A stretch of DNA of 64,000 bases, from assembly GCF_000189775.2 (NCBI RefSeq), contig NC_015555.1:1127001-1191000 (forward strand), in the 5' to 3' direction. Position numbers and translations under genes: made by a program. Under the pieces are notes generated by a model. That model did not search any database, was not told the origin of the DNA, and saw only the letters and a program-made list of their open reading frames with translations. This stretch comes from Thermoanaerobacterium xylanolyticum LX-11. GTDB lineage: Bacteria; Bacillota; Thermoanaerobacteria; Thermoanaerobacterales; Thermoanaerobacteraceae. Within the stretch, counting starts at the first letter, position 1. Each line of letters begins with the position of its first letter. Below, one piece after another: positions 1-64,000 of the stretch.

Positions 1-709
1 ATATTACAATAACATCAGATTTCTCATTTTTTGCAAAATCTTTAAGCTTCTTAACATACTCATTTTCGCTTTTAGATATAAGATCGTCTTCTGATATATT
101 AGCTGCATACATTACAGGCTTTGATGTAAGAAGCATAAGTTGATTTACAAAGGATAATTCCTCATCATCAAAGTCCATTGTGCGGATAGGCTTACCATCA
201 TCTAATGTCTTTTTGATTTTCTCCAATACATTCAATTCGAATGCAGCAGTTTTATCGTTTTTAGCGTATTTGGAAGTCTTTGCAATTCGCTTTTCAACAA
301 CTTCCAAATCAGCCAGTATAAGCTCTAACGTTATTATTTCGATGTCTCTTATTGGATCAATACTGCCTTCAACGTGAGTTATGTTGCTATCATCAAAGCA
401 CCTTACCACATTTAATATTGCATCAACTTCTCTTATGTGTGATAAAAATTTATTGCCTAAGCCTTCGCCTTTGCTGGCACCCTTTACCAATCCTGCTATA
501 TCGACAAATTTTATCGTGGCAGGTATTATCTTTTGAGGATTTACAATGTTTGCTAATTCATTAAGTCTTTTATCGGGTACAGATACGATTCCTACATTAG
601 GCTCTATCGTACAGAAAGGATAATTTGCACATTCGGCGCCTGCTTGTGTTATTGCATTAAAAATCGTGCTTTTTCCAACATTAGGTAGACCAACTATTCC
701 TATTTCCAT
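1..709 (-). CDS. ychF: YchF family nucleotide-binding GTPase/ATPase (5' part, cut by window edge)
   Basis: First 236 codons of YchF (EngD), an Obg-related P-loop NTPase that binds ATP or GTP and associates with ribosomes; the family is usually about 365 residues, so the C-terminal third with the TGS-like domain lies outside the window. The translation begins [15 protein letters not shown] (G1/P-loop), followed by a Switch II-like [14 protein letters not shown] stretch and a coiled-coil-prone helical insert. The ATG has a strong SD (TCCTCC on the + strand at 716-721) seven bases away. It is divergent from the sporulation lipoprotein gene. Identification is secure. The gene is open to the window edge without a stop. 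Confidence 0.95.
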
Positions 710-762
710 CTGTATTCCTCCGCTTTTTAAAATCAAAAAATTTTTCTAAATACATCAAATAG

Positions 763-791
763 ATTATATATGAAAAACTCTAAAACTTCAA
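763..791 (-). promoter_or_regulatory. Putative sigma-A promoter of ychF
   Basis: Read on the minus strand, TTGAAG (791-786) is followed after 17 bases by a perfect TATAAT (768-763), about 54 bases upstream of the ychF start codon. Inferred from sequence only. Confidence 0.5.
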
Positions 792-818
792 ACTGAGATG
801 TTGGATATAATTTACATT

Positions 819-847
819 GAATATTGTAATAAATTGACTTCATCTGA
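819..847 (+). promoter_or_regulatory. Possible sigma-G type promoter of the YhcN-like gene
   Basis: GAATA (819-823), 17 bases, then CATCTGA (841-847). This resembles the forespore sigma-G pattern (GMATR, 17-18 bases, CATnnTA) with one mismatch in the -10. It sits just upstream of the SD of a lipoprotein whose family is usually forespore-expressed, which is why I list it despite the weak match. Confidence 0.35.
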
Positions 848-874
848 GCAAAATATTGATTGGAGGTGTTTGAA

Positions 875-1447
875 TTGAAAAATAGCAAAAAAATTTTTTC
901 AATACTTTTAGCATTGATAATGGCATTGTCTATATCTTTGACGGGTTGCAAAGCATCTAAAAAGCCATCACCAACAAGATATACTCCTACGACGCCTAGG
1001 ACGACACCAGCTCCGTCACCAGGAATGACTACTCCTGCACCGTCAAGAGTGCCGACAACACCAACTCCAACAACACCTGCACCTACTACACCGACTCCAG
1101 CGAAAAAGCCGGTTCCGCAAAGCGTTAGAGCAGCAAAAATAGCCAGCAATGTGGCAAAACTTCCTGAAGTAAACAAGGCTACTGTAGTTATATCCGGAAA
1201 TACTGCTATTGTAGGTATTGACATGAAAGCCAGTGTCCAAGGTACACATGAGACACAGGTTAAGAAAAAAGTAGAGAAGACAGTGAGATATACTGATAAA
1301 GGTATAAAGAATGTGTCTGTAACATCTGATCCTGATTTATATACAAGGATAAACAATATAGCAAAAGGAATAGCAGCCGGAAGACCATTATCTGAGTTTA
1401 CTAAACAGATAACAGAGATACTAAAAAGGATAACGCCAAGTGCATAA
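875..1447 (+). CDS. YhcN/YlaJ family sporulation lipoprotein
   Basis: About 190-residue lipoprotein. A signal peptide with a basic N-terminus and a hydrophobic core ends in the lipobox LTGC (Cys25). A long Pro/Thr-rich low-complexity linker (about residues 30-77) follows, then a C-terminal domain of the YhcN/YlaJ type (KIASNVAKLPEVNKATVVI and the YTDKGIKNVSVTSDPDL region). Family members are spore inner-membrane lipoproteins involved in spore or cortex properties and germination. I chose the TTG at 875 because GGAGGTG (862-868) lies eight bases before it; a TTG at 860 precedes that SD and is unlikely. A terminator follows directly. The Pro/Thr linker suggests the domain is held away from the membrane. 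Confidence 0.85.
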   Translation: MKNSKKIFSILLALIMALSISLTGCKASKKPSPTRYTPTTPRTTPAPSPGMTTPAPSRVPTTPTPTTPAPTTPTPAKKPVPQSVRAAKIASNVAKLPEVNKATVVISGNTAIVGIDMKASVQGTHETQVKKKVEKTVRYTDKGIKNVSVTSDPDLYTRINNIAKGIAAGRPLSEFTKQITEILKRITPSA

Positions 1448-1450
1448 TAT

Positions 1451-1479
1451 AAACCTGGGGAAACCCGGGTTTATGTTTT
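1451..1479 (+). terminator. Rho-independent terminator after the YhcN-like gene
   Basis: Nine-pair stem (AAACCTGGG / CCCGGGTTT, one G-U) with a GAAA tetraloop, followed by a T-rich but interrupted tail. It is four bases downstream of the stop codon. Confidence 0.65.
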
Positions 1480-1480
1480 G

Positions 1481-1509
1481 TTGACATATTTGTAGTTTTT
1501 AAATATAAT
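1481..1509 (+). promoter_or_regulatory. Consensus sigma-A promoter for the M16 peptidase pair
   Basis: Perfect TTGACA (1481-1486) and perfect TATAAT (1504-1509) separated by the ideal 17 bases, 36 bases upstream of the first M16 gene. Both hexamers match the housekeeping consensus at all twelve positions, so strong constitutive transcription is expected. Confidence 0.85.
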
Positions 1510-1545
1510 TAGGTCAATTGGATTATTATAGAAGGAGTGAAAAAT

Positions 1546-2808
1546 ATGTCCATTATAAAGGAAAACATTGCGAGTGGTATTGAACTCTATGTCAATAAAC
1601 TTAATAAGTTTAAAACGGTAACAATTAATGTGTACATAAGCAATAAATTAAGCGATGAAACGGCAAAATTTGCATTGCTGCCATCAGTTCTAAGGAGAGG
1701 GAGCTTTAGCTTTAAAACGTATAAGGATATAACAAAGCATTTAGAAGATCTTTACGGTGCTACGTTTGCTTATTCGGTTTATAAAAAAGGTGAGCGGCAG
1801 ATTGCACAGTTTAAGATGGAAATTGTAGATAGTACATATTTAAAGGAAGATATATTGGAAGAAAGCGTTAAGTTCATATCAGACATACTTTTGAATCCAT
1901 TAATATCAAATGATGGTTTTGAACAAACGTATGTGCAACAAGAGAAAGAAAAGCAGAAGAATATTATCAATTCCCGCGTAAATGAAAAGACTAAATACGC
2001 CGTTGAAAGGTGTATAGAAGAAATGTGTAAAGACGAAGATTACTCAATTTATGAGCTTGGAAATGTAGATGACGTAGATAAAATAGATGAAAAAAATCTT
2101 TATGAGTATTATAAAAAAGCAATTAAAAGGCTTCCAATAGATATATTTGTCGTAGGCAATGTGGATGTAGACAATGTGAAAGAGTTATTCAATAACTATT
2201 TTAAAGTAGAGAGAACGAATGTAGATGTGATTCCAGATACGCCTATATTAAGAAAGATCAATAAGGTAAAATATGTAGAAGATAAACTTGATGTTACTCA
2301 AGGGAAACTTACTTTAGGATACAGAACAAACGTAAATCCATGGGATGAGGAGTATTTTTCTCTTTTAGTATTAAGCAGCGTTTTGGGAGGAGGACCGTTT
2401 TCCAAGCTTTTTATGAATGTTAGAGAAAGAGAAAGCCTTGCATATTATGCACAGACAAGGTTAGAAAGATTTAAAGGATTAATGCTTATAATGTCAGGCA
2501 TTGAAATTGAAAATTACGAAAAAGCATTGGAGATAATACAAAAGCAAGTAGAGGAGATAAAATCAGGTAATATATCTGATTATGAAATTGATTCCGCTGT
2601 GAAAGCTTTGATTACGTCGTTTAATTCAATAAAAGACAGTGGAACACAACTGGCGGATTTTTACTTATCACAAAAACTTTCACATACAAATTACAGTATA
2701 GACGATTTTATAAATAAGGTAAAAAAAGTTACAATAAATGATATCGTGGATGTATCTAAAAAGCTGCAATTGGATACTGTCTATTTCATGACAAAAAATG
2801 AGGAGTGA
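1546..2808 (+). CDS. yfmF: M16 family peptidase-like protein, YfmF type, without the zinc motif
   Basis: About 420-residue M16 (pitrilysin/processing-peptidase) fold protein matching Firmicute YmfF/YfmF. Two M16 half domains are visible: an N-terminal one (NVYISNKLSDETAKFALLPSVL) and a C-terminal one with the LSSVLGGGPFSKLFMNVRE segment typical of M16 domain 2. Where active members carry HxxEH, this protein has KHLEDLYG, so it should be catalytically inactive and act as the partner of the next gene. ATG 1546 has AAGGAG (1532-1537) eight bases upstream; GTG 1537 overlaps that SD. Genome annotations link this pair to EF-P 5-aminopentanol modification, which is an association and not visible in the sequence. 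Confidence 0.85.
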   Translation: MSIIKENIASGIELYVNKLNKFKTVTINVYISNKLSDETAKFALLPSVLRRGSFSFKTYKDITKHLEDLYGATFAYSVYKKGERQIAQFKMEIVDSTYLKEDILEESVKFISDILLNPLISNDGFEQTYVQQEKEKQKNIINSRVNEKTKYAVERCIEEMCKDEDYSIYELGNVDDVDKIDEKNLYEYYKKAIKRLPIDIFVVGNVDVDNVKELFNNYFKVERTNVDVIPDTPILRKINKVKYVEDKLDVTQGKLTLGYRTNVNPWDEEYFSLLVLSSVLGGGPFSKLFMNVRERESLAYYAQTRLERFKGLMLIMSGIEIENYEKALEIIQKQVEEIKSGNISDYEIDSAVKALITSFNSIKDSGTQLADFYLSQKLSHTNYSIDDFINKVKKVTINDIVDVSKKLQLDTVYFMTKNEE

Positions 2809-2814
2809 TATGAA

Positions 2815-4083
2815 ATGATGGAAATATTTAATGACTTGATAAAAGAAAAAATGTACAAATATGAACATGAAAGTGGATTAAATGTCTTCGTAATGCCTAA
2901 GAAAGGCTTTATAAAGCAGTATGCCATGTTTGCAACCCATTATGGTTCTAACGATAGAGAATTTATAATTCCTGGTGAAAGTGAACCTACACATGTGCCG
3001 GATGGTATTGCACATTTTTTGGAGCATAAAATGTTTGAGGAAGAAAGTGGAAGTGTATTTGAAGAGTTTTCTAAGAATGGGGCTTCTGCAAATGCTTATA
3101 CGAATTTTACAACTACTGCTTATTTGTTTTCTTGCACAGACAATTTTTACAGCAATTTAAGACTTCTTTTGGATTTTGTCCAAAGGCCTTATTTTACAGA
3201 TGAAAATGTAGAAAAGGAAAAAGGCATAATAGCTCAAGAAATTCGCATGTACGATGACGATCCGTCTTGGAGGCTCTTTTTCAATATGTTAGGTGGATTG
3301 TACCGCGAACATCCTGTAAAAATAGATATTGCAGGTACAATTGAATCTATATCAAGAATTGACAAAGACATCTTGTATAAATGCTACAATACATTTTACC
3401 ATCCATCAAACATGGTGTTGTTTGCGGTTGGCGATGTGGACGTGGATAAAGTTGCAGAAATCGTAAATGATAGTGTTAAAAAAGAAAAAAGAAATGGAGA
3501 GATAAAGCGCATTTATCCTGATGAGCCGATTAAAATAAACAAGAATTACGTGGAACAAAAGATGTCTGTTTCGATGCCGCTATTTAATGTTGGATTTAAA
3601 GACAATGACATAGGTTATGGAGGAAAGAGATTACTTAAAAAGGACATAACTACACAGATTTGCTTAGAGATTTTAGCCGGTAGAAGCTCCGACTTGTATG
3701 AAAAACTTTATAATGATGGACTTATTGATACAACTTTTGATGTAGAGTACGTAGGTGAAGTAGATCATGGTTACTCTATAATAGGTGGTCAATCTGTAGA
3801 TCCTGAAGCTGTGAAAAAGGCTCTTATAGCTAAAATTTCATCCATCAATAAAGTGGATGAAGGTGATTTCTATAGAATTAAGAAAAAGATACTTGGCCGA
3901 TTTGTAAAATCATTTAATTCTGTTGAAAGTATTGCACACAACTTTATATCATACTACATGAAAGACATTAATATCTTGGATTTTACATCTGTTATAGAAG
4001 GTATAACTCCTGATGATGTACTAAATAGATTTAAGACGCATTTTAATGAAGATAACTGTGTATTATCTGTTGTAAAGCCATAA
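2815..4083 (+). CDS. yfmH: M16 family zinc metallopeptidase, YfmH type
   Basis: Active partner of the preceding M16-like gene. Its N-terminal half has the inverted zinc motif HFLEH (HxxEH) and the downstream glutamate region EKGIIAQEIRMY, as expected for the third zinc ligand. The C-terminal half has the GRSSDLYEKLYNDGLID region of the second M16 domain. About 422 residues, normal for the family. Six bases separate the genes, and AGGAG lies at the end of the upstream gene, so the two are translationally linked. M16 enzymes often work as active/inactive heterodimers, so I infer that YfmF-YfmH form such a pair; the substrate cannot be read from sequence. A strong terminator closes the unit. Confidence 0.88.
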   Translation: MMEIFNDLIKEKMYKYEHESGLNVFVMPKKGFIKQYAMFATHYGSNDREFIIPGESEPTHVPDGIAHFLEHKMFEEESGSVFEEFSKNGASANAYTNFTTTAYLFSCTDNFYSNLRLLLDFVQRPYFTDENVEKEKGIIAQEIRMYDDDPSWRLFFNMLGGLYREHPVKIDIAGTIESISRIDKDILYKCYNTFYHPSNMVLFAVGDVDVDKVAEIVNDSVKKEKRNGEIKRIYPDEPIKINKNYVEQKMSVSMPLFNVGFKDNDIGYGGKRLLKKDITTQICLEILAGRSSDLYEKLYNDGLIDTTFDVEYVGEVDHGYSIIGGQSVDPEAVKKALIAKISSINKVDEGDFYRIKKKILGRFVKSFNSVESIAHNFISYYMKDINILDFTSVIEGITPDDVLNRFKTHFNEDNCVLSVVKP

Positions 4084-4099
4084 TATGTTAAAATTTTTG

Positions 4100-4127
4100 A
4101 TAACGAGCCATACTCGTTATTTTTTTT
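4100..4127 (+). terminator. Rho-independent terminator after yfmH
   Basis: Eight-pair perfect stem ATAACGAG / CTCGTTAT with a CCATA loop and an uninterrupted run of T. It separates the M16 unit from the mraZ operator and the dcw cluster. Confidence 0.85.
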
Positions 4128-4186
4128 GTGAAAAAAATTTTTAATTTGTTGAAGGATTTTTGGGTTTTATATAGAATAAACATAAT

Positions 4187-4222
4187 AAGTGGTTTAAAGT
4201 GGTGCAAAGTGGTTAGAAGTGC
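4187..4222 (+). promoter_or_regulatory. MraZ box: four AAGTGG repeats at 10-bp spacing
   Basis: AAGTGG occurs at 4187, 4197 and 4207, and AAGTGC at 4217, each exactly one helical turn apart and ending 20 bases before the mraZ start. MraZ is known to bind tandem GTGG-containing repeats in front of its own gene, so this is very probably the autorepression site of the dcw cluster. A possible -10 (TATATA at 4168-4173, with TTGTTG at 4146-4151 as -35) lies just upstream, placing the boxes over the transcript start. Confidence 0.8.
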
Positions 4223-4242
4223 AATAGAAATGGGTGTTCGGT

Positions 4243-4674
4243 ATGCTGATGGGGCAATATGAACATACAATAGATCAAAAAGGGAGAGTTTTTATACCTG
4301 CCAAGTTCAGGGACGAACTGGGGTATAAATTTGTGTTGACGCGAGGGCTTGACAATTGCCTTTTTGCTTACTCATTGTCAGAATGGTCAAATATCGAGGC
4401 AAAGCTAAAGACATTGCCACTTAACAGAAAAGATGCCAGAGCATTTACCAGATTTTTCTTAGCAGGTGCCACTGAATGCGAAATAGACAAGCAGGGAAGA
4501 GTATTAATACCGAACATCTTGAGAGAACATGCAAAAATTGAGAAAGAAGTCATAATAATTGGGGTATCGTCAAGAGTGGAGATTTGGAGTAAAGAAGTAT
4601 GGATGGAATATTCAAATAATATTGATGTTTCTTTTGAAGATGTTGCAGAGCATTTAGACGATTTAAACATATAA
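4243..4674 (+). CDS. mraZ: Transcriptional regulator / division protein MraZ
   Basis: 143-residue protein with two SpoVT/AbrB-like MraZ half-domains. Both carry the DxKGR signature: [17 protein letters not shown] in the first and [16 protein letters not shown] in the second. It forms ring oligomers and represses its own operon by binding the repeats immediately upstream. The start is uncertain: ATG 4243 gives [11 protein letters not shown], matching the family N-terminus, while GTG 4234 and ATG 4249 are alternatives; the SD is poor (GGGTG at 4232-4236). Poor initiation fits a regulator needed in small amounts. It is the first gene of the dcw cluster. Confidence 0.93.
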
Positions 4675-4684
4675 GGTGATTTTT

Positions 4685-5617
4685 ATGGATTTCAAACATG
4701 AAAGTGTGTTGTTGCAAGAGACTATTGAATATTTAGAAATTAAACCTGATGGTATTTATGTAGATGGAACTTTAGGCGGTGGCGGTCACTCATATGAGAT
4801 ATTAAGACGGCTTGATAAAGGAAAATTAATCGCAATAGACAGGGACATGGACGCCATAAAAGCTGCATCTATTAGGCTTAAAGACTTCAATAATACAACG
4901 TATATTCATGATAATTATAAGAATATAAAAGATATATTAAAAAAATGTGGGATTGAGAGCATAGATGGGGCGTTATTAGACCTTGGCGTATCTTCATATC
5001 AATTAGATGAGGCACAAAGGGGATTTTCTTACATGCACGATGCCCCACTTGACATGAGGATGGACAAAGAAAGTGACATTACAGCAGAGTATGTTGTAAA
5101 CAATTATTCAGAAGATGAAATTGCAAAGGTAATTTCTGATTACGGTGAAGAACTATGGGCTAAACGAATTGCAAAGTTTATCGTTGAAGAGAGAAGGAGA
5201 AAACCCATTAAAACTACATTTGAGTTAGTAGACATAATAAAAAAAGCTATACCTGCATCAAAAAGGAGGACAGGACCACATCCTGCCAAAAGAACATTTC
5301 AGGCCATAAGGATTGAAGTCAATGAAGAGCTAAAAGGGCTTGGAGATGCTATTGCTGACTTTGTAGATGTAATGAATCCTGGAGGAAGAATAGCAATCAT
5401 AACATTCCATTCATTGGAAGATCGTATTGTGAAAAATGCGTACAAGAAATTGGAAGATCCGTGTACATGCCCTAAAAATTTGCCATGTACATGTGGAAAA
5501 AAACCAGTAATAAAGATAATTACTAAAAAACCTATTGTACCAAGTGAAGTTGAAATAAAAGTAAACCCAAGATCTCGAAGTGCAAAACTAAGAGTTGCAG
5601 AAAAGTTGCTGTTCTAA
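4685..5617 (+). CDS. rsmH: 16S rRNA (cytosine(1402)-N(4))-methyltransferase RsmH
   Basis: 310-residue SAM-dependent methyltransferase that adds N4-methyl to C1402 in the ribosomal P site. The SAM-binding motif [10 protein letters not shown] is at residues 27-36; [13 protein letters not shown] and the [15 protein letters not shown] motif follow, all diagnostic of MraW/RsmH. A small Cys-rich stretch ([12 protein letters not shown]) near the C-terminus is typical of the Firmicute proteins. AAGGTGAT overlaps the mraZ stop and lies four bases before ATG 4685. An upstream in-frame ATA/TTT run adds nothing conserved. Second gene of the cluster, co-transcribed with mraZ. Confidence 0.96.
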
Positions 5618-5638
5618 AGTATAAGGGGGAAGAATAAA

Positions 5639-6070
5639 TTGGTATTAGAAAAGCACAATTACGATTATGATCTAAAGCCGTATTATGAAGAAAATAAAGG
5701 AAAGAAAACCAAAAAGAATAAGAAGCTTAAAAACCTTGCAGTAATAGTTTTTGTAGGATTTTTAAGCCTTACCGTTTTGTTTAGGTATGCGTTGATCTAT
5801 CAAAAATCTGTTGCATTAAGCAGCGTAGAGGCAAAAGCCAGTGAAATAGAAAAGTTAAACCAGCAGTTAGAAGTCCAAATTGCTTCAATGAGCGATCTGC
5901 AGAGAATAGAAGAAATAGCGAAAAATCAGTTAGGAATGGTAGAGCCTGATAAAGGGCAGATAGTCTACATGAGTGTTGGCAAACAAAATCAAGTCGCTGA
6001 GAAAAAAACAGATGATGAAAACAAAAATAAGACTTTTTGGGGAAGGATTTTGGGACTGCTGGTGAGATAG
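5639..6070 (+). CDS. ftsL: Cell division protein FtsL-like
   Basis: 143-residue bitopic protein. It has a lysine-rich cytoplasmic N-terminus (residues 18-32), a single membrane segment around 33-51, then an extracytoplasmic coiled coil (VEAKASEIEKLNQQLEVQI) and the RIEEIAKNQLGMVEPDKGQIVYM motif of FtsL/DivIC-type septum initiators. In the divisome FtsL pairs with DivIC and DivIB and activates septal PBP and FtsW. It starts at TTG 5639 behind AGGGGGA. Sequence conservation in this family is low, so the call rests on topology, the LGM motif and its place between rsmH and the class B PBP. Confidence 0.85.
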   Translation: MVLEKHNYDYDLKPYYEENKGKKTKKNKKLKNLAVIVFVGFLSLTVLFRYALIYQKSVALSSVEAKASEIEKLNQQLEVQIASMSDLQRIEEIAKNQLGMVEPDKGQIVYMSVGKQNQVAEKKTDDENKNKTFWGRILGLLVR

Positions 6071-6082
6071 GAGGGATTTTAA

Positions 6083-8158
6083 ATATCACCAAGCATTTCT
6101 ACCAAAAAGAGAATTTTATTTTTGCTGTTTTTTTCTATACTTATTATTAGCGTTCTCATTGTTAGGCTTTTTTGGATACAGATAGTAAAAAGCGATGAAT
6201 TTCAAAAGCTTGCCATACCTCAGTGGACATTAGACGTTGCAGTTACGCCAAAACGCGGCTTGATATTAGACAGAAATGGAAAGGCACTTGCTGAAAGCGC
6301 AAGTTCTAATAAAGTTAGCATAATACCGAAAGAAGTGAAAGACAGCCAAAAAGATGAAATTGCGTCAAAGCTGTCTGAGATTTTAAAAATCGACAAAGAA
6401 GATATCCTTAAAAAGATAAACAACAAGAATGTACAAGAGGTATTGATTGCAAGGAGAATTGATGATGATACGGCTAACAAGATAAGAAAATTAAATCTAC
6501 CTTGTATTGTAATATCTGGAGATACAAAAAGATATTATCCAGAGAAGAATTTAGCTTCCCACATACTTGGGTTTACAGGTGTAGACAATCAAGGACTGGA
6601 CGGAATCGAGTCGGTATACGACAGCTATTTAAGAGGAATACCTGGAAGGATTTCGTCGCCAGTTGATGCATTGGGCAGGAAAATGGGGAATGGTGAAGAA
6701 GAATACATCCCACCTATAGATGGTTACAATGTCGTTTTGACGATTGATTCAAACATACAGCATTTTGCTGAGAAAGCTCTTGATGATGCGTATGCACATA
6801 CTAAGCCGACAAAAGGTGCTGTTGCAATCGTAATGGATCCTAAGACAGGTGATATTTTAGCCATGGCATCAAGACCTGATTACGATCCAAACAACCCATT
6901 TGCAGGTTCCAAAAGCGATTGGTTTAAAAATTGGCGAGATAAGGCTATATCGGATGCTTACGAACCCGGCTCAGTTTTCAAGACGGTTACAGCGTCAGCA
7001 GCATTGGAGGAAGGTGTTGTTGGGTTAAATGAGCAATTTTATGATCCAGGATATATTATGGTTGCAGGGCAGAGAATAAATTGTTGGGCCACACATTACA
7101 GCGAAACATTTGTACAAGGAGTCCAAAATTCCTGCAACGTTGTTTTTGCGACAGTTGCCCAAAGGCTTGGAGTAGACAAATTGTACAAGTACATTCATGA
7201 ATTTGGCTTTGGAGAAACCACCGGCATAACATTGCCTGGAGAAGCACCTGGCCTTGTAATGAAAGAAAAAGATGTAGGTCCTGTAGAGCTTGCTACAAAT
7301 TCATTCGGACAGGGTATTGCGGTTACACCGCTTCAAATGATACGAGCGGTTTCAGCGATAGTAAATGGTGGGAAATTGATGGAGCCTCATATAGTCAAAG
7401 AGATAGTCGATTCTGATGGGAAACCTATAAAAGAATTCAAACCAACCGTAATAAGGCAAGTGATATCCGAAAAGACATCAGCTACAATGAGGCAGATACT
7501 TGAAAGTGTAGTATCCGAAGGCACAGGTAAGGCAGGTTACATAGAAGGGTATGATGTTGGAGGAAAAACAGGCACTACAGAAAAATATACACCTGGAAAA
7601 TACGTGGCTTCATACGTGGGATTTGCACCTGCAGAAGATCCAAAGGTGATAGCGCTTGTGGTGATTGATGAACCTAATGCCGAAACCCACTTTGGTAGTG
7701 CGTTAGCAGGACCTGTAGTAAGAAGTATATTGTATGATACTTTGACGTACTTAAATGTAAAACCAAAAGGCATTGTAGTGAAGCCTCTTGTAAAAGTTCC
7801 AGATGTAAGGAATTTAAACTTGAATGAGGCTCAAAATGCATTGTTAAAAGATAAGCTGCAATTTTCCATCGAAGGAACTGGAAACACAGTTGTAGACCAA
7901 ATGCCTAAACCTGGGGCAATGGTAGAAGAAGATTCGCAAATTGTCTTGTATTTAAATGAATACAATAATAACGGAAAGGTTGATGTTCCTGATCTAAAAG
8001 GAAAATCTATCACAGAAGCGAGTAACATATTAAGCTCTTTAGGGCTGAAAATAAAAATCAATGGTTCTGGTATTGCTGTAAGCCAGAAGCCAGAAAAAGG
8101 TGAAAAAGTTGATAAAGGAACAACTGTTGAAGTCGACTTTAGGCCACTGGAAAATTAA
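6083..8158 (+). CDS. spoVD: Class B penicillin-binding protein with two PASTA domains, SpoVD/PBP2B type (AUA start proposed)
   Basis: About 691-residue transpeptidase that cross-links septal or spore-cortex peptidoglycan. Order: short cytoplasmic STKKR, one membrane segment, PBP dimerisation domain, transpeptidase domain with SVFK (Ser297, Lys300), SCN (Ser350) and KTG (Lys495), then two PASTA repeats (about 572-633 and 634-691). GGAGGG (6070-6075) overlaps the ftsL stop, and seven bases later comes ATA 6083, giving (M)SPSISTKKRILFLLFF. The first ATG/GTG/TTG in frame is TTG 6122, which has no SD and would start inside the membrane helix. I therefore propose AUA as the start. It is the only class B PBP gene in the cluster, so it may serve both vegetative and sporulation roles. 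Confidence 0.92.
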   Translation: MSPSISTKKRILFLLFFSILIISVLIVRLFWIQIVKSDEFQKLAIPQWTLDVAVTPKRGLILDRNGKALAESASSNKVSIIPKEVKDSQKDEIASKLSEILKIDKEDILKKINNKNVQEVLIARRIDDDTANKIRKLNLPCIVISGDTKRYYPEKNLASHILGFTGVDNQGLDGIESVYDSYLRGIPGRISSPVDALGRKMGNGEEEYIPPIDGYNVVLTIDSNIQHFAEKALDDAYAHTKPTKGAVAIVMDPKTGDILAMASRPDYDPNNPFAGSKSDWFKNWRDKAISDAYEPGSVFKTVTASAALEEGVVGLNEQFYDPGYIMVAGQRINCWATHYSETFVQGVQNSCNVVFATVAQRLGVDKLYKYIHEFGFGETTGITLPGEAPGLVMKEKDVGPVELATNSFGQGIAVTPLQMIRAVSAIVNGGKLMEPHIVKEIVDSDGKPIKEFKPTVIRQVISEKTSATMRQILESVVSEGTGKAGYIEGYDVGGKTGTTEKYTPGKYVASYVGFAPAEDPKVIALVVIDEPNAETHFGSALAGPVVRSILYDTLTYLNVKPKGIVVKPLVKVPDVRNLNLNEAQNALLKDKLQFSIEGTGNTVVDQMPKPGAMVEEDSQIVLYLNEYNNNGKVDVPDLKGKSITEASNILSSLGLKIKINGSGIAVSQKPEKGEKVDKGTTVEVDFRPLEN

Positions 8159-8162
8159 TTCA

Positions 8163-8229
8163 AGCACAATATGCAGTTTTTGATATATGCAAACTGCATA
8201 ATTGTGCTATACTATTAAATGTATATAAT
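8163..8229 (+). promoter_or_regulatory. Long inverted repeat with internal promoter signals upstream of murE
   Basis: AGCACAAT plus ATGCAGTTT (8163-8179) is mirrored by AAACTGCAT, a one-base bulge and ATTGTGCT (8191-8208): seventeen pairs around an 11-base loop. No U-tract follows, so it is not a standard terminator. The right arm runs into an extended -10 (TGCTATACT, 8205-8213), and a TATAAT lies at 8224-8229. It may be an operator over a murE promoter or an RNA hairpin that marks processing between spoVD and murE. Confidence 0.5.
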
Positions 8230-8246
8230 GAATTAGGAGGCCTATT

Positions 8247-9713
8247 ATGAGACTTGTGGATATATTAAAGGATGTAAATTATACAACGGTTAAAGGCAAC
8301 ATCGATGTTGATGTAAAAGGCATTTGCTATGATTCGAGAAATTCGAAAGAAGGTTCGCTATTTGTCGCAATCAAAGGATTTAAGTTTGATGGCGCGGATT
8401 ACATAAATGATGCTGTAGAAAGAGGAGCTGTTGCCATTGTAGTTGAACGTGAAGTAAGCATAGATAAAGACATCACCGTCATAAAAGTAGAAAATGCCAG
8501 GAAGTCATTGGCTAAAATCGCATCAAATTATTATGGAGATCCTTCAAAGCAGCTTTTTATGATAGGCGTGACAGGAACAAACGGCAAAACTTCTGTCACA
8601 TACATGATAAAGTCCATACTGGAAAGCCAGAACAATAAAGTCGGGTTGATAGGAACGATTCACAACATGATTGGCGATAAAGTTTATCCAACTGAGAGGA
8701 CTACGCCAGAGTCATTAGATCTTCAACGATACCTTAGGCTCATGGTTGATGAAGGTGTGAAATACGTAGTGATGGAAGTTTCTTCACATTCATTGGCGTT
8801 AAACAGAGTAGATGAATGCAAATTTGACATAGCTGTTTTTACGAATTTAACCCAAGACCATTTAGATTTTCATAAGACGATGGATGAATATGCTAATGCA
8901 AAGGCTAAACTTTTTAGAATGGCAAAGACAGCTTGCGTGATAAACATAGATGATGATTATTCTTCGTATATGATAGAGAATTCTAATGCTAAAGTTGTAA
9001 CATATGGTATAAAAGACTATGCATACATAATGGCAAAAGATATCAAAAACGATATTAAAGGTGCGAAATTTACCGTTCAGATAGAAGATATAAAAAGTGA
9101 AATAGCCTTAAAGATACCGGGACTATTTAGTGTTTACAATTCACTGGCGGCTATTTCAGTAGCATTTATATTGGGTATACCGCTTCAGTCTGTGAAAATG
9201 GCTCTTAAGGATGTCAAGATAAAAGGCAGATTTGAAGTTCTTGATTTGGATGTACCTTACAATGTAGTTATTGACTACGCCCACACTCCGGACGGACTTG
9301 AGAATTTGATGAAAGCATTTGGTGAATACAATACTGGGAAAAAGATATTGCTTTTTGGTTGTGGAGGTGACAGAGATAAAGGCAAACGCCCTAAAATGGG
9401 AGAAGTCGCTGGCAAATATGCTGATTTTGTAATTATAACTTCGGACAATCCAAGGTCGGAGGAGCCTATTAAGATAATACAAGAAATTGAAGAAGGCATT
9501 AAAAATACAAAATGTCCTTACACAATCATAGAAGATAGGAAAGAGGCTATAAAGTACGCACTATCTATAGCGAAGGACAATGACGTCGTAATTTTAGCTG
9601 GTAAAGGTCATGAAACATATCAAGTATTGAAAGACAAAGTCATAGATTTTGATGAAAGAGACATAGTAAGAGATATATTAAATGGAGATGAAAAAGTTGA
9701 TTTTAACAGTTAA
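8247..9713 (+). CDS. murE: UDP-MurNAc-L-alanyl-D-glutamate--2,6-diaminopimelate ligase
   Basis: 488-residue cytoplasmic Mur ligase adding the third stem-peptide residue with ATP. The ATP-binding motif GVTGTNGKTSVTYMI is near residue 108-122, central VMEVSSHSL holds the conserved Glu/His, and the C-terminal DNPR motif (Asp400-Arg403) is the signature of meso-diaminopimelate specificity rather than lysine. The peptidoglycan is therefore expected to be DAP type. ATG 8247 has TAGGAGG six bases upstream. The 3' end overlaps murF by 17 bases, indicating translational coupling. Confidence 0.97.
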   Translation: MRLVDILKDVNYTTVKGNIDVDVKGICYDSRNSKEGSLFVAIKGFKFDGADYINDAVERGAVAIVVEREVSIDKDITVIKVENARKSLAKIASNYYGDPSKQLFMIGVTGTNGKTSVTYMIKSILESQNNKVGLIGTIHNMIGDKVYPTERTTPESLDLQRYLRLMVDEGVKYVVMEVSSHSLALNRVDECKFDIAVFTNLTQDHLDFHKTMDEYANAKAKLFRMAKTACVINIDDDYSSYMIENSNAKVVTYGIKDYAYIMAKDIKNDIKGAKFTVQIEDIKSEIALKIPGLFSVYNSLAAISVAFILGIPLQSVKMALKDVKIKGRFEVLDLDVPYNVVIDYAHTPDGLENLMKAFGEYNTGKKILLFGCGGDRDKGKRPKMGEVAGKYADFVIITSDNPRSEEPIKIIQEIEEGIKNTKCPYTIIEDRKEAIKYALSIAKDNDVVILAGKGHETYQVLKDKVIDFDERDIVRDILNGDEKVDFNS

Positions 9714-11070
9714 AGAGATATTAGATGCGACAGAAGGGAAATTGCTATCTGGAGATATAAATATATGCGTAAGCGGTATAAGTACCGATTCGAGGACAAT
9801 TAAGCCTGGAGATTTGTTTATACCTTTAAAAGGTGAAAGATTCAATGGAGAGAAATTCATAGATGATGCCTTAAATGTAGGTTCTGCCTCACTTACAGAG
9901 TCTACCAATTGTATAAGGCACGATAATAAACCGATTATATTTGTCGAAGATACAAAAGACGCTTTGCACAGGATAGCTAAATATTATAGAAGTAAATTCA
10001 ATATTCCGTTTATTGCTGTAACTGGCAGCAGTGGAAAAACTACAACTAAGGATATGATTTACGATGTTTTATCGATGAAGTACAATGTCTTAAAGACAAT
10101 CGGAAATTTCAACAACGAGATCGGCTTGCCCCTTACCTTATTTACGCTTAATGATGATCATGATATGGCTGTCGTTGAAATGGGAATGAGCGGTTTTGGC
10201 GAAATAAGAAGGTTAAAAAACATTGCATCTCCTAATGTTGCGGTATATACAAACATTGGAGTTGCTCACATTGAAAAATTAGGTTCTCGTGAAAATATAT
10301 TAAAGGCAAAATCAGAACTTATTGAAGATTTTAAAAATGGCGATACAGTCGTAATTAATGCAGATGATGATATGTTAATAAAAATGCTTGAAAAAAAAGG
10401 TCCTAAATTTGTGACATACGGCATAAATAATGGCGATATTAAGGCCTTTGACATAGAATTAAATGAAGAATCTTCAAAATACAAGGTTTTGATAGATGGG
10501 TATGTATTAGACGTAGAATTAAACGTACCTGGAAAACACAATATATACAATTCTTTAGCGGCAATTTGTATAGGAATCCAATTTGATGTCAATAAAGAAG
10601 ATATAAGGAAAGCACTGGCTAAGTTTCAACCAAGTGCTATGAGATTAAATATAATAGATGTCGCAGGTATTAAAATTATAAACGATGTGTATAATGCAAA
10701 TCCTTCATCTATGAAAGCTGCTTTGTCAGTTTTAGGTGGATATACAGAGAGAAGAAAAGTAGCTGTTTTAGGCAATATGTTAGAGTTAGGACAGTATAAA
10801 GACATTGCACATCGAGAGGTTGGCGAGTACGTGAAGGAAAATGACATTGATGTACTTATAACAGTTGGAGATTATGCTTTAAAAATAGCTGATGGGGCAA
10901 TAGAAAAAGGAATGAACAATGATAATGTCTTTAGATGTGCTAATAATGCAGAAGCCATTGATGTCATAAAAAATATTATGAAAGAAAGTGACATATTTTT
11001 AGTTAAAGGTTCAAGAGGGATGGAGATGGAGGAAATCGTGAAATTTTTGCAGGAGAGTGCTTATAAATGA
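9697..11070 (+). CDS. murF: UDP-MurNAc-tripeptide--D-alanyl-D-alanine ligase
   Basis: About 457-residue Mur ligase that adds D-Ala-D-Ala to UDP-MurNAc-tripeptide. It shows the N-terminal substrate domain (SGISTDSRTIKPGDLFIPL), the P-loop VTGSSGKTTTKDM, the MurF-specific VEMGMSGFGEI and a C-terminal domain with NDVYNANPSSMKAAL. I prefer TTG 9697 (product begins MILTVKEILDA, the family N-terminus) because GGAG at 9684-9687 is nine bases upstream; ATG 9682 and 9688 lie on top of that SD. It overlaps murE by 17 bases and mraY by four. Confidence 0.95.
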   Translation: MILTVKEILDATEGKLLSGDINICVSGISTDSRTIKPGDLFIPLKGERFNGEKFIDDALNVGSASLTESTNCIRHDNKPIIFVEDTKDALHRIAKYYRSKFNIPFIAVTGSSGKTTTKDMIYDVLSMKYNVLKTIGNFNNEIGLPLTLFTLNDDHDMAVVEMGMSGFGEIRRLKNIASPNVAVYTNIGVAHIEKLGSRENILKAKSELIEDFKNGDTVVINADDDMLIKMLEKKGPKFVTYGINNGDIKAFDIELNEESSKYKVLIDGYVLDVELNVPGKHNIYNSLAAICIGIQFDVNKEDIRKALAKFQPSAMRLNIIDVAGIKIINDVYNANPSSMKAALSVLGGYTERRKVAVLGNMLELGQYKDIAHREVGEYVKENDIDVLITVGDYALKIADGAIEKGMNNDNVFRCANNAEAIDVIKNIMKESDIFLVKGSRGMEMEEIVKFLQESAYK

Positions 11071-12017
11071 TACAAAAGATGATATTTGCTACAATTGTTT
11101 CCTTTTTAATTTGTGTCGTATTAGGTCCTATTGTTATTCCGTGGCTAACTAAATTAAAGTTTGGTCAAAGTGTAAGAAGCGATGGACCTAAGACGCATCT
11201 AAAAAAAGCTGGAACACCTACAATGGGTGGAATAATCATAATTATCTCTTTGCTCATTGCTGATATTGTATTTTCAAAATGGGATAAATACATGGCTTTG
11301 TTAATCACGATAACATTAGGATATGGAATAATCGGCTTTTTGGATGACTACATGAAAGTGAGGTATAAAAGATCGCTGGGTCTTACTGCCAGGCAAAAGC
11401 TTTTAGGTCAATTTGCATTAGCTATTTTGTTTGCGTATTTTTCGAAGAATATAGTTGGCACTGATGTAATAGTTCCATTTTTGAAGCGAGAAATTGATTT
11501 AGGCTACTTTTACATACCGTTTATAATGTTTGTAGTTGTTGGAACTGTAAATAGTGTTAATCTAACGGATGGATTGGATGGGCTTGCATCAGGAGTATCC
11601 TTTATGGTTACCGCTTTTTTTACCTTAATAGGCTTTTTTATGAACAATTCATCGTTAACTGTGTTTGGTGCAGCAATTACTGGTGCACTTCTTGGATTTT
11701 TGAAGTTTAATAGATACCCTGCTGAAGTGTTTATGGGAGATACAGGTTCACTTGCAATTGGTGGAGCTGTAGCGGCTTTGGCAACAATGACTAAATTGCC
11801 TGTTATTTTAGTAGTGGTGGGAATTGTCTATGTCGCTGAAGCATTGTCGGTCATAATGCAGGTTGTATCCTTTAGACTTACAGGTAAAAGGATATTTAAA
11901 ATGAGCCCTCTCCATCATCATTTTGAGCTTTCTGGTTGGTCAGAGACTAAAGTCGTGTTTTTATTTTGGATGGTAACTTTGATAGCAGTGTTTGTGTCAT
12001 TTTATGGAATAAGTTAA
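11067..12017 (+). CDS. mraY: Phospho-MurNAc-pentapeptide-transferase MraY
   Basis: 316-residue integral membrane enzyme, about ten membrane segments, that transfers phospho-MurNAc-pentapeptide to undecaprenyl phosphate to make lipid I. Signature motifs: DDYMKVR in the first cytoplasmic loop, NLTDGLDGLASG, the FMGDTGSLAIGG segment and the C-terminal MSPLHHHFEL histidine motif. Normal length for the family. Its ATG overlaps the murF stop in an ATGA arrangement, so the two are coupled. Confidence 0.97.
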   Translation: MIQKMIFATIVSFLICVVLGPIVIPWLTKLKFGQSVRSDGPKTHLKKAGTPTMGGIIIIISLLIADIVFSKWDKYMALLITITLGYGIIGFLDDYMKVRYKRSLGLTARQKLLGQFALAILFAYFSKNIVGTDVIVPFLKREIDLGYFYIPFIMFVVVGTVNSVNLTDGLDGLASGVSFMVTAFFTLIGFFMNNSSLTVFGAAITGALLGFLKFNRYPAEVFMGDTGSLAIGGAVAALATMTKLPVILVVVGIVYVAEALSVIMQVVSFRLTGKRIFKMSPLHHHFELSGWSETKVVFLFWMVTLIAVFVSFYGIS

Positions 12018-12069
12018 ATATATCCTAAAAATCAGAATGAAAAATTTTTTTATGATTCAGGAGGAAAAA

Positions 12070-13434
12070 ATGGACTTTTGTGGTAAAAAAGTTGTTGTAG
12101 CAGGATTTGGGTTAAGTGGCAAAGCTCTGTGTAAGGTCTTATTGATGTTAAATGCTAAAATATTTGTGTTTGATTCAGAAAATGAAGATAAGTTTGGTGA
12201 TGATTTAAAAGAGTTTAAAGAAAAAGGTGTGATATTTTGCTTTAAAAAAGTTACAGACGAACTTTTAAATGGCACAGAAATGGTTGTCGTCAGTCCTGGG
12301 ATTTCTATGGATTCTGATATAGTCGTATTGTCAAAATCAAAAGGTATTGATGTAATAGGTGAGGTGGAGTTTGCTTATAGGTTGTCAAAAGCGCCTATAT
12401 ACGCTATAACTGGTACAAATGGAAAGACTACTACAACATCGCTGCTTGGTGAAATATTTAAAGCGTCAGGTGTAAAGACATATGTTGCAGGAAACATAGG
12501 ATATCCTCTTGTTGAAGCAGCAATAAATGCTAATGCGGAGGATGTCATTGTAGCGGAAATAAGCAGTTTTCAATTGGAAACAATAAAGGAGTTTAAACCT
12601 GTAATAAGCGCAATAATAAATATAACCCCGGATCATTTGAATAGACACAAGACATTGGAAAACTACATTGAAATCAAAGGGCGGATTTTTGAAAATCAAA
12701 CTGCTGATCAATTTACTGTCTTAAATTATGATGATAAAAATATTTCTTCTTTATTTAAAAAAGCCAAGTGCAATGTTTTTCCATTTAGCAGAAATAGAGC
12801 TTTAGAGTACGGTACGTATCTTGAAAATGGAAAAATCATAATCTCTGCAAATGGAGAAAAAAGTACGATAATAGACATTGAAGACATATATATTCCAGGA
12901 AATCACAATGTAGAAAATGCCATGGTAGCATCTACAATGGCTTATTTGGCAGGAATTGATATTAAGGTCATAAGTGAAACATTGAGGACATTTAAAGGCG
13001 TTGAGCATAGGATTGAATTTGTAAGAAACGTAAATGGAGTCAAATATTACAATGACTCAAAAGGTACAAATCCAGATGCGGCAATAAAAGCTATTGAAGC
13101 CATGAAAGGCCCTATCATATTGATTGCCGGTGGATATGACAAAGGTGTAAGTTTTGATGAATTTACTGCTTCTTTTAAAGGTCGCGTAAAAAAATTGATT
13201 CTGCTTGGCGAGACAAAAGATTTAATCTATAAATCTGCTATAAAAGAAGGGTATTCAGAAGATGATGTTATATTTGTAGAAAGCATAGATGATGCTGTTT
13301 ATGCTGCTTATAATGCGGCTAAACCTGGTGACAATGTGCTTTTATCGCCTGCTTGTGCAAGTTGGGATATGTTTAGAAATTATGAAGAGAGAGGCAGACT
13401 CTTTAAAGATGCAGTAAATTCTTTGAGGGGGTAG
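12070..13434 (+). CDS. murD: UDP-MurNAc-L-alanine--D-glutamate ligase
   Basis: 454-residue Mur ligase that adds D-glutamate. It has an N-terminal Rossmann-like domain (VVVAGFGLSGKALC), the ATP motif AITGTNGKTTTTSLLG, the EISSFQLE motif with the conserved Glu, and a C-terminal domain with YNDSKGTNPDA and LLSPACASWDMF, both diagnostic of MurD. ATG 12070 is five bases after a strong AGGAGG. Upstream in-frame starts (12037, 12052) have no SD and would add non-conserved residues. Confidence 0.96.
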   Translation: MDFCGKKVVVAGFGLSGKALCKVLLMLNAKIFVFDSENEDKFGDDLKEFKEKGVIFCFKKVTDELLNGTEMVVVSPGISMDSDIVVLSKSKGIDVIGEVEFAYRLSKAPIYAITGTNGKTTTTSLLGEIFKASGVKTYVAGNIGYPLVEAAINANAEDVIVAEISSFQLETIKEFKPVISAIINITPDHLNRHKTLENYIEIKGRIFENQTADQFTVLNYDDKNISSLFKKAKCNVFPFSRNRALEYGTYLENGKIIISANGEKSTIIDIEDIYIPGNHNVENAMVASTMAYLAGIDIKVISETLRTFKGVEHRIEFVRNVNGVKYYNDSKGTNPDAAIKAIEAMKGPIILIAGGYDKGVSFDEFTASFKGRVKKLILLGETKDLIYKSAIKEGYSEDDVIFVESIDDAVYAAYNAAKPGDNVLLSPACASWDMFRNYEERGRLFKDAVNSLRG

Positions 13435-13439
13435 GCTCA

Positions 13440-14546
13440 GTGAATCGAAAGTATCCCGTTGATTACAATATACTTATCTCTGTATTGGTTCTTGTGTCCA
13501 TAGGTGTTGTGATGGTATTTAGCGCAAGCTCTGCAAATGCGTATTACCAGTACCATGATTCATTCTATTTTTTGAAGCGTCAGCTTTTGTGGGCAATTAT
13601 CGGCTTCTTTGCTATGACATTTATGATGAATTTTGATTATCATAAATTGAAGAAGCTGTCAAATGGGTTGTTGATATTGTCCATAATTTTACTTATAGTG
13701 GTATTGATTCCAGGAATAGGAAGTACAAGGTACAATTCTACCAGATGGATTGAAATAGGCGGATTCACTCTGCAGCCGTCAGAAATAGCTAAATACGCCA
13801 TAATACTGTTTTTTGCAAAATATTTTGATAATAACCCTAATTATGCAAAAAGCTTTAAAAAGGGAGTCCTTCCTGTACTATTGATTGCCGGAATATTCTT
13901 TTTACTCATTATGAAGCAGCCAAATTTCAGCACTGCTGGTACAATATTTATCATTTCCATAATAATTTTATTTGTGGCGGGTGCAAAATTATCATTTATG
14001 GCGACGTTGTTTGGAGTTGGTGGCTCTGCAGCTATTATCGTTGTGACCAGCATAAAGTACATAAGGCAAAGGGTGTTTACTTTTTTAAATCCTTGGCAGG
14101 ACATAAAAGGGCATGGCTATCAAATTGTACAGTCGTTGTATGCTTTAGGTTCAGGTGGGCTTTTTGGAGTCGGTTTAGGCAGAAGTCGTCAGAAGTTTAT
14201 GTATCTGCCAATGCCACAAAACGACTTTATTTTTTCAATAATCGGTGAAGAGCTTGGCCTTATTGGAACAGCTTCTATACTGCTGCTTTTTCTGTATCTT
14301 ATAATAAGAGGCCTTAGAGTTGCGGCAAAAGCTCCGGATGTATTTGGATGCCTTATCGCTACAGGTATTGTAGGTGTGATCGGCGTTCAAACTTTGATAA
14401 ATGTTGCAGTTGTAACTTCATCAATGCCAGCTACTGGTGTGTCTTTGCCATTTATCAGTTATGGTGGGACATCTACAGTCTTTATGATGGCTGCAATGGG
14501 CATATTATTGAATATATCAAGGTACGCAAACATGGATAGGAGTTGA
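13440..14546 (+). CDS. spoVE: SEDS-family lipid II polymerase, FtsW/SpoVE type
   Basis: 368-residue polytopic protein (about ten membrane segments) of the SEDS glycosyltransferase family that polymerises lipid II with a partner class B PBP. Visible hallmarks are VLVSIGVVMVFSASS at the N-terminus, GGFTLQPSEIAKYAIILF, PMPQNDFIFSIIGEELG and the C-terminal PFISYGGTSTVFMMAAMGILL. GTG 13440 follows GGGGGTAGG by a few bases, six bases after murD. In clostridial clusters this position is annotated either ftsW or spoVE. Here it is the only SEDS gene in the window, probably pairing with the SpoVD-type PBP upstream. Confidence 0.92.
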   Translation: MNRKYPVDYNILISVLVLVSIGVVMVFSASSANAYYQYHDSFYFLKRQLLWAIIGFFAMTFMMNFDYHKLKKLSNGLLILSIILLIVVLIPGIGSTRYNSTRWIEIGGFTLQPSEIAKYAIILFFAKYFDNNPNYAKSFKKGVLPVLLIAGIFFLLIMKQPNFSTAGTIFIISIIILFVAGAKLSFMATLFGVGGSAAIIVVTSIKYIRQRVFTFLNPWQDIKGHGYQIVQSLYALGSGGLFGVGLGRSRQKFMYLPMPQNDFIFSIIGEELGLIGTASILLLFLYLIIRGLRVAAKAPDVFGCLIATGIVGVIGVQTLINVAVVTSSMPATGVSLPFISYGGTSTVFMMAAMGILLNISRYANMDRS

Positions 14547-14550
14547 TGAA

Positions 14551-15645
14551 ATGAGGTACTTATTGACAGGTGGCGGTACAGGTGGTCATATATATCCGGC
14601 AGTGGCGATTGCAAATGAAATCATGCGAAACGAAAAAGATGCAGAGATATTATTTGTTGGAACAGAAAATGGACTTGAAAAAGAGTTGGTGCCAAAGTCA
14701 GGTTATACCCTTAAAACGATAAGGGTAAAAGGATTTAAGCGAAAATTATCAGTTGATACGATAAAGACTATTAAGATAGCTTTCGATGGTTTGATAGATG
14801 CAAAAAAAATAATAAATGATTATAGACCAGATGTAGTAATTGGAACAGGGGGATATGTGTGTGGTCCTGTAGTCATGACAGCAGCCCTTATGAAGATACC
14901 AACGCTTATTCATGAGCAAAATGCTTATCCGGGACTTACAAATAGGATACTTTCAAGGTTTGTGGATATTGTGGCCGTTGCATTTGATGAGTCAAAAAAG
15001 TACTTTCGAAATAAAGGCAAAATCTTTGTGACAGGTAATCCCGTTAGAATGGAGATTTTGAATGGAGATAGAAAAAAGGCATTGAGAAAATGGGGCTTAG
15101 ATGAGACGAAAAAAGTAGTGGTTTCTGTAGGAGGTAGCAGAGGGGCTGCCAAAATTAATGAATACATGGTTGAAGTGATAAAAAAGGCGAGAGAAGAATT
15201 TCAGGTTCTCATGATAACAGGAAAAAATCAGTATGACAGTGTAATAAAAATGATCAAAGATTACGATATAAGATTAGGAGAAAATATTAAGATAATTCCG
15301 TATTGTTATGAAATGGGTGATATCTATTCAATTGCAGATGTAATTGTGTGTAGATCAGGTGCAATCACACTTGCAGAATTGTTAGCCACATCAACTGCAT
15401 CGATTTTAATTCCGTCTCCAAATGTTACTCACAATCATCAAGAGTACAATGCAAGAGTTCTTGAAAAAAATGGTGCAGCTTTGGTGATTCTTGAAAAAGA
15501 CTTAAATGGAGATGTTTTGCATAAAAAGATATTATCTATCGTAAATGACTCCAGTAAGCTTAAAACCATGAAAGCTAATGCAAAAAAGTTATCAAAGATA
15601 GATGCTGCCAATGAAATTTATAGGCTTGTTTGTAAGCTAAAATAG
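14551..15645 (+). CDS. murG: UDP-GlcNAc:lipid I N-acetylglucosaminyltransferase MurG
   Basis: 364-residue GT28 glycosyltransferase on the inner face of the membrane that converts lipid I to lipid II. The N-terminal domain has the glycine-rich LTGGGTGGHIYPAVA and the VIGTGGYVCGPV loop; the C-terminal domain has VSVGGSRGA and the CRSGAITLAELLA segment that binds UDP-GlcNAc. Length is normal. It starts four bases after spoVE, preceded by a GGAG inside the spoVE 3' end. A structured 70-base leader separates it from murA. No murC lies in this cluster. Confidence 0.96.
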   Translation: MRYLLTGGGTGGHIYPAVAIANEIMRNEKDAEILFVGTENGLEKELVPKSGYTLKTIRVKGFKRKLSVDTIKTIKIAFDGLIDAKKIINDYRPDVVIGTGGYVCGPVVMTAALMKIPTLIHEQNAYPGLTNRILSRFVDIVAVAFDESKKYFRNKGKIFVTGNPVRMEILNGDRKKALRKWGLDETKKVVVSVGGSRGAAKINEYMVEVIKKAREEFQVLMITGKNQYDSVIKMIKDYDIRLGENIKIIPYCYEMGDIYSIADVIVCRSGAITLAELLATSTASILIPSPNVTHNHQEYNARVLEKNGAALVILEKDLNGDVLHKKILSIVNDSSKLKTMKANAKKLSKIDAANEIYRLVCKLK

Positions 15646-15653
15646 GCGATGTA

Positions 15654-15704
15654 ACCTCCTGAAGCATAGGTGCATATTATGAATTGTACAGCTTAACAGG
15701 AGGT
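15654..15704 (+). promoter_or_regulatory. murA leader hairpin that would sequester the Shine-Dalgarno sequence
   Basis: ACCTCCTG (15654-15661) is perfectly complementary to CAGGAGGT (15697-15704), which contains the murA SD. The stem continues inward with AAGC / GCTT after a two-base bulge, closing a 25-base loop. The left arm itself is an anti-SD copy (CCTCCT). In the folded state the murA SD is fully paired, so translation should depend on opening this hairpin, for example by ribosomes leaving murG eight bases upstream or by a ligand or protein. Confidence 0.65.
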
Positions 15705-15710
15705 GATAGA

Positions 15711-15719
15711 ATGGGATGA
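15711..15719 (+). other. Two-codon mini-ORF (AUG-GGA-UGA) overlapping the murA start
   Basis: The SD core GGAGG (15699-15703) is seven bases from ATG 15711 but twelve from the murA ATG at 15716. The mini-ORF reads Met-Gly-stop, and its UGA overlaps the murA AUG as AUGA. The best-spaced start therefore feeds directly into a termination-reinitiation site for murA. Function is inferred from spacing only. Confidence 0.45.
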
Positions 15720-16966
15720 AATATGTCATTAAAGGAGGAAATAGATTAAAAGGTGAGGTACGGATAAACGGTGCGAAAAATTCTGTATTGCCGATACTTG
15801 CTGCAACACTATTAAACAAAGGTGTAAGTATTTTACATTCTTGCCCAAGATTAAAAGATGTTTATTCTATGATAGAAATATTAAGACACTTAGGCTGTAC
15901 AGTAGAATTTGATGGGTCAGACATTATAGTAGATTCCAGTGGTATCATTGATTACCACATTCCAGACAGATTAATGAGAGCAATGAGATCATCCATTTTT
16001 TTGATGGGAGCATTGGTGGCAAGAAATAATGTTGCTCAGATCAGCTTTCCAGGAGGATGTGACATAGGGCATAGGCCTATTGACTTGCACCTAAAAAGTT
16101 TAAAAAAGCTTGGCATATCAATAGATGAATCGTATGGATTTATCAATTGTGAAAGCAAGTCAATTTGCGGCAATGAAATACATCTTGATATACCCAGCGT
16201 TGGTGCAACTGAAAATATAATGTTGGCTGCATCCATGGCTGATGGAACTACAGTTATAGGAAATGCTGCAAAAGAGCCGGAGATAGAGGATCTACAAAAT
16301 TTTCTAAATTCGATGGGTGCCAAGATTTCAGGTGCAGGTACAAATACTATTGTGATACGAGGCGTAAAAGAATTGCATGATACGGAATACACAATAATAC
16401 CTGATAGGATAGTTGCAGGGACTTATCTTATTGCATCAGCTATTACAAAAGGAGAGGTAGTTCTTAAAAATGTGATTAAAAGACACGTAGATTCTCTTTT
16501 GTCAAAGCTAAATGAATGTGGTTTTAAAATATCACATGGCAATGACTTTATAAAACTTAATTCTACCGGTAGAGCCAAGGCAGTTGACATGATAATAACT
16601 CTCCCATATCCTGGTTTTCCAACGGATCTTCAGGCACAAATGGTTTCACTTTTAGCTACTGCGGATGGGACATCTATAATTACGGAGACTATTTTTGACA
16701 ATAGGTTTAAATATACAGAGGAATTAGTAAGAATGGGTGCAGATATTAAAGTAGATGGGCGAATTGCGGTAGTGAAAGGAGTTGACAAGCTTACGGGAAC
16801 AAATGTCGTTGCAAAAGATTTAAGAGGTGGTGCAGCACTGGTCTTAGCCGGATTAGGTGCTATTGGCACTACAATTGTAGAAGACATAGAACATATTGAT
16901 AGAGGATATGAAGATTTTAGCGAAAATTTAAAAAATCTTGGTGCTGACATAGAAAGGACTATGTAA
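15716..16966 (+). CDS. murA: UDP-N-acetylglucosamine 1-carboxyvinyltransferase
   Basis: 416-residue cytosolic EPT-type enzyme that transfers enolpyruvate from PEP to UDP-GlcNAc, the first committed step of peptidoglycan synthesis. The N-terminus NRLKGEVRINGAKNSVLPI contains the conserved Lys/Asn pair. The catalytic loop PGGCDIGHRPID places Cys115 at the same number as in the E. coli enzyme, so fosfomycin sensitivity is expected. ATG 15716 gives the family N-terminus MKYVIKGGN; the SD is hairpin-bound (see leader) and overlaps a mini-ORF. The stop codon is inside a strong palindrome. Confidence 0.96.
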   Translation: MKYVIKGGNRLKGEVRINGAKNSVLPILAATLLNKGVSILHSCPRLKDVYSMIEILRHLGCTVEFDGSDIIVDSSGIIDYHIPDRLMRAMRSSIFLMGALVARNNVAQISFPGGCDIGHRPIDLHLKSLKKLGISIDESYGFINCESKSICGNEIHLDIPSVGATENIMLAASMADGTTVIGNAAKEPEIEDLQNFLNSMGAKISGAGTNTIVIRGVKELHDTEYTIIPDRIVAGTYLIASAITKGEVVLKNVIKRHVDSLLSKLNECGFKISHGNDFIKLNSTGRAKAVDMIITLPYPGFPTDLQAQMVSLLATADGTSIITETIFDNRFKYTEELVRMGADIKVDGRIAVVKGVDKLTGTNVVAKDLRGGAALVLAGLGAIGTTIVEDIEHIDRGYEDFSENLKNLGADIERTM

Positions 16967-16988
16967 AACAGCCAATGCTGTTTTACAT
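16961..16988 (+). other. Perfect 12-bp hairpin without U-tract at the murA-divIB junction
   Basis: ATGTAAAACAGC and GCTGTTTTACAT flank a CAAT loop, twelve uninterrupted pairs. It starts three bases before the murA TAA. No run of T follows, so it is unlikely to terminate fully; it may stabilise the upstream mRNA 3' end, set a processing site or attenuate divIB. Confidence 0.6.
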
Positions 16989-17028
16989 CATCTAAAATTT
17001 GTACAAGCATATGATAGAGGCGATGTAT

Positions 17029-17748
17029 ATGATGGAAGAAAGGCAGTATAAAAAGAAAAAGAGGTTTAGCGTTTTTATCGTATTTTTGTTTATTTTTGCA
17101 ATTATACTTTATATAATTTTATTTAAAACATCATTATTTGATGTAAAAAACATATATGTCTATGGGACAAGATCAGTAGATAAGAGCGATGTCATAAGGT
17201 TGTCGGGGATAGAGATAGGTAGCAATACTCTGAAAATAAATAAATCAGCCGTCATTAAATCCATTATGAAGGATCCATACATTAAAGATGCGTCTATTAA
17301 CATAATTTATCCTTCTAAAGTCGAAATAAAAATAGATGAAAGGGTATTGGCGGTTCAAATAAGCTATAAAGACAAATTTCTATATGTAGATACCGACTGT
17401 GTCGCAGTTCAGTTAGGTGATTACAACAATAAATTGCCAATATTAAAGGGAATCTACGTTGGAAAATTTGAGATAGGAAGCAAAATCAACAATTTAAGTA
17501 ATAATAAGGACATAGCAAAACTATTGCCGTTAATATATAATAAGAATATATACAATAGTATAATTGTTAATGGTTCAAAGATTACATTAAAGACGGATTC
17601 AGGAATAGATGTAGTGTTGGAGAATGTTGATGACATAAGCTATTCATTAAATTTTTCTGAAAAGATATTGAACGATTTAGAGAAAAAAGGCTATAACAGC
17701 GGAAATATTCTTATAGTAAGCAATGGGAATCCAATTTATACGCCATAA
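17029..17748 (+). CDS. divIB: Cell division protein DivIB/FtsQ
   Basis: About 239-residue bitopic divisome protein: basic cytoplasmic tail (RQYKKKKR), one membrane segment near residues 12-32, then a POTRA domain (SLFDVKNIYVYGTRSVDKSDVIRLSG) and a beta domain. It forms a complex with FtsL and DivIC outside the membrane. GAGG (17017-17020) is eight bases before ATG 17029; a TTG at 16999 and ATGs between would precede the SD. The gene follows a hairpin after murA. Spacing and the POTRA pattern make the identification good despite low family conservation. Confidence 0.88.
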   Translation: MMEERQYKKKKRFSVFIVFLFIFAIILYIILFKTSLFDVKNIYVYGTRSVDKSDVIRLSGIEIGSNTLKINKSAVIKSIMKDPYIKDASINIIYPSKVEIKIDERVLAVQISYKDKFLYVDTDCVAVQLGDYNNKLPILKGIYVGKFEIGSKINNLSNNKDIAKLLPLIYNKNIYNSIIVNGSKITLKTDSGIDVVLENVDDISYSLNFSEKILNDLEKKGYNSGNILIVSNGNPIYTP

Positions 17749-17765
17749 GAAATGGAGGAAGTGCA

Positions 17766-18485
17766 GTGAAAAAGAGCTTTTTTGTTTCTATTGCTTTTGT
17801 ATGTGTCGTTCTTGGAATAATGATATCAACACAGTTTAGAAATGTGAAAAACAGTGATAGCTTGACTGTGCAAAGAGCAGAGGAACTTACAAGTAAATTA
17901 AATCAAGTTCAGAAAGAGAGAGATGAGTTGAAAAAACAAATAAATGATTTAGAAGCGAAAATATCAAATTATGAAAATTCTGCAGCTAAGTCAAGCACAG
18001 TAACAAAATCTCTTAAAGATGACCTTGACAAATATAAAGAATTAGCGGGGCTTTCTGATGTTGAAGGACCTGGCATCATAGTTACAATAAATGACGGCAG
18101 TACACAACTTCAGCCCGGTGCTGATCAGAATGCTTTTTTAGTTCACGATGAAGACCTTCTAAATATAGTTAATGAGCTTAGAGCAGCGGGAGCTGAAGCG
18201 ATATCAATAAATGACCAAAGACTTGTTGCGACATCTGAGATACGAATGATAGGTAATACTATCGATATTAATTCAGTCAGATTTACGCCTCCATATGTGG
18301 TGAAAGCCATTGGAAATCCAGATACATTGGAAGCTGCATTGCGACTTAAAGGTGGAATTATCGATACATTGTCAAACTGGGGAATTCAGGTTAACATTAA
18401 GCGTTCTGACAAAATATTAGTCAAAAAATATGACGGTGTTTTAACGTATAAATATGCGAAACCTTATGAAGGAGGGAATAATTGA
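17766..18485 (+). CDS. DUF881 family protein (YlxW/YlxX type)
   Basis: 239-residue protein with an N-terminal membrane anchor (residues 3-20), a coiled coil of about 50 residues (AEELTSKLNQVQKERDELKK) and a DUF881 domain beginning near VEGPGIIVTINDG and containing the NELRAAGAEAISINDQRL motif. The family sits between divIB and ftsA/sbp in many Firmicutes. Its function is not established; a membrane-linked division role is inferred from context. GTG 17766 is behind GGAGG. It overlaps the next gene by one base. Confidence 0.85.
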   Translation: MKKSFFVSIAFVCVVLGIMISTQFRNVKNSDSLTVQRAEELTSKLNQVQKERDELKKQINDLEAKISNYENSAAKSSTVTKSLKDDLDKYKELAGLSDVEGPGIIVTINDGSTQLQPGADQNAFLVHDEDLLNIVNELRAAGAEAISINDQRLVATSEIRMIGNTIDINSVRFTPPYVVKAIGNPDTLEAALRLKGGIIDTLSNWGIQVNIKRSDKILVKKYDGVLTYKYAKPYEGGNN

Positions 18486-18832
18486 TGGCTTTAATTATCA
18501 TTTTAAGTTTAGCTTTAGGACTTGCAATCGGCTTTTTCTTGCCAATTAATTTGCCTCCTGCATATACTTCATATCTTTCTGTTGCCATACTGGCTGCACT
18601 AGATTCTGTTTTTGGAGGAATTCGTGCCAGCCTTGAAAATAAATTCAATAATGCTATTTTCATTTCAGGCTTTTTTGGAAATGCTATATTGGCTGCAGTT
18701 TTAGCCTATATAGGTGATGTGTTAGGAGTTCCGATTTATTTGGCTGCGATTTTTGCTTTTGGCAGCAGATTGTTTACAAATTTTGCTTATATTCGGAGAT
18801 ACATTTTAAATAATTTTTCTAAAAAACAATAA
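18485..18832 (+). CDS. sbp: Small basic family protein Sbp (DUF1290)
   Basis: 115-residue membrane protein with three hydrophobic segments and the conserved SYLSVAILAALDSVFGGIRASLE stretch split across the first loop, matching the DUF1290 'small basic protein' found next to ftsA-ftsZ. ATG 18485 overlaps the previous TGA (TGATG) and follows GGAGGG by eight bases. Function is unknown in the family; the constant neighbourhood suggests division or septal membrane work. Confidence 0.88.
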   Translation: MALIIILSLALGLAIGFFLPINLPPAYTSYLSVAILAALDSVFGGIRASLENKFNNAIFISGFFGNAILAAVLAYIGDVLGVPIYLAAIFAFGSRLFTNFAYIRRYILNNFSKKQ

Positions 18833-18854
18833 GCTCCGAGGGGAGGAAAATTAA

Positions 18855-20081
18855 TTGAATGAAATTATAACAGGTATTGATATTGGGACCTCAAAAGTAT
18901 GTACTATAATTGGCCAATGTGACAAAAATGGAGAGCTGAGGATAATTGGCATTGGAATGTATCCATGCAATGGCATGAAAAAAGGAGTCGTTGTTGATAT
19001 AGAGACAACTGCTTTTTCTATTAAAAAATCTGTCGAACAGGCTGAAAGAATGGCGAATCAAAAGGTTACATCGGTTTATATTAAAATTCCCGGCGGTCTT
19101 ACTGAAATATACAGAAATAGAGGCCTTGTAGCTGTAACAAGGGATGATAAAGAGATAACAGCACAAGATGTGGAAAGAGTGCTGCAAGCTGCTAAAATAA
19201 TGGCTTTGCCATCTGATAAACAGATAATTGAGCTTATCCCTATTGAATACATAGTAGATGGTTATGGAGAAATTAAAGACCCTGTAGGTATGGCAGGGAT
19301 AAGGTTGGAAGTTGACGCGGCGATTGTAACAGGTAGCTTGACAGCAGTACAGAATATGGAAAAATGTGTTAAAAAGGCTGGTTACACCATGTCGGGAATC
19401 ATCGTAGAGCCATTAGCTACAGCAGAAGCAATATTGACTAAAGATGAGAGAGAACTGGGCGCAGCACTTATCGACATAGGTGCTGGTGTAACAGATATAG
19501 CAGTCTTTAAGTCTGGAAATTTAATATATACAGGCATGATACCTGTTGGCGGAAATCACATAACCAACGATTTGTCAATCGGGTTAAAGATTTCTTTTGA
19601 AGAAGCCGAAATTATAAAGAAGAAGTATGGTTCTGTGGTGAAGGTAGAGAATGATGAGACAGTAAAAATAGCAAATATAGCAAATCATAGTTCTCAAGAT
19701 ACCAGACTTAATGATATAATAGATATTATAGAAGCGAGAGTAAATGAAATTTTGACGATGGTGTACGATGAAATGAGAGGTTCTAACGTTTTAGACCAGA
19801 TTTCAACAAATATTGTAATAACAGGAGGCGGAATATCTTTTATAAAAGGCAGTCTTGATTTAGCAGAGAGTATTTTGGGTAAAAATGTAAGATTGGGTTT
19901 GCCTAATGCTATTGGAGTTTCTACGCCTGTATATTCAACTGCAGTAGGAATCGTCAAATATGTTTTTGCAAACCGAAAGTATCTATATAAAAAGCAAGTT
20001 GAGGTTCCGAAAGAAAGGGATCAAAAGAAAAGTGGGGTATTGTCAAAAATAAAAGACTGGTTTAATGATTTTTGGATATGA
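18855..20081 (+). CDS. ftsA: Cell division protein FtsA
   Basis: 408-residue actin-fold ATPase that tethers FtsZ filaments to the membrane. The N-terminal phosphate-binding loop IDIGTSKVCTIIG, the SHS2 (1C) subdomain, ALIDIGAGVTDIAVF (second phosphate loop) and VITGGGISFIKG (adenosine motif) are all present. The C-terminus ends in an amphipathic helix (SKIKDWFNDFWI) for membrane targeting. It starts at TTG 18855 behind GAGGGGAGG. ftsZ follows in 17 bases. Confidence 0.96.
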   Translation: MNEIITGIDIGTSKVCTIIGQCDKNGELRIIGIGMYPCNGMKKGVVVDIETTAFSIKKSVEQAERMANQKVTSVYIKIPGGLTEIYRNRGLVAVTRDDKEITAQDVERVLQAAKIMALPSDKQIIELIPIEYIVDGYGEIKDPVGMAGIRLEVDAAIVTGSLTAVQNMEKCVKKAGYTMSGIIVEPLATAEAILTKDERELGAALIDIGAGVTDIAVFKSGNLIYTGMIPVGGNHITNDLSIGLKISFEEAEIIKKKYGSVVKVENDETVKIANIANHSSQDTRLNDIIDIIEARVNEILTMVYDEMRGSNVLDQISTNIVITGGGISFIKGSLDLAESILGKNVRLGLPNAIGVSTPVYSTAVGIVKYVFANRKYLYKKQVEVPKERDQKKSGVLSKIKDWFNDFWI

Positions 20082-20098
20082 TATGAGGAGGGTCTTAT

Positions 20099-21187
20099 AT
20101 GATAGGTATTGAAACAGATATGGAGCAGTTTGCAAATATTAAAGTTATTGGCGTCGGTGGTGGTGGTGGGAATGCTGTAAACAGGATGATTGAGGCAGGA
20201 CTTAAAGGTGTGGAGTTCATTGCAATCAATACGGACAAGCAAGCACTTTACATGTCAAAAGCTGAGACAAAAATACAGATTGGCGACAAACTGACAAAAG
20301 GCCTTGGGGCAGGTGCAAATCCTGAAATTGGCAAAAAAGCAGCGGAAGAGACAAAAGATGAGATTGAAAAGATTATAAGCGGCGCTGATATGGTGTTCAT
20401 TACTGCAGGTATGGGTGGTGGTACAGGTACAGGCGCTGCTCCTGTAGTAGCTGAGATAACTAAACAATTAGGTATTTTGACTGTTGGAGTTGTCACAAAG
20501 CCGTTTACTTTTGAAGGAAAAAAAAGAATGACACACGCTGAAATGGGAATAAGTGAATTAAAAAAACACGTAGACGCACTTGTCACGATTCCAAATGATA
20601 GGCTGTTGCAGGTGGCAGAGAAGAAGACATCAATGTTAGACGCGTTTAAAATTGCAGATGATGTCTTAAGGCAAGGTGTTCAAGGTATTTCTGACTTAAT
20701 TGCTGTCCCGGGTCTTGTCAATGTTGATTTTGCTGATGTAAAGACCATCATGATGGAAACAGGTCTTGCACACATGGGTATAGGAATAGCATCTGGTGAA
20801 AATAAAGCCACCGAAGCAGCAAAGCAAGCGGTTCAAAGTCCACTTTTGGAGACGTCGATAGAAGGTGCAAGAGGGATATTGTTAAATATAGCCGGTGGAA
20901 CTAACTTAAGCATATTTGAGGTTAATGAAGCAGCCAATTACATATATGAAACAGCGGATCCCGATGCAAATATCATATTTGGAGCAGTCATTGATGAAAG
21001 TTTAGAGGATCAGATTAGGATCACAGTGATTGCAACAGGGTTTGAAAAGAGATTTGAATCTGAAAAGAAACCAAAAATAGAAAAGGAACTTATAAAACAA
21101 AGCGATGTTAAAGACATAAATGAGGTTATAAAGTTTGACAACGACGACCTCGACATTCCTACTTTCCTAAGAAGAGGTAGAAAGTAA
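20099..21187 (+). CDS. ftsZ: Cell division protein FtsZ
   Basis: 362-residue tubulin-like GTPase forming the Z ring. It shows [17 protein letters not shown] at the N-terminus, the tubulin signature [10 protein letters not shown] and the T7 synergy region with the catalytic aspartates ([11 protein letters not shown]). The C-terminal conserved peptide [12 protein letters not shown] binds FtsA. The linker before it is short. AGGAGGG lies eight bases before ATG 20099; an internal ATG 20117 is less likely. A strong terminator ends the cluster. Confidence 0.98.
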
Positions 21188-21194
21188 AAATAGA

Positions 21195-21230
21195 AACACC
21201 TTAATTAATGTTTTAATTAGGGTGTTTTTT
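21195..21230 (+). terminator. Rho-independent terminator after ftsZ
   Basis: Fourteen-pair stem (AACACCTTAATTAA with its complement, one G-U), TGTT loop and a run of T. It marks the 3' end of the dcw transcript. The following 190 bases to spoIIGA are very AT-rich and contain TATAAT at 21344-21349, but I see no convincing -35 or clear Spo0A box there. Confidence 0.9.
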
Positions 21231-21418
21231 AATGCCTTTTTAACTACATTAATTAACATTAATGTATAAAATTCTTTAAAAAAATATTGATAACAGAGAA
21301 AATTTGATGCCAAATTATAACAATTTTATCGATATTTTTTTATTATAATAGGAATAAAGGGTTGCGGAATGAATATACATAGTTTAGGTAGTTTTTAAAG
21401 TTATTTGGAGTGATAGGA

Positions 21419-22261
21419 GTGTACGCCGATGTAATTTTTATCGAAAACTTGATCATAAATTATATAATTTTATATTTGACTAAGCGATTTTCCAGATCAA
21501 ATACTAATAATGCAAAGTTAATTTTCTCGTCCGCTTTAGGCGCTTTGTATGTAATTCTAATATTTTTTTCTTTGCCTAATATAATTTATTCACTTACATT
21601 TAAAATAATAATATCTATTTTAATGGTGGCAATTGCATTTGGATTTAACAGATTTCATGAATTTATAAGAGTTTTAAGCATTTTTTATTTGGTTTCATTT
21701 ATAATAGGTGGGACAGCTTTTGCATTGATTTACGTCGTGAATATAGGCATTAGACAGATCATAATAGCAGCACTATTTTTCGCAATACTTTTAACTTATA
21801 TTGGTTGGGGGTACATATCAAAAAAGAATATAGAAAGCAATATTTTGTATAAGCTGCATATAGATATGGATAATAAAGGGAGAGATGTAAGGGCGATATT
21901 AGATACAGGCAATACGTTGCATGATCCTATTTCTAATTATCCTGTTGCAATAGTAGAATATGAAGCTGTAAAAGAATTGTTGCCAGAAAAATTAAAAAAT
22001 GTGTTTGATTCTATGGGAAATGAATCTATATTTGAAATGACTAAAGTAGTAGATGATGATAAATGGCTTAAAAGGTTGAGATTAGTGCCTTTTAATTCTA
22101 TTGGAAACGACAGCGGGATTTTGATAGGATTTATACCTGACAATTTGGTGGTTGAGGGATATAGAAAATCGCAAAAAAATGCGATTGTAGGAATATATTT
22201 TAAAAAGTTGAATGAGACTTCAGATTATGAAGCACTTATAGGTACAGAATTGCTAAATTGA
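21419..22261 (+). CDS. spoIIGA: Sigma-E processing peptidase SpoIIGA
   Basis: About 280-residue membrane-bound aspartic protease that cleaves pro-sigma-E in the mother cell when signalled from the forespore. The N-terminal half has five hydrophobic segments; the C-terminal cytosolic half carries VRAILDTGNTLHDP, with catalytic Asp162 in the DTG motif (the enzyme works as a dimer). I favour GTG 21419 (product MYADVIFIENL) because TTGGAG ends eight bases before it; GTG 21410 overlaps that SD. sigE, the substrate gene, follows 15 bases later. Confidence 0.93.
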   Translation: MYADVIFIENLIINYIILYLTKRFSRSNTNNAKLIFSSALGALYVILIFFSLPNIIYSLTFKIIISILMVAIAFGFNRFHEFIRVLSIFYLVSFIIGGTAFALIYVVNIGIRQIIIAALFFAILLTYIGWGYISKKNIESNILYKLHIDMDNKGRDVRAILDTGNTLHDPISNYPVAIVEYEAVKELLPEKLKNVFDSMGNESIFEMTKVVDDDKWLKRLRLVPFNSIGNDSGILIGFIPDNLVVEGYRKSQKNAIVGIYFKKLNETSDYEALIGTELLN

Positions 22262-22276
22262 TGGAGGGATGATGCG

Positions 22277-23002
22277 GTGAATATTAAGACAAAAGTGAAA
22301 GTAACTATTCAGTTGGCAATACTAAAAGTATTGACAAAACTGAAAATTCGAGACTCGATCTTTTATGTTGGTGGCAGTGAGGCTTTGCCTCCTCCTCTTT
22401 CGGCAGAAGAAGAAATGTTTTTGATAGCGAAAATGGAATCAGGTGATAATGAAGCTAAGTCAATGTTAATCGAGAGGAATTTGCGACTTGTAGTTTATAT
22501 TGCAAAAAAATTTGAGAATACTGGAGTGGGCATAGAAGATCTTATTTCTATAGGAACCATTGGACTTATTAAATCAATAAATACGTTCAATCCGCGCAAA
22601 AAGATAAAGCTGGCAACTTATGCATCAAGGTGCATAGAAAATGAAATACTCATGTATTTAAGGAGGAATAGCAAAACCAGAATGGAGGTTTCGTTTGATG
22701 AACCACTGAATATTGATTGGGATGGGAATGAGCTTCTTCTCTCAGATATTTTAGGTACAGACAATGAGCTGGTGTATAAAATCATTGAAGACGAAGTTGA
22801 CAAACAGTTGTTGACAAATGCATTGAAAAAGCTATCTGATAGAGAAAAAAGGATTATAGGATTGAGGTTTGGACTTAGCGGTGGAACAGAAATGACTCAA
22901 AAGGAAGTAGCCGACCTATTAGGCATATCGCAGTCCTACATTTCAAGATTAGAAAAAAGGATATTAAAAAGACTCAAAAAAGAAATAAATAGATTAGTTT
23001 AA
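22277..23002 (+). CDS. sigE: Sporulation sigma factor SigE (pro-form)
   Basis: 241-residue sigma-70 family factor for early mother-cell transcription. The first about 27 residues are a basic/hydrophobic pro-sequence ([14 protein letters not shown]) that keeps it inactive until SpoIIGA cuts it. Region 2 ([29 protein letters not shown]) and region 4 with the helix-turn-helix ([20 protein letters not shown]) are complete. GTG start behind GGAGGG. Followed by sigG with its own probable forespore promoter. Confidence 0.96.
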
Positions 23003-23006
23003 AATT

Positions 23007-23035
23007 GAATAAAATTTGCTCCGCAGGTAATACTT
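23007..23035 (+). promoter_or_regulatory. Putative sigma-F/sigma-G forespore promoter of sigG
   Basis: GAATA at 23007-23011 and GGTAATACTT at 23026-23035. The latter fits the sigma-F -10 pattern GGnnAnAnTw at every defined position, and the former fits the -35 patterns of sigma-F/G. Spacing is 14 bases, one short of the usual sigma-F spacing. The position, 33 bases before the sigG start, agrees with known forespore control of sigG. Confidence 0.5.
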
Positions 23036-23067
23036 AAAATTAACCAATACATTTGGAGGATGGGCAT

Positions 23068-23838
23068 ATGAATAATAAAGTAGAGATCTGCGGAGTAAAT
23101 ACTTCTAAGTTACCTGTACTAAAAGGAGCTAAGCAAAAGGAACTTCTTTTAAGAATGAAAAATGGCGATAAAAGCGCCAGAGAAGAATTCATAAATGGAA
23201 ATTTAAGACTTGTATTGAGCGTTATACAAAGATTTAACAATCGTGGTGAGTATGTAGATGATTTGTTTCAAGTTGGCTGTATAGGCTTGATTAAGGCGAT
23301 AGATAATTTTGATTTAAATCAGAACGTGAAATTTTCAACGTATGCAGTGCCAATGATCATTGGAGAGATCAGACGGTATTTAAGAGATAACAATTCTATT
23401 AGAGTTAGCAGATCATTACGAGATGTGGCATATAAGGCTTTGCAAGTAAGAGATAAACTTGTCAATGAAAATTCGAAAGAACCTACTGTTGGCGATATAG
23501 CGAAAGAATTAAACATACCGAGAGAAGAAGTTGTTTTTGCGCTTGATGCTATACAAGATCCTGTATCACTTTTTGAACCAATATACCATGATGGCGGAGA
23601 TGCAATATACGTGATGGACCAGATTGGCGATGAAAAAAACGTAGATGAAGTATGGTTGGAACAAATAGCATTAAAGGAGGCAATAAAGAAATTAAATGAC
23701 AGAGAAAAGATGATATTGACGATGCGCTTCTTTGAAGGAAAAACTCAAATGGAGGTTGCGAAAGAGATTGGTATATCACAAGCTCAAGTGTCAAGACTTG
23801 AAAAATCAGCATTATCCCACATGAGAAAATATATATGA
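23068..23838 (+). CDS. sigG: Sporulation sigma factor SigG
   Basis: 256-residue late forespore sigma factor, nearly superimposable on B. subtilis SigG: NNKVEICGVNTSKLPVLK at the N-terminus (the segment bound by anti-sigma CsfB/SpoIIAB), RFNNRGEYVDDLFQVGCIGL in region 2, and the region 4 helix-turn-helix TQMEVAKEIGISQAQVSRLE. ATG 23068 is nine bases after GGAGG; the TTG at 23053 overlaps the SD. The gene has its own promoter and a terminator that begins at its stop codon. Confidence 0.97.
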   Translation: MNNKVEICGVNTSKLPVLKGAKQKELLLRMKNGDKSAREEFINGNLRLVLSVIQRFNNRGEYVDDLFQVGCIGLIKAIDNFDLNQNVKFSTYAVPMIIGEIRRYLRDNNSIRVSRSLRDVAYKALQVRDKLVNENSKEPTVGDIAKELNIPREEVVFALDAIQDPVSLFEPIYHDGGDAIYVMDQIGDEKNVDEVWLEQIALKEAIKKLNDREKMILTMRFFEGKTQMEVAKEIGISQAQVSRLEKSALSHMRKYI

Positions 23839-23860
23839 CTTGCCTTATGGCAAGTTTTTC
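23838..23860 (+). terminator. Rho-independent terminator at the sigG stop
   Basis: ACTTGCC / GGCAAGT with a TTAT loop and five T residues; the stem starts at the last base of the stop codon. Confidence 0.85.
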
Positions 23861-23924
23861 TATTGTAATTTGATAAAAATAACTGCATATATTTTTAGTA
23901 TAAAGATTTTAAGGGGGAATCGGA

Positions 23925-24176
23925 ATGTTTAAAACATCAGATTTAAGAGACAAAGACGTAATTGATGTAAAAACCGGCAAAAGGCTTGGCAATATAATTG
24001 ACATAGAAGTAAACTTGGAGGAAGGCAAAGTAGACGGATTTATAATACCAGCCGAGACAAAAGGATTTAGACTTTTTGCAAAGGATCAGGACTTGTACAT
24101 ACCATGGCAATCTGTAAAAAAAATAGGAGAAGATGTTATACTAATTGATATTAATGAAGATGTAACACAAGTTTGA
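23925..24176 (+). CDS. YlmC/YmxH family PRC-barrel sporulation protein
   Basis: 83-residue protein with the PRC-barrel pattern of YlmC/YmxH: SDLRDKDVIDVKTGKRLG, IDIEVNLEEGKVDGFIIP and a final LYIPWQSVKKIGEDVILID strand. PRC barrels bind RNA or protein partners. The family is confined to spore-formers and usually lies beside sigG, but its job is not known. ATG 23925 follows AAGGGGGA. Sigma control is not clear from the 86-base upstream gap. Confidence 0.85.
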   Translation: MFKTSDLRDKDVIDVKTGKRLGNIIDIEVNLEEGKVDGFIIPAETKGFRLFAKDQDLYIPWQSVKKIGEDVILIDINEDVTQV

Positions 24177-24264
24177 CTATTTACATCAATTTTATTATAA
24201 TTTTATTAGCAATTGTCGATGAAGAAAGTTTTTTGATCGGTTGTGACGAAAGGAATGATAATGT

Positions 24265-24732
24265 TTGAAATGTCCTTTTTGCGGTTATTTAGATTCTAAA
24301 GTGATTGATTCTCGACCTACCGATGATTCTACTTCAATAAGAAGAAGGCGAGAATGTATAAATTGCGGCAAAAGGTTTACTACTTATGAAAAAGTCGAGC
24401 AAGTTCCTATTCTGGTAATAAAGAAAGATTTAAGCAGAGAGTCTTATGACAGGGATAAAATACTAAGAGGCATGATAAAAGCTTGTGAAAAAAGGCCTGT
24501 TCCTATTCAAAAATTAGAAGAGCTAACGGATGAAATAGAAAGAGATATTTACAATTCTTATGAAAAGGAAATCACATCTGCTAAAATTGGAGAGATGGTG
24601 ATGGAAAAGCTTAAAAATGTTGACGAAGTGGCGTATGTAAGATTTGCATCTGTTTACAGACAATTTAAAGACATAAACACTTTTATGGACGAGCTAAAAA
24701 AATTGCTGAATGATACCGAGGAGAAGAAATGA
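24265..24732 (+). CDS. nrdR: Transcriptional repressor NrdR
   Basis: 155-residue ATP-cone repressor of ribonucleotide reductase genes. The N-terminal zinc ribbon uses Cys3, Cys6, Cys31 and Cys34 (MKCPFC ... [10 protein letters not shown]), followed by the ATP-cone (about residues 49-139) that senses dATP/ATP. Length is normal. It starts at TTG 24265 with AAGGA ten bases upstream; an out-of-frame ATG at 24261 overlaps the start. No reductase gene lies in this window. phoP follows after 40 bases, so read-through is possible. Confidence 0.95.
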
Positions 24733-24772
24733 AGCTCTAATTTTGTACATGATGTACTTAGGAGGTGCAATT

Positions 24773-25480
24773 TTGGCACATACAATTCTTGTTATTGAAG
24801 ATGAAGCCCATATTTTAGAGTTGTTAAGGTACAATTTAGAAGCACAAGGATATAATGTTGTTTTAACAGATAATGGCAAAGGTGGCCTTGAAAAATGCAA
24901 AGAGACAAACCCCGATCTGGTTCTTTTAGATTTGATGCTTCCCGATATAGATGGCATAGATGTATGTAAAAAGTTAAAATCAGATGAACATCTTAAAAAC
25001 ATCCCTATAATTATGCTGACTGCAAAGAGCGAAGAAGTAGATAAGATATTAGGATTGGAACTTGGGGCAGATGACTACATTACAAAACCTTTCAGCATAA
25101 GAGAGCTGTTGGCAAGGATTAAAGTAGTGCTAAGAAGATCCAAAAATGAGTCTGAAGATAATGAGATCATCAAGTTTGGAGATATCACGATAGATACTGA
25201 AAAACATTTGGTTTATAAAGGCAATGAATTGCTTGATCTCACTTTAAAAGAGTTTGAGCTTTTAAAACTTTTATCAAAAAATCGAGGCAAAGTTTTGACT
25301 CGAGATTATTTGTTGGACAAGGTATGGGGATATGAATACGCTGGCGAAACAAGAACTGTGGATGTCCACATACGACATTTGAGAAAAAAGATAGAAGATG
25401 ATGATAAACTTCCAGTATACATTGAAACAGTACGTGGGATTGGGTACAAATTAAAGGATATAGGTGAAAGTGATGTTTAA
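24773..25480 (+). CDS. phoP: PhoP/PhoB-type response regulator
   Basis: About 235-residue OmpR-family regulator. The receiver domain has the acidic pair EDE, phospho-acceptor Asp in LVLLDLMLPD and conserved Lys in DYITKPFS. The C-terminal winged helix has LTLKEFELLKLLSKNRGKVLTR and VDVHIRHLRKKI. The TTG start follows an ideal AGGAGGTG. It overlaps its kinase gene by eight bases and sits directly before the pst operon, whose promoters contain phased TTAACA-type repeats, so it is almost certainly the phosphate regulator. Confidence 0.92.
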   Translation: MAHTILVIEDEAHILELLRYNLEAQGYNVVLTDNGKGGLEKCKETNPDLVLLDLMLPDIDGIDVCKKLKSDEHLKNIPIIMLTAKSEEVDKILGLELGADDYITKPFSIRELLARIKVVLRRSKNESEDNEIIKFGDITIDTEKHLVYKGNELLDLTLKEFELLKLLSKNRGKVLTRDYLLDKVWGYEYAGETRTVDVHIRHLRKKIEDDDKLPVYIETVRGIGYKLKDIGESDV

Positions 25481-26834
25481 AAAACTGTACTACAGCTATT
25501 TTATCATAAGTTTTTTAGGCATCTTGGCAACATCATTTTTTTTTATTGGGAAAGTGTCAATGATAAGGCTTATAATCGGGATACTTTTTGGGCTGATTGT
25601 CAGCAATTTTTTTGGTTACAGGTTAATAAAAGGCATTGTTCAGCCTATAAATGAGATTACCGATGTTGCTAAAGAGATAACGAAAGGCAATTATGAGCAC
25701 AGAATTGAGATAAAATCAATCGATGAGATTGGTCAATTATCGTTTGCCATAAATACTATGTCGGACAAGCTTCAAGAAACAATTGACGAGTTGTACGATA
25801 GAAATGCAAAGTTGGAAGCTATTTTAAAAAGTTTAGTAAATGGCGTCGTAGCTTTTGATGAAAATGAGAGAATTTTGCTTATAAACGATTCAGCTCGAAC
25901 AATGCTTGGCATCAAGGACAATTATGCAGTTGGAAAACACATATTGGATGTTGTTAGAAATTCCAAATTTCACGATGTTTTGGAAAAAATCATAAAAGAC
26001 AAGGGATATAATATAGATAACTTTGAGATTGACACATTTAACAAACATCTAAAAATATACTCCAGTCCAATCGTTCATCAAGTCACGCATAAAAAATTAG
26101 GGTTTGTTGTCATAATAAATGATATAACGGAAATCAGAAAGTTAGAAAAAATCAGAAGCGATTTTGTGGCAAATGTATCACATGAGTTAAGGACGCCACT
26201 TACTTCTATAAGAGGTTTTATTGAGACATTGAGGGAAGGTGCAATTGATAATATTGAGCGAAGGGATAGGTTTTTAGAGATCATCGAGTTTGAAGCTGAA
26301 AGACTTACGAGGCTAATAAATGATATTTTGACGCTTTCTGAGATAGAAAATTTGAAGGAAGGTTTTGTAAAAGAGGATATTGTAATTGATGAAGAAATCA
26401 ATGAAATTTTTTACATCATGGAAAAGACTGCTGAAGATAAAAATATAAAGCTTATAAAAGATTTAAACTGCAAAGATGTTGTGATTAAGATCAGTAAGGA
26501 TAGACTTAGACAGATGATCATCAATCTTGTTGACAATGGAATAAAGTATACTCCTGAAGGTGGATATGTGAAAGTCACTACAACTGATATGGAAAACAAT
26601 ATCGTAATAGAAGTAGAAGACAGTGGTATAGGCATATCAAAGGAGAATATACCAAGGCTCTTTGAGAGGTTTTATCGGGTTGATAAGGGAAGATCGAGAA
26701 AATTGGGCGGTACTGGACTTGGCCTTGCAATAGTAAAACACATTGTAGAATCAATGAAAGGCAGTATCACTGTTGAAAGTGAAGTCGGCAAAGGCACAAA
26801 ATTTGCTATTGTTTTACCTAAAGATCAAAAATAG
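25473..26834 (+). CDS. phoR: PhoR-type sensor histidine kinase without a large extracytoplasmic domain
   Basis: 453-residue kinase: two membrane helices (about residues 6-25 and 28-47) joined by only a few residues, HAMP (VQPINEITDVAKEITKG), a PAS domain (LVNGVVAFDENERILLIND), HisKA with phospho-His in FVANVSHELRTPLTSI, then HATPase_c motifs N (NLVDNGIKYTPEGG), G1 (VEDSGIGI), F and G2 (GGTGLGLAI). B. subtilis PhoR has a sizeable external sensor; this protein has none, so signalling more probably comes through the PAS domain or through Pst-PhoU encoded just downstream. It overlaps phoP. Confidence 0.92.
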   Translation: MFKKLYYSYFIISFLGILATSFFFIGKVSMIRLIIGILFGLIVSNFFGYRLIKGIVQPINEITDVAKEITKGNYEHRIEIKSIDEIGQLSFAINTMSDKLQETIDELYDRNAKLEAILKSLVNGVVAFDENERILLINDSARTMLGIKDNYAVGKHILDVVRNSKFHDVLEKIIKDKGYNIDNFEIDTFNKHLKIYSSPIVHQVTHKKLGFVVIINDITEIRKLEKIRSDFVANVSHELRTPLTSIRGFIETLREGAIDNIERRDRFLEIIEFEAERLTRLINDILTLSEIENLKEGFVKEDIVIDEEINEIFYIMEKTAEDKNIKLIKDLNCKDVVIKISKDRLRQMIINLVDNGIKYTPEGGYVKVTTTDMENNIVIEVEDSGIGISKENIPRLFERFYRVDKGRSRKLGGTGLGLAIVKHIVESMKGSITVESEVGKGTKFAIVLPKDQK

Positions 26835-26842
26835 TACATGAT

Positions 26843-26896
26843 TTTACATGATTTTAACACAGGCTTAATACAGGCTTTACAATAGACTGCTATACT
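26843..26896 (+). promoter_or_regulatory. PHO-box array and promoter of pstS
   Basis: TTTACA (26843), TTAACA (26854), TTAATA (26865) and TTTACA (26876) lie exactly 11 bases apart, the arrangement to which PhoP dimers bind. An extended -10 (TGCTATACT, hexamer at 26891-26896) begins nine bases after the last repeat, so PhoP replaces a normal -35. This predicts strong activation by phosphate starvation. Confidence 0.85.
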
Positions 26897-26927
26897 GAAA
26901 TTGTAAAAAAAATACGGAGGTGCAATT

Positions 26928-27833
26928 ATGTCAAAGAGCAAAATAGCAAAAGTTTTGTTGTCTGTATTGATGGTTTTAAGCGTGTTTTTGTTTTCTGCAT
27001 GTGGTCCAAATACTAATAATTCTGGATCATCTAATCAATCTAATAGCAGTCAAACCAGCAGTCAAGATATTTCTGGCACTGCAACAGCAGTCGGTTCTAC
27101 TGCTTTACAGCCTTTAGTAGAGCAAGCAGCAACATTATTCAATCAAAAATATCCTAATGCCACTATTAATGTACAAGGCGGTGGAAGTGGTACTGGTTTG
27201 ACACAGGTAGCGCAAGGTGCAGCGGACATAGGTGATTCAGACATATATGCAGAAGAAAAATCAGGTATTGATACAAAATCATTAGTAGACCACAAAGTAG
27301 CGGTTGTAGGTTTCGCGGTTATTGTTAATAAGGATGTCACGGTAGATAATCTGACGCAGCAGCAATTGGTTGATATCTTTACAGGTAAGATAAAGAATTG
27401 GAAAGAAGTTGGAGGACAGGACGAACCTATTGTTGTAGTAAATAGACCTACAAGTTCAGGCACAAGAGCTACCTTTAAAAAGATAGTATTAGGTGGAAAA
27501 GATGAAGTTCAGGGGGAAGCATTGACAGAAGATTCAAATGGAACGGTGAAGAAGACAGTCGCTGAAAAGAAAGGTGCAATAAGCTATGTTGGTTTTGCTT
27601 ACGTAGATGACACTGTGAAGACGCTGAAATACAATGGTGTCGCACCAACAAAAGAAAATGTCATAAATGGCACCTATCCAATAGCATCATATGAGCACAT
27701 GTATACAAAAGGCGAACCTAAAGGTGTTGTGAAGGCATTCTTAGACTTTATGATGTCTGACGAAGTACAGAAAGGACCTGCAGAGAAGCTTGGCTTTATA
27801 AACATAAATGACATGAAAGTAACTTTAAAGTAA
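26928..27833 (+). CDS. pstS: Phosphate ABC transporter substrate-binding lipoprotein
   Basis: 301-residue lipoprotein with lipobox FSAC (Cys25), a Ser/Asn/Gln-rich linker (residues 29-50), then a PBP-like domain with phosphate-binding loops: TAVGSTALQPL, GGGSGTGLTQV and RPTSSGTRATF. It captures phosphate outside the cell for PstCAB. The SD GGAGG is eight bases before ATG 26928. A stem-loop and a second promoter separate it from pstC, which should allow higher PstS than permease output. Confidence 0.96.
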   Translation: MSKSKIAKVLLSVLMVLSVFLFSACGPNTNNSGSSNQSNSSQTSSQDISGTATAVGSTALQPLVEQAATLFNQKYPNATINVQGGGSGTGLTQVAQGAADIGDSDIYAEEKSGIDTKSLVDHKVAVVGFAVIVNKDVTVDNLTQQQLVDIFTGKIKNWKEVGGQDEPIVVVNRPTSSGTRATFKKIVLGGKDEVQGEALTEDSNGTVKKTVAEKKGAISYVGFAYVDDTVKTLKYNGVAPTKENVINGTYPIASYEHMYTKGEPKGVVKAFLDFMMSDEVQKGPAEKLGFININDMKVTLK

Positions 27834-27859
27834 AAATGATGATAAGTGTTATTAAGGAG

Positions 27860-27890
27860 GAGCTAGTTTATTACTAGCTCTAATTTTAAT
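27860..27890 (+). terminator. Partial terminator between pstS and pstC
   Basis: Perfect eight-pair stem GAGCTAGT / ACTAGCTC with TTATT loop, followed by an interrupted T-rich tail (TAATTTTAAT). It probably ends most pstS transcripts and lets some continue. Confidence 0.65.
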
Positions 27891-27906
27891 AAAGTTTATT
27901 AGAAAC

Positions 27907-27977
27907 TTAACATAAAATTAACATGAATTTTACACTAACTTAATGAATAAATTATTGTACTTTGCTACTATTATAAT
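27907..27977 (+). promoter_or_regulatory. Second PHO-box array and promoter, upstream of pstC
   Basis: TTAACA (27907), TTAACA (27918), TTTACA (27929) and TTAATG (27940) are again phased at exactly 11 bases, with TATAAT at 27972-27977. This is an independent PhoP-dependent promoter for pstCAB-phoU. A TTGTCGAA (27985-27992), identical to the Spo0A box, lies just after the -10 and could be coincidental. Confidence 0.8.
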
Positions 27978-28014
27978 TAAAGTATTGTCGAAAATTCATA
28001 TCAGGAGGTAAAAA

Positions 28015-28920
28015 ATGTCTGAAAAGTATGACAAAAGACGAAAGGTTTTTGACAAGATTGGAAAAACGTATGCTTTTATTTGTGCTTTTTTATTGATAGT
28101 CATCACTGTTTCTATTTTTTACTTTGTTGCAACAAAAGGGCTTTCAACGTTTATTGTTGATAAACGTTCTGTAAGCGAATTTCTTTTTGGAACCACATGG
28201 AAACCTTATAGACCTAATAGTCAAGGAGGGCCTGCTGTAGGTTCACTTCAGTTTATACTGGGCTCGGTATTTGTTTCAGTTTTTGCCATTTTGATAAGCA
28301 CACCTCTTAGCATATCAGCAGCTATCTTTATGGTTGAAATAGCAAAAAAACTTGGAAAAAACTTATTGCAACCTGCGATGGAGATATTCGTTGGCATCCC
28401 TTCTGTCGTATACGGTTGGATTGGACTTACCGTTTTAGTTCCCTTCATAAGTAAGCACATTGGCGGGTTAGGTTTTAGCCTGCTTGCTGGTATTTTAGTA
28501 TTGACGATAATGGTACTTCCGACGATAACAAGCGTCAGTACGGATGCTATTAAGTCATTGCCTTGGGAGATACGGGAAGCTTCTTATGCGCTTGGAGCCA
28601 CGAGATGGCAGACGATTAGAAGGGTAATATTGCCTGCTGCAAAGTCAGGCATACTTACAGCAGTTGTATTAGGATTAGCTCGTGCTTTTGGCGAGGCTTT
28701 GGCAGTTCAAATGGTTATCGGAAACAGCCCAGCGATTCCTTTGTCGTTCTTGCAGCCTATGTCCACGATTACATCTATTATCACTATGGATATGGCAAAT
28801 ACGGTGACAGGTTCAACTTGGAATAATGCTCTTTGGTCCTTGGCATTATTGTTGCTGCTAATATCGTTTGGATTTATTCTCATAATAAGGCTTGTTGGCA
28901 GGAGGAGCATGTACAAATGA
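28015..28920 (+). CDS. pstC: Phosphate ABC transporter permease PstC
   Basis: 301-residue membrane protein with six hydrophobic segments. It carries the MetI-type permease coupling loop EIREASYALGATRWQTIRRVILPAA, which contacts PstB, and the EIFVGIPSVVYGWIGL segment typical of PstC. The first membrane helix is preceded by a basic cytoplasmic tail. SD CAGGAGG is seven bases upstream of the ATG. pstA overlaps its stop by four bases. Confidence 0.95.
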   Translation: MSEKYDKRRKVFDKIGKTYAFICAFLLIVITVSIFYFVATKGLSTFIVDKRSVSEFLFGTTWKPYRPNSQGGPAVGSLQFILGSVFVSVFAILISTPLSISAAIFMVEIAKKLGKNLLQPAMEIFVGIPSVVYGWIGLTVLVPFISKHIGGLGFSLLAGILVLTIMVLPTITSVSTDAIKSLPWEIREASYALGATRWQTIRRVILPAAKSGILTAVVLGLARAFGEALAVQMVIGNSPAIPLSFLQPMSTITSIITMDMANTVTGSTWNNALWSLALLLLLISFGFILIIRLVGRRSMYK

Positions 28921-29804
28921 AATCAAAATTTTACGATAAGCTGGCTACTATATATTTTTACGTTGTGGCAGGAGTCATAGTGCTTTTTCTTTTATCTCTT
29001 ATAAGTTATATATTGTATCAAGGTAGAAGTGAATTAAATTTGCATTTTATATTGACACCTCCAAAATTCATGGAGAAAGGTGGAGGTATAGCTCCACAGA
29101 TTTTTAATTCACTGTTGCTTTTAGTGATAACGCTTATTATTTCAGTTCCGATTGGAGTTGGTGCAGGACTTTACATGGCAGAGTATGCAAGACCCAGCAA
29201 AATAACTGAGTTAATTAGATTGTCAACAGAAACGTTGTCGTCATTGCCATCGATTGTGGTAGGATTATTTGGCCTTTTAATTTTTGTGAATATGCTTCAT
29301 TGGGGGTATTCCTTGATGTCAGGTGCATTGGCCCTTACTGTATTAAATTTGCCTGTTATGGCGAGAGTCAGTGAGGATGCCATAAAAAGTGTTTCATCTT
29401 CATTAAAAGAGGCAAGTTTTGCATTAGGCGCTACTAAGTGGCAAACGATAGTAAAAGTGCTTATTCCATCTGCTTTGCCAGGACTTGTGACAGGCATAAT
29501 ACTTACTTCTGGTAGGATTTTTGGAGAAGCTGCTGCACTTTTATACACGGCTGGTATGAGTACACCTATGCTTAATTTTAAAGTTTTAAACCCTTTAGTG
29601 CCAGGTTCTCCATTTTATCCATTTAGAGCCGCCGAAACTTTGGCTGTATATATTTGGAAAGTTAATAGTGAAGGGCTTGCACCAGATGCCAGGCAAATTG
29701 CTGATGGTTCAGCGGCAGTTCTTCTCATAATAGTGTTGGTGTTTAACATTTTAGCTCGTTGGCTTGGTAATGTTTTATATAAAAAGATGACAGGCGGAAA
29801 GTAA
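28917..29804 (+). CDS. pstA: Phosphate ABC transporter permease PstA
   Basis: 295-residue partner permease of PstC, six membrane segments. The coupling loop SSLKEASFALGATKWQTIVKVLIPSALPG and the STETLSSLPSIVVGLFGLL segment identify PstA. I set the start at ATG 28917 (MKSKFYDKLATIYF), which overlaps the pstC stop as ATGA and has GGAGGAG nine bases upstream; longer in-frame readings run back through pstC without an SD. Confidence 0.95.
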   Translation: MKSKFYDKLATIYFYVVAGVIVLFLLSLISYILYQGRSELNLHFILTPPKFMEKGGGIAPQIFNSLLLLVITLIISVPIGVGAGLYMAEYARPSKITELIRLSTETLSSLPSIVVGLFGLLIFVNMLHWGYSLMSGALALTVLNLPVMARVSEDAIKSVSSSLKEASFALGATKWQTIVKVLIPSALPGLVTGIILTSGRIFGEAAALLYTAGMSTPMLNFKVLNPLVPGSPFYPFRAAETLAVYIWKVNSEGLAPDARQIADGSAAVLLIIVLVFNILARWLGNVLYKKMTGGK

Positions 29805-29841
29805 TGCAATATAATTATTATAGAAAGGGGAAACCTTTTTC

Positions 29842-30591
29842 ATGAAAAAAATTGAAGTAAGGGATCTTGATTTGTTTTATGGTCAGATGCAGGCTCTTAA
29901 AAAGATAAATATCGATGTAGAAGAAAACAGCGTTATGGCTTTGATTGGTCCATCTGGCTGTGGGAAGTCTACTTTTTTAAGGACATTGAACAGGATGAAT
30001 GACCTTATAGATGGTGTGACTATTAAAGGAACTGTCATGATAGACAATCAAAATATATACAAAGATGTTGATGCGATAGAGCTTAGAAAAAGGGTAGGGA
30101 TGGTGTTTCAGAAGCCAAATCCTTTTCCAATGACCATATACGATAATATAGCATATGGTCCGCGAATACACGGACAGAAAAATAAGAAAATATTAAATGA
30201 GATAGTTGAAAAAAGTTTAAAAGATGCAGCCCTTTGGGATGAAGTAAAGGATAGGCTTAATGATTCTGCATTAGGCTTATCAGGTGGTCAGCAGCAGAGA
30301 TTGTGCATAGCAAGGACATTAGCTATTGAGCCAGAGATAATATTGATGGATGAGCCAACATCTGCTCTCGATCCGATTTCAACCATGAAGATAGAAGAAT
30401 TAATCGACCAATTGAAGAATAAATATACTATAGTTATAGTGACACACAATATGCAGCAGGCTGGAAGGGTATCTGACTCAACTTCATTTTTCTTAAATGG
30501 CGAGATAATCGAGACAGGAAAAACTGAGGATATATTTTATAATCCACGTGACAAGCGCACAGAGGATTATATAACAGGAAGATTTGGTTAA
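29842..30591 (+). CDS. pstB: Phosphate ABC transporter ATP-binding protein PstB
   Basis: 249-residue ATPase. Walker [11 protein letters not shown]-loop [15 protein letters not shown] (PstB-specific), signature [12 protein letters not shown], Walker [12 protein letters not shown] and switch His in VTHNMQQA are all present. It powers PstCA and, with PhoU and PhoR, reports phosphate status. SD AAAGGGG precedes ATG 29842. Length is typical. Confidence 0.97.
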
Positions 30592-30604
30592 AGGAGGTGC
30601 TATT

Positions 30605-31261
30605 GTGAACAGGACACATTTTGAAAAAGAGTTGGAGGATTTGCATTACGATATCTTAAAGATGGGTGCAATGGTTGAAGAAGCTATCGGGAATTCCATA
30701 TTATCTTTAATAAACCATGATGTAGAACTGGCTCAGAAGGTAATCGATCAAGATGACAGGATAGATGAAAAAGAAGTGGAAATTGACGATAGATGCTCCA
30801 GGATAATTCTGACACAGCAACCGTTGGCAAAAGATCTTAGGATTGTCCTTACAGGTCTAAAGATAAACACTGATTTGGAAAGAATGGCAGATCATGCGGT
30901 AGACATAGCAAAAACCACGATCAGGATAGCACATCAGACGTATATTAAGCCTCTTATTGATATACCAAGGATGAGCGATATCGTGAGAGAGATGGTTAAG
31001 CTGTCTCTTGACTCTTATGTAAATCAAGATACAGAATTAGCAAAGACCATCAATCAAAAAGATGATATTGTTGACAGTTTATACAAGCAGATTTTTAGAG
31101 AGCTTCTTACGTATATGATAGAAGATCCAAAAAACATCGATCAAGCTGCACAGTTTTTATTTGTGGCACGCTACTTGGAGAGAATAGCAGATCATGCGAC
31201 AAATATATGTGAATGGGTAATATACCTTGATAGTGGGCAGCATATAGACCTAAATGAATAA
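30605..31261 (+). CDS. phoU: Phosphate signalling protein PhoU
   Basis: 218-residue all-helical protein of two PhoU three-helix bundles, each with the metal-binding motif: DLERMADHAVDIA in the first and YLERIADHATNICEW in the second. It dampens Pst uptake and PhoR signalling. GTG 30605 lies seven bases after AAGGAGGTG; an earlier in-frame start within pstB has no SD. A terminator closes the pst operon. Confidence 0.96.
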   Translation: MNRTHFEKELEDLHYDILKMGAMVEEAIGNSILSLINHDVELAQKVIDQDDRIDEKEVEIDDRCSRIILTQQPLAKDLRIVLTGLKINTDLERMADHAVDIAKTTIRIAHQTYIKPLIDIPRMSDIVREMVKLSLDSYVNQDTELAKTINQKDDIVDSLYKQIFRELLTYMIEDPKNIDQAAQFLFVARYLERIADHATNICEWVIYLDSGQHIDLNE

Positions 31262-31270
31262 AATTAGAAA

Positions 31271-31294
31271 ACACCTTTTTAGGTGTTTTTTTTG
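31271..31294 (+). terminator. Rho-independent terminator after phoU
   Basis: AACACCT / AGGTGTT stem with a TTTT loop and a long T run. Confidence 0.85.
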
Positions 31295-31341
31295 TATACT
31301 TTTTTTAATACTGCAAAAGATATAAATCGAGGTGATGTTAA

Positions 31342-32058
31342 ATGCCACTTGCTTACATAATATTATCCATAACAGGCCTATTTGTTCTGTTTGGATTTGC
31401 TCATAGAGTCTTAGACAGGATGAAAATGACAGATACATGGGCTCTTATAATAATAATGGGTATGATTGTTGGTACATTTTTGCCAGATATACCGCTGGGG
31501 AAAAAAATATCTATAAACATAGGAGGTGCTGTGATACCGGCAGCCGTTGCAGTCTATTTATTCATTAGAGCGGAAAGAGGCGTTGAGAGGATAAACGCTA
31601 TAGTGTCATCTATATTGGCAGGAACTGCTGTTTACTTGGCTGGAAAGTTACTGCCAAGTGAACCAGAAGCTATGTTCATAGAGCCTAACTATGTTTATGG
31701 CATTATCAGTGGTTTGATCGCTTATTTGTTTGGCAAATCAAGAAGGTGTGCTTTTATCGCCGGTGTTATGGGAGTCATTTTAAGCGACTTGGCAGAAGGT
31801 ATTACAAATATAATTTTAGCAAGACCGGGTACGATTTCTGTAGGAGGGGCAGGTGCATTTGATACTGTAGTCATATCAATGATAGTAGCCGTATTTTTCT
31901 CTGAGATACTTGGTGAAACAAGAGAAAAAATACAAGGAGGTACATCAAAAAAGGGTACAGAACCGCATTTAACCAGCAGCCTTTTAAGCGAGGACGATAT
32001 TGAAGCTATTAGAGAAAAATATCGCAAAAAGGACAGTGATGATTCAGATGAGAAATAA
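31342..32058 (+). CDS. DUF1614 family membrane protein
   Basis: 238-residue protein with about seven hydrophobic segments and a charged cytoplasmic tail (LSEDDIEAIREKYRKK). Recognised as DUF1614 from the FGFAHRVLDRM, GKKISINIGGAVIPAAVA and VMGVILSDLAEG segments. Function is unknown. It precedes spoIIP and overlaps it by about 20 bases, so the two are probably co-transcribed and it may assist spoIIP or sporulation membrane work. ATG 31342 follows GAGGTGATG. Confidence 0.8.
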   Translation: MPLAYIILSITGLFVLFGFAHRVLDRMKMTDTWALIIIMGMIVGTFLPDIPLGKKISINIGGAVIPAAVAVYLFIRAERGVERINAIVSSILAGTAVYLAGKLLPSEPEAMFIEPNYVYGIISGLIAYLFGKSRRCAFIAGVMGVILSDLAEGITNIILARPGTISVGGAGAFDTVVISMIVAVFFSEILGETREKIQGGTSKKGTEPHLTSSLLSEDDIEAIREKYRKKDSDDSDEK

Positions 32059-33169
32059 AAAAGCGATTGCGTTAATGCTATTGATTGTATTCGTGTCTTT
32101 TTCATTTGTAAAAATAAATGCCGATAATTGGAGCGGTAAAGACGGTGGATACTATACGGTATATCTGAACAAGACGAATAATGTGCTTTTTAGGATTTCT
32201 TGGGACTTAAAGGTAAATGATATGTATTTATCACATGACAATAAAATGTACAAGATAATAAAAGTCGATGAAAAAAATGACAAAGCTTATGCGACGTATT
32301 TAAAGACGGTAAAGCTTCCGGATGTCAACATAGAAGAAGTTTCTCAAGCAATGGCTCAAAAAACTGGCGAAAGAAAAATTGCAATGTATTCTACACATAG
32401 CGATGAATCATATATACCGACGGATGGAACTGCTAGTATCTATGGACATGGAGGCATATATAAAGTTGATGCATCGTTAAGCAATGCTCTGTCGAAAAAG
32501 GGTATAAAAACATTTGTTGATGAGACACTTTATTTGCCACATGATGCAATGGCGTATAGGCGCTCTCGCGTTGGTGCATTAAAAATTTTAAAAAACGATA
32601 GACCTGATTTGCTGCTTGATATACACAGGGATGCTGCACCGTACCAAGATTATATACGAAAAATAGCAGGCACAAATGCGACAGGTGTTAGACTTGTTTT
32701 AGGCAGAACAAATGCAAATTTAAAAGCCAATCAAGATTTAGCTTTTCGAATAAAAGCAATAGCAGACAAGGAATATCCTAACTTGATAAAAGATATTTTT
32801 TATGGAAGCGGTGACTACAATCAAGATTTAACTCCTAATTCGTTATTATTGGAATTTGGCACAGATACGCATACAAGGCAAAGAGCAGAGGAATCAGCCA
32901 AATTTATGGCTGACGTTCTTACCAAAGCTGTATATGGTGCAGATGAAAAGAAACAAGTTGGAACCTTGACTAATACACAAAAAGGAACGACGTCACAAAA
33001 CAATTCTGCAGGTTGGGGAATTTGGATTCTTATAGGTGTAGCTGTTTTTTCGATTGTAGGATTTATGTTTTTAAGTACAGGTGGACGAGAGATGATGTCA
33101 AAGATAAAAGATTATACAAAGAAAGAATTCAGCAGTTTTTTAGGAATTTTCAATCGAGATAAGAAGTAA
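32039..33169 (+). CDS. spoIIP: Stage II sporulation protein P (amidase/endopeptidase)
   Basis: About 376-residue peptidoglycan hydrolase that, with SpoIID and SpoIIM, drives engulfment. It has an N-terminal membrane anchor and the amidase_3-like catalytic domain with metal-ligand motifs MYSTHSDESYIP, DETLYLPH, LLDIHRDAAP and LLLEFGTDTHT. Unusually, a second hydrophobic segment (about residues 325-345) and a basic tail close the protein. ATG 32039 is five bases after AAAGGA; ATG 32048 is an alternative. It overlaps the DUF1614 gene. Confidence 0.92.
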   Translation: MIQMRNKKAIALMLLIVFVSFSFVKINADNWSGKDGGYYTVYLNKTNNVLFRISWDLKVNDMYLSHDNKMYKIIKVDEKNDKAYATYLKTVKLPDVNIEEVSQAMAQKTGERKIAMYSTHSDESYIPTDGTASIYGHGGIYKVDASLSNALSKKGIKTFVDETLYLPHDAMAYRRSRVGALKILKNDRPDLLLDIHRDAAPYQDYIRKIAGTNATGVRLVLGRTNANLKANQDLAFRIKAIADKEYPNLIKDIFYGSGDYNQDLTPNSLLLEFGTDTHTRQRAEESAKFMADVLTKAVYGADEKKQVGTLTNTQKGTTSQNNSAGWGIWILIGVAVFSIVGFMFLSTGGREMMSKIKDYTKKEFSSFLGIFNRDKK

Positions 33170-33176
33170 TCTGATC

Positions 33177-33198
33177 GGTGCGGTAAAGCACCATTTTT
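33177..33198 (+). terminator. Terminator-like hairpin after spoIIP
   Basis: GGTGC / GCACC stem with a GGTAAA loop and a short T run (ATTTTTAT). The stem has five pairs, so termination may be partial. Confidence 0.55.
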
Positions 33199-33203
33199 AT
33201 AGT

Positions 33204-33668
33204 GTGGTGATAAAACTGAAAATAGTATACTACAGCTATTACGGATGTTTTTCATCGGTCATTGCAGCGTATATTCATACAGGATATTTAAAAGATAAAG
33301 TATCAAAAGACACTATATTTTCTTTGCCAGAAATGCTTGACTTAGACTACGGTGAACTAAAATACATAGGGTTTGATGAAAACTTACATGAGGTTTATGT
33401 CATAGGCATGAAAAGTTTTAGCGATAACATAAAAAAGACATTAGAAGGGCTTAGAAAGATTTACAATTTGGAGTATGACAGATTAATATTTATCGATACA
33501 AGCATGTATGAACCCAAATATCTTAAATTTATTTTTCCAATAAGAAAGATTGTGCTTTTAAAAAAGATTTCTGATGAAATTTTATACAATTGGTTAATTA
33601 AGCGTTTTGATGGAATTAAAAATTTAGTTGAAGAATTTAAAAGACATGGTGCTGAGGAGAAAACATGA
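33204..33668 (+). CDS. DUF3189 family protein, first copy
   Basis: About 150-154-residue protein recognised as DUF3189, paralogous to the next gene (compare YYGCFSSVIAAYIHTGYL here with YGSAHSSIVAAAIHVGFL there). The N-terminus looks like a nucleotide- or substrate-binding strand-loop-helix; no known catalytic motif is certain. Coordinates run from the first canonical start, GTG 33204, which has no SD. Alignment with the second copy and the SD GGTGAT four bases upstream favour CTG 33216 (product MKIVYYSYYG). This copy lacks the Cys and the Ala-His of the CYGSAHSS motif of its neighbour, so it may have diverged in function. Function unknown. Confidence 0.75.
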   Translation: MVIKLKIVYYSYYGCFSSVIAAYIHTGYLKDKVSKDTIFSLPEMLDLDYGELKYIGFDENLHEVYVIGMKSFSDNIKKTLEGLRKIYNLEYDRLIFIDTSMYEPKYLKFIFPIRKIVLLKKISDEILYNWLIKRFDGIKNLVEEFKRHGAEEKT

Positions 33669-34129
33669 TTATAGCTTATGTTTGTTATGGAAGTGCTCAT
33701 TCATCAATTGTGGCGGCAGCGATTCACGTTGGATTTCTTCCTAATGATAGGATTCCGGCTTTTGAAGAATTCCTGTCTTTACCTCATTATGATATGACAG
33801 AAGGTAATCAGATAGGTATTCCATTTTACATGGGTGTTGATGAATTTAACAATGATGTGTACGCAATTGGAGCCAAAAGCGGGAGAAAGATCATGATGAA
33901 GGCCGTAAAAAGCTTTTTAAGGGAATCTGGAATACATGAAGAAGAAATAATGCTTATTGATACATTGCCAGCTATTGGACTTATGACGAAGTTTGGTGGC
34001 ATGACATCCAGAAGATTTAAAATGATATCTATTGGCAGACCTTTTACTGTCTATGGAATAATAAAAAAGTACAAAAACTTTTTAGACATAGTAAATAGTG
34101 TGAAGTTCAGATTAAAAGAGCTTGACTAA
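33665..34129 (+). CDS. DUF3189 family protein, second copy
   Basis: 154-residue cytosolic DUF3189 protein. It has an intact CYGSAHSSIVAAAIH motif near the N-terminus, a central FYMGVDEFNNDVYAIGAKSG strand-turn-strand and a C-terminal KMISIGRPFTVYGI. The conserved Cys/His/Ser cluster could be a small-molecule or metal site, but that is speculation. The ATG overlaps the first copy's stop (ATGA) and has GAGGAG upstream, so the two are made together and may form a heterodimer. Function unknown; context is sporulation and lipid genes. Confidence 0.8.
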   Translation: MIIAYVCYGSAHSSIVAAAIHVGFLPNDRIPAFEEFLSLPHYDMTEGNQIGIPFYMGVDEFNNDVYAIGAKSGRKIMMKAVKSFLRESGIHEEEIMLIDTLPAIGLMTKFGGMTSRRFKMISIGRPFTVYGIIKKYKNFLDIVNSVKFRLKELD

Positions 34130-34180
34130 GTCCTTCTATTAATTCATAATATTATTGGATGATTAGTAGGAGGATATTAA

Positions 34181-35482
34181 ATGGCATACCATAAAATAAA
34201 AGATGTACTAAAAGATAGCATTGCTGATGAATTGGGGATTGAGCCAGGTGATACGCTTATATCGATAAATGGCAGTGAAATAACAGATTTAATAGATTAT
34301 AAGTTTCAAATAGCTAATGAAAATATAGAGCTTTTAATAAAAAAGGAAAATGGAGAGGAATATATTTACGAGATTGAGAAAGATTACGATGATGACTTGG
34401 GTCTTATTTTTGAGACAGGGATCATAGATAAGCTAAAACACTGCAGGAATAAGTGTGTTTTTTGTTTTGTTGATCAATTGCCTAAGAATGTAAGGCATAG
34501 TTTGGCTTTCAAAGATGATGATTACCGCTTGTCTTTTTTGCAAGGCAATTTTGTGACGCTTACTAATGTAAGTGATGAAGAATTTTCCAGGATTATAAGT
34601 TATAAGATGTCTCCAATATACTTGTCTGTTCACGCTACAGACGATGAGATCCGCAAAAGGATGATGAGAAACCCAAATGCCGGAGGGATTTTAGACAAGA
34701 TAAAAGAGCTTATTAAAAATGGTATTGAAGTACACTGCCAAGTAGTCTTGTGTCCTGGTCTCAACGACGGGCAAATCCTTGATAAGACTATTGAGGATCT
34801 GTCAAGGCTTTTTCCAGGAGTAAAATCAGTTGCGGTGGTGCCTGTTGGACTTACAGACCATAGAGAAGGGCTTTTTGAGCTTAAAACATTTGATAAAGAA
34901 GGGGCACAAGAGGTATTAGATAAAATATCTAAATGGCAGAAAAGATTGAAAAGCGATATAAAAACATCATTTGTATTTGCAGCGGATGAATTTTACGTTT
35001 TAGCAGACGTAGACATACCTGATTATAATGCGTATGAGAATTTCCCGCAAATTGAAAATGGTGTAGGCCTTATGGCCATGTTTAAAAAGCAGTTTGTAGA
35101 TTACTACAAAAAAATTGGAGATGTGAAGCCTAAAAATAGTTTTTGTGTTATAACGGGAGTGTCAGCATATAAATTTATTAAGGAACTTGTTTATATGCTA
35201 GATAAAAAAGGTGTAGATATTAAAGTCGTTCCAATAATTAATAATTTCTTTGGCAAAAAGATAACTGTTTCAGGTCTTATAACAGGTGGCGATATTATAA
35301 ATCAGTTGAAAGGCAAAATAAATGGTGAAACTTTAATAATACCCGATTCCATGATAAAAGAAGGTACTGACTCATTTTTAGATGATGTGACAATAGATGA
35401 TGTGGAAAAGGAGCTTAATACAAAAGTATTAGTTTCCGAAGTAGATGGCAAAAAATTTATACAAAAGATAATTGGAAGGTGA
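34181..35482 (+). CDS. DUF512 / radical-SAM-like protein with N-terminal PDZ-like domain
   Basis: 433-residue protein: a short PDZ-like segment (SIADELGIEPGDTLISINGSE), a radical SAM-type cluster motif CRNKCVFC (Cys88, Cys92, Cys95), a TIM-barrel-like middle (PIYLSVHATDDEIRKRMMRN) and the DUF512 C-terminal domain. It is conserved in anaerobic Firmicutes immediately upstream of der. The Cx3Cx2C motif predicts an [4Fe-4S] cluster, but reaction and substrate are unknown; a link to ribosome or rRNA biology is suggested only by the der neighbour. SD AGGAGG precedes ATG 34181. Confidence 0.85.
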   Translation: MAYHKIKDVLKDSIADELGIEPGDTLISINGSEITDLIDYKFQIANENIELLIKKENGEEYIYEIEKDYDDDLGLIFETGIIDKLKHCRNKCVFCFVDQLPKNVRHSLAFKDDDYRLSFLQGNFVTLTNVSDEEFSRIISYKMSPIYLSVHATDDEIRKRMMRNPNAGGILDKIKELIKNGIEVHCQVVLCPGLNDGQILDKTIEDLSRLFPGVKSVAVVPVGLTDHREGLFELKTFDKEGAQEVLDKISKWQKRLKSDIKTSFVFAADEFYVLADVDIPDYNAYENFPQIENGVGLMAMFKKQFVDYYKKIGDVKPKNSFCVITGVSAYKFIKELVYMLDKKGVDIKVVPIINNFFGKKITVSGLITGGDIINQLKGKINGETLIIPDSMIKEGTDSFLDDVTIDDVEKELNTKVLVSEVDGKKFIQKIIGR

Positions 35483-35486
35483 TACG

Positions 35487-36806
35487 ATGGCATATCCTAT
35501 GGTAGGAATTGTAGGTAGACCAAATGTTGGGAAATCGACGCTTTTTAATAAGATAACTGGACAGCGCATTTCAATAGTTGAAGATCAACCTGGTGTAACA
35601 AGAGATAGAATTTATTTTGAGACGGAATGGATGGATAAAAGGTTTATATTGGTTGACACAGGAGGGCTTGAGCCAGATTCGGAAGATGAGTTTTTTTCGA
35701 AAATAAAGATGCAAGTTGAAGCTGCTTTAAAAACGGTTGATTTGATTTTATTTGTAATTGATGGAAAAGAAGGCGTAAGTCCTGTTGATGAGGATATAGC
35801 AGCTATGTTGAGGAAATCTCGCAAGAAAGTTTTGCTTGTATTAAACAAAGTTGACAACTTTAAAGAAATGCCTATTAGCTATTATGATTCGATGCGACTT
35901 GGATTTGGAGAGCCAATAGCAATATCAGCATCTAATGGATTAGGCATAGGAGATTTGTTGGATGAAGTCATTGAAAATATACCTGATCATATAGACGAAT
36001 ACGATGAAGAAACTATTAAAATATCTTTTATAGGGAAGCCAAACGTAGGGAAGTCTTCTCTCGTCAATAAGATATTGGGCGAAGAAAGGGCCATCGTCAG
36101 CGACATACCTGGTACTACAAGAGATGCTCTTGACACGTACTTTGAAAAAGATGACAGAAAATACGTCATAATCGATACGGCAGGCATGAGAAAAAAAGGA
36201 AGAATAGAGGATAAGATTGAAAGATACAGCGTTTTGAGGGCTTTAGCTGCAATTGATAGATCTGACATATGCATTCTTGTAATAGATGCTACTGAAGGCC
36301 CTACTGAGCAAGATACCAAAATTGCCGGTTATGCTTTTGAGCAGAATAAAGCAATGATAATTGCGGTAAACAAATGGGATCTCATTGAAAAAGATAATAG
36401 CACCGTAAATGAATATACAAAGCTTATAAGGGAGAAGTTTTCTTTTATGAGTTTTGCTCCAATAACGTATATATCAGCTAAAACCGGACAAAGGTTAAAT
36501 AAGCTTTTTGAACTAATAAATAGCGTTTGGGGAGAGTACAATAAAAGGATTTCTACTGGTACGTTAAACAATGTGATAAGCGAAGCATTGCTTATAAATC
36601 CGCCACCTGCAGAAAAAGGCCGCGTATTAAAAGTATACTACATGACGCAATTTGGCATAAAGCCACCATCGTTTGCGGTATTTGTAAATGATCCAGAGAT
36701 AATGCATTTTTCGTATGTGAGGTTTATAGAGAATACACTGAGAGATAATTTTGGATTTGAAGGCGTGCCATTAAAAATTGAAGTTAGAAAAAAAGGCGAA
36801 AAGTAA
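35487..36806 (+). CDS. der: Ribosome biogenesis GTPase Der
   Basis: 439-residue protein with two tandem GTPase domains, G1 motifs GRPNVGKST (near residue 9) and GKPNVGKSS (near 182), each with DxxG (VDTGG, IDTAG) and NKxD motifs (LNKVDN, NKWD), and a C-terminal KH-like domain ending in IEVRKKGEK. It is essential for 50S maturation. ATG 35487 follows GGAAGGTGAT; a longer in-frame start at 35472 is inside the DUF512 gene and precedes the SD. Confidence 0.97.
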   Translation: MAYPMVGIVGRPNVGKSTLFNKITGQRISIVEDQPGVTRDRIYFETEWMDKRFILVDTGGLEPDSEDEFFSKIKMQVEAALKTVDLILFVIDGKEGVSPVDEDIAAMLRKSRKKVLLVLNKVDNFKEMPISYYDSMRLGFGEPIAISASNGLGIGDLLDEVIENIPDHIDEYDEETIKISFIGKPNVGKSSLVNKILGEERAIVSDIPGTTRDALDTYFEKDDRKYVIIDTAGMRKKGRIEDKIERYSVLRALAAIDRSDICILVIDATEGPTEQDTKIAGYAFEQNKAMIIAVNKWDLIEKDNSTVNEYTKLIREKFSFMSFAPITYISAKTGQRLNKLFELINSVWGEYNKRISTGTLNNVISEALLINPPPAEKGRVLKVYYMTQFGIKPPSFAVFVNDPEIMHFSYVRFIENTLRDNFGFEGVPLKIEVRKKGEK

Positions 36807-36822
36807 AGGAGGTGAATCTACG

Positions 36823-37419
36823 GTGAAGATAGCATTAGTCGCTATACTTGCCTATTTAATTGGGTCGTTTAACAGTGCTTATTTTTTTACTAATTTTATC
36901 AAAAAAACCGATATAAGAAAGTACGGCAGTGGAAATGCTGGGGCTACAAACGTCATGAGGGTTCTTGGATTTAAAGTCGCTTTTTTTGTATTTTTATTTG
37001 ATGTATTAAAAGGAGTTTTAGCTGTACTTCTTGGTAGGTTTATTGCTGGGAATATAGGTGGCTATGTTGCAGGAATCGCAGTAGTGATGGGGCACAATTG
37101 GCCTGTTTTCTTGGGATTTAAAGGTGGTAAAGGAGTAGCTACAAGCTTTGGAGCTATTGTAACCATAAGTCCTGTCATTGCGGTTTTGTCGCTTATAATA
37201 GGAATTGCTATTATCACTATCAGCAAATATGTTTCGCTTGGTTCTATAATAGGAGCAGTTTCATTTCTACTATTTAATATTATTTATTACAAATCATCTA
37301 ATATGTTGGTATTTGCAATACTGATTACATCAATGGCTGTGTTTCAGCACAGAGCGAATATAAAACGATTACTCAATGGAACTGAATCGAAATTTGGACA
37401 AAAAACAAATATAAAGTAA
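36823..37419 (+). CDS. plsY: Glycerol-3-phosphate acyltransferase PlsY
   Basis: 198-residue integral membrane enzyme, five or more membrane helices, that acylates glycerol-3-phosphate from acyl-phosphate, the first step of phospholipid synthesis. The three PlsY motifs are visible: [19 protein letters not shown] and [16 protein letters not shown] 36823 lies ten bases after AAAGGAGGTGA; earlier in-frame starts fall inside der. gpsA, which makes its substrate, follows in 14 bases. Confidence 0.95.
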
Positions 37420-37433
37420 AGAGGGATTTACAA

Positions 37434-38426
37434 ATGGACATTGCAGTATTAGGAGCAGGCAGTTGGGGAACAGCAATGGCGATTCATTTGGATTCTATGA
37501 ATCACAATGTTTGCATGTGGACAAGGGATCAAAAGCAAATGGAAGAAATCAAAAAAACGGGCTATAATAGAAAGTACCTTGATGCAAAATTGCCGAAAAG
37601 CATTGATATAACTACTGACATGAGTCATGCAGTTAAAAACAAGAAAATAATAGTTTTAGCAGTTCCCTCACATGCAGTAAGATATGTGGTAGAAATGATA
37701 AAAGGGTTAATTGACAAGTCGGCAATAATTGTAAATTTAGCAAAGGGTCTTGAAACTTCCAGTTTAAAAAGGATGTCTCAGGTTATACAAGAGATAGTGG
37801 ATAATCCAGTTGTTGTGCTTTCTGGACCAAGCCATGCAGAGGAAGTCTGTAGGCACATACCTACAGCATGTGTTATTTCATCAAGCGATATAAATGCATG
37901 TGAATATGTGCAAGATGTAATGATGGATGAAAATTTCAGGTTGTATATAAATAAAGACTTGATAGGTGTTGAATTAGGTGGATCTCTTAAAAATATCATT
38001 GCATTAGGTGCTGGCATATCAGACGGGCTTGGTTTTGGGGATAATACTAAGGCTGCACTTATGACAAGAGGACTTGCTGAAATCACTCGTTTAGGCGTTG
38101 CATTAGGTTCCGATCCACTTACATTTTTGGGATTGACAGGCATGGGAGATCTTATTGTAACATGTACAAGCATGTATTCCCGCAACAGAAAGGCTGGCAT
38201 AAAAATAGGGCAAGGCAAATCATTAGACGAAGCATTAAATGAAATCGGAATGGTTGTAGAAGGCGTTAATACGACGAAATCAGCTTATGAACTTTCTAAA
38301 ATTCATAACATTGAGATGCCAATAACTAATGAAATTTATTCGATACTATTTGAAGGTAAAAATCCCAGGGAAGCTGTATATTCATTGATGACACGCAATA
38401 AGAAGCATGAGATGGAGGGCATATAA
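37434..38426 (+). CDS. gpsA: NAD(P)H-dependent glycerol-3-phosphate dehydrogenase
   Basis: 330-residue enzyme reducing dihydroxyacetone phosphate to sn-glycerol-3-phosphate for PlsY. N-terminal Rossmann motif [21 protein letters not shown], the catalytic-Lys segment [20 protein letters not shown] and [13 protein letters not shown] identify GpsA. SD AGAGGGA precedes ATG 37434. Its stop codon lies inside a terminator stem. Confidence 0.97.
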
Positions 38427-38444
38427 AATTGTGTCCTCTTTTTT
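38415..38444 (+). terminator. Rho-independent terminator overlapping the gpsA stop
   Basis: GAGGGCA-type left arm (38415-38421) pairs over seven positions with TGTCCTC (38432-38438, one G-U), followed by at least six T. Confidence 0.75.
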
Positions 38445-38527
38445 ATTCATAATTGTCTATTTCCCTCATATATATGTAGTGTTAAAGTATAAAAACTATA
38501 TTTATCTTTAAGAAGGAGGGAAATGAT

Positions 38528-40006
38528 GTGGAAAATTACGATATTTATAAGGATATAGCAGAAAGAACAGAAGGCGATATATACATAGGCGTCGTAGGTC
38601 CTGTTCGTACTGGGAAATCAACATTTATAAAGAGATTTATGGATATATTGGTATTGCCGAATATCGACAATTTAAACCTTAAAGAGAGAGTCCAGGATGA
38701 GTTGCCTCAAAGCGCAGCAGGTAAAACAATAATGACTACGGAGCCTAAATTTGTACCGGAGAAAGCGGTAGAAATTTCACTAAACGAAAACACCAGCTTC
38801 AGTGTAAGATTAGTGGATTGCGTAGGATACATGGTTAAAGGTGCAATGGGATATTTAGAAGGCGATAAACCGAGAATGGTTACTACTCCATGGTATGACT
38901 ATGAAATTCCATTTGAAGAAGCTGCTGAAATAGGAACTAAAAAAGTAATAAATGACCATTCAACAATTGGATTGGTCGTGACGACAGATGGCAGCATTAC
39001 AGAGATACCAAGAGATAATTATGTAGAATCAGAGGAAAGAGTTGTAAAAGAGTTAAAAGAAATACATAAACCATTTATAATATTACTGAATTCCACACAT
39101 CCAGATGACGCCGACACAGTTAAATTAGCAAAAGAAATGGAAATGAAGTACGACGTGCCAGTGGTTGTAGTAAATGTTCTTAAGATGAGTATGGCTGATA
39201 TTAAAAATATACTTGAAAAAGTGCTTTATGAATTTCCAATTACAGAGCTTAATATTGATCTGCCAAGATGGGTGGATGTACTTGAAAATGAGCACTGGCT
39301 AAAACAAAGCATAATGAGTACAGTTAAACAAAGTATAGATGAGTTATTTAGATTGAGGGATATAAAAAAGACAGTTGATGCCATAAAGTCCAATGAACAC
39401 ATGGCTGATGTAGTGATTAAAAAGATAGATCCAGGTGAAGGCATTGCGGACATAGAAGCAAAGACAAAGGAAGGCCTTTTCTTTAAAATATTAAGTGATG
39501 AATGCGGTCTTGAAATACGCGGTGACAGAGATCTTATGAAAATGATGAAAGAGTTATCATACGCAAAGGCTGAGTACGATAAATTAAAGGATGCCATTGA
39601 AGATGCTAAGAAAAAAGGCGTAGGTGTTGTTCCTGCCAGCATAGATAACATGGAATTTGAAAAGCCAGAGATAGTAAGACAGGGTGGCAGCTTCGCTGTA
39701 AGGCTTAAAGCATCTGCACCTTCCCTTCACATATTCAGAACGGATGTTACAACTGAAGTATCGCCAATCGTCGGCACAGAAAAGCAAAGTGAAGATTTCG
39801 TTAAATACATTACAGAACAGTTTGAAAATGATCCGGATAAAATCTGGGAATCAAATATATTCGGGAAATCTCTAAGCGATCTTGTAAAAGAAGGGATGCA
39901 AAACAAGCTTGGCAAGATTCCAGACAATGTAAGCATGAGGCTAAGGGATACGCTTGAGCGAATTGTCAATGATGGAGGTGGCGGCATAATCTGCATCATA
40001 TTGTGA
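38528..40006 (+). CDS. spoIVA: Stage IV sporulation protein A (coat morphogenetic ATPase)
   Basis: 492-residue cytoskeletal ATPase that polymerises on the forespore outer membrane and founds the spore coat. Walker A VVGPVRTGKST has Lys30 at the same position as in B. subtilis. DCVGYMVKGAMGY, TDGSITEIPRDNYVESEERV and the C-terminal GGGGIICIIL, which is needed for membrane targeting through SpoVM, are all intact. GTG 38528 is behind GAAGGAGGG. A loosely sigma-E-like pair (TCATATA at 38466, AGTATAAA at 38486) lies upstream but is not convincing. Confidence 0.96.
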   Translation: MENYDIYKDIAERTEGDIYIGVVGPVRTGKSTFIKRFMDILVLPNIDNLNLKERVQDELPQSAAGKTIMTTEPKFVPEKAVEISLNENTSFSVRLVDCVGYMVKGAMGYLEGDKPRMVTTPWYDYEIPFEEAAEIGTKKVINDHSTIGLVVTTDGSITEIPRDNYVESEERVVKELKEIHKPFIILLNSTHPDDADTVKLAKEMEMKYDVPVVVVNVLKMSMADIKNILEKVLYEFPITELNIDLPRWVDVLENEHWLKQSIMSTVKQSIDELFRLRDIKKTVDAIKSNEHMADVVIKKIDPGEGIADIEAKTKEGLFFKILSDECGLEIRGDRDLMKMMKELSYAKAEYDKLKDAIEDAKKKGVGVVPASIDNMEFEKPEIVRQGGSFAVRLKASAPSLHIFRTDVTTEVSPIVGTEKQSEDFVKYITEQFENDPDKIWESNIFGKSLSDLVKEGMQNKLGKIPDNVSMRLRDTLERIVNDGGGGIICIIL

Positions 40007-40009
40007 TAC

Positions 40010-40038
40010 TTGATTTTTTAAACATTACGTTTTATAAT
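40010..40038 (+). promoter_or_regulatory. Sigma-A promoter of tRNA-Pro
   Basis: TTGATT (40010-40015), 17 bases, TATAAT (40033-40038); the predicted start is about eight bases before the tRNA 5' end. Confidence 0.7.
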
Positions 40039-40053
40039 ACTATTGTAAGATGT

Positions 40054-40129
40054 CTGGGTGTGGCGCAGTTGGTAGCGCGCCAGAATGGGGTTCTGGAGGT
40101 CGCTGGTTCAAATCCAGTCACTCAGACCA
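40054..40129 (+). tRNA. tRNA-Pro (anticodon GGG)
   Basis: Full cloverleaf: acceptor CTGGGTG with CACTCAG (one G-U), D stem GCGC/GCGC with loop AGTTGGTA, anticodon stem CCAGA/TCTGG with loop ATGGGGT (anticodon 40087-40089 GGG, reading CCC/CCU), T stem GCTGG/CCAGT with loop TTCAAAT, discriminator A and encoded CCA. The C1-G72 pair is typical of bacterial tRNA-Pro. Confidence 0.93.
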
Positions 40130-40219
40130 TTACTTACAGTCATGCGGGTTTTAAGAGTTATCCACAGGACAAAAAATAAAATGGTCAATATAAAATACAA
40201 AAACATATTTGAAATTACT

Positions 40220-40250
40220 TAACCACTCGACTAAAGGAGTGGTTATTTTG
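40220..40250 (+). terminator. Terminator hairpin between tRNA-Pro and the M48 gene
   Basis: TAACCACTC / GAGTGGTTA, nine pairs, eight-base loop, followed by TTTTG. It also lies at the 3' side of the minus-strand M48 gene, where the opposite strand shows a weaker T-rich tail, so it may serve both directions. Confidence 0.65.
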
Positions 40251-40272
40251 TTGCTTAATATGGAATTTGTTT

Positions 40273-41499
40273 TTATATCTTAGATTTTTCAACAGTCCTT
40301 ATTCTGTTCATGGCACTGGGGTGCGTATAAGAAAACCACTCGATGAATTTTGGAGGTTCTACATCGGATAAGCTTTTTTCTGCTAAATCTACCTGCAACT
40401 TGATCACTGCATTTTTATCATGAAGGTATTGGACGGAAAGCAAATCAGCTTGTCTTTCCATTTGCCTTGATACAAAATTTTGAATTGGATTTGTATCAAA
40501 ATTGACAAGCAACATAAAAAGATAAAACACTGAGATTATATAGGGACTATATCTGAGGCTTTGCGCTTTGATGATACTCGTTTTTAAAAGAATATTGAAT
40601 ATAAAGAATATTATAAAGATCCCAAATGAACCAATTATTATGCTCTTTAAAACGTGATTTTCTTTCCAATGGGCGGCTTCGTGGGCAATTACAGCTTTTA
40701 TTTCGTTCTGCGGATATTTTTTTAGCAGCGTATCGTAAAGGACTATTTTACTTGTGCTGCCAAAACCATAGAAATATGCATTTGCAAGTGTCGTTCGCCT
40801 GCTGGCATCCATTTCTTCGACTCTGTCAATTTTTATTCCTGCGTTTTTTGATATGTCATTTACCATGCTAAGGATAGTTGGATCTGTAATAGGTGTAAAT
40901 TTATTGAACATAGGTGCTATAAAAGACGGCCAAATAAAATTTTGCAAAAATAACATAGCAGTAAGAAATATGGATGCATATACCCACCAAGTTTTTTGAA
41001 ATTTATTTATAGCAAAGAATAGCAAAACTATTCCTACGCTGGATAGAACAATATCTATTAGCGAGTTTTTAATGTAATCTAACCACCATGATTGAATTGT
41101 TTGCACGGAGAATCCCCATTTTACTTGTAGTCTGTATGAATAGAAACTAAATGGCAGTGATAACAACTTTAAAATTATCCACAATAATAGAAAAAAGATG
41201 AATACACTTAGATAATAATGCTTTCCACTAATTCTTTCACATATTTTTGATAATTTAATTGAGAGTCCGCCAAAAACAAACCAAAGCAAAAAAATCAATT
41301 GAACTAAAAAAGAAGAAATATACAATAATCTATTTTCTTTGTGGTATGGGATAGATTTTTCTACTGTATAGTGTGAAAAAAATTTATATACGTCTTGAGA
41401 TACGATATTAGGTGTAAGTGTGTAATATATGTACAAAGATGAAAATAACAATGCGACAAACGTCAGCAAAAACCATATTTTATTAAACTTTACGTACAA
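40273..41499 (-). CDS. M48 family membrane metallopeptidase (CAAX protease 1/Ste24-like)
   Basis: About 408-residue membrane protease with some seven hydrophobic segments, the zinc motif HEAAH in VIAHEAAHWKENH and a downstream glutamate region (SRQMERQADLLSVQYL) for the third ligand. This is the M48A layout of Ste24-type enzymes, which cleave membrane-associated peptides; the bacterial substrates are unknown. I place the start at TTG 41499, four bases after GGTGAT; GTG 41508 overlaps that SD. It is transcribed against its neighbours from a 130-base divergent gap. Confidence 0.88.
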   Translation of the reverse strand: MYVKFNKIWFLLTFVALLFSSLYIYYTLTPNIVSQDVYKFFSHYTVEKSIPYHKENRLLYISSFLVQLIFLLWFVFGGLSIKLSKICERISGKHYYLSVFIFFLLLWIILKLLSLPFSFYSYRLQVKWGFSVQTIQSWWLDYIKNSLIDIVLSSVGIVLLFFAINKFQKTWWVYASIFLTAMLFLQNFIWPSFIAPMFNKFTPITDPTILSMVNDISKNAGIKIDRVEEMDASRRTTLANAYFYGFGSTSKIVLYDTLLKKYPQNEIKAVIAHEAAHWKENHVLKSIIIGSFGIFIIFFIFNILLKTSIIKAQSLRYSPYIISVFYLFMLLVNFDTNPIQNFVSRQMERQADLLSVQYLHDKNAVIKLQVDLAEKSLSDVEPPKFIEWFSYTHPSAMNRIRTVEKSKI

Positions 41500-41594
41500 T
41501 CTAATCACCTCTTTCTACAGATTATTACCATGAATATATTATATTATATGCAAAGATGGATTTAAAATTATTTTACTTTATTTTGGCATGTATG

Positions 41595-41603
41595 TGCTAT
41601 AAT
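41595..41603 (+). promoter_or_regulatory. Extended -10 promoter of the radical SAM gene
   Basis: TGCTATAAT (TG at 41595, hexamer 41598-41603) with a weak TTTACT at 41572 as -35 at long spacing; 32 bases before the start codon. The divergent gap (41509-41634) holds nothing else I can support. Confidence 0.5.
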
Positions 41604-41634
41604 TAAGATAGATTTATCATTGGAAGGTGCAATA

Positions 41635-43311
41635 ATGAAGACATTATTGGTGGCATTAAACGCTAAATACTATCATACAAATTTAGCCATAAGAAATATT
41701 AAGCTGTATTGCAATTCTATGGACATCCAGCTTTTAGAAATGACCATAAATGATGATTTGGATTTAATTTTATATAATATCCTAAATAAAAGGCCTGATG
41801 TCATTGGATTCTCGTGCTATATATGGAATATAGATAAAGTGCTGAAGCTTTGTGAATACATAAAAAAGGTCAATAAAGATATTTTAATAGTTCTTGGAGG
41901 ACCTGAAGTATCTTTTGATTTAGATGATTTATTGAAAATTGGTGTTGCAGATTTTATTGTGTTAGGCGAAGGGGAAGCAACTTTCAAGAATCTTCTACAA
42001 AAAATCCATAATGGCGAAAATGTGTATGACTTAAATGGCATAAGTTATATGAAGGATGGAAAAGTAATATCAAGAGAAAATACTGATTATGTTTGCTTGG
42101 ATGATATTCCATTTCCTTATGATGGGGAGGATATTTCCAATAAGCTTGTGTATTATGAGACATCCAGAGGGTGTCCTTTTAGATGTTCTTATTGCTTATC
42201 ATCTCTTGATAATAAGTTGAGATATGCCAGCATTGAAAAAGTCAGAGATGATTTAGAGAAGCTGACAAACATGGGCGCAAAAATTGTAAAGCTTATTGAC
42301 AGATCTTTTGACAGCAATATAAAAAGAGCGGTAGAAATATTAGACATAATAAGAGGTTTGAGGAGCGACACAGTATTTCATTGTGAAGTTAATCCTGAAT
42401 TAGTCAATGAAGTATTTATAAATAGCTTAAAAGGCATAGAAGACAGAATTCAATTTGAAGTAGGCATACAGACGACTAACAAGGAAACTTTAAAGAACGT
42501 GTCGAGAAATCCAGACGTTAGTGGTGCATTAAATGGCATAAAACTTATCATCAATGCAGGTGTAAAGGTGCATGTAGATCTAATCGCTGGATTGCCTGGC
42601 GATGACTTTGATTCGATTGTAAAATCTTTTAACGACGTATATAAGTTAAATCCTGATGAAATTCAGTTGGGCTTTTTAAAGCTTCTAAAAGGGACCAGAA
42701 TTAGAAAAAACAAAGATATCTATGGCATCAAATATAAAAGTGATCCACCGTATGAAGTTCTGATGACCAATACAATATCTTACATGGAGCTGTATGAGCT
42801 TAAAAATATCGCTTTCTTATTAGATAAGTATTACAATTCTGGGAAATTTAAAATGTCATTAAGATTTTTGCTTGATTTTTTTAAAGATCCATTTGAATTG
42901 TACAGCCGTTTGAATTGTTTTTGGGAAGAAAACGGATTTTATGGGAAAAAGCATTCTTTAAATGATTTATTTGATATTATTTATAGATTTGCCCTTTCGG
43001 GAGGTGTAGATACTGATTATTTTAAAGATTATTTAAGGTTTGACTATTTGTACTCTACTAACAATAAGGCATATCCTGATTGCCTTAAAGAGGATAAAAA
43101 AGTACCAGATGAAGTAAAATCATTGTTGCGGAATGATGAATGGTTAAAGCGCAATCTACCGGCAGCAATTGGTATGTCTAACTCTGAAAAAAATAAGAAT
43201 CTCTCTATAGGCTTTTTTAAGCATGATGTTTTAAATATAGAAGGAGGAAATGTGTACATAACCTTCCTTCACTGTGATGATAAAACATATTATGCAAAAA
43301 TAAATGTTTAA
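41635..43311 (+). CDS. B12-binding-domain radical SAM protein (DUF4080 type)
   Basis: 558-residue protein. An N-terminal cobalamin-binding-like Rossmann domain (IGFSCYIWNIDKV, ILIVLGGPEVSFD, LGEGEATF) precedes a radical SAM domain with CPFRCSYC (Cys180, Cys184, Cys187). Then come FHCEVNPELV and FEVGIQTTNKETL, typical of the Elp3/MiaB-like barrel, and a C-terminal DUF4080-like region. The substrate is unknown; relatives modify tRNA, lipids or small metabolites. ATG 41635 follows GGAAGGTG; an in-frame GGA-rich extension upstream has no support. It ends 11 bases before the GDPD gene, so they share a transcript. Confidence 0.87.
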   Translation: MKTLLVALNAKYYHTNLAIRNIKLYCNSMDIQLLEMTINDDLDLILYNILNKRPDVIGFSCYIWNIDKVLKLCEYIKKVNKDILIVLGGPEVSFDLDDLLKIGVADFIVLGEGEATFKNLLQKIHNGENVYDLNGISYMKDGKVISRENTDYVCLDDIPFPYDGEDISNKLVYYETSRGCPFRCSYCLSSLDNKLRYASIEKVRDDLEKLTNMGAKIVKLIDRSFDSNIKRAVEILDIIRGLRSDTVFHCEVNPELVNEVFINSLKGIEDRIQFEVGIQTTNKETLKNVSRNPDVSGALNGIKLIINAGVKVHVDLIAGLPGDDFDSIVKSFNDVYKLNPDEIQLGFLKLLKGTRIRKNKDIYGIKYKSDPPYEVLMTNTISYMELYELKNIAFLLDKYYNSGKFKMSLRFLLDFFKDPFELYSRLNCFWEENGFYGKKHSLNDLFDIIYRFALSGGVDTDYFKDYLRFDYLYSTNNKAYPDCLKEDKKVPDEVKSLLRNDEWLKRNLPAAIGMSNSEKNKNLSIGFFKHDVLNIEGGNVYITFLHCDDKTYYAKINV

Positions 43312-43322
43312 GGTGGGGTAGT

Positions 43323-44057
43323 ATTTCAAAGACGCTTGTCATAGCACACCGCGGTGATTCTAAAAATGCTCCGGAAAATACGCTGTCATCATTTAAGAGA
43401 GCCGTTGATGTAGGCTCAGACGGAATAGAATTGGATGTACAGCTTAGCAAAGACGGATATCTTGTGGTAATACACGATGAGCGAGTAGATAGGACGACTG
43501 ACGGAATAGGATATGTTAAAGACTATACATTGAAAGAGCTTAAAAGACTAAGCGCGGGAATAAAATTTGGCAGAGGTTATATGAATGAGAAGATACCTAC
43601 TTTAACAGAGGTTTTTGAGCTACTGGAAAATAAGAGTATATTGGTAAACATAGAGATAAAAAGTGGCTTGATATCATATCCAGGGATAGAAGAGAAACTG
43701 GTTAACTGTATATTTGAATATAATTTTGAGGATTTGGTTTTAATATCATCATTTAATCATTATAGCTTAAAGACAGTGAAGGATATTGAACCAAGGCTTA
43801 ACATTGGACTTTTGTATGAATGTGGACTTGTTGAACCGTGGCATATTGCAAATAGGATGCACGCATATTCGCTTCATCCATTTTATGTAAATATAATACC
43901 TGAGGTTGTGAAAGGGTGCAAATCGAATAATGTCCAATTGTTTCCGTGGACGATTGATGATGAAGAACTTATGAAAAACATGATACGATTGGGTGTTGAT
44001 GGAATAATCACTAATGATCCGTCAAAACTGATTGATTTAGAGAAAAAACTACATTAG
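43323..44057 (+). CDS. Glycerophosphodiester phosphodiesterase (AUU start proposed)
   Basis: 244-residue GDPD-type TIM barrel that cleaves glycerophosphodiesters to glycerol-3-phosphate and an alcohol. The catalytic segment IAHRGDSKNAPENTLSSF (His9, Arg10), ELDVQLSKDGYLVVIHD (metal Glu/Asp and second His) and LVNIEIK are complete, and PWTIDDEELMKNMIRLGVDG closes the barrel. There is no ATG, GTG or TTG before 43431, and starting there would remove the catalytic HRG. ATT 43323 is six bases after the SD AAGGTGG, giving (M)SKTLVIAHRG. I therefore annotate AUU as start. Confidence 0.9.
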   Translation: MSKTLVIAHRGDSKNAPENTLSSFKRAVDVGSDGIELDVQLSKDGYLVVIHDERVDRTTDGIGYVKDYTLKELKRLSAGIKFGRGYMNEKIPTLTEVFELLENKSILVNIEIKSGLISYPGIEEKLVNCIFEYNFEDLVLISSFNHYSLKTVKDIEPRLNIGLLYECGLVEPWHIANRMHAYSLHPFYVNIIPEVVKGCKSNNVQLFPWTIDDEELMKNMIRLGVDGIITNDPSKLIDLEKKLH

Positions 44058-44076
44058 TTTTACAGGAGGACATGGT

Positions 44077-44727
44077 ATGAAATCAAACAAGTGGATGAAA
44101 GATATGACATTAAAAGAAAAGATAGAGTACATTTGGGATTATTATAAGATACACATAATAGTGGGGATTATCGTTGTAGCTATAGTTGCATCATTTGTCA
44201 ATTCAATTTTGACAAATAAAAATTACGTTTTTGACTTCTCAATGATAGGAACATCGATAAATTTTGATAAGGAGATGAATTTCCAGAATACCATAACAAA
44301 AGAACTTTTAGGAACTGATAAAGGGAAAAATCAAGCATTAGTTGAATTTTACATGTTGACAAAAGGCAGTGACGGAAAATTTCAGCTTGATCCCACATCT
44401 GTACAAAAACTTATGGTTAAGATCTCTGCTGAAGAAGTGGATGTTATAGCGCTTGACAAGGATAATTTTTATGCATTAGGAAATCAAGGAGCGTTTTTAA
44501 ATCTTGACACTGTAAAAAATCTTGATTTAAGTGGATTGGACACAGAGAAACTTCCTGCTTCAAAAGATGTCAAAGCTGGCACATATGGCATTTATCTCGA
44601 CAAAGATAATAAATATTTAGATGGGATTGGATATGATTATCATGACAAGATAATTGCTGTGCTATCTAATTCTAAAAACAAAGACTTGTCAGTAAAATTC
44701 CTTAATTGGCTTCTTGATATAAAGTAG
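44077..44727 (+). CDS. Membrane-anchored protein of unknown function
   Basis: 216-residue protein with an amphipathic cytoplasmic N-terminus (MTLKEKIEYIWDYYKIH), one membrane helix (about residues 24-45) and an extracytoplasmic alpha/beta domain of about 165 residues. The IWDYYK-helix arrangement recurs in clostridial membrane proteins. The external part (VDVIALDKDNFYALGNQGAFLNLD) faintly recalls a solute-binding fold, but I would not assign a function. ATG 44077 follows CAGGAGG. It is downstream of the GDPD gene and probably co-transcribed. Confidence 0.7.
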   Translation: MKSNKWMKDMTLKEKIEYIWDYYKIHIIVGIIVVAIVASFVNSILTNKNYVFDFSMIGTSINFDKEMNFQNTITKELLGTDKGKNQALVEFYMLTKGSDGKFQLDPTSVQKLMVKISAEEVDVIALDKDNFYALGNQGAFLNLDTVKNLDLSGLDTEKLPASKDVKAGTYGIYLDKDNKYLDGIGYDYHDKIIAVLSNSKNKDLSVKFLNWLLDIK

Positions 44728-44793
44728 TTTTTCATGTATACTATGAATGTATTTTCAAAACTTGCTTATTGTGAATATTGACGAGGTGATAGT

Positions 44794-45315
44794 GTGAAAG
44801 AAAAAATAAAGCTTCTTAAAGGTGATATAACAGAGCAAGAGGTTGATGCAATTGTAAATGCTGCCAATTCTGGCCTTTTAGGTGGTGGCGGTGTAGATGG
44901 TGCTATACATAGAGCTGGCGGGAAAGTCATAGATGAAGAATGTAGAGAAATAAGAGATAGAGAAGGTGGTTGTCCAACCGGAAAAGCTGTAATAACACAC
45001 GGAGGTAATCTAAAAGCAAGCTACGTTATACACGCAGTTGGGCCAATTTGGAAAGATGGGGATAATGACGAAGACAACTTATTAGCCAGCGCATACATAG
45101 AGAGTTTGAAAATAGCTGATAAATACAATTTAAAGACAATTGCCTTTCCGTCTATAAGCACAGGCGCTTATGGATTTCCTGTTGAAAGGGCTGCAAAAAT
45201 TGCTTTAAGGGCAGTATCTGATTATCTTGACAAAAGTCAAATCAAAGAAGTGAGATTTGTCCTTTATAGTGATAATGATTATGATGTATATTCAAAGGCT
45301 TATGATGAATTATAA
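44794..45315 (+). CDS. Macro domain protein, O-acetyl-ADP-ribose deacetylase type
   Basis: 173-residue single macro domain. The ADP-ribose-binding motifs are textbook: [23 protein letters not shown] with the catalytic Asn/Asp region, and the phosphate loop [12 protein letters not shown]. Relatives hydrolyse O-acetyl-ADP-ribose or remove ADP-ribose from glutamate. No sirtuin or ADP-ribosyltransferase gene is adjacent, so the substrate is open. GTG 44794 is three bases after GAGGTGAT. Confidence 0.93.
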
Positions 45316-45321
45316 ATTAAA

Positions 45322-45344
45322 AGCAGACCAGATATTGGCCTGCT
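45322..45344 (-). terminator. Terminator of uppP (minus strand)
   Basis: AGCAG and CCA pair with TGG and CTGCT across one mismatch, loop GATAT. On the minus strand the stem is followed by TTTAATTT, so it suits uppP; on the plus strand only A follows. Confidence 0.6.
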
Positions 45345-45353
45345 AAAAAATTC

Positions 45354-46160
45354 TTATTTTACTATGTTTGTCAACACAAGTCCTATCATGATTATTCCTA
45401 CTATCAATCTGTAGTAAGCGAAAGGTCTTAATGGATGACTTTTAAGGTATGACAGAAATTTGTCGACAACTATCAAGGCAACGATAAATGACATTATAAA
45501 ACCTACTGCTAAAGCTTCCCACTCTATAGATGTCATTGTGGCTATTCCTTTATGAAGTGATACGACTGTAGCACCAAACATTGTCGGTATAGCCAGGAAA
45601 AATGAAAACTCTGCAGCGGCCTTTACTGATAGTCCTGCCATCATTCCACCCATAATCGTCGATGCCGATCTTGACATGCCGGGGAATAGGGACATACATT
45701 GTGCAACTCCAATCCAAAACGACTTTTTGGGAGTTACTTTATCCATGTCATCGATTTTATAGTTGGAAAATGCGTTTTCTACAATAAGCATCATTATTGC
45801 ACCTATCACAAGTGCTATTGATACTGTAAAAGGTGAGAATAAATGTTTATCGATAAAATCATTTAGCAGAAGTCCTAAAATTGCTGATGGAATGAAAGCG
45901 ATGACGATCTTAAGCCATAATCTGAATCCCCATTTATTAGGTGCTAAATTTTTAAGAGAATTCCATATTTTTTCTCTGTAATAATATACGATGGCAAGTA
46001 TAGCACCTAGTTGTATGACCACTTCAAACATTGTGGCATAGGCACCTTTAAAGTTTAATAAATCACCAACGATGATCAGATGGCCTGTTGAAGATACAGG
46101 CAGAAATTCAGTCAAGCCTTCTACGATACCAAGTATAAATGCTTTGATTAAAAGAATCAT
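45354..46160 (-). CDS. uppP: Undecaprenyl-diphosphatase
   Basis: 268-residue BacA-family membrane phosphatase, eight hydrophobic segments, that recycles undecaprenyl pyrophosphate to the monophosphate carrier used by MraY. Catalytic motifs EGLTEFLPVSSTGH (Glu-rich) and PGMSRSASTIMGG (Ser/Arg) are intact. Overproduction confers bacitracin resistance in other bacteria. ATG at 46160, with a weak AGTCGGTA-like SD. Divergent from bofA across a 143-base AT-rich gap. Confidence 0.97.
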   Translation of the reverse strand: MILLIKAFILGIVEGLTEFLPVSSTGHLIIVGDLLNFKGAYATMFEVVIQLGAILAIVYYYREKIWNSLKNLAPNKWGFRLWLKIVIAFIPSAILGLLLNDFIDKHLFSPFTVSIALVIGAIMMLIVENAFSNYKIDDMDKVTPKKSFWIGVAQCMSLFPGMSRSASTIMGGMMAGLSVKAAAEFSFFLAIPTMFGATVVSLHKGIATMTSIEWEALAVGFIMSFIVALIVVDKFLSYLKSHPLRPFAYYRLIVGIIMIGLVLTNIVK

Positions 46161-46264
46161 AAGATACCGACTCCTTACTATTTATTTGTTAAACACTATT
46201 TAATTTTATATTAACTTTAAGTTTAATTCAACATGTCTTTATGTGTTCTAATCTATTTTTAATA

Positions 46265-46273
46265 TGATATAAT
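46265..46273 (+). promoter_or_regulatory. Extended -10 promoter of bofA
   Basis: TGATATAAT (46265-46273) with no good -35, 31 bases before the start. A sigma-E origin is expected for bofA but not visible. Confidence 0.4.
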
Positions 46274-46303
46274 AGGTGTATAATTGTGTTGTGAGGTGGT
46301 TTT

Positions 46304-46576
46304 GTGCTTTTGCCAGGCTTTTTTTCGTTTGCAATAGGAATCATAATACTTGCGTTTGTCGTTTGGCTTTTTGGAAAGTCTATAAAAATACTTTTTAAAT
46401 TTGTCATAAATTCTATAATTGGCTATATTTTTCTTTTGATTTTTAATTTTTTTGGCTCGATTTTTGGCTTAACATTGCATTTAAACATAGTAAATGCCTT
46501 TGTTGCAGGTGTTTTTGGTATACCAGGAATAGTTGTATTGTTGATTTTAAAGTATCTATTTAAAATTTCTTTTTAA
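46304..46576 (+). CDS. bofA: Pro-sigma-K processing inhibitor BofA family protein
   Basis: 90-residue membrane protein with two to three hydrophobic helices and the C-terminal VNAFVAGVFGIPGIVVLLILKYL motif, split by the conserved GxPG, that defines BofA. In B. subtilis it blocks the SpoIVFB protease until the forespore signals. GTG 46304 follows GAGGTGG. Neither sigK nor spoIVF lies in this window, so regulation of the protease is inferred from family alone. Confidence 0.87.
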   Translation: MLLPGFFSFAIGIIILAFVVWLFGKSIKILFKFVINSIIGYIFLLIFNFFGSIFGLTLHLNIVNAFVAGVFGIPGIVVLLILKYLFKISF

Positions 46577-46597
46577 CCCTATTGGGGTTATTTTTTT
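46574..46597 (+). terminator. Rho-independent terminator at the bofA stop
   Basis: TAACCC / GGGTTA stem, five-base loop and seven T; the TAA stop codon is part of the stem. Confidence 0.85.
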
Positions 46598-46651
46598 ATG
46601 ACTAATATTGTTGATTTGATTTGGAATAATAAGTACGAAGGAGGTATTGAA

Positions 46652-46852
46652 ATGGATATAAGAAAGATTATCCTTGATAATTTAAAAAGTCGTTCAAGGG
46701 ACGATATTAAAGGATTTATACAAGAAGCTGTTGATGCAAAGGAGGAGAATGCCATACCTGGTCTTGGCATAATTTTTGAAGCAGCATGGGAGAAAATGAA
46801 TGATAATGAGAAAAACAACGTGATGGATTACATAATGAGAGGAATATCATAA
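46652..46852 (+). CDS. sspI: Small acid-soluble spore protein SspI-like
   Basis: 66-residue protein matching SspI: the [25 protein letters not shown] stretch (shown here in two halves, [16 protein letters not shown] and MNDNEKN) corresponds to EEKMLPGLGVLFEVIW and TENEKN of B. subtilis SspI. SspI is a minor forespore protein. ATG 46652 is five bases after GAAGGAGG; an upstream in-frame ATG 46598 overlaps the bofA terminator and has no SD. Forespore sigma-G control is expected, but I cannot point to a strong promoter. Confidence 0.87.
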
Positions 46853-46876
46853 AGGGTATCTTGATTGATACCCTTT
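46851..46876 (+). terminator. Bidirectional terminator hairpin between sspI and the permease gene
   Basis: Perfect ten-pair stem AAAGGGTATC / GATACCCTTT with loop TTGATT, lying between convergent genes. The A/T ends of the stem supply a short U stretch on either strand. Confidence 0.65.
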
Positions 46877-46880
46877 ATGA

Positions 46881-48236
46881 TTATAGTAGCAATACTGTCG
46901 CTATGTAGCCGCAAGTCAAACCTATGATTACTGGAAGCAGATTTCTTTTGACTATTGCATCAGGATCCACCTTAATGACTGCAGTTACAGGTACTACGCT
47001 CCAAGGTATTATGGTGCCACCACCAACCCATATACAGGTTATTTCACCTAATGAAGCTAATATTGATGAATTTATATTAAGTGTATGGGCAAAAGTTTTA
47101 GAAAGTGCACCTACCAAAGGTAGTCCAGAAAATCCTGAGCCTGATAGCCCTGTCAGTATTCCTATCAAAAGCTGCATTAATGCTACAGTGTATTTATTTA
47201 AAGGAATGTGCTTTGAAAGGTATATGCCGAGATCCATGAGATATCCTTTCGCATCTGGACCTATGACCTCTTTTGCAGTTGTCAACTCTCCTAAAAAGAA
47301 AAAAGCACTTATCAATATTATTGGAGCAAATGTTTTGATTCCAGACAAGAAACCATTTTTCAAGTAGTCTCTTGTCTTATTTAAGAAATCTTTTTGTATG
47401 ATTGTTGATGCTATAAGCACGATTATTGCAGTGCCGCCGATCAATGCCGTCGCTGCATTTCCTTTGATTTTTAAAATGTACATTAAAAAAGTATCGATGG
47501 CAAAAAAGAGTACAGCGACAAATGAAATAATGTAACTTTCTTTATATATTTTCTTTTCACTTGAATTGCTTCCGTAAATTTTTTTATTACCTCTATTATT
47601 TTTTAACTTTTTCATCGTAACAAAATAAAAGAAAATTATTGTTGCAAGAGATGTTACACCCCATACTGGTATGCTACTTAAAATTAATTTTGATGTAGGT
47701 ATTCCTAATGTTTTAGCTGTTACAGATGGGACACCTTGTATAAAAAAATCTCCTGACAAAGCAGCTCCAAAGCCGAATATGGTTACTAAAGATGCAAAAC
47801 TCAATTCATCAAAGCCTGATTTCAAAACAGGCCCGATTAAGACAGCACCTATTAAACCAACAGCAGGTGATGGCCACAAGAAAAAAGATAAAACCATCAT
47901 CACTATGCCGACGATCCAAAATGTTTTACTCGGAGAGCTTAGAAATCTCAATAATGGCTTTGTTATGACAACATCTGCTCCTATATCATCAAGTGCGTGT
48001 GACATGGCAATAATCAGAGATATGATAAGTATTACCTGCCAAAGCTCTTTTCCGGATACAAATACAGAAGAATACAAAATTTCAATAGATTTCAATACGT
48101 TTTTAGTCTGTGACATTGCTACGGCAAATATGCTTGCAATGCAAGGCAAAATTATGTCTTTTCGGAAGACCATGAATAAAAATATTACAAATATTGAAAT
48201 TAAATAGACAATATGTGTTGTTGTTATATTTACCAT
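46881..48236 (-). CDS. Ion-transporter-superfamily-like permease of unknown substrate
   Basis: 451-residue polytopic protein with about eleven hydrophobic segments in two halves. Each half has a glycine/serine-rich re-entrant-like stretch: SPAVGLIGAVLIGPV and GLSGSGFSGLPLVGAL. SLGEITCIWVGGGTIIPW follows. This layout resembles IT-superfamily organic-acid or gluconate/citrate permeases, but I cannot name the family with confidence. The ATG follows a GAGGTG on the minus strand. It is monocistronic, convergent with sspI and divergent from fprA. Confidence 0.7.
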   Translation of the reverse strand: MVNITTTHIVYLISIFVIFLFMVFRKDIILPCIASIFAVAMSQTKNVLKSIEILYSSVFVSGKELWQVILIISLIIAMSHALDDIGADVVITKPLLRFLSSPSKTFWIVGIVMMVLSFFLWPSPAVGLIGAVLIGPVLKSGFDELSFASLVTIFGFGAALSGDFFIQGVPSVTAKTLGIPTSKLILSSIPVWGVTSLATIIFFYFVTMKKLKNNRGNKKIYGSNSSEKKIYKESYIISFVAVLFFAIDTFLMYILKIKGNAATALIGGTAIIVLIASTIIQKDFLNKTRDYLKNGFLSGIKTFAPIILISAFFFLGELTTAKEVIGPDAKGYLMDLGIYLSKHIPLNKYTVALMQLLIGILTGLSGSGFSGLPLVGALSKTFAHTLNINSSILASLGEITCIWVGGGTIIPWSVVPVTAVIKVDPDAIVKRNLLPVIIGLTCGYIATVLLL

Positions 48237-48297
48237 TGTAACACCTCATTTTTTGCGTTTTTATTTACTCGTTTCAATTACATATTTTGTGTTGAGT

Positions 48298-48327
48298 TTG
48301 GCAAAATTATTAAAAATATGATAAAAT
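48298..48327 (+). promoter_or_regulatory. Putative sigma-A promoter of fprA
   Basis: TTGGCA (48298-48303), 18 bases, TAAAAT (48322-48327) with an upstream TG two positions away; each hexamer has five of six consensus bases. Confidence 0.55.
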
Positions 48328-48349
48328 ATTCGGTAAGGAGGTAGTTAAA

Positions 48350-49528
48350 ATGAAACCAATGAAGCTTAAAGATGGTGTAACAAAAATTGGTGCAGTACAT
48401 TTTGAAAGAAGATTGTTTGACTCTCTTATTCCACTTCCTGACGGGACAAGCTATAACGCTTATCTAATAGAAGGCAGTGAAAAGATAGCTTTGATAGACA
48501 CAGTTGATCCTATGAAAATAGAAGTGCTTATGGATCAATTGAAAGATGTACAAAAGATAGACTATATTGTATCAAATCATTCTGAACAGGACCATTCTGG
48601 TGGAATTCCTTTTGTTTTAGAAAAGTATCCTGATGCAAAAGTCATATGCACTCCGAAAGCAAAGGCCTTTTTAATGGATCTTTTACATATTTCTGAAGAC
48701 AAGATAATAACTGTAGAAGACAATGAAACTGTATCTCTTGGAGGAAAGACTCTTAGGTTTATTCATGCCCCGTGGGTACATTGGCCTGAGACCATGTTTA
48801 CATATCTTGAAGAAGACAATATCCTCTTTACATGTGATTTTTTAGGTTCACATTTAGCTACATCGAAGCTTTTTGCAGAAGATGAATGCCATGTTTATAA
48901 TTCTGCAAAGCGATACTATGCAGAAATAATGATGCCTTTTAGAAGCTTTATAGCAAAGAATCTTGAAAAGATAAAAGATTTAAAAATAGATTACATAGCA
49001 CCTTCTCACGGCCCGGTTTACAATAAACCACAATTTATTTTTGATGCGTACAATAGCTGGGTATACGACGAACCGAAGAATATAGTTGTTATACCTTATG
49101 TTACAATGCATGGCTCTGTTAAAGCAATGGTGGATTATTTGACTGCTGTGCTTTCGCAAAAAGGTGTCATCGTAAAACCGTTTGATTTGACAGTTACGGA
49201 TTTAGGTGAACTTGCTATGTCATTAGTTGACGCTGCCACAATAGTCGTAGGTACCCCGACGGTTTTGGCTGGGGCACATCCACAGGTGATTTATGCTACA
49301 TATCTCGCAAATGCCTTAAAGCCAAAAACTAAATTTTTATCAATTGTTGGATCATACAGTTGGGGCGGAAAAACTATTGACCAATTGTCCAGCATGATCA
49401 CGAATTTAAAAGTTGAAGTGATACCGCCAGTATTTATAAAAGGTCTACCGAAAGAAGAAGATTATAAGCTTTTAGATAAATTGGCAGAAACTATAGTTGA
49501 AAAACATAAAGAAGCAAACATCAAATAA
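48350..49528 (+). CDS. fprA: Flavodiiron protein FprA (A-type flavoprotein)
   Basis: 392-residue cytosolic O2/NO-reducing enzyme of anaerobes. The N-terminal beta-lactamase-like domain carries the diiron ligands: His77, Glu79 and Asp81-His82 in NHSEQDHSGG, His144 in WVHWPET, Asp in TCDFLGSH and His in PSHGPVY. The C-terminal flavodoxin domain begins near VVIPYVTMHGSVKAM and ends around SYSWGGKTIDQL. It detoxifies oxygen or nitric oxide using rubredoxin or F420-type donors. SD AAGGAGG is eight bases before ATG. No rubredoxin gene is adjacent. Confidence 0.95.
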   Translation: MKPMKLKDGVTKIGAVHFERRLFDSLIPLPDGTSYNAYLIEGSEKIALIDTVDPMKIEVLMDQLKDVQKIDYIVSNHSEQDHSGGIPFVLEKYPDAKVICTPKAKAFLMDLLHISEDKIITVEDNETVSLGGKTLRFIHAPWVHWPETMFTYLEEDNILFTCDFLGSHLATSKLFAEDECHVYNSAKRYYAEIMMPFRSFIAKNLEKIKDLKIDYIAPSHGPVYNKPQFIFDAYNSWVYDEPKNIVVIPYVTMHGSVKAMVDYLTAVLSQKGVIVKPFDLTVTDLGELAMSLVDAATIVVGTPTVLAGAHPQVIYATYLANALKPKTKFLSIVGSYSWGGKTIDQLSSMITNLKVEVIPPVFIKGLPKEEDYKLLDKLAETIVEKHKEANIK

Positions 49529-49591
49529 TTAATGTATCATAGAAGAATATAATAGCAAATTTGTGTATAGAATATCCTGTGAGGTGATTTC

Positions 49592-49903
49592 ATGATTAAT
49601 TTAAACGGACAAAATACCATAGCTCCTGGCATTATTAGTGCTATGACAACTTATGAAGAAGATTCACTTTTAAAGAAATCACAGGATGCATTAAATGTGT
49701 ACGTCAATGGTGACTTCGTGGGTAAAAAAGTGCTTGTTGCAAACGGCGATGGTGGTATTAATGCAGTAAAGGAGTATTTACTAAACAAAGGATATTCTGG
49801 CTTTGAATATAAGATAGACGGCAACAACATAATGATACAGATTGACAAAGGTGTGTGTGATGAAATAAAAAGATTGTTGAATGTGTATTTAACTATACGG
49901 TAA
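49592..49903 (+). CDS. Small protein of unknown function
   Basis: 103-residue soluble protein, not recognised. It has predicted strand-helix alternation: ALNVYVNGDFVGKKVLVANG, then an AVKEYLLNKGY helix, the hairpin FEYKIDGNNIMIQIDKG and a C-terminal helix. No signal peptide, Cys or membrane segment. Good SD (GAGGTGAT) before ATG 49592 and a terminator at its stop support a real gene. It lies 63 bases after fprA and may share its transcript. Confidence 0.65.
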   Translation: MINLNGQNTIAPGIISAMTTYEEDSLLKKSQDALNVYVNGDFVGKKVLVANGDGGINAVKEYLLNKGYSGFEYKIDGNNIMIQIDKGVCDEIKRLLNVYLTIR

Positions 49904-49927
49904 GGAGCTTTAATGCTCCTATTTTTT
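49903..49927 (+). terminator. Rho-independent terminator after the 103-residue protein gene
   Basis: AGGAGC / GCTCCT stem, TTTAAT loop, then ATTTTTT. Confidence 0.8.
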
Positions 49928-49943
49928 CATTTTAAGATGATTA

Positions 49944-49972
49944 TTGACGTTTCTTTATTTCAATAATTATAA
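49944..49972 (+). promoter_or_regulatory. Possible promoter upstream of zwf
   Basis: TTGACG (49944-49949), 17 bases, TTATAA (49967-49972). A TATAAT at 49981-49986 lacks a -35. The remaining 150 bases to zwf are very AT-rich (leader of ATTAAT-type repeats) and hold nothing else I can support. Confidence 0.4.
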
Positions 49973-50132
49973 AAAAGTAGTATAATATCTATTAAGAAAA
50001 ATATATTAATAAATAATAATTATTAATAGCTGAAATTTTTATGAAAGTTATTTTAAAAAATTCTGTTTCTGAGTTATTATAATGTATAGAAATGGTTAAA
50101 ATTTAAGACATTAAATGAAAGAAGGTGATATT

Positions 50133-51611
50133 ATGGGAACAGATAATATATCCAGTGTTATGGTTATTTTTGGTGGCACAGGAGACTTAACTCATAGAAA
50201 GTTGATGCCCGCTGTTTACAATTTGCTTTATGACAAAAGCCTTCCAGAAAATTTTTGCGTCGTTTCAGTTGGAAGGCGTGATAAGACGGATGAAATTTAT
50301 CGCAATGAAGTCTATGAATCTATTAAGAAATTTTCAAGAATTAAAATAGATGATGAGCTTTGGAAAAATTTAAGAGATAGAATATACTATCAAAAGTTTG
50401 AGTTTAATGATGACTATGGATACTCAAAACTTAAAGATTTTTTGAGAATGCTTGATGATAAATATCAAACAAATGGAAATAGAATTTATTACTTGGCAGT
50501 AGCTCCTGAGTATTTTGAACTAATTGTTGAAAAGTTGCATCAACATGGAATGGCGGAGAATGAAAAGTCGTGGCAAAGAGTCATGATAGAAAAACCATTT
50601 GGCAAGGATCTGAATTCTGCAGTTTATTTAAATAAAAAGATAACTGATGTTTTTACTGAGAAAAATACGTATCGCATAGACCATTATTTAGGCAAAGAAA
50701 TGTTGCAAAACATAATGGTAATCAGGTTTGCCAATGTGTTTTTTGAGCCAGTTTGGAACAACAAATATATAGACAATGTTCAGATATCCTCCAGCGAGAT
50801 GGTTGGTGTAGAAAATAGAGGTGGATATTATGAAAAAGCTGGTGCGCTAAGAGACATGATTCAAAATCATATGTTGCAGCTTTTGACGCTGACTGCCATG
50901 GAGCCGCCTATTGATCTTACTACTGATTCTATCCATGATGAAAAAGTGAAGGTGTTAAAATCTCTTAAGGAGTTGACGCCGGATCTTGTATTGAAAAATG
51001 CAGTTAGAGGTCAATATGAAGGCTATAGGAACGAGGATAGAGTATCGCCTGATTCCGATACAGAGACATTTGCTGCACTTAAAGTCTTTGTGGACAATTT
51101 TAGATGGGCCGGTGTACCTTTCTACATAAGAACAGGTAAAAAATTGCCAGTAAAATCCACTGAAATAGTAATACAGTTTAAACCTCTCCCAGGCGTTTTG
51201 TACTTTAAAGAGTACGGTGGACTTATGCCAGACTTGTTAGTCATTAAGATACAACCTGAAGAAGGCGTCTTTTTGCAGTTTAATGCAAAAAGACCTGGTA
51301 CTTTAAATAAGGTGATACCGGTGCGAATGGATTTTTGCCAAAATTGTCAAGTTGGTATGAATTCCCCAGAAGCTTATGAAAGATTGATTTACGACGCGCT
51401 GCGAGGTGATTCTACTCTTTTTACAAGATGGGATGAAGTTGAGTATTCATGGAGATATGTAGACAAAATAGCTGAGGTCTGGAAGAACAATAAACCAGAG
51501 TTTCCCAACTACAAACCAGGAACATGGGGACCTTATGATGCTGATGAATTGCTTCTTAGAGATAATTTTAAGTGGTGGAATATAGGAGGTTTTTACGATG
51601 AAAATGTATGA
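50133..51611 (+). CDS. zwf: Glucose-6-phosphate 1-dehydrogenase
   Basis: 492-residue NADP-dependent enzyme that opens the oxidative pentose phosphate pathway. The N-terminal nucleotide motif FGGTGDLTHRKLMPA and the active-site RIDHYLGKEMLQN (with catalytic His and Lys) are intact, and the C-terminal G6PD domain reaches WGPYDADELL. ATG 50133 has AAGGTGAT four bases upstream; ATG 50115 precedes the SD. No 6-phosphogluconate dehydrogenase gene is adjacent. Head of a dense six-gene run ending with sdaAA. Confidence 0.95.
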   Translation: MGTDNISSVMVIFGGTGDLTHRKLMPAVYNLLYDKSLPENFCVVSVGRRDKTDEIYRNEVYESIKKFSRIKIDDELWKNLRDRIYYQKFEFNDDYGYSKLKDFLRMLDDKYQTNGNRIYYLAVAPEYFELIVEKLHQHGMAENEKSWQRVMIEKPFGKDLNSAVYLNKKITDVFTEKNTYRIDHYLGKEMLQNIMVIRFANVFFEPVWNNKYIDNVQISSSEMVGVENRGGYYEKAGALRDMIQNHMLQLLTLTAMEPPIDLTTDSIHDEKVKVLKSLKELTPDLVLKNAVRGQYEGYRNEDRVSPDSDTETFAALKVFVDNFRWAGVPFYIRTGKKLPVKSTEIVIQFKPLPGVLYFKEYGGLMPDLLVIKIQPEEGVFLQFNAKRPGTLNKVIPVRMDFCQNCQVGMNSPEAYERLIYDALRGDSTLFTRWDEVEYSWRYVDKIAEVWKNNKPEFPNYKPGTWGPYDADELLLRDNFKWWNIGGFYDENV

Positions 51612-52227
51612 TGTTTCGATGAATATCAATAAGAATATGCAGGTTTACAAGAACAAACCAGAGAAAAAACCTGAATTGATTGTCACCAGCGATTTTCCCA
51701 ATGACAGCGTGCATGAATCCAGGATATGTATGGATATGCACACAGGTACTCATTTTGATGCACCTCTTCACATGATAGAAGGCGGAGATACCATTGAAAA
51801 CTTTGATATTTCTAAGTCCGTCGTTAAGTGTAAAGTGCTTGATTTTACAAATGTTGAGGACAGAATTACTGCAGAAGATTTGAAAGAGAAAGAAATAGAA
51901 AGTGGAGAATTTGTACTTTTAAAGACTAAAAATTCTTATGAAGATAGTTTCAACTTTAATTTCGTTTTCTTAGATGCAAGCGGAGCTGAGTATTTGAAGG
52001 GAAAAAAAGTAATAGGAGTTGGAACAGATGGACTTGGAATAGAAAGAGCACAGCCAAACCACGAAACCCATAAAACTTTACTTGGAAACGGAATAACTAT
52101 ACTTGAGGGATTAAGATTAAAAGACGTAAGTGAAGGAAAATATACATTGATTGCTGCTCCTTTAAAAGTAGATGGTGCAGAAGCTGCTCCTACTAGAGCG
52201 CTTTTGATAGAGGACGATAAAAAATGA
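51598..52227 (+). CDS. Cyclase family protein (kynurenine formamidase-like)
   Basis: 209-residue metal-dependent hydrolase of the cyclase/arylformamidase family (PF04199). The signature HTGTHFDAPLHMIEGG supplies the His/Asp metal ligands, and HETHKTLLGNGI near the C-terminus the second ligand set. N-terminal MYDVSMNINKNMQVY is typical. Substrate unknown; no tryptophan-degradation neighbours, so 'formamidase' should not be taken literally. GGAGG at the end of zwf drives ATG 51598; overlap with zwf is 14 bases. Confidence 0.87.
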   Translation: MKMYDVSMNINKNMQVYKNKPEKKPELIVTSDFPNDSVHESRICMDMHTGTHFDAPLHMIEGGDTIENFDISKSVVKCKVLDFTNVEDRITAEDLKEKEIESGEFVLLKTKNSYEDSFNFNFVFLDASGAEYLKGKKVIGVGTDGLGIERAQPNHETHKTLLGNGITILEGLRLKDVSEGKYTLIAAPLKVDGAEAAPTRALLIEDDKK

Positions 52228-52451
52228 AAGTCAACATGTACAATATAGGAAATTGTATTGTTGGCAATTCTGAGGTTGATTTAGACAGTATCCATGAAAT
52301 ATCGTCTATGCTTATAGACAAATACGGTGAAAGTACAATGTTGGAATTTGTTGAAAACTATAAAATGGGGCAAAATTATTCAGATGCTTTTAAAAATGCT
52401 TTAAATAAAAAACACATGATTAAAAAATTAAAATTTAAAGAAAGTATCTAA
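52224..52451 (+). CDS. Small helical protein of unknown function
   Basis: 75-residue protein, unrecognised. A short strand-rich start (MYNIGNCIVGNSEVDLD) is followed by helices (IHEISSMLIDKYGESTMLEF) and a lysine-rich tail (KKHMIKKLKFKE). The ATG overlaps the cyclase stop as ATGA, and pepF starts 13 bases after it, so it is translated within the operon. The basic tail could bind nucleic acid or membrane, but this is only a guess. Confidence 0.6.
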   Translation: MKVNMYNIGNCIVGNSEVDLDSIHEISSMLIDKYGESTMLEFVENYKMGQNYSDAFKNALNKKHMIKKLKFKESI

Positions 52452-52464
52452 TTTGGAGGTTAAT

Positions 52465-54264
52465 ATGGATAAGAAGTTGAAAGATCGAAAGGACATTGAC
52501 GACAAGTACAAGTGGAAACTGGAAGACATATATGAAAGCGATAAAGAGTGGAATGACGATTTTGACAAAGCCAAGAAAATCATAAGGCAGTTGTCTGACT
52601 TTAAAGGTAAGATTAAAGATTCAGAATCCCTTTTAAATGTTCTTAAGCTAAATGATGCTTTGCAGATGATCATAGAGAAGCTTTTTGTGTATGCCAGGAT
52701 GAAGAGAGATGAAGACAATAGCAATGGAAAATATCAAGCATTGACAGATAAAGCTATGAGAATTAATATTGAAGCATCCAGTGCAACTTCTTTTATTGCT
52801 CCAGAGATTTTATCGATGGATGAAAAAATCTTAAAAAGTTGTATTGAAGAAAATGCTGATTTCATAGATTACAGGCATTTTTTAGAAGATTTACTAAGGT
52901 ATAAGCCCCATACCCTTTCAGACAAAGAAGAGATGATATTGGCAGAAAGTGAAGTCATGGCACACTCTCCTGAGAATATATTCAAAATGCTGGATAATGC
53001 TGACATTAGATTTCCTTCTATTGAAGATGAAGACGGGGATTTAGTGGAGCTGACGCATGGGAATTATATTAGGTTCATAAGCAGTAAAGACAGGAATGTT
53101 AGAAAGAAGTCTTTTGAATCACTTTACAGTGTATATAAAAATTTTGCTAATACGTATGCAGCTATGACAGATTCCAATGTTAAGAAAGATGTATTTTATT
53201 CTAAGATAAGAAATTATAGTACATCTTTGGAAGCTTCGCTTTTTGATGACAATGTCCCTGTATCTGTTTACGACAATTTGATAGAGGCTATACATGAAAA
53301 GATTAATTTATTACACAGATATGTTTCTCTTAGGAAAAGAATGTTGAACCTTGATGAGCTGCATATGTACGATCTTTATGTGCCATTAGTTGCTGACTTT
53401 GACAAAGAATATGAATACGAAGAAGCCAAAGACATAGTGCTAAAAGCTTTAGAGCCGTTGGGAAATGAGTACGTAAGCATCTTAAGGGAAGGCTTTGATA
53501 GCCGTTGGATAGATGTCTATGAGAATAGAGGCAAGACATCTGGAGCGTATTCATGGGGAACTTATGGCGTGCATCCATTTGTGCTTCTGAATTTTCAAGG
53601 TAAATTGGATGATGTTTTCACCATAGCTCATGAGATGGGGCATTCGCTTCATACGTATTATTCTGACAAAGCTCAGAAATACATCAATTCTCACTATAAG
53701 ATATTTGTTGCAGAAGTCGCATCTACTTGCAATGAATCTATTTTAATAGACTACCTTTTAAAAAATGCAAGAGACAAAAGCGAGAAGTTGTATTTATTAA
53801 ACCATTATCTTGAACAGTTTAAAGGAACAATATTTAGACAGGTTATGTTTGCTGAATTTGAAAAGTATACTCATGAAGAAGCTGAGAAAGGCGAGGCGCT
53901 GACTGCAGAAAAATTGTGTAAAAAGTATCATGAACTTAATCAATTTTATTACGGAAATGATATAATAGTAGACGATGAGATTGATTATGAATGGGAAAGG
54001 ATACCGCATTTTTATTCAAGCTTTTATGTCTACAAATATGCTACAGGATTTTCCGCTGCTGTTGCGTTGTCGCAGATGATTTTAAATGAGGGGGATGCTG
54101 CGGTAAAAAGATATATAGAATTTTTAAAAAGCGGTGGTTCAGATTATCCACTTAATATCTTAAAAAAAGCTGGTGTAGATCTTACAACAAAGAAGCCGGT
54201 TTTAGATGCTTTAACTGTATTTGAGAATGTGTTAGATGAAATGGAAAGACTTTTGGACAGGTGA
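52465..54264 (+). CDS. pepF: Oligoendopeptidase F
   Basis: 599-residue cytosolic M3B zinc metallopeptidase that degrades short peptides. Zinc motif HEMGH in FTIAHEMGHSLHTYY, downstream Glu in VAEVASTCNE, and the substrate-binding FYSSFYVYKYATGF near the C-terminus are present. N-terminal helical domain DKYKWKLEDIYESDKEW is characteristic. ATG 52465 follows TTGGAGG. sdaAB begins five bases after its stop. Confidence 0.96.
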   Translation: MDKKLKDRKDIDDKYKWKLEDIYESDKEWNDDFDKAKKIIRQLSDFKGKIKDSESLLNVLKLNDALQMIIEKLFVYARMKRDEDNSNGKYQALTDKAMRINIEASSATSFIAPEILSMDEKILKSCIEENADFIDYRHFLEDLLRYKPHTLSDKEEMILAESEVMAHSPENIFKMLDNADIRFPSIEDEDGDLVELTHGNYIRFISSKDRNVRKKSFESLYSVYKNFANTYAAMTDSNVKKDVFYSKIRNYSTSLEASLFDDNVPVSVYDNLIEAIHEKINLLHRYVSLRKRMLNLDELHMYDLYVPLVADFDKEYEYEEAKDIVLKALEPLGNEYVSILREGFDSRWIDVYENRGKTSGAYSWGTYGVHPFVLLNFQGKLDDVFTIAHEMGHSLHTYYSDKAQKYINSHYKIFVAEVASTCNESILIDYLLKNARDKSEKLYLLNHYLEQFKGTIFRQVMFAEFEKYTHEEAEKGEALTAEKLCKKYHELNQFYYGNDIIVDDEIDYEWERIPHFYSSFYVYKYATGFSAAVALSQMILNEGDAAVKRYIEFLKSGGSDYPLNILKKAGVDLTTKKPVLDALTVFENVLDEMERLLDR

Positions 54265-54269
54265 TGAAT

Positions 54270-54950
54270 TTGAGAGAGTACAGTGTTTTTGATATAATGG
54301 GACCTGTCATGATTGGTCCCAGCAGTTCACATACAGCAGGAGCTGCACGGTTGGCAAAGATAGCCAGACAAATAGCAGGTGATGATGTAAAAGAAGTGCA
54401 GTTTATACTGTACGATTCTTTTGCAAACACATACAAAGGTCACGGCACTGACAAAGCGCTTGTCGCAGGAATTATAGGACTTGATCCAGATGATGAAAGG
54501 CTGCCTAATTCTTTTGAATTGGCAAAAGAGCAAAACATATCATTTTCGTTTGTAAAAAGCGATAAGGATGCGTCGCATCCTAATACAGTTAGAATGGTCA
54601 TAAAAAACAAATCAGGTGATGTTATTGAAGTATTGGGTTCGTCAATAGGCGGAGGTAATGTTGTGCTTAAAGAAATTAACGGCATGAATGTGGAGTTTAC
54701 AGGAGAGTACGAGACGCTTATTACAAAGCATATTGACAAACCTGGTATCATAGCAATGGTGACAAAGGTCTTATCTGAGCATATGATAAATATAGCTTTT
54801 ATGAGGGTGTACAGGCAGTTAAAGGGCGATATGGCTATTATGGTGATTGAATCAGACCAAACCATACCAGAAGATGTGCGAATAAGAATAGAGCATATTG
54901 ATGGAATAGAGAAAGCTATAGTTGTAGACAGTGTGATAAAGCATAAATAA
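54270..54950 (+). CDS. sdaAB: L-serine ammonia-lyase, iron-sulfur type, beta subunit
   Basis: 226-residue small subunit of the [4Fe-4S] L-serine dehydratase (serine to pyruvate and ammonia). It has the Ser-rich GPVMIGPSSSHTAGAARL loop and a C-terminal ACT domain (KPGIIAMVTKVLSEHMINIAFM) likely involved in allosteric control. I favour TTG 54270, giving MREYSVFDIMGPVMIGP and lying four bases after the SD GGTGAT; ATG 54264 and GTG 54261 lie inside that SD. Confidence 0.94.
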   Translation: MREYSVFDIMGPVMIGPSSSHTAGAARLAKIARQIAGDDVKEVQFILYDSFANTYKGHGTDKALVAGIIGLDPDDERLPNSFELAKEQNISFSFVKSDKDASHPNTVRMVIKNKSGDVIEVLGSSIGGGNVVLKEINGMNVEFTGEYETLITKHIDKPGIIAMVTKVLSEHMINIAFMRVYRQLKGDMAIMVIESDQTIPEDVRIRIEHIDGIEKAIVVDSVIKHK

Positions 54951-54970
54951 AATGTACTGAGGTGAAGAAG

Positions 54971-55846
54971 TTGTATCAGTTTAGTAGTGGATTTGAATTA
55001 CTGGAGCTTACAAAAAAATATAGCATTCCTATATCGGAAGTTGTGATAAATTATGAGCATGAGATGACTGGCGATGATAGAGATGTAATAATAGAAAAGA
55101 TGTCATCGAATCTTGACGTGATGAGAAAATCTATCGAAAGAGGCTTAAAAGAAGATGTAAAATCTGTAGGTGGTTTTATCGGTGGAGATGCAAAAAGATT
55201 GTACGATAAAATAATTAATAATTTTACAATAAGCGGTGAAACAGTTTCAAAGGCTGTTGCATCGGCTATTGCAGTATCAGAAGTGAATGCAGCGATGGGC
55301 AAAATTGTTGCAGCACCTACTGCTGGTTCCAGTGGCGTCATTCCGGGAGCGCTGATAACTATTGCAAGAAAATTTGGCAAAAATGATGATGAATTGATAA
55401 AATCTTTGTTTACATCATCTGGAATTGGAATAATAATTGCGAAAAATGCTACGCTTTCAGGTGCAGAAGGAGGATGTCAGGCTGAAGTGGGATCAGCGTC
55501 GGCTATGGCTGCCGCTGCTTTAGTTGAATTGATGGGTGGATCTCCTGACGAGGCCTTAAATGCAGCGTCTTTTGCCATTATGAATCTTTTGGGACTTGTA
55601 TGTGATCCTGTAGCAGGGTTAGTGGAGGTTCCATGTGTCACGCGAAATGCAATTGGTGCTGCAAATGCTTTGATTTGCGCTGATTTGGCTTTATCTGGCA
55701 TGAAAAGCATCATTCCTTTTGATGAAGTTGTAAGTGCAATGGACAGTGTAGGAAAAGCTATGCCTTGTGCACTTAGAGAGACGGCTGAAGGTGGGCTTGC
55801 CAAGACTGCAACCGGCATTAAGTTGAAAATGAATATGAGAGAATAG
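54971..55846 (+). CDS. sdaAA: L-serine ammonia-lyase, iron-sulfur type, alpha subunit
   Basis: 291-residue catalytic subunit. Conserved cluster-binding and active-site segments: PTAGSSGVIPGAL, GAEGGCQAEVGSASAMAAAAL (one Cys), NLLGLVCDPVAGLVEVPCVTRNA (two Cys, split around GL) and MPCALRETAEGGLAKT. Normal length. TTG 54971 is five bases after TGAGGTGA; GTG 54962 is inside the SD. Last gene of the operon. Confidence 0.96.
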   Translation: MYQFSSGFELLELTKKYSIPISEVVINYEHEMTGDDRDVIIEKMSSNLDVMRKSIERGLKEDVKSVGGFIGGDAKRLYDKIINNFTISGETVSKAVASAIAVSEVNAAMGKIVAAPTAGSSGVIPGALITIARKFGKNDDELIKSLFTSSGIGIIIAKNATLSGAEGGCQAEVGSASAMAAAALVELMGGSPDEALNAASFAIMNLLGLVCDPVAGLVEVPCVTRNAIGAANALICADLALSGMKSIIPFDEVVSAMDSVGKAMPCALRETAEGGLAKTATGIKLKMNMRE

Positions 55847-55847
55847 A

Positions 55848-55881
55848 AAAAGGCTTTACGAGTTATTCGTAAAGCCTTTTT
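55848..55881 (+). terminator. Rho-independent terminator after sdaAA, followed by two small hairpins
   Basis: Fourteen-pair stem ending AAAGGCTTTACGA with loop GTTAT and T-rich tail. Two smaller palindromes follow in the gap before aroB: ACCGATT/AATCGGT (55886-55902) and CCTCT/AGAGG (55908-55920). A TATAAT at 55952-55957 may be the aroB -10, with a poor -35. Confidence 0.88.
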
Positions 55882-56005
55882 AAAAACCGATTTTTAATCG
55901 GTAATTACCTCTATAAGAGGCAGAACTGTTTAAATTTATTTAATTTTCTATTATAATATATGCATATATATTGCTTTTAATACAAAGTTAAAGGGGATTG
56001 ATTCA

Positions 56006-57076
56006 ATGGAAATCGTCAACGTAAATTTAAAAAATTATTCATATCCTATTTACATCTCAAATGGAATTTTAAGTGATATTGGGCTGTATTTGAGAAACCA
56101 CTTGAGAAGTGGAAGGGCAATCATAATAACTGATTCAAATGTGTCAAATATATATCTTCAAAACGCTGAAGACGCTTTATCAAAAGATGGATTTGTCGTA
56201 AGTCACTTAGTTATAAAAGCTGGTGAAGAAAGTAAAAACTTATATACAGTAAAGCGTTTGTTGGAAGAGTGTTTCGACTTTGGATTATTGAGGGATAGTG
56301 CTGTGATAGCATTAGGCGGAGGAGTTGTAGGCGATATAGCTGGTCTTGTAGCTGCATTGTACATGAGGGGTATAGACTTCATACAGATTCCGACCACTCT
56401 ATTAGCGCAAGTTGACAGCAGTGTGGGAGGCAAGGTTGGAGTAAATTTAGATGAGGGGAAAAACATTGTTGGCTCATTTTATCAGCCAAAGGCTGTTTTC
56501 ATTGATACAAGCGTATTGAAAACCCTTAACAAAAGGGAGGTGTTGGGAGGAATTTCGGAGATAATAAAGTACGGCATAATTAAAGATGAATCACTGCTTA
56601 ATTTCTTTGAAACCAATTTGGAGAAAATATTAAATTTAGATGATGATATGATGAGATATTTGATTAAAAGATCATGTGAGATAAAAAGTGACGTTGTATC
56701 AAAAGATGAAAAAGAAAATAATATAAGAGCCATTTTAAACTATGGGCATACTATAGGACATGCTTTAGAATCAATTACGCGGTACAAAAAGTACATTCAT
56801 GGTGAAGCTGTTGCCATTGGAATGTATTATGCTGGTAAAATCGCCTTAAACAGAAAGTATATCGACGAAAGTTATCTTTTGCGCATCAAAAATTTGCTGA
56901 TTTCATGTGGTCTTCCTGTTGATTACGGCAATATAGACAAGTATGAAATAGTTAAGTGCATAAAGCATGATAAGAAAAACAGAGAGGGCAAAATGAAGTT
57001 TGTCCTGCCAATAGGATATGGCAACGCTGAAGTCTTCGATGTTTTAGAAGATGAAATATTGAATGTATTGAAGTAA
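56006..57076 (+). CDS. aroB: 3-dehydroquinate synthase
   Basis: 356-residue NAD- and Zn-dependent enzyme converting DAHP to 3-dehydroquinate. Motifs: GAGEESKN-type start of the NAD region, ALGGGVVGDIAGLVAALYMRG, PTTLLAQVDSSVGGKVGVNL, and zinc ligands Glu in EIIKYG and His in NYGHTIGHALE and HGEAVAIGM. SD AAAGGGGAT eight bases before ATG. A separate promoter and palindrome separate it from pheA. aroC, aroE, aroK and aroQ/D are not in this window. Confidence 0.97.
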   Translation: MEIVNVNLKNYSYPIYISNGILSDIGLYLRNHLRSGRAIIITDSNVSNIYLQNAEDALSKDGFVVSHLVIKAGEESKNLYTVKRLLEECFDFGLLRDSAVIALGGGVVGDIAGLVAALYMRGIDFIQIPTTLLAQVDSSVGGKVGVNLDEGKNIVGSFYQPKAVFIDTSVLKTLNKREVLGGISEIIKYGIIKDESLLNFFETNLEKILNLDDDMMRYLIKRSCEIKSDVVSKDEKENNIRAILNYGHTIGHALESITRYKKYIHGEAVAIGMYYAGKIALNRKYIDESYLLRIKNLLISCGLPVDYGNIDKYEIVKCIKHDKKNREGKMKFVLPIGYGNAEVFDVLEDEILNVLK

Positions 57077-57084
57077 TAAAAGAA

Positions 57085-57130
57085 ATTTTCTTGACTTTAG
57101 CAGAATAGAGTATTAAAATATCAAGAAAAT
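57085..57130 (+). promoter_or_regulatory. Promoter flanked by a 10-bp inverted repeat, upstream of pheA
   Basis: TTGACT (57091-57096), 17 bases, TAAAAT (57114-57119). The promoter is framed by ATTTTCTTGA (57085-57094) and its exact reverse complement TCAAGAAAAT (57121-57130), 26 bases apart; the left arm overlaps the -35, the right arm the start region. It looks like an operator for a dimeric repressor, or an RNA/DNA palindrome of another role. Confidence 0.6.
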
Positions 57131-57148
57131 AGTTAAAGGGGGTGTGGC

Positions 57149-57973
57149 ATGAACATATACTACCTTGGACCGAAAGGGACATTTTCTGAACAAGCTCTTA
57201 TATTTTATATTAGTCAAAAACGAGGATACTGCATTAAGGAATTAAAGACAATTCCAGACATCATTACAATGTTGTGTATTAATAAAGATGATGAGGGATT
57301 AGTTCCGATAGAAAACTCTATAGAAGGCACTGTAAATGTCACATTGGATATGCTTATAAATGATGCTGATGGGCTTAAAATAAAAAGAGAGATAGTCATT
57401 CCTATATCTCATTGTCTTATCGCTGACAAAAATCTGGAGTTTGATGAAATAAAGCTTGTAATCTCTCATCCACAGGCACTTGCTCAGTGTAGAAACTATA
57501 TCAGGAGAAACTTGCCAAATGCTGAAATTGTAACTGCAGATAGTACGGCAAAAGCTGTTTCGGAAATAAAGAATAAGGCGTATGCTGCAGCAATAGGAAA
57601 TGCCAGGGCCGCAGAAATTTATGGAGCGCAAATAATCGATAAAGACATACAAGATGTGAAAAATAATTTTACGAGGTTTATCGTTCTTGCCTCAAGTGAT
57701 TGCGAATACACAGGAAACGACAAGACATCTCTAATATTTTCTGTTCCAAATGAGCCGGGAAGTCTTTATAAGATATTAGAGGTGTTTGCCAGAGAAAACG
57801 TGAATATGACCAAGATTGAATCAAGGCCTTCCAGAAAGAATATGGGCGAATACGTGTTTTGGGTTGACATTGAAGGTCATAGATGCGATAATCGCATTAA
57901 TAAAATATTAGGTGTGTTGATGGGTAAAACGGAGTTTTTAAAGGTGTTAGGTTCATATCCTAAATACTTGTAA
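57149..57973 (+). CDS. pheA: Prephenate dehydratase
   Basis: 274-residue monofunctional enzyme that forms phenylpyruvate. The catalytic domain starts YYLGPKGTFSEQAL and contains GLVPIENSIEGTV and the TRF motif (NNFTRFIVL); the C-terminal ACT domain has GSLYKILEVFARENVN and KIESRPSRK, the site for phenylalanine feedback inhibition. SD GGGGGTG lies six bases before the ATG. First gene of the pheA-aroF-tyrA-aroA run. Confidence 0.96.
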   Translation: MNIYYLGPKGTFSEQALIFYISQKRGYCIKELKTIPDIITMLCINKDDEGLVPIENSIEGTVNVTLDMLINDADGLKIKREIVIPISHCLIADKNLEFDEIKLVISHPQALAQCRNYIRRNLPNAEIVTADSTAKAVSEIKNKAYAAAIGNARAAEIYGAQIIDKDIQDVKNNFTRFIVLASSDCEYTGNDKTSLIFSVPNEPGSLYKILEVFARENVNMTKIESRPSRKNMGEYVFWVDIEGHRCDNRINKILGVLMGKTEFLKVLGSYPKYL

Positions 57974-57997
57974 AACGGTAGAATGGAGGATTTTTAA

Positions 57998-59014
57998 ATG
58001 GTAATTGTTATGAGGCCAAGTGCTACAGAAAAGCAAATCTCTGATGTATCAAATCTTTTATTATCTCTTGATTTAAAACCACACATTTCTAAAGGAGAAG
58101 AACGAGTAGTAATAGGTGTGATTGGCGACAAAAAAAAGCTTAAAGATAAAAATGTTGAGCTTATGGAAGGTGTTGAGAAAGTCATACCTATAGTTGAGTC
58201 TTATAAACTTGCAAGTCGTACATTTAATCCTGTATCTACAATTGTAGATGTAGACGGTGTCCAAGTTGGTGGTAAAAGTGTAGTCATAATGGCTGGTCCC
58301 TGTGCTGTTGAAAGCAAAGAACAGCTTTTTGAAAGTGCAGAAGCAGTAAAGATGTTTGGAGCTAAATTTTTACGAGGTGGTGCATACAAGCCTCGCACGT
58401 CTCCATATTCTTTCCAAGGACTTGAAAAAGAAGGACTTGAGATGTTATATGAAGCTAAAAAGTATACAGGTTTAAAAATAGTTACGGAGGTTATGGACGT
58501 CTATTCCGTAGAAATTGTAGCTAAATATGCAGATGTATTGCAAATCGGCGCGAGAAACATGCAAAACTTTTCGCTGCTTAAAGAAGTTGGTAAGTCTAAT
58601 ATGCCTGTTCTTTTAAAGAGAGGCATTGCAGCCACAATAGAAGAATGGCTTAATGCTGCTGAATACATTTTAAACGAAGGCAACAAAAATGTGATACTTT
58701 GTGAAAGAGGAATAAGGACATTCGAACAGTACACGAGAAATACCCTTGATTTAAGTGCGGTGCCTGTTGTAAAAAGACTAAGTCACTTGCCAATAATAGT
58801 CGATCCGAGCCATGGAACAGGAAAATCTTTTTTAGTAAATCCAATGGCGAAAGCTGCAATAGCTGCTGGAGCAGATGGCCTTATAATTGAAGTCCATCCA
58901 GATCCTAAAAATGCTTTATCAGATGGTGCGCAGTCATTGACGCCAGATGAATTTAGAGTTTTGACAGAAGAAATATCTGATATAGCAAATGCTGTAGGAC
59001 GTGATTTTAAATGA
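57998..59014 (+). CDS. aroF: 3-deoxy-7-phosphoheptulonate synthase (class I-beta)
   Basis: 338-residue DAHP synthase condensing PEP and erythrose-4-phosphate. An N-terminal ferredoxin-like regulatory domain (about 1-65, [17 protein letters not shown]) precedes the barrel, with [26 protein letters not shown] and DPSHGTGK motifs. The type with the N-terminal domain is usually feedback-regulated by Tyr or Phe. ATG 57998 follows GGAGG. It overlaps tyrA by four bases. Confidence 0.96.
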
Positions 59015-59856
59015 TCAAAAAAGTAGCGATCATAGGATTGGGACTTATAGGTGGCTCTTTGGCGAAAGCTATAAGAAAATATACAAGTTTAGGTATAATA
59101 GGTGTAGACGTGAAAGATGATTATATCGACGAAGCTTTAAGGGAAGGTATAATTGATGAAGGTTTTAAAGAAATTGATAAACCAATAGACACAGACGTAG
59201 TATTTGTATGCACTCCTGTTGGCATAGTCATAAATTGCATAGAAGAAATACTTCCGCACTTAAAAGATGGCTGTGTGATAACTGATGTCGGAAGTACAAA
59301 AAAAACGATAATGGATGCGGTAAATGGTATATTGCCGAAAGATAAATTCTTTATAGGCGGTCATCCTATGACAGGCTCTGAAAAGTGCGGATTTTTCTCA
59401 AGCAGTTCTGAACTCTTTTTGGGAAGCAATTATTTTATAATTCCTGATGAACGAACACCTGACAGTGTTGTAGAGATTTTCATCAATGAAATCATTAAAA
59501 AAATTGGTGCTAACCCTATATTCGTAGATAGCTATTCACATGATAGGATAGTAGGTATTGTGAGCCATGTGCCGCATATTTTATCGGCGGCTCTGACTAA
59601 TTTTGCATATAGAGAAGATGCAGATGCCATAAGATTCGCTGCTGGCGGTTTTAAAGACTCTACGAGAATATCGATGTCCCAGACTGAGATGTGGAAGGAT
59701 ATTATTTTGAATAACAAAGATGTGATAAAAAAGCTGATAATAGATTATGAAAATCTTTTAAACGAATTTTTATTTAGCCTTGATTGTGACGATATAAAGT
59801 CACTGTGTGAATTTTTTGATATAGCAAGAGAAATCAGAAAAAGCATAGCTTCTTGA
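59011..59856 (+). CDS. tyrA: Prephenate dehydrogenase
   Basis: 281-residue NAD-dependent enzyme converting prephenate to 4-hydroxyphenylpyruvate. Rossmann motif [15 protein letters not shown], then [22 protein letters not shown] and the catalytic-His segment [14 protein letters not shown]. No ACT domain follows, unlike B. subtilis TyrA. Its ATG overlaps the aroF stop (ATGA), so both are coupled. Confidence 0.95.
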
Positions 59857-59879
59857 CTTTGGAAAGGAATGAATATTTT

Positions 59880-61151
59880 ATGGAGGTAGAAATTTCTAAA
59901 AAAAGCCATCTAAAAGGTGTAGTGAATGTTCCTGGAGATAAATCTATATCTCATAGAGCCATAATGTTTGGCTCTATTGCTGTTGGCGATACTGTTGTGA
60001 AAGGTTTCTTAAAAAGTGAAGATTGCTTTTCGACGATAAATTGCATGAGAAAGTTAGGTGTGGAGATAGAAATAGTTAATGATGATGTATATGTTAAAGG
60101 AAATGGCATGTATCTGAATGAAAGCCTTGATGTTTTAGATGCAGGAAACTCTGGTACAACGATGCGCCTTTTATCAGGTATTTTAGCTGGTCAGAAATTT
60201 GCATCTACTATAACCGGTGATGAGTCTTTAAGAAAAAGGCCTATGAAACGAATAATACAGCCGCTATCAATGATGGGAGCTAAAATAACAGCGGTTTATG
60301 ATAATTATGCACCTATTACCATAAAAGGCAATACACTTAAGGGGATTAACTACAAAACAGAAGTTTCCAGTGCTCAAGTAAAATCATGCATAATGCTGGC
60401 AAGTTTGTATGCACAGGACGTTACGACAATTGAGGAACCATATTTGTCCAGAAATCACAGCGAACTTATGCTTAATTACTTTGGCGGAAATTTTGAGTCT
60501 TATGACAATAAGGTGATATGCCATCCTGTGGAAAAACTGCATGGGTGCGAAGTATTGGTTCCTGGCGACATATCTTCTGCTGCGTATTTTATGGTAGCAG
60601 CCAGCATATTGCCTAATTCAGAAATATTGATAAAAAATGTAAATATAAACAACACGCGAACAGGAATAATAGATGTGCTGAATAAAATGGGTGGCAATGT
60701 TGAAATAATAGAGGAGAAAGTCGTTAACAATGAACCTGTAGCGGACATAGTAGTAAAATCTTCGCATTTAAAGGGGATTGATATAGGTGGTGAGATTATA
60801 CCGAGGTTGATTGATGAGATACCGGTTATTGCTGTAGCGGCAGCATACGCTGATGGTACTACAGTTATAAAAGATGCTGAAGAACTAAAAGTAAAAGAAA
60901 GCAATCGCATAGACACCATGGTAAGCCAATTGAGAAAAATGGGTGCTGATATAGAAGCTACAAATGACGGTATGATAATCCATGGTAAAGAAACACTGCA
61001 TGGTGCTACGGTTGACAGCTACAACGATCATAGAGTTGCTATGTCATTAAGCATTGCTGCTCTAAAAGCTGATGGCAGTACAAAAATAAAAAATGCAGAA
61101 TGTGTGAATATTTCATTTCCTGATTTTTATAGCGTACTTAATGTGCTATAA
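59880..61151 (+). CDS. aroA: 3-phosphoshikimate 1-carboxyvinyltransferase (EPSP synthase)
   Basis: 423-residue enzyme transferring enolpyruvate to shikimate-3-phosphate. Motifs: [36 protein letters not shown] (PEP/phosphate), and [15 protein letters not shown] with the catalytic Asp. Residues around [10 protein letters not shown] contain Ala or Gly patterns that could make it a class II enzyme, but I cannot judge glyphosate sensitivity. ATG 59880 gives the family N-terminus; its SD (AAGGA) is rather far, and TTG 59853 inside tyrA is the alternative. The regulator gene follows in 18 bases. Confidence 0.94.
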
Positions 61152-61169
61152 TAAAAATTGGTGATTTTA

Positions 61170-61856
61170 ATGGAAGAAAGCATACTCATAATTGAAGATG
61201 AGAAAAGAATTGCAAGGTTTTTACAGATAGAGCTTGAACGTGAAGGTTATAGTGTAACATTAGAATATAGCGGCAATAGTGGCTTAAGAGAGGCTTTAGA
61301 TGGAAATTACGATTTGATAATCTTAGACTTGATGCTTCCAGGTTTGGATGGTTTTTCAGTATTGAGAGAACTACGAAAAAAATCATCGACGCCTGTAATA
61401 ATTTTAAGTGCAAAAGATGAGGTAAAAGACAAGGTATTTGGGCTTGATATAGGTGCTGATGATTATCTGACTAAGCCGTTTTCGATTGAAGAACTTATGG
61501 CGAGAATACGAAATGTCCTTAGAAAAAATGCAAAGTCAAATGCTAATAAATTGGTATATGATGGGATAACAATGGATTTGTCTACATACGAAGTAAAAAG
61601 AGACGGAATAAAGATAGAGCTGACGAAAAAAGAGTTTGAGCTTTTGAAATATTTGATTATAAACTCTGAAATAGTGCTTACAAGGGAAAACATACTGGAG
61701 AATGTATGGGGCTACAATTATATTGGTGAGACAAACATAGTAGATGTGTACATAAGGTATTTGCGAAGTAAAATTGATGAACCGTTTGATAATAAGTTGA
61801 TACAGACGATAAGAGGTGTAGGATACTCTTTAAGGAAAGAAAAAAATGAGAATTAA
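61170..61856 (+). CDS. OmpR-family response regulator
   Basis: 228-residue regulator: receiver domain with IEDEKR acidic pair, phospho-Asp in LIILDLMLPGLDG and Lys in DYLTKPFS; winged helix with LTKKEFELLKYLIIN and VDVYIRYLRSKI. TTGGTGAT four bases before ATG 61170; 18 bases after aroA. It overlaps its kinase by 11 bases. The target genes are unknown. Being the second complete OmpR-type pair in the window, it is similar in shape to PhoP but has no PHO-type array nearby. Confidence 0.92.
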   Translation: MEESILIIEDEKRIARFLQIELEREGYSVTLEYSGNSGLREALDGNYDLIILDLMLPGLDGFSVLRELRKKSSTPVIILSAKDEVKDKVFGLDIGADDYLTKPFSIEELMARIRNVLRKNAKSNANKLVYDGITMDLSTYEVKRDGIKIELTKKEFELLKYLIINSEIVLTRENILENVWGYNYIGETNIVDVYIRYLRSKIDEPFDNKLIQTIRGVGYSLRKEKNEN

Positions 61857-63216
61857 AAGCTTTAAGTTGTCAATAAAGTTGAGGATTGCTTTGCTTTATG
61901 CTATCATATTTTCATTTATTTTAATAGTGCTTAATGCATCTGTGTTATACGGTCTCAAATATTACCTTGTATATCAAGCGTTTGACGATATACAAAATCA
62001 ATCAGATGTCATAGTCGAAAAACTGAAAGAGGTTGATGGCATAATAACAAGTGTAGACAAAGATTTACTTTTCGGATCGTCAATAGGTGAAAATATGTAT
62101 TTAAAGATTGTGGATTCGCATGGGAAAATTGTGTACGTGTCTTCACCGCATTTGATTGATATACCATATGATAAAAATATAAATGTACCTACAAAAATAG
62201 AAAAAGATGAGACACATATAGCATATATAAACAGAAAGTATACTTTTGGGAATAAATTTTTTTATATTCAGGTTTATGAAGATTTAAAAAATCAGTATTT
62301 TTTCTTAAAGCTTTTGTTTGTTATGATGGCTGTTTCCGATGTCATTGGAGTTTTGGTGTCTTTTTTTGCAGGATATTTTATAACGGGTAGAGCATTAAGG
62401 CCTGTTGATTATATGGTGAGAGAAGTTCATGCAATCGACGAAAAAAAATTAAATAAAAGATTGAGCATTAGTGGAAATAATGATGAACTGTCTAAGCTCG
62501 CTGCTACATTTAATGACATGCTGGATAGGTTGGAAGACTATTTTAAAAGGCAGAATGCATTTATATCAAATGTTTCCCATGAGCTGAGGACACCTTTGTC
62601 TATCTTGAAAGGATATATAGAACTTATAGACAGATGGGGGAAAGACAACAAAGATGTACTGGAAGAGTCTATAGGCGCTTTAAAAAAAGAAGAGCAAGAA
62701 ATGGAGATATTGATTGAAAGGCTTTTAATGCTGGCAAGAGGAGATAACAAGACGCTTAATATAAATAAGAAATTATTTAATGTTTATGAATTGATTGCAG
62801 AAATAGTCAGGGATGCTAAAGTGATTTTTAATGGGAAAAACATTGAAATTTTTTGCGATAAAAATTTGGAAGTGTATGCAGATAGGAACCTTATAAAGGA
62901 GCTATTAAGAATAATTCTCGATAATGCATTAAAATATACAGATATTGACGGCAACATAAAATTTTATGCAGGGGAAGCAGATAATAATGTAGCCGTAACA
63001 ATTAAAGACGACGGCATTGGAATACCTGAAGAAGAGATTCCTTATATATTTGACAGATTTTACAGGGTTGACAAAGCAAGAAGCAAAGAAACTGGTGGAA
63101 TGGGTTTAGGACTATCTATTGCAAAACTTATTGTTGAGCTGCATGGTGGAAGTATTGAAGTAAAAAGCAAGTTAAATGAAGGATCCGAATTTAAAATAAC
63201 AATTCCCAAAATTTGA
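61846..63216 (+). CDS. Sensor histidine kinase
   Basis: 456-residue membrane kinase: helix 1 (about 14-36), an extracytoplasmic domain of about 110 residues, helix 2 (about 150-172), HAMP (ALRPVDYMVREVHAIDEKKL), HisKA with phospho-His in FISNVSHELRTPLSIL, and HATPase_c boxes ILDNALKYTD, KDDGIGI and GGMGLGLSIAK. This is the ArlS/CssS/BaeS-like layout, usually answering cell-envelope stress. Ligand unknown. It probably shares the aro transcript through the response regulator gene. Confidence 0.9.
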   Translation: MRIKSFKLSIKLRIALLYAIIFSFILIVLNASVLYGLKYYLVYQAFDDIQNQSDVIVEKLKEVDGIITSVDKDLLFGSSIGENMYLKIVDSHGKIVYVSSPHLIDIPYDKNINVPTKIEKDETHIAYINRKYTFGNKFFYIQVYEDLKNQYFFLKLLFVMMAVSDVIGVLVSFFAGYFITGRALRPVDYMVREVHAIDEKKLNKRLSISGNNDELSKLAATFNDMLDRLEDYFKRQNAFISNVSHELRTPLSILKGYIELIDRWGKDNKDVLEESIGALKKEEQEMEILIERLLMLARGDNKTLNINKKLFNVYELIAEIVRDAKVIFNGKNIEIFCDKNLEVYADRNLIKELLRIILDNALKYTDIDGNIKFYAGEADNNVAVTIKDDGIGIPEEEIPYIFDRFYRVDKARSKETGGMGLGLSIAKLIVELHGGSIEVKSKLNEGSEFKITIPKI

Positions 63217-63241
63217 TAGATGGGGGTGTTATTTATTTTTA

Positions 63242-63270
63242 GTGACATACTCCACAATATATGGTATAAT
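63242..63270 (+). promoter_or_regulatory. Sigma-A promoter of the zinc-ribbon gene
   Basis: GTGACA (63242-63247), 17 bases, perfect TATAAT (63265-63270) preceded by TGG. Confidence 0.6.
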
Positions 63271-63306
63271 ATATTTATAAAATCACTATATATTGGAGGG
63301 TATAAA

Positions 63307-63453
63307 ATGTTGCAAAAAGAAGCGACGAAGAATCAGCAGATGGAGGCAAAAAATTCTTCTAAGGAATATAAATGCCCTGATTGTGGGGCTCAGTTAGTTC
63401 CTGAAAGCGGATGTATTTACTGTCCATTTTGCGGTTACAGTGAATGCCACTAA
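63307..63453 (+). CDS. Small zinc-ribbon protein resembling the C-terminus of B12-dependent ribonucleotide reductase
   Basis: 48-residue protein: a polar Gln/Lys/Glu-rich start and a zinc ribbon with CPDC (Cys23, Cys26) and CPFC (Cys39, Cys42), plus Cys36 and a C-terminal Cys47-His48. The pattern CPDCGAQLV ... GCIYCPFCGYSEC closely resembles the C-terminal tail of class II reductases (NrdJ). It could be a stand-alone redox or regulatory module, or simply share the fold. TTGGAGGG before ATG 63307 and its own promoter support it. Confidence 0.7.
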   Translation: MLQKEATKNQQMEAKNSSKEYKCPDCGAQLVPESGCIYCPFCGYSECH

Positions 63454-63479
63454 TTACCTATATTCCCATCAGTTTAATA

Positions 63480-63508
63480 TGGACATATACAAGCATTCCC
63501 CTTATAAT
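63480..63508 (+). promoter_or_regulatory. Sigma-A promoter of the riboswitch-LysM transcript
   Basis: TGGACA (63480-63485), 17 bases, perfect TATAAT (63503-63508). Predicted start near 63515, just before the aptamer. Confidence 0.75.
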
Positions 63509-63515
63509 TAAAGTA

Positions 63516-63628
63516 AAATATGCCGAATCCCCGAAAAGGGGTACGGGGGATCTTTTTTTGGGGTGAATCCACTTAAGTGGTAGGGCGGCCCTTTGCCCGA
63601 ACCCGTCAACTAACCTCGGAGGCAAAAG
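63516..63628 (+). ncRNA. c-di-AMP riboswitch (ydaO/yuaA leader)
   Basis: Conserved blocks of the ydaO/yuaA element occur in order: TGCCGAATCC with a CCCC-GAAAA-GGGG hairpin, GGTACGGGGGA, GGGGTGAATCC with CCACTT/AAGTGG, GTAGGGCGGCCC, then TTGCCCGAACCCGTCAACTA and ACCTCGGAGGCA, whose GGCA can pair with the initial TGCC as P1. It binds cyclic di-AMP and usually turns off cell-wall hydrolase or potassium/osmolyte genes, here the LysM gene. No terminator fits in the ten bases before the start codon, so control may be translational. Confidence 0.92.
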
Positions 63629-63638
63629 GGGGATTTTT

Positions 63639-64000
63639 ATGTTAAAAAAATGTATTAAGGTAAAGCCTCTCATTGCATCATTAGCAGCGGCTCTTTTATT
63701 TTCTCAGACGGCATTTGCGGCAACATATACTGTGAAGCCTGGTGATAGCCTATATAAAATAGGCTTAAATTATGGTACAACATACAATCAAATAATGAAG
63801 CTTAACAATATCAGTAATACAGTAATATATCCGGGGCAAGTATTAGTTGTACCTGGCAGTGACAACACATATACAGTCCAAAAAGGCGATAGTTTATACT
63901 TAATTGCCATGAAGTATGGTACTACTGTAGATGCTTTAAAAAATGTAAATGGTTTAACAGGCGATATGATTTATCCAGGTCAAGTTTTTGTCATACCAAC
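63639..64000 (+). CDS. LysM-domain cell-wall protein (5' part, cut by window edge)
   Basis: First 120 residues of a secreted protein: signal peptide ending in TAFAA (cleavage near residue 28), LysM repeat 1 (TYTVKPGDSLYKIGLNYG ... PGQVLVVP) and LysM repeat 2 (TYTVQKGDSLYLIAMKYG ... PGQVFVIP). LysM binds peptidoglycan GlcNAc. The catalytic domain, probably NlpC/P60, cell-wall hydrolase or 3D/SH3, lies beyond the window. Expressed under the c-di-AMP riboswitch; SD AAAGGGGGA is five to six bases before the ATG. Confidence 0.93.
   Translation, partial: MLKKCIKVKPLIASLAAALLFSQTAFAATYTVKPGDSLYKIGLNYGTTYNQIMKLNNISNTVIYPGQVLVVPGSDNTYTVQKGDSLYLIAMKYGTTVDALKNVNGLTGDMIYPGQVFVIP

Follow-up and report, generated by a model that had tools for sequence, protein, structure and literature searches.

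A candidate AUU start codon of recent origin in a GDPD-family gene of Thermoanaerobacterium xylanolyticum, and older non-AUG starts in the same genome

Where does translation begin in a gene whose reading frame opens without any usual start codon? The question is raised by a gene of the glycerophosphodiester phosphodiesterase (GDPD) family, which lies in a window of 64,000 nucleotides (the whole stretch of DNA that was analysed) inside the 2.53 Mb, one-contig genome of Thermoanaerobacterium xylanolyticum LX-11. The features of this locus are the following, in window coordinates:

41620..43311, forward strand: upstream open reading frame of the radical-SAM type (named by eye), ending with TAA 43309-43311, 11 bases 5' of ATT
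43310..43316, forward strand: Shine-Dalgarno-like AAGGTGG, 6 bases 5' of ATT and unchanged in the congeneric loci L002-L005
43323..43325, forward strand: candidate GDPD start codon ATT, with ATG at the same base in 8/8 congeneric orthologues
43323..44057, forward strand: GDPD gene, 244 codons plus stop, intact
43431..43433, forward strand: TTG, the first canonical in-frame start (codon 37 from ATT), which would remove the catalytic N-terminus

The first-pass annotation had proposed ATT 43323 as the start, arguing that no canonical in-frame codon precedes codon 37, that a start at this codon would strip the HRG and NAPENT motifs and that the ATT lies six bases after AAGGTGG. These three observations hold. 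The stop-to-stop frame extends from 43284 to 44057 on the forward strand and is devoid of ATG, GTG and TTG 5' of TTG 43431. The spacer between AAGGTGG and ATT is GGTAGT, and the duplex predicted between AAGGTGG and the tail of the 16S rRNA amounts to about -7.6 kcal/mol. Read from ATT, with the first residue taken as M, the product begins ISKTLVIAHRGDSKNAPENT... and matches the Pfam GDPD profile (PF03009) over positions 1-243 of 244 (E 1.7e-53, 182.7 bits for a cut-off of 23.6). Its first 20 codons include the region HRGDSKNAPENT, in which HRG and NAPENT are what we take to be the catalytic motifs of the family. From TTG 43431, the profile match opens only at position 29 and the HRG/NAPENT part is missing. 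RNA folding around the GDPD start shows nothing special (z -0.33). Entry by frameshifting or read-through from the upstream gene was considered and rejected, as the remaining frames hit TAA 43309 and TAG 43319. ATG 43304 and GTG 43313 share one frame that is ended by the same TAG, and no start is provided from another frame.

Comparison with relatives indicates how the ATT arose. Eight other genomes of the genus encode the GDPD protein (82–96% identity) and all of them (8/8) carry ATG at the site of ATT 43323. In L002-L005, the bases located just 5' of this ATG (taaggtggggtagt or taaggtgggatagt) are identical to those of this genome or show one difference. An ATG at the same base in all congeners implies that the start site is right and that ATG was replaced by ATT in this genome only. 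The alignment supports the proposed AUU well; it also reveals the ATG-bearing orthologues which, if joined to an absence of expression here, the annotation had held to speak against its own proposal. The observation goes beyond chance, since the congeners have ATG at the very base and a near-identical upstream region. The GDPD start is therefore not a conserved non-AUG start, all eight congeners carrying ATG, and no strengthening or extension of its Shine-Dalgarno sequence was found, AAGGTGG being the same as in the ATG orthologues.

At the scale of the order, a search with E<=1e-60 located GDPD at 24 places, which are spread over 21 of the 24 genomes. The HRG-proximal start is ATG at 22 of these places, ATT at one (this genome) and ATA at one (genome G023). 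The G023 orthologue (L021), which belongs to another family of the order, reads gggaaggtgat AAC ATA AAG CCG and its relative L019 has AAT ATG AAG; the ATA thus appears to be an independent ATG-to-ATA change, parallel to the GDPD ATT. As a separate observation, G007:C5:44490-45206 (L345) is a second GDPD copy that carries an in-frame TAG and is apparently broken.

The coding sequence bears the marks of purifying constraint. Omega is 0.098 against the nearest relative, and the changes assigned to this GDPD branch, polarised with three outgroups, comprise 12 synonymous and 3 non-synonymous ones. Judged from these substitutions, the frame is intact and constrained, without decay on this branch. 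Had the start been lost only very recently, however, the substitutions would look just like those of a functional gene, and a recent origin of the ATT is therefore compatible with constraint.

The rarity of such a change can be appreciated from a start-by-start comparison of this genome with its nearest relative (about 204 kb and 130 ORF pairs, 125 being compared and 5 skipped). Starts were found unchanged as ATG (73), GTG (17) or TTG (18), whereas two were changed: one TTG of the relative corresponds to GTG in this genome, and one ATG, that of GDPD, to ATT. Nine of the 125 pairs had no clear start and two fell in gaps. Four other differences (AGG, GCA, GTA and ATC) were rejected by eye, the start having been misaligned or wrongly chosen in the relative. 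GDPD is the sole true loss of a canonical start accepted among the 125 pairs, and no start lost in the relative with respect to this genome was found.

The window holds a second unusual start, which lies in spoVD (gene name from the first-pass annotation):

6083..6085, forward strand: spoVD start ATA, with GGAGGG at 6070-6075

The annotation had grouped spoVD and GDPD as two strong non-standard starts in 64 kb. Both appear real but they do not form one phenomenon, as that of spoVD is ancient and family-wide and that of GDPD is private. The family is represented by 20 loci (L107-L125 and L130), from Thermoanaerobacterium and sister genera, and all of them (20/20) have ATA at the same codon, with a stop codon directly 5' of it in most; L116 has a TTG immediately after the ATA. 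The other families of the order contribute four loci (L126-L129), in which the start either seems to differ or is not clear-cut. According to this distribution, the spoVD ATA appears as an old, kept start, unlike that of GDPD. The gene of IF3, infC (PF05198), has an ATT after AGGAGGTGCGTATTT and lacks any canonical codon before its conserved part; the start pattern was matched in 25/30 loci and this AUU also appears old. The AUU start of infC and its autoregulation are known elsewhere (PMC5472188, PMC13009471). As infC has ATT and no canonical alternative, AUU is very likely usable as a start in this organism. The Shine-Dalgarno sequence of GDPD is weaker than those found at the conserved non-AUG starts (-7.6 versus -9.8 to -15.7 kcal/mol).

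Taken as a whole, these data make it likely that GDPD is read from AUU 43323 following a recent ATG>ATT change confined to this lineage. The AUU start is supported by the full GDPD domain obtained only from ATT, by the ATG of the congeners, by constraint and by the AUU of infC in the same genome. The history and functioning of this start could be viewed as follows: one G>T substitution, on the branch that ends in this genome, would have converted the ancestral ATG into ATT and spared both the coding sequence and the ribosome binding site. The initiator tRNA would pair with AUU at its first and second positions, the 30S subunit being held by the Shine-Dalgarno helix. IF3 and the third-base mismatch would cut the yield to about a tenth of that of AUG, by analogy with the AUU/AUA starts of Staphylococcus aureus. 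Ribosomes ending the upstream gene at its TAA, 11 bases 5' of the ATT, could re-initiate at GDPD, coupling or re-initiation being possible at this distance. The AUU would then probably be a recent and weakly translated start. We infer that AUU is translated here, the level of this translation, and that the change belongs to the organism rather than to the record.

This last point could be contested if the public record is in error at this base and the organism carries ATG. The ATG of the 8/8 congeners, four of which have near-identical flanks, would fit such an error, and only one base, read in one isolate, is involved. However, the genome is a single contig and only one such start change was found among the 125 compared pairs. 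C-terminal disagreement was found in 3/130 pairs (in two of them the ORF of this genome is shorter than 70 aa, and in the third that of the relative is truncated) and no long ORF is broken in this genome among the 130 pairs; so few mismatches point to a record without sign of many indel errors, although they gauge indels and not base errors. A sequence error is thus considered unlikely.

Selection might instead have kept the AUU because GDPD is to be scarce or responsive to IF3, which would add selection to the reading preferred here. The independent ATG-to-ATH change in G023 (1 ATT and 1 ATA for 22 ATG over the 24 places) and the conserved non-AUG starts found elsewhere in this genome are consistent with such a down-tuning, but the non-AUG codon is private in both genomes and the Shine-Dalgarno sequence of GDPD has not been strengthened, so that a selected AUU seems quite unlikely. 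The deliberate low expression under IF3 control that the first-pass annotation had offered as one possibility finds no support in GDPD either, its AUU being unconserved and its Shine-Dalgarno sequence unstrengthened.

The ATT could also be real and the gene effectively off, the loss of the start being a first step of decay. This would agree with a private ATT and a Shine-Dalgarno sequence that was not strengthened, and the orthologue of G023, in another family, also lost its ATG (to ATA), which suggests that the loss of the start may be tolerated. However, the frame is open and constrained on this branch, infC indicates that AUU can serve as a start, and no second GDPD gene able to stand in was found in this genome at E<=0.001, which makes decay improbable. 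Finally, initiation at TTG 43431 or another codon is highly improbable since this TTG, although the first canonical codon of the frame, has a poor Shine-Dalgarno sequence (-3.5) and would cost positions 1-28 of the GDPD profile, HRG among them, and since the relatives show ATG where this genome has ATT.

The reading of GDPD from a recent AUU raises the question of whether start selection is relaxed in this genome, as the first-pass annotation had suggested. Besides infC and spoVD, four genes were retained as candidates, three of them under names that are presumed (ilvH, flavin oxidoreductase and hepS1-like):

G000:C1:1320797-1322377, reverse strand: rny, encoding RNase Y (L146/L157; class-wide loci L346-L375)
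G000:C1:12558-13100, forward strand: ilvH-like gene (L137/L182), with ATT, ATC or ATA behind GGGGTGAT across the genus and two other lineages
G000:C1:129527-130729, reverse strand: flavin oxidoreductase gene (L205)
G000:C1:1695504-1696052, reverse strand: hepS1-like gene (L265-L273)

In 36/36 genomes that represent the class, rny (PF12072 match) has a non-AUG codon behind AGGAGGTG, which is ATT in 30 cases and ATA in 6 (35 recognized by pattern and one, L367, read by eye). This gene has no good canonical start 5' of its transmembrane part; in some genomes, an in-frame GTG lies inside the Shine-Dalgarno sequence or a TTG lies a few codons downstream. The ilvH gene shows ATT then ATC or ATT, after GGTGAT, in 8/8 loci of the genus, ATA in a sister genus, and ATC and ATA in another family. 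A third genus has TTG at the site in six loci, GTG is found nearby in five loci of another family, and L188 possesses an ATG and a TTG farther upstream. In the flavin oxidoreductase gene, 6 loci read ACG or GCG and then ATA at the place where two relatives have ATG. The hepS1-like gene carries CTG at Shine-Dalgarno spacing in 9/9 loci of the genus. The case of murA2 is ambiguous, with a GTG beside the Shine-Dalgarno sequence. Loci without usable match were left out (L254-L259 for murA2, L210 and L214 for the oxidoreductase, L276-L282 for the hepS1-like gene), and rny loci L172 and L176-L180, which gave no usable match at first, were covered by the later class-wide comparison. Two side observations can be added. 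The stretch upstream of the flavin oxidoreductase gene (query residues 1-35) is a repeat present at many places in these genomes. In a distant genome (G058), an apparent CTG start lies behind AGGAGGG in L340:5874-6905 (forward strand), presumably a diaminopimelate-dehydrogenase-like gene.

An automated count considered non-canonical codons located behind a strong Shine-Dalgarno sequence in coding-like ORFs without good canonical start. It covered 620 kb of this genome, including a 220 kb stretch picked for containing both the window and infC. Observed ATH codons compare with expected ones as 6 versus 3.64 in this genome (504 ORFs), 5 versus 1.89 in G012 (307), 0 versus 1.36 in G026 (292) and 2 versus 1.55 in G058 (266), the orthologue check having been applied to the hits of this genome only; the excess is not convincing. 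Among the 12 ORFs flagged here, six were accepted on the basis of their orthologues (spoVD, infC, ilvH, flavin oxidoreductase, rny and the hepS1-like gene), murA2 was left ambiguous and the remaining five stand outside the accepted set. GDPD itself falls under the Shine-Dalgarno threshold of this count. A separate pass flagged 36/409 ORFs, an aspartokinase candidate among them; by eye, most appear to be chance occurrences or wrong frames. tRNA genes were found in 4/31 stretches of this genome. Relaxed start selection is thus suggested by the conserved AUH and CUG starts (infC, spoVD, rny, ilvH and others), but the automated count (6 versus 3.64) does not bear it out.

A broader hypothesis, which is doubtful, is that the class keeps conserved AUU, AUA, AUC and CUG starts on strong Shine-Dalgarno sequences, the genes concerned being jointly governed by IF3 activity, and that new AUH starts arise and persist more easily in this background, the AUU and AUA of GDPD being recent arrivals. 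These genes would include rny in all genomes of the class that were compared, infC, spoVD at that of the family, and ilvH, flavin oxidoreductase and the hepS1-like gene at that of the genus or beyond. If true, it would connect initiation fidelity with mRNA decay (RNase Y), with the making of the cell or spore wall and with the synthesis of branched amino acids. The titles and abstract openings surveyed in the literature mention no non-AUG start, be it in GDPD, spoVD or RNase Y, or in any gene of these genera. If confirmed, RNase Y and the other cases would extend to mRNA decay and wall synthesis the short list of genes governed by initiation fidelity, and this wider conserved pattern, RNase Y above all, is a more interesting lead than GDPD. 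As for GDPD, gene finders limited to ATG, GTG and TTG would cut it at codon 37 or call it broken. Sister species that differ naturally by ATG and ATT at this start, in almost the same sequence context, would offer a ready-made gauge of the cost of an AUU start.

Several known systems can be compared with GDPD. The pcnB gene of Escherichia coli resembles it by its AUU start, which reportedly keeps expression low (Binns and Masters 2002, as the title has it). In infC, the same AUU codon is used in the same genome, but infC has a conserved start, a strong Shine-Dalgarno sequence and a feedback logic, which GDPD does not have (PMC5472188, PMC13009471). Like GDPD, Streptomyces sigR has a non-AUG start (GTC) that limits one gene; this start is conserved and its control by IF3 experimentally proven, and nothing comparable is known for GDPD (PMC5472188). 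In S. aureus, another low-GC Gram-positive bacterium, citZ (AUA), cvfC1 (AUU) and ccpN (AUA) likewise use AUU or AUA behind a Shine-Dalgarno sequence, and reporters with such starts yield about 10% of AUG in poor medium (PMC13009471). These starts are proven by ribosome profiling and reporters, that of GDPD being predicted; conservation and an extended Shine-Dalgarno motif characterize cvfC1 and ccpN, and GDPD has neither (PMC13009471). The AUA of citZ is confined to one lineage; such a lineage-specific start change makes citZ a direct parallel (PMC13009471). By this analogy, the putative AUU start of GDPD is best seen as being of the same sort as the AUA start of S. aureus citZ.
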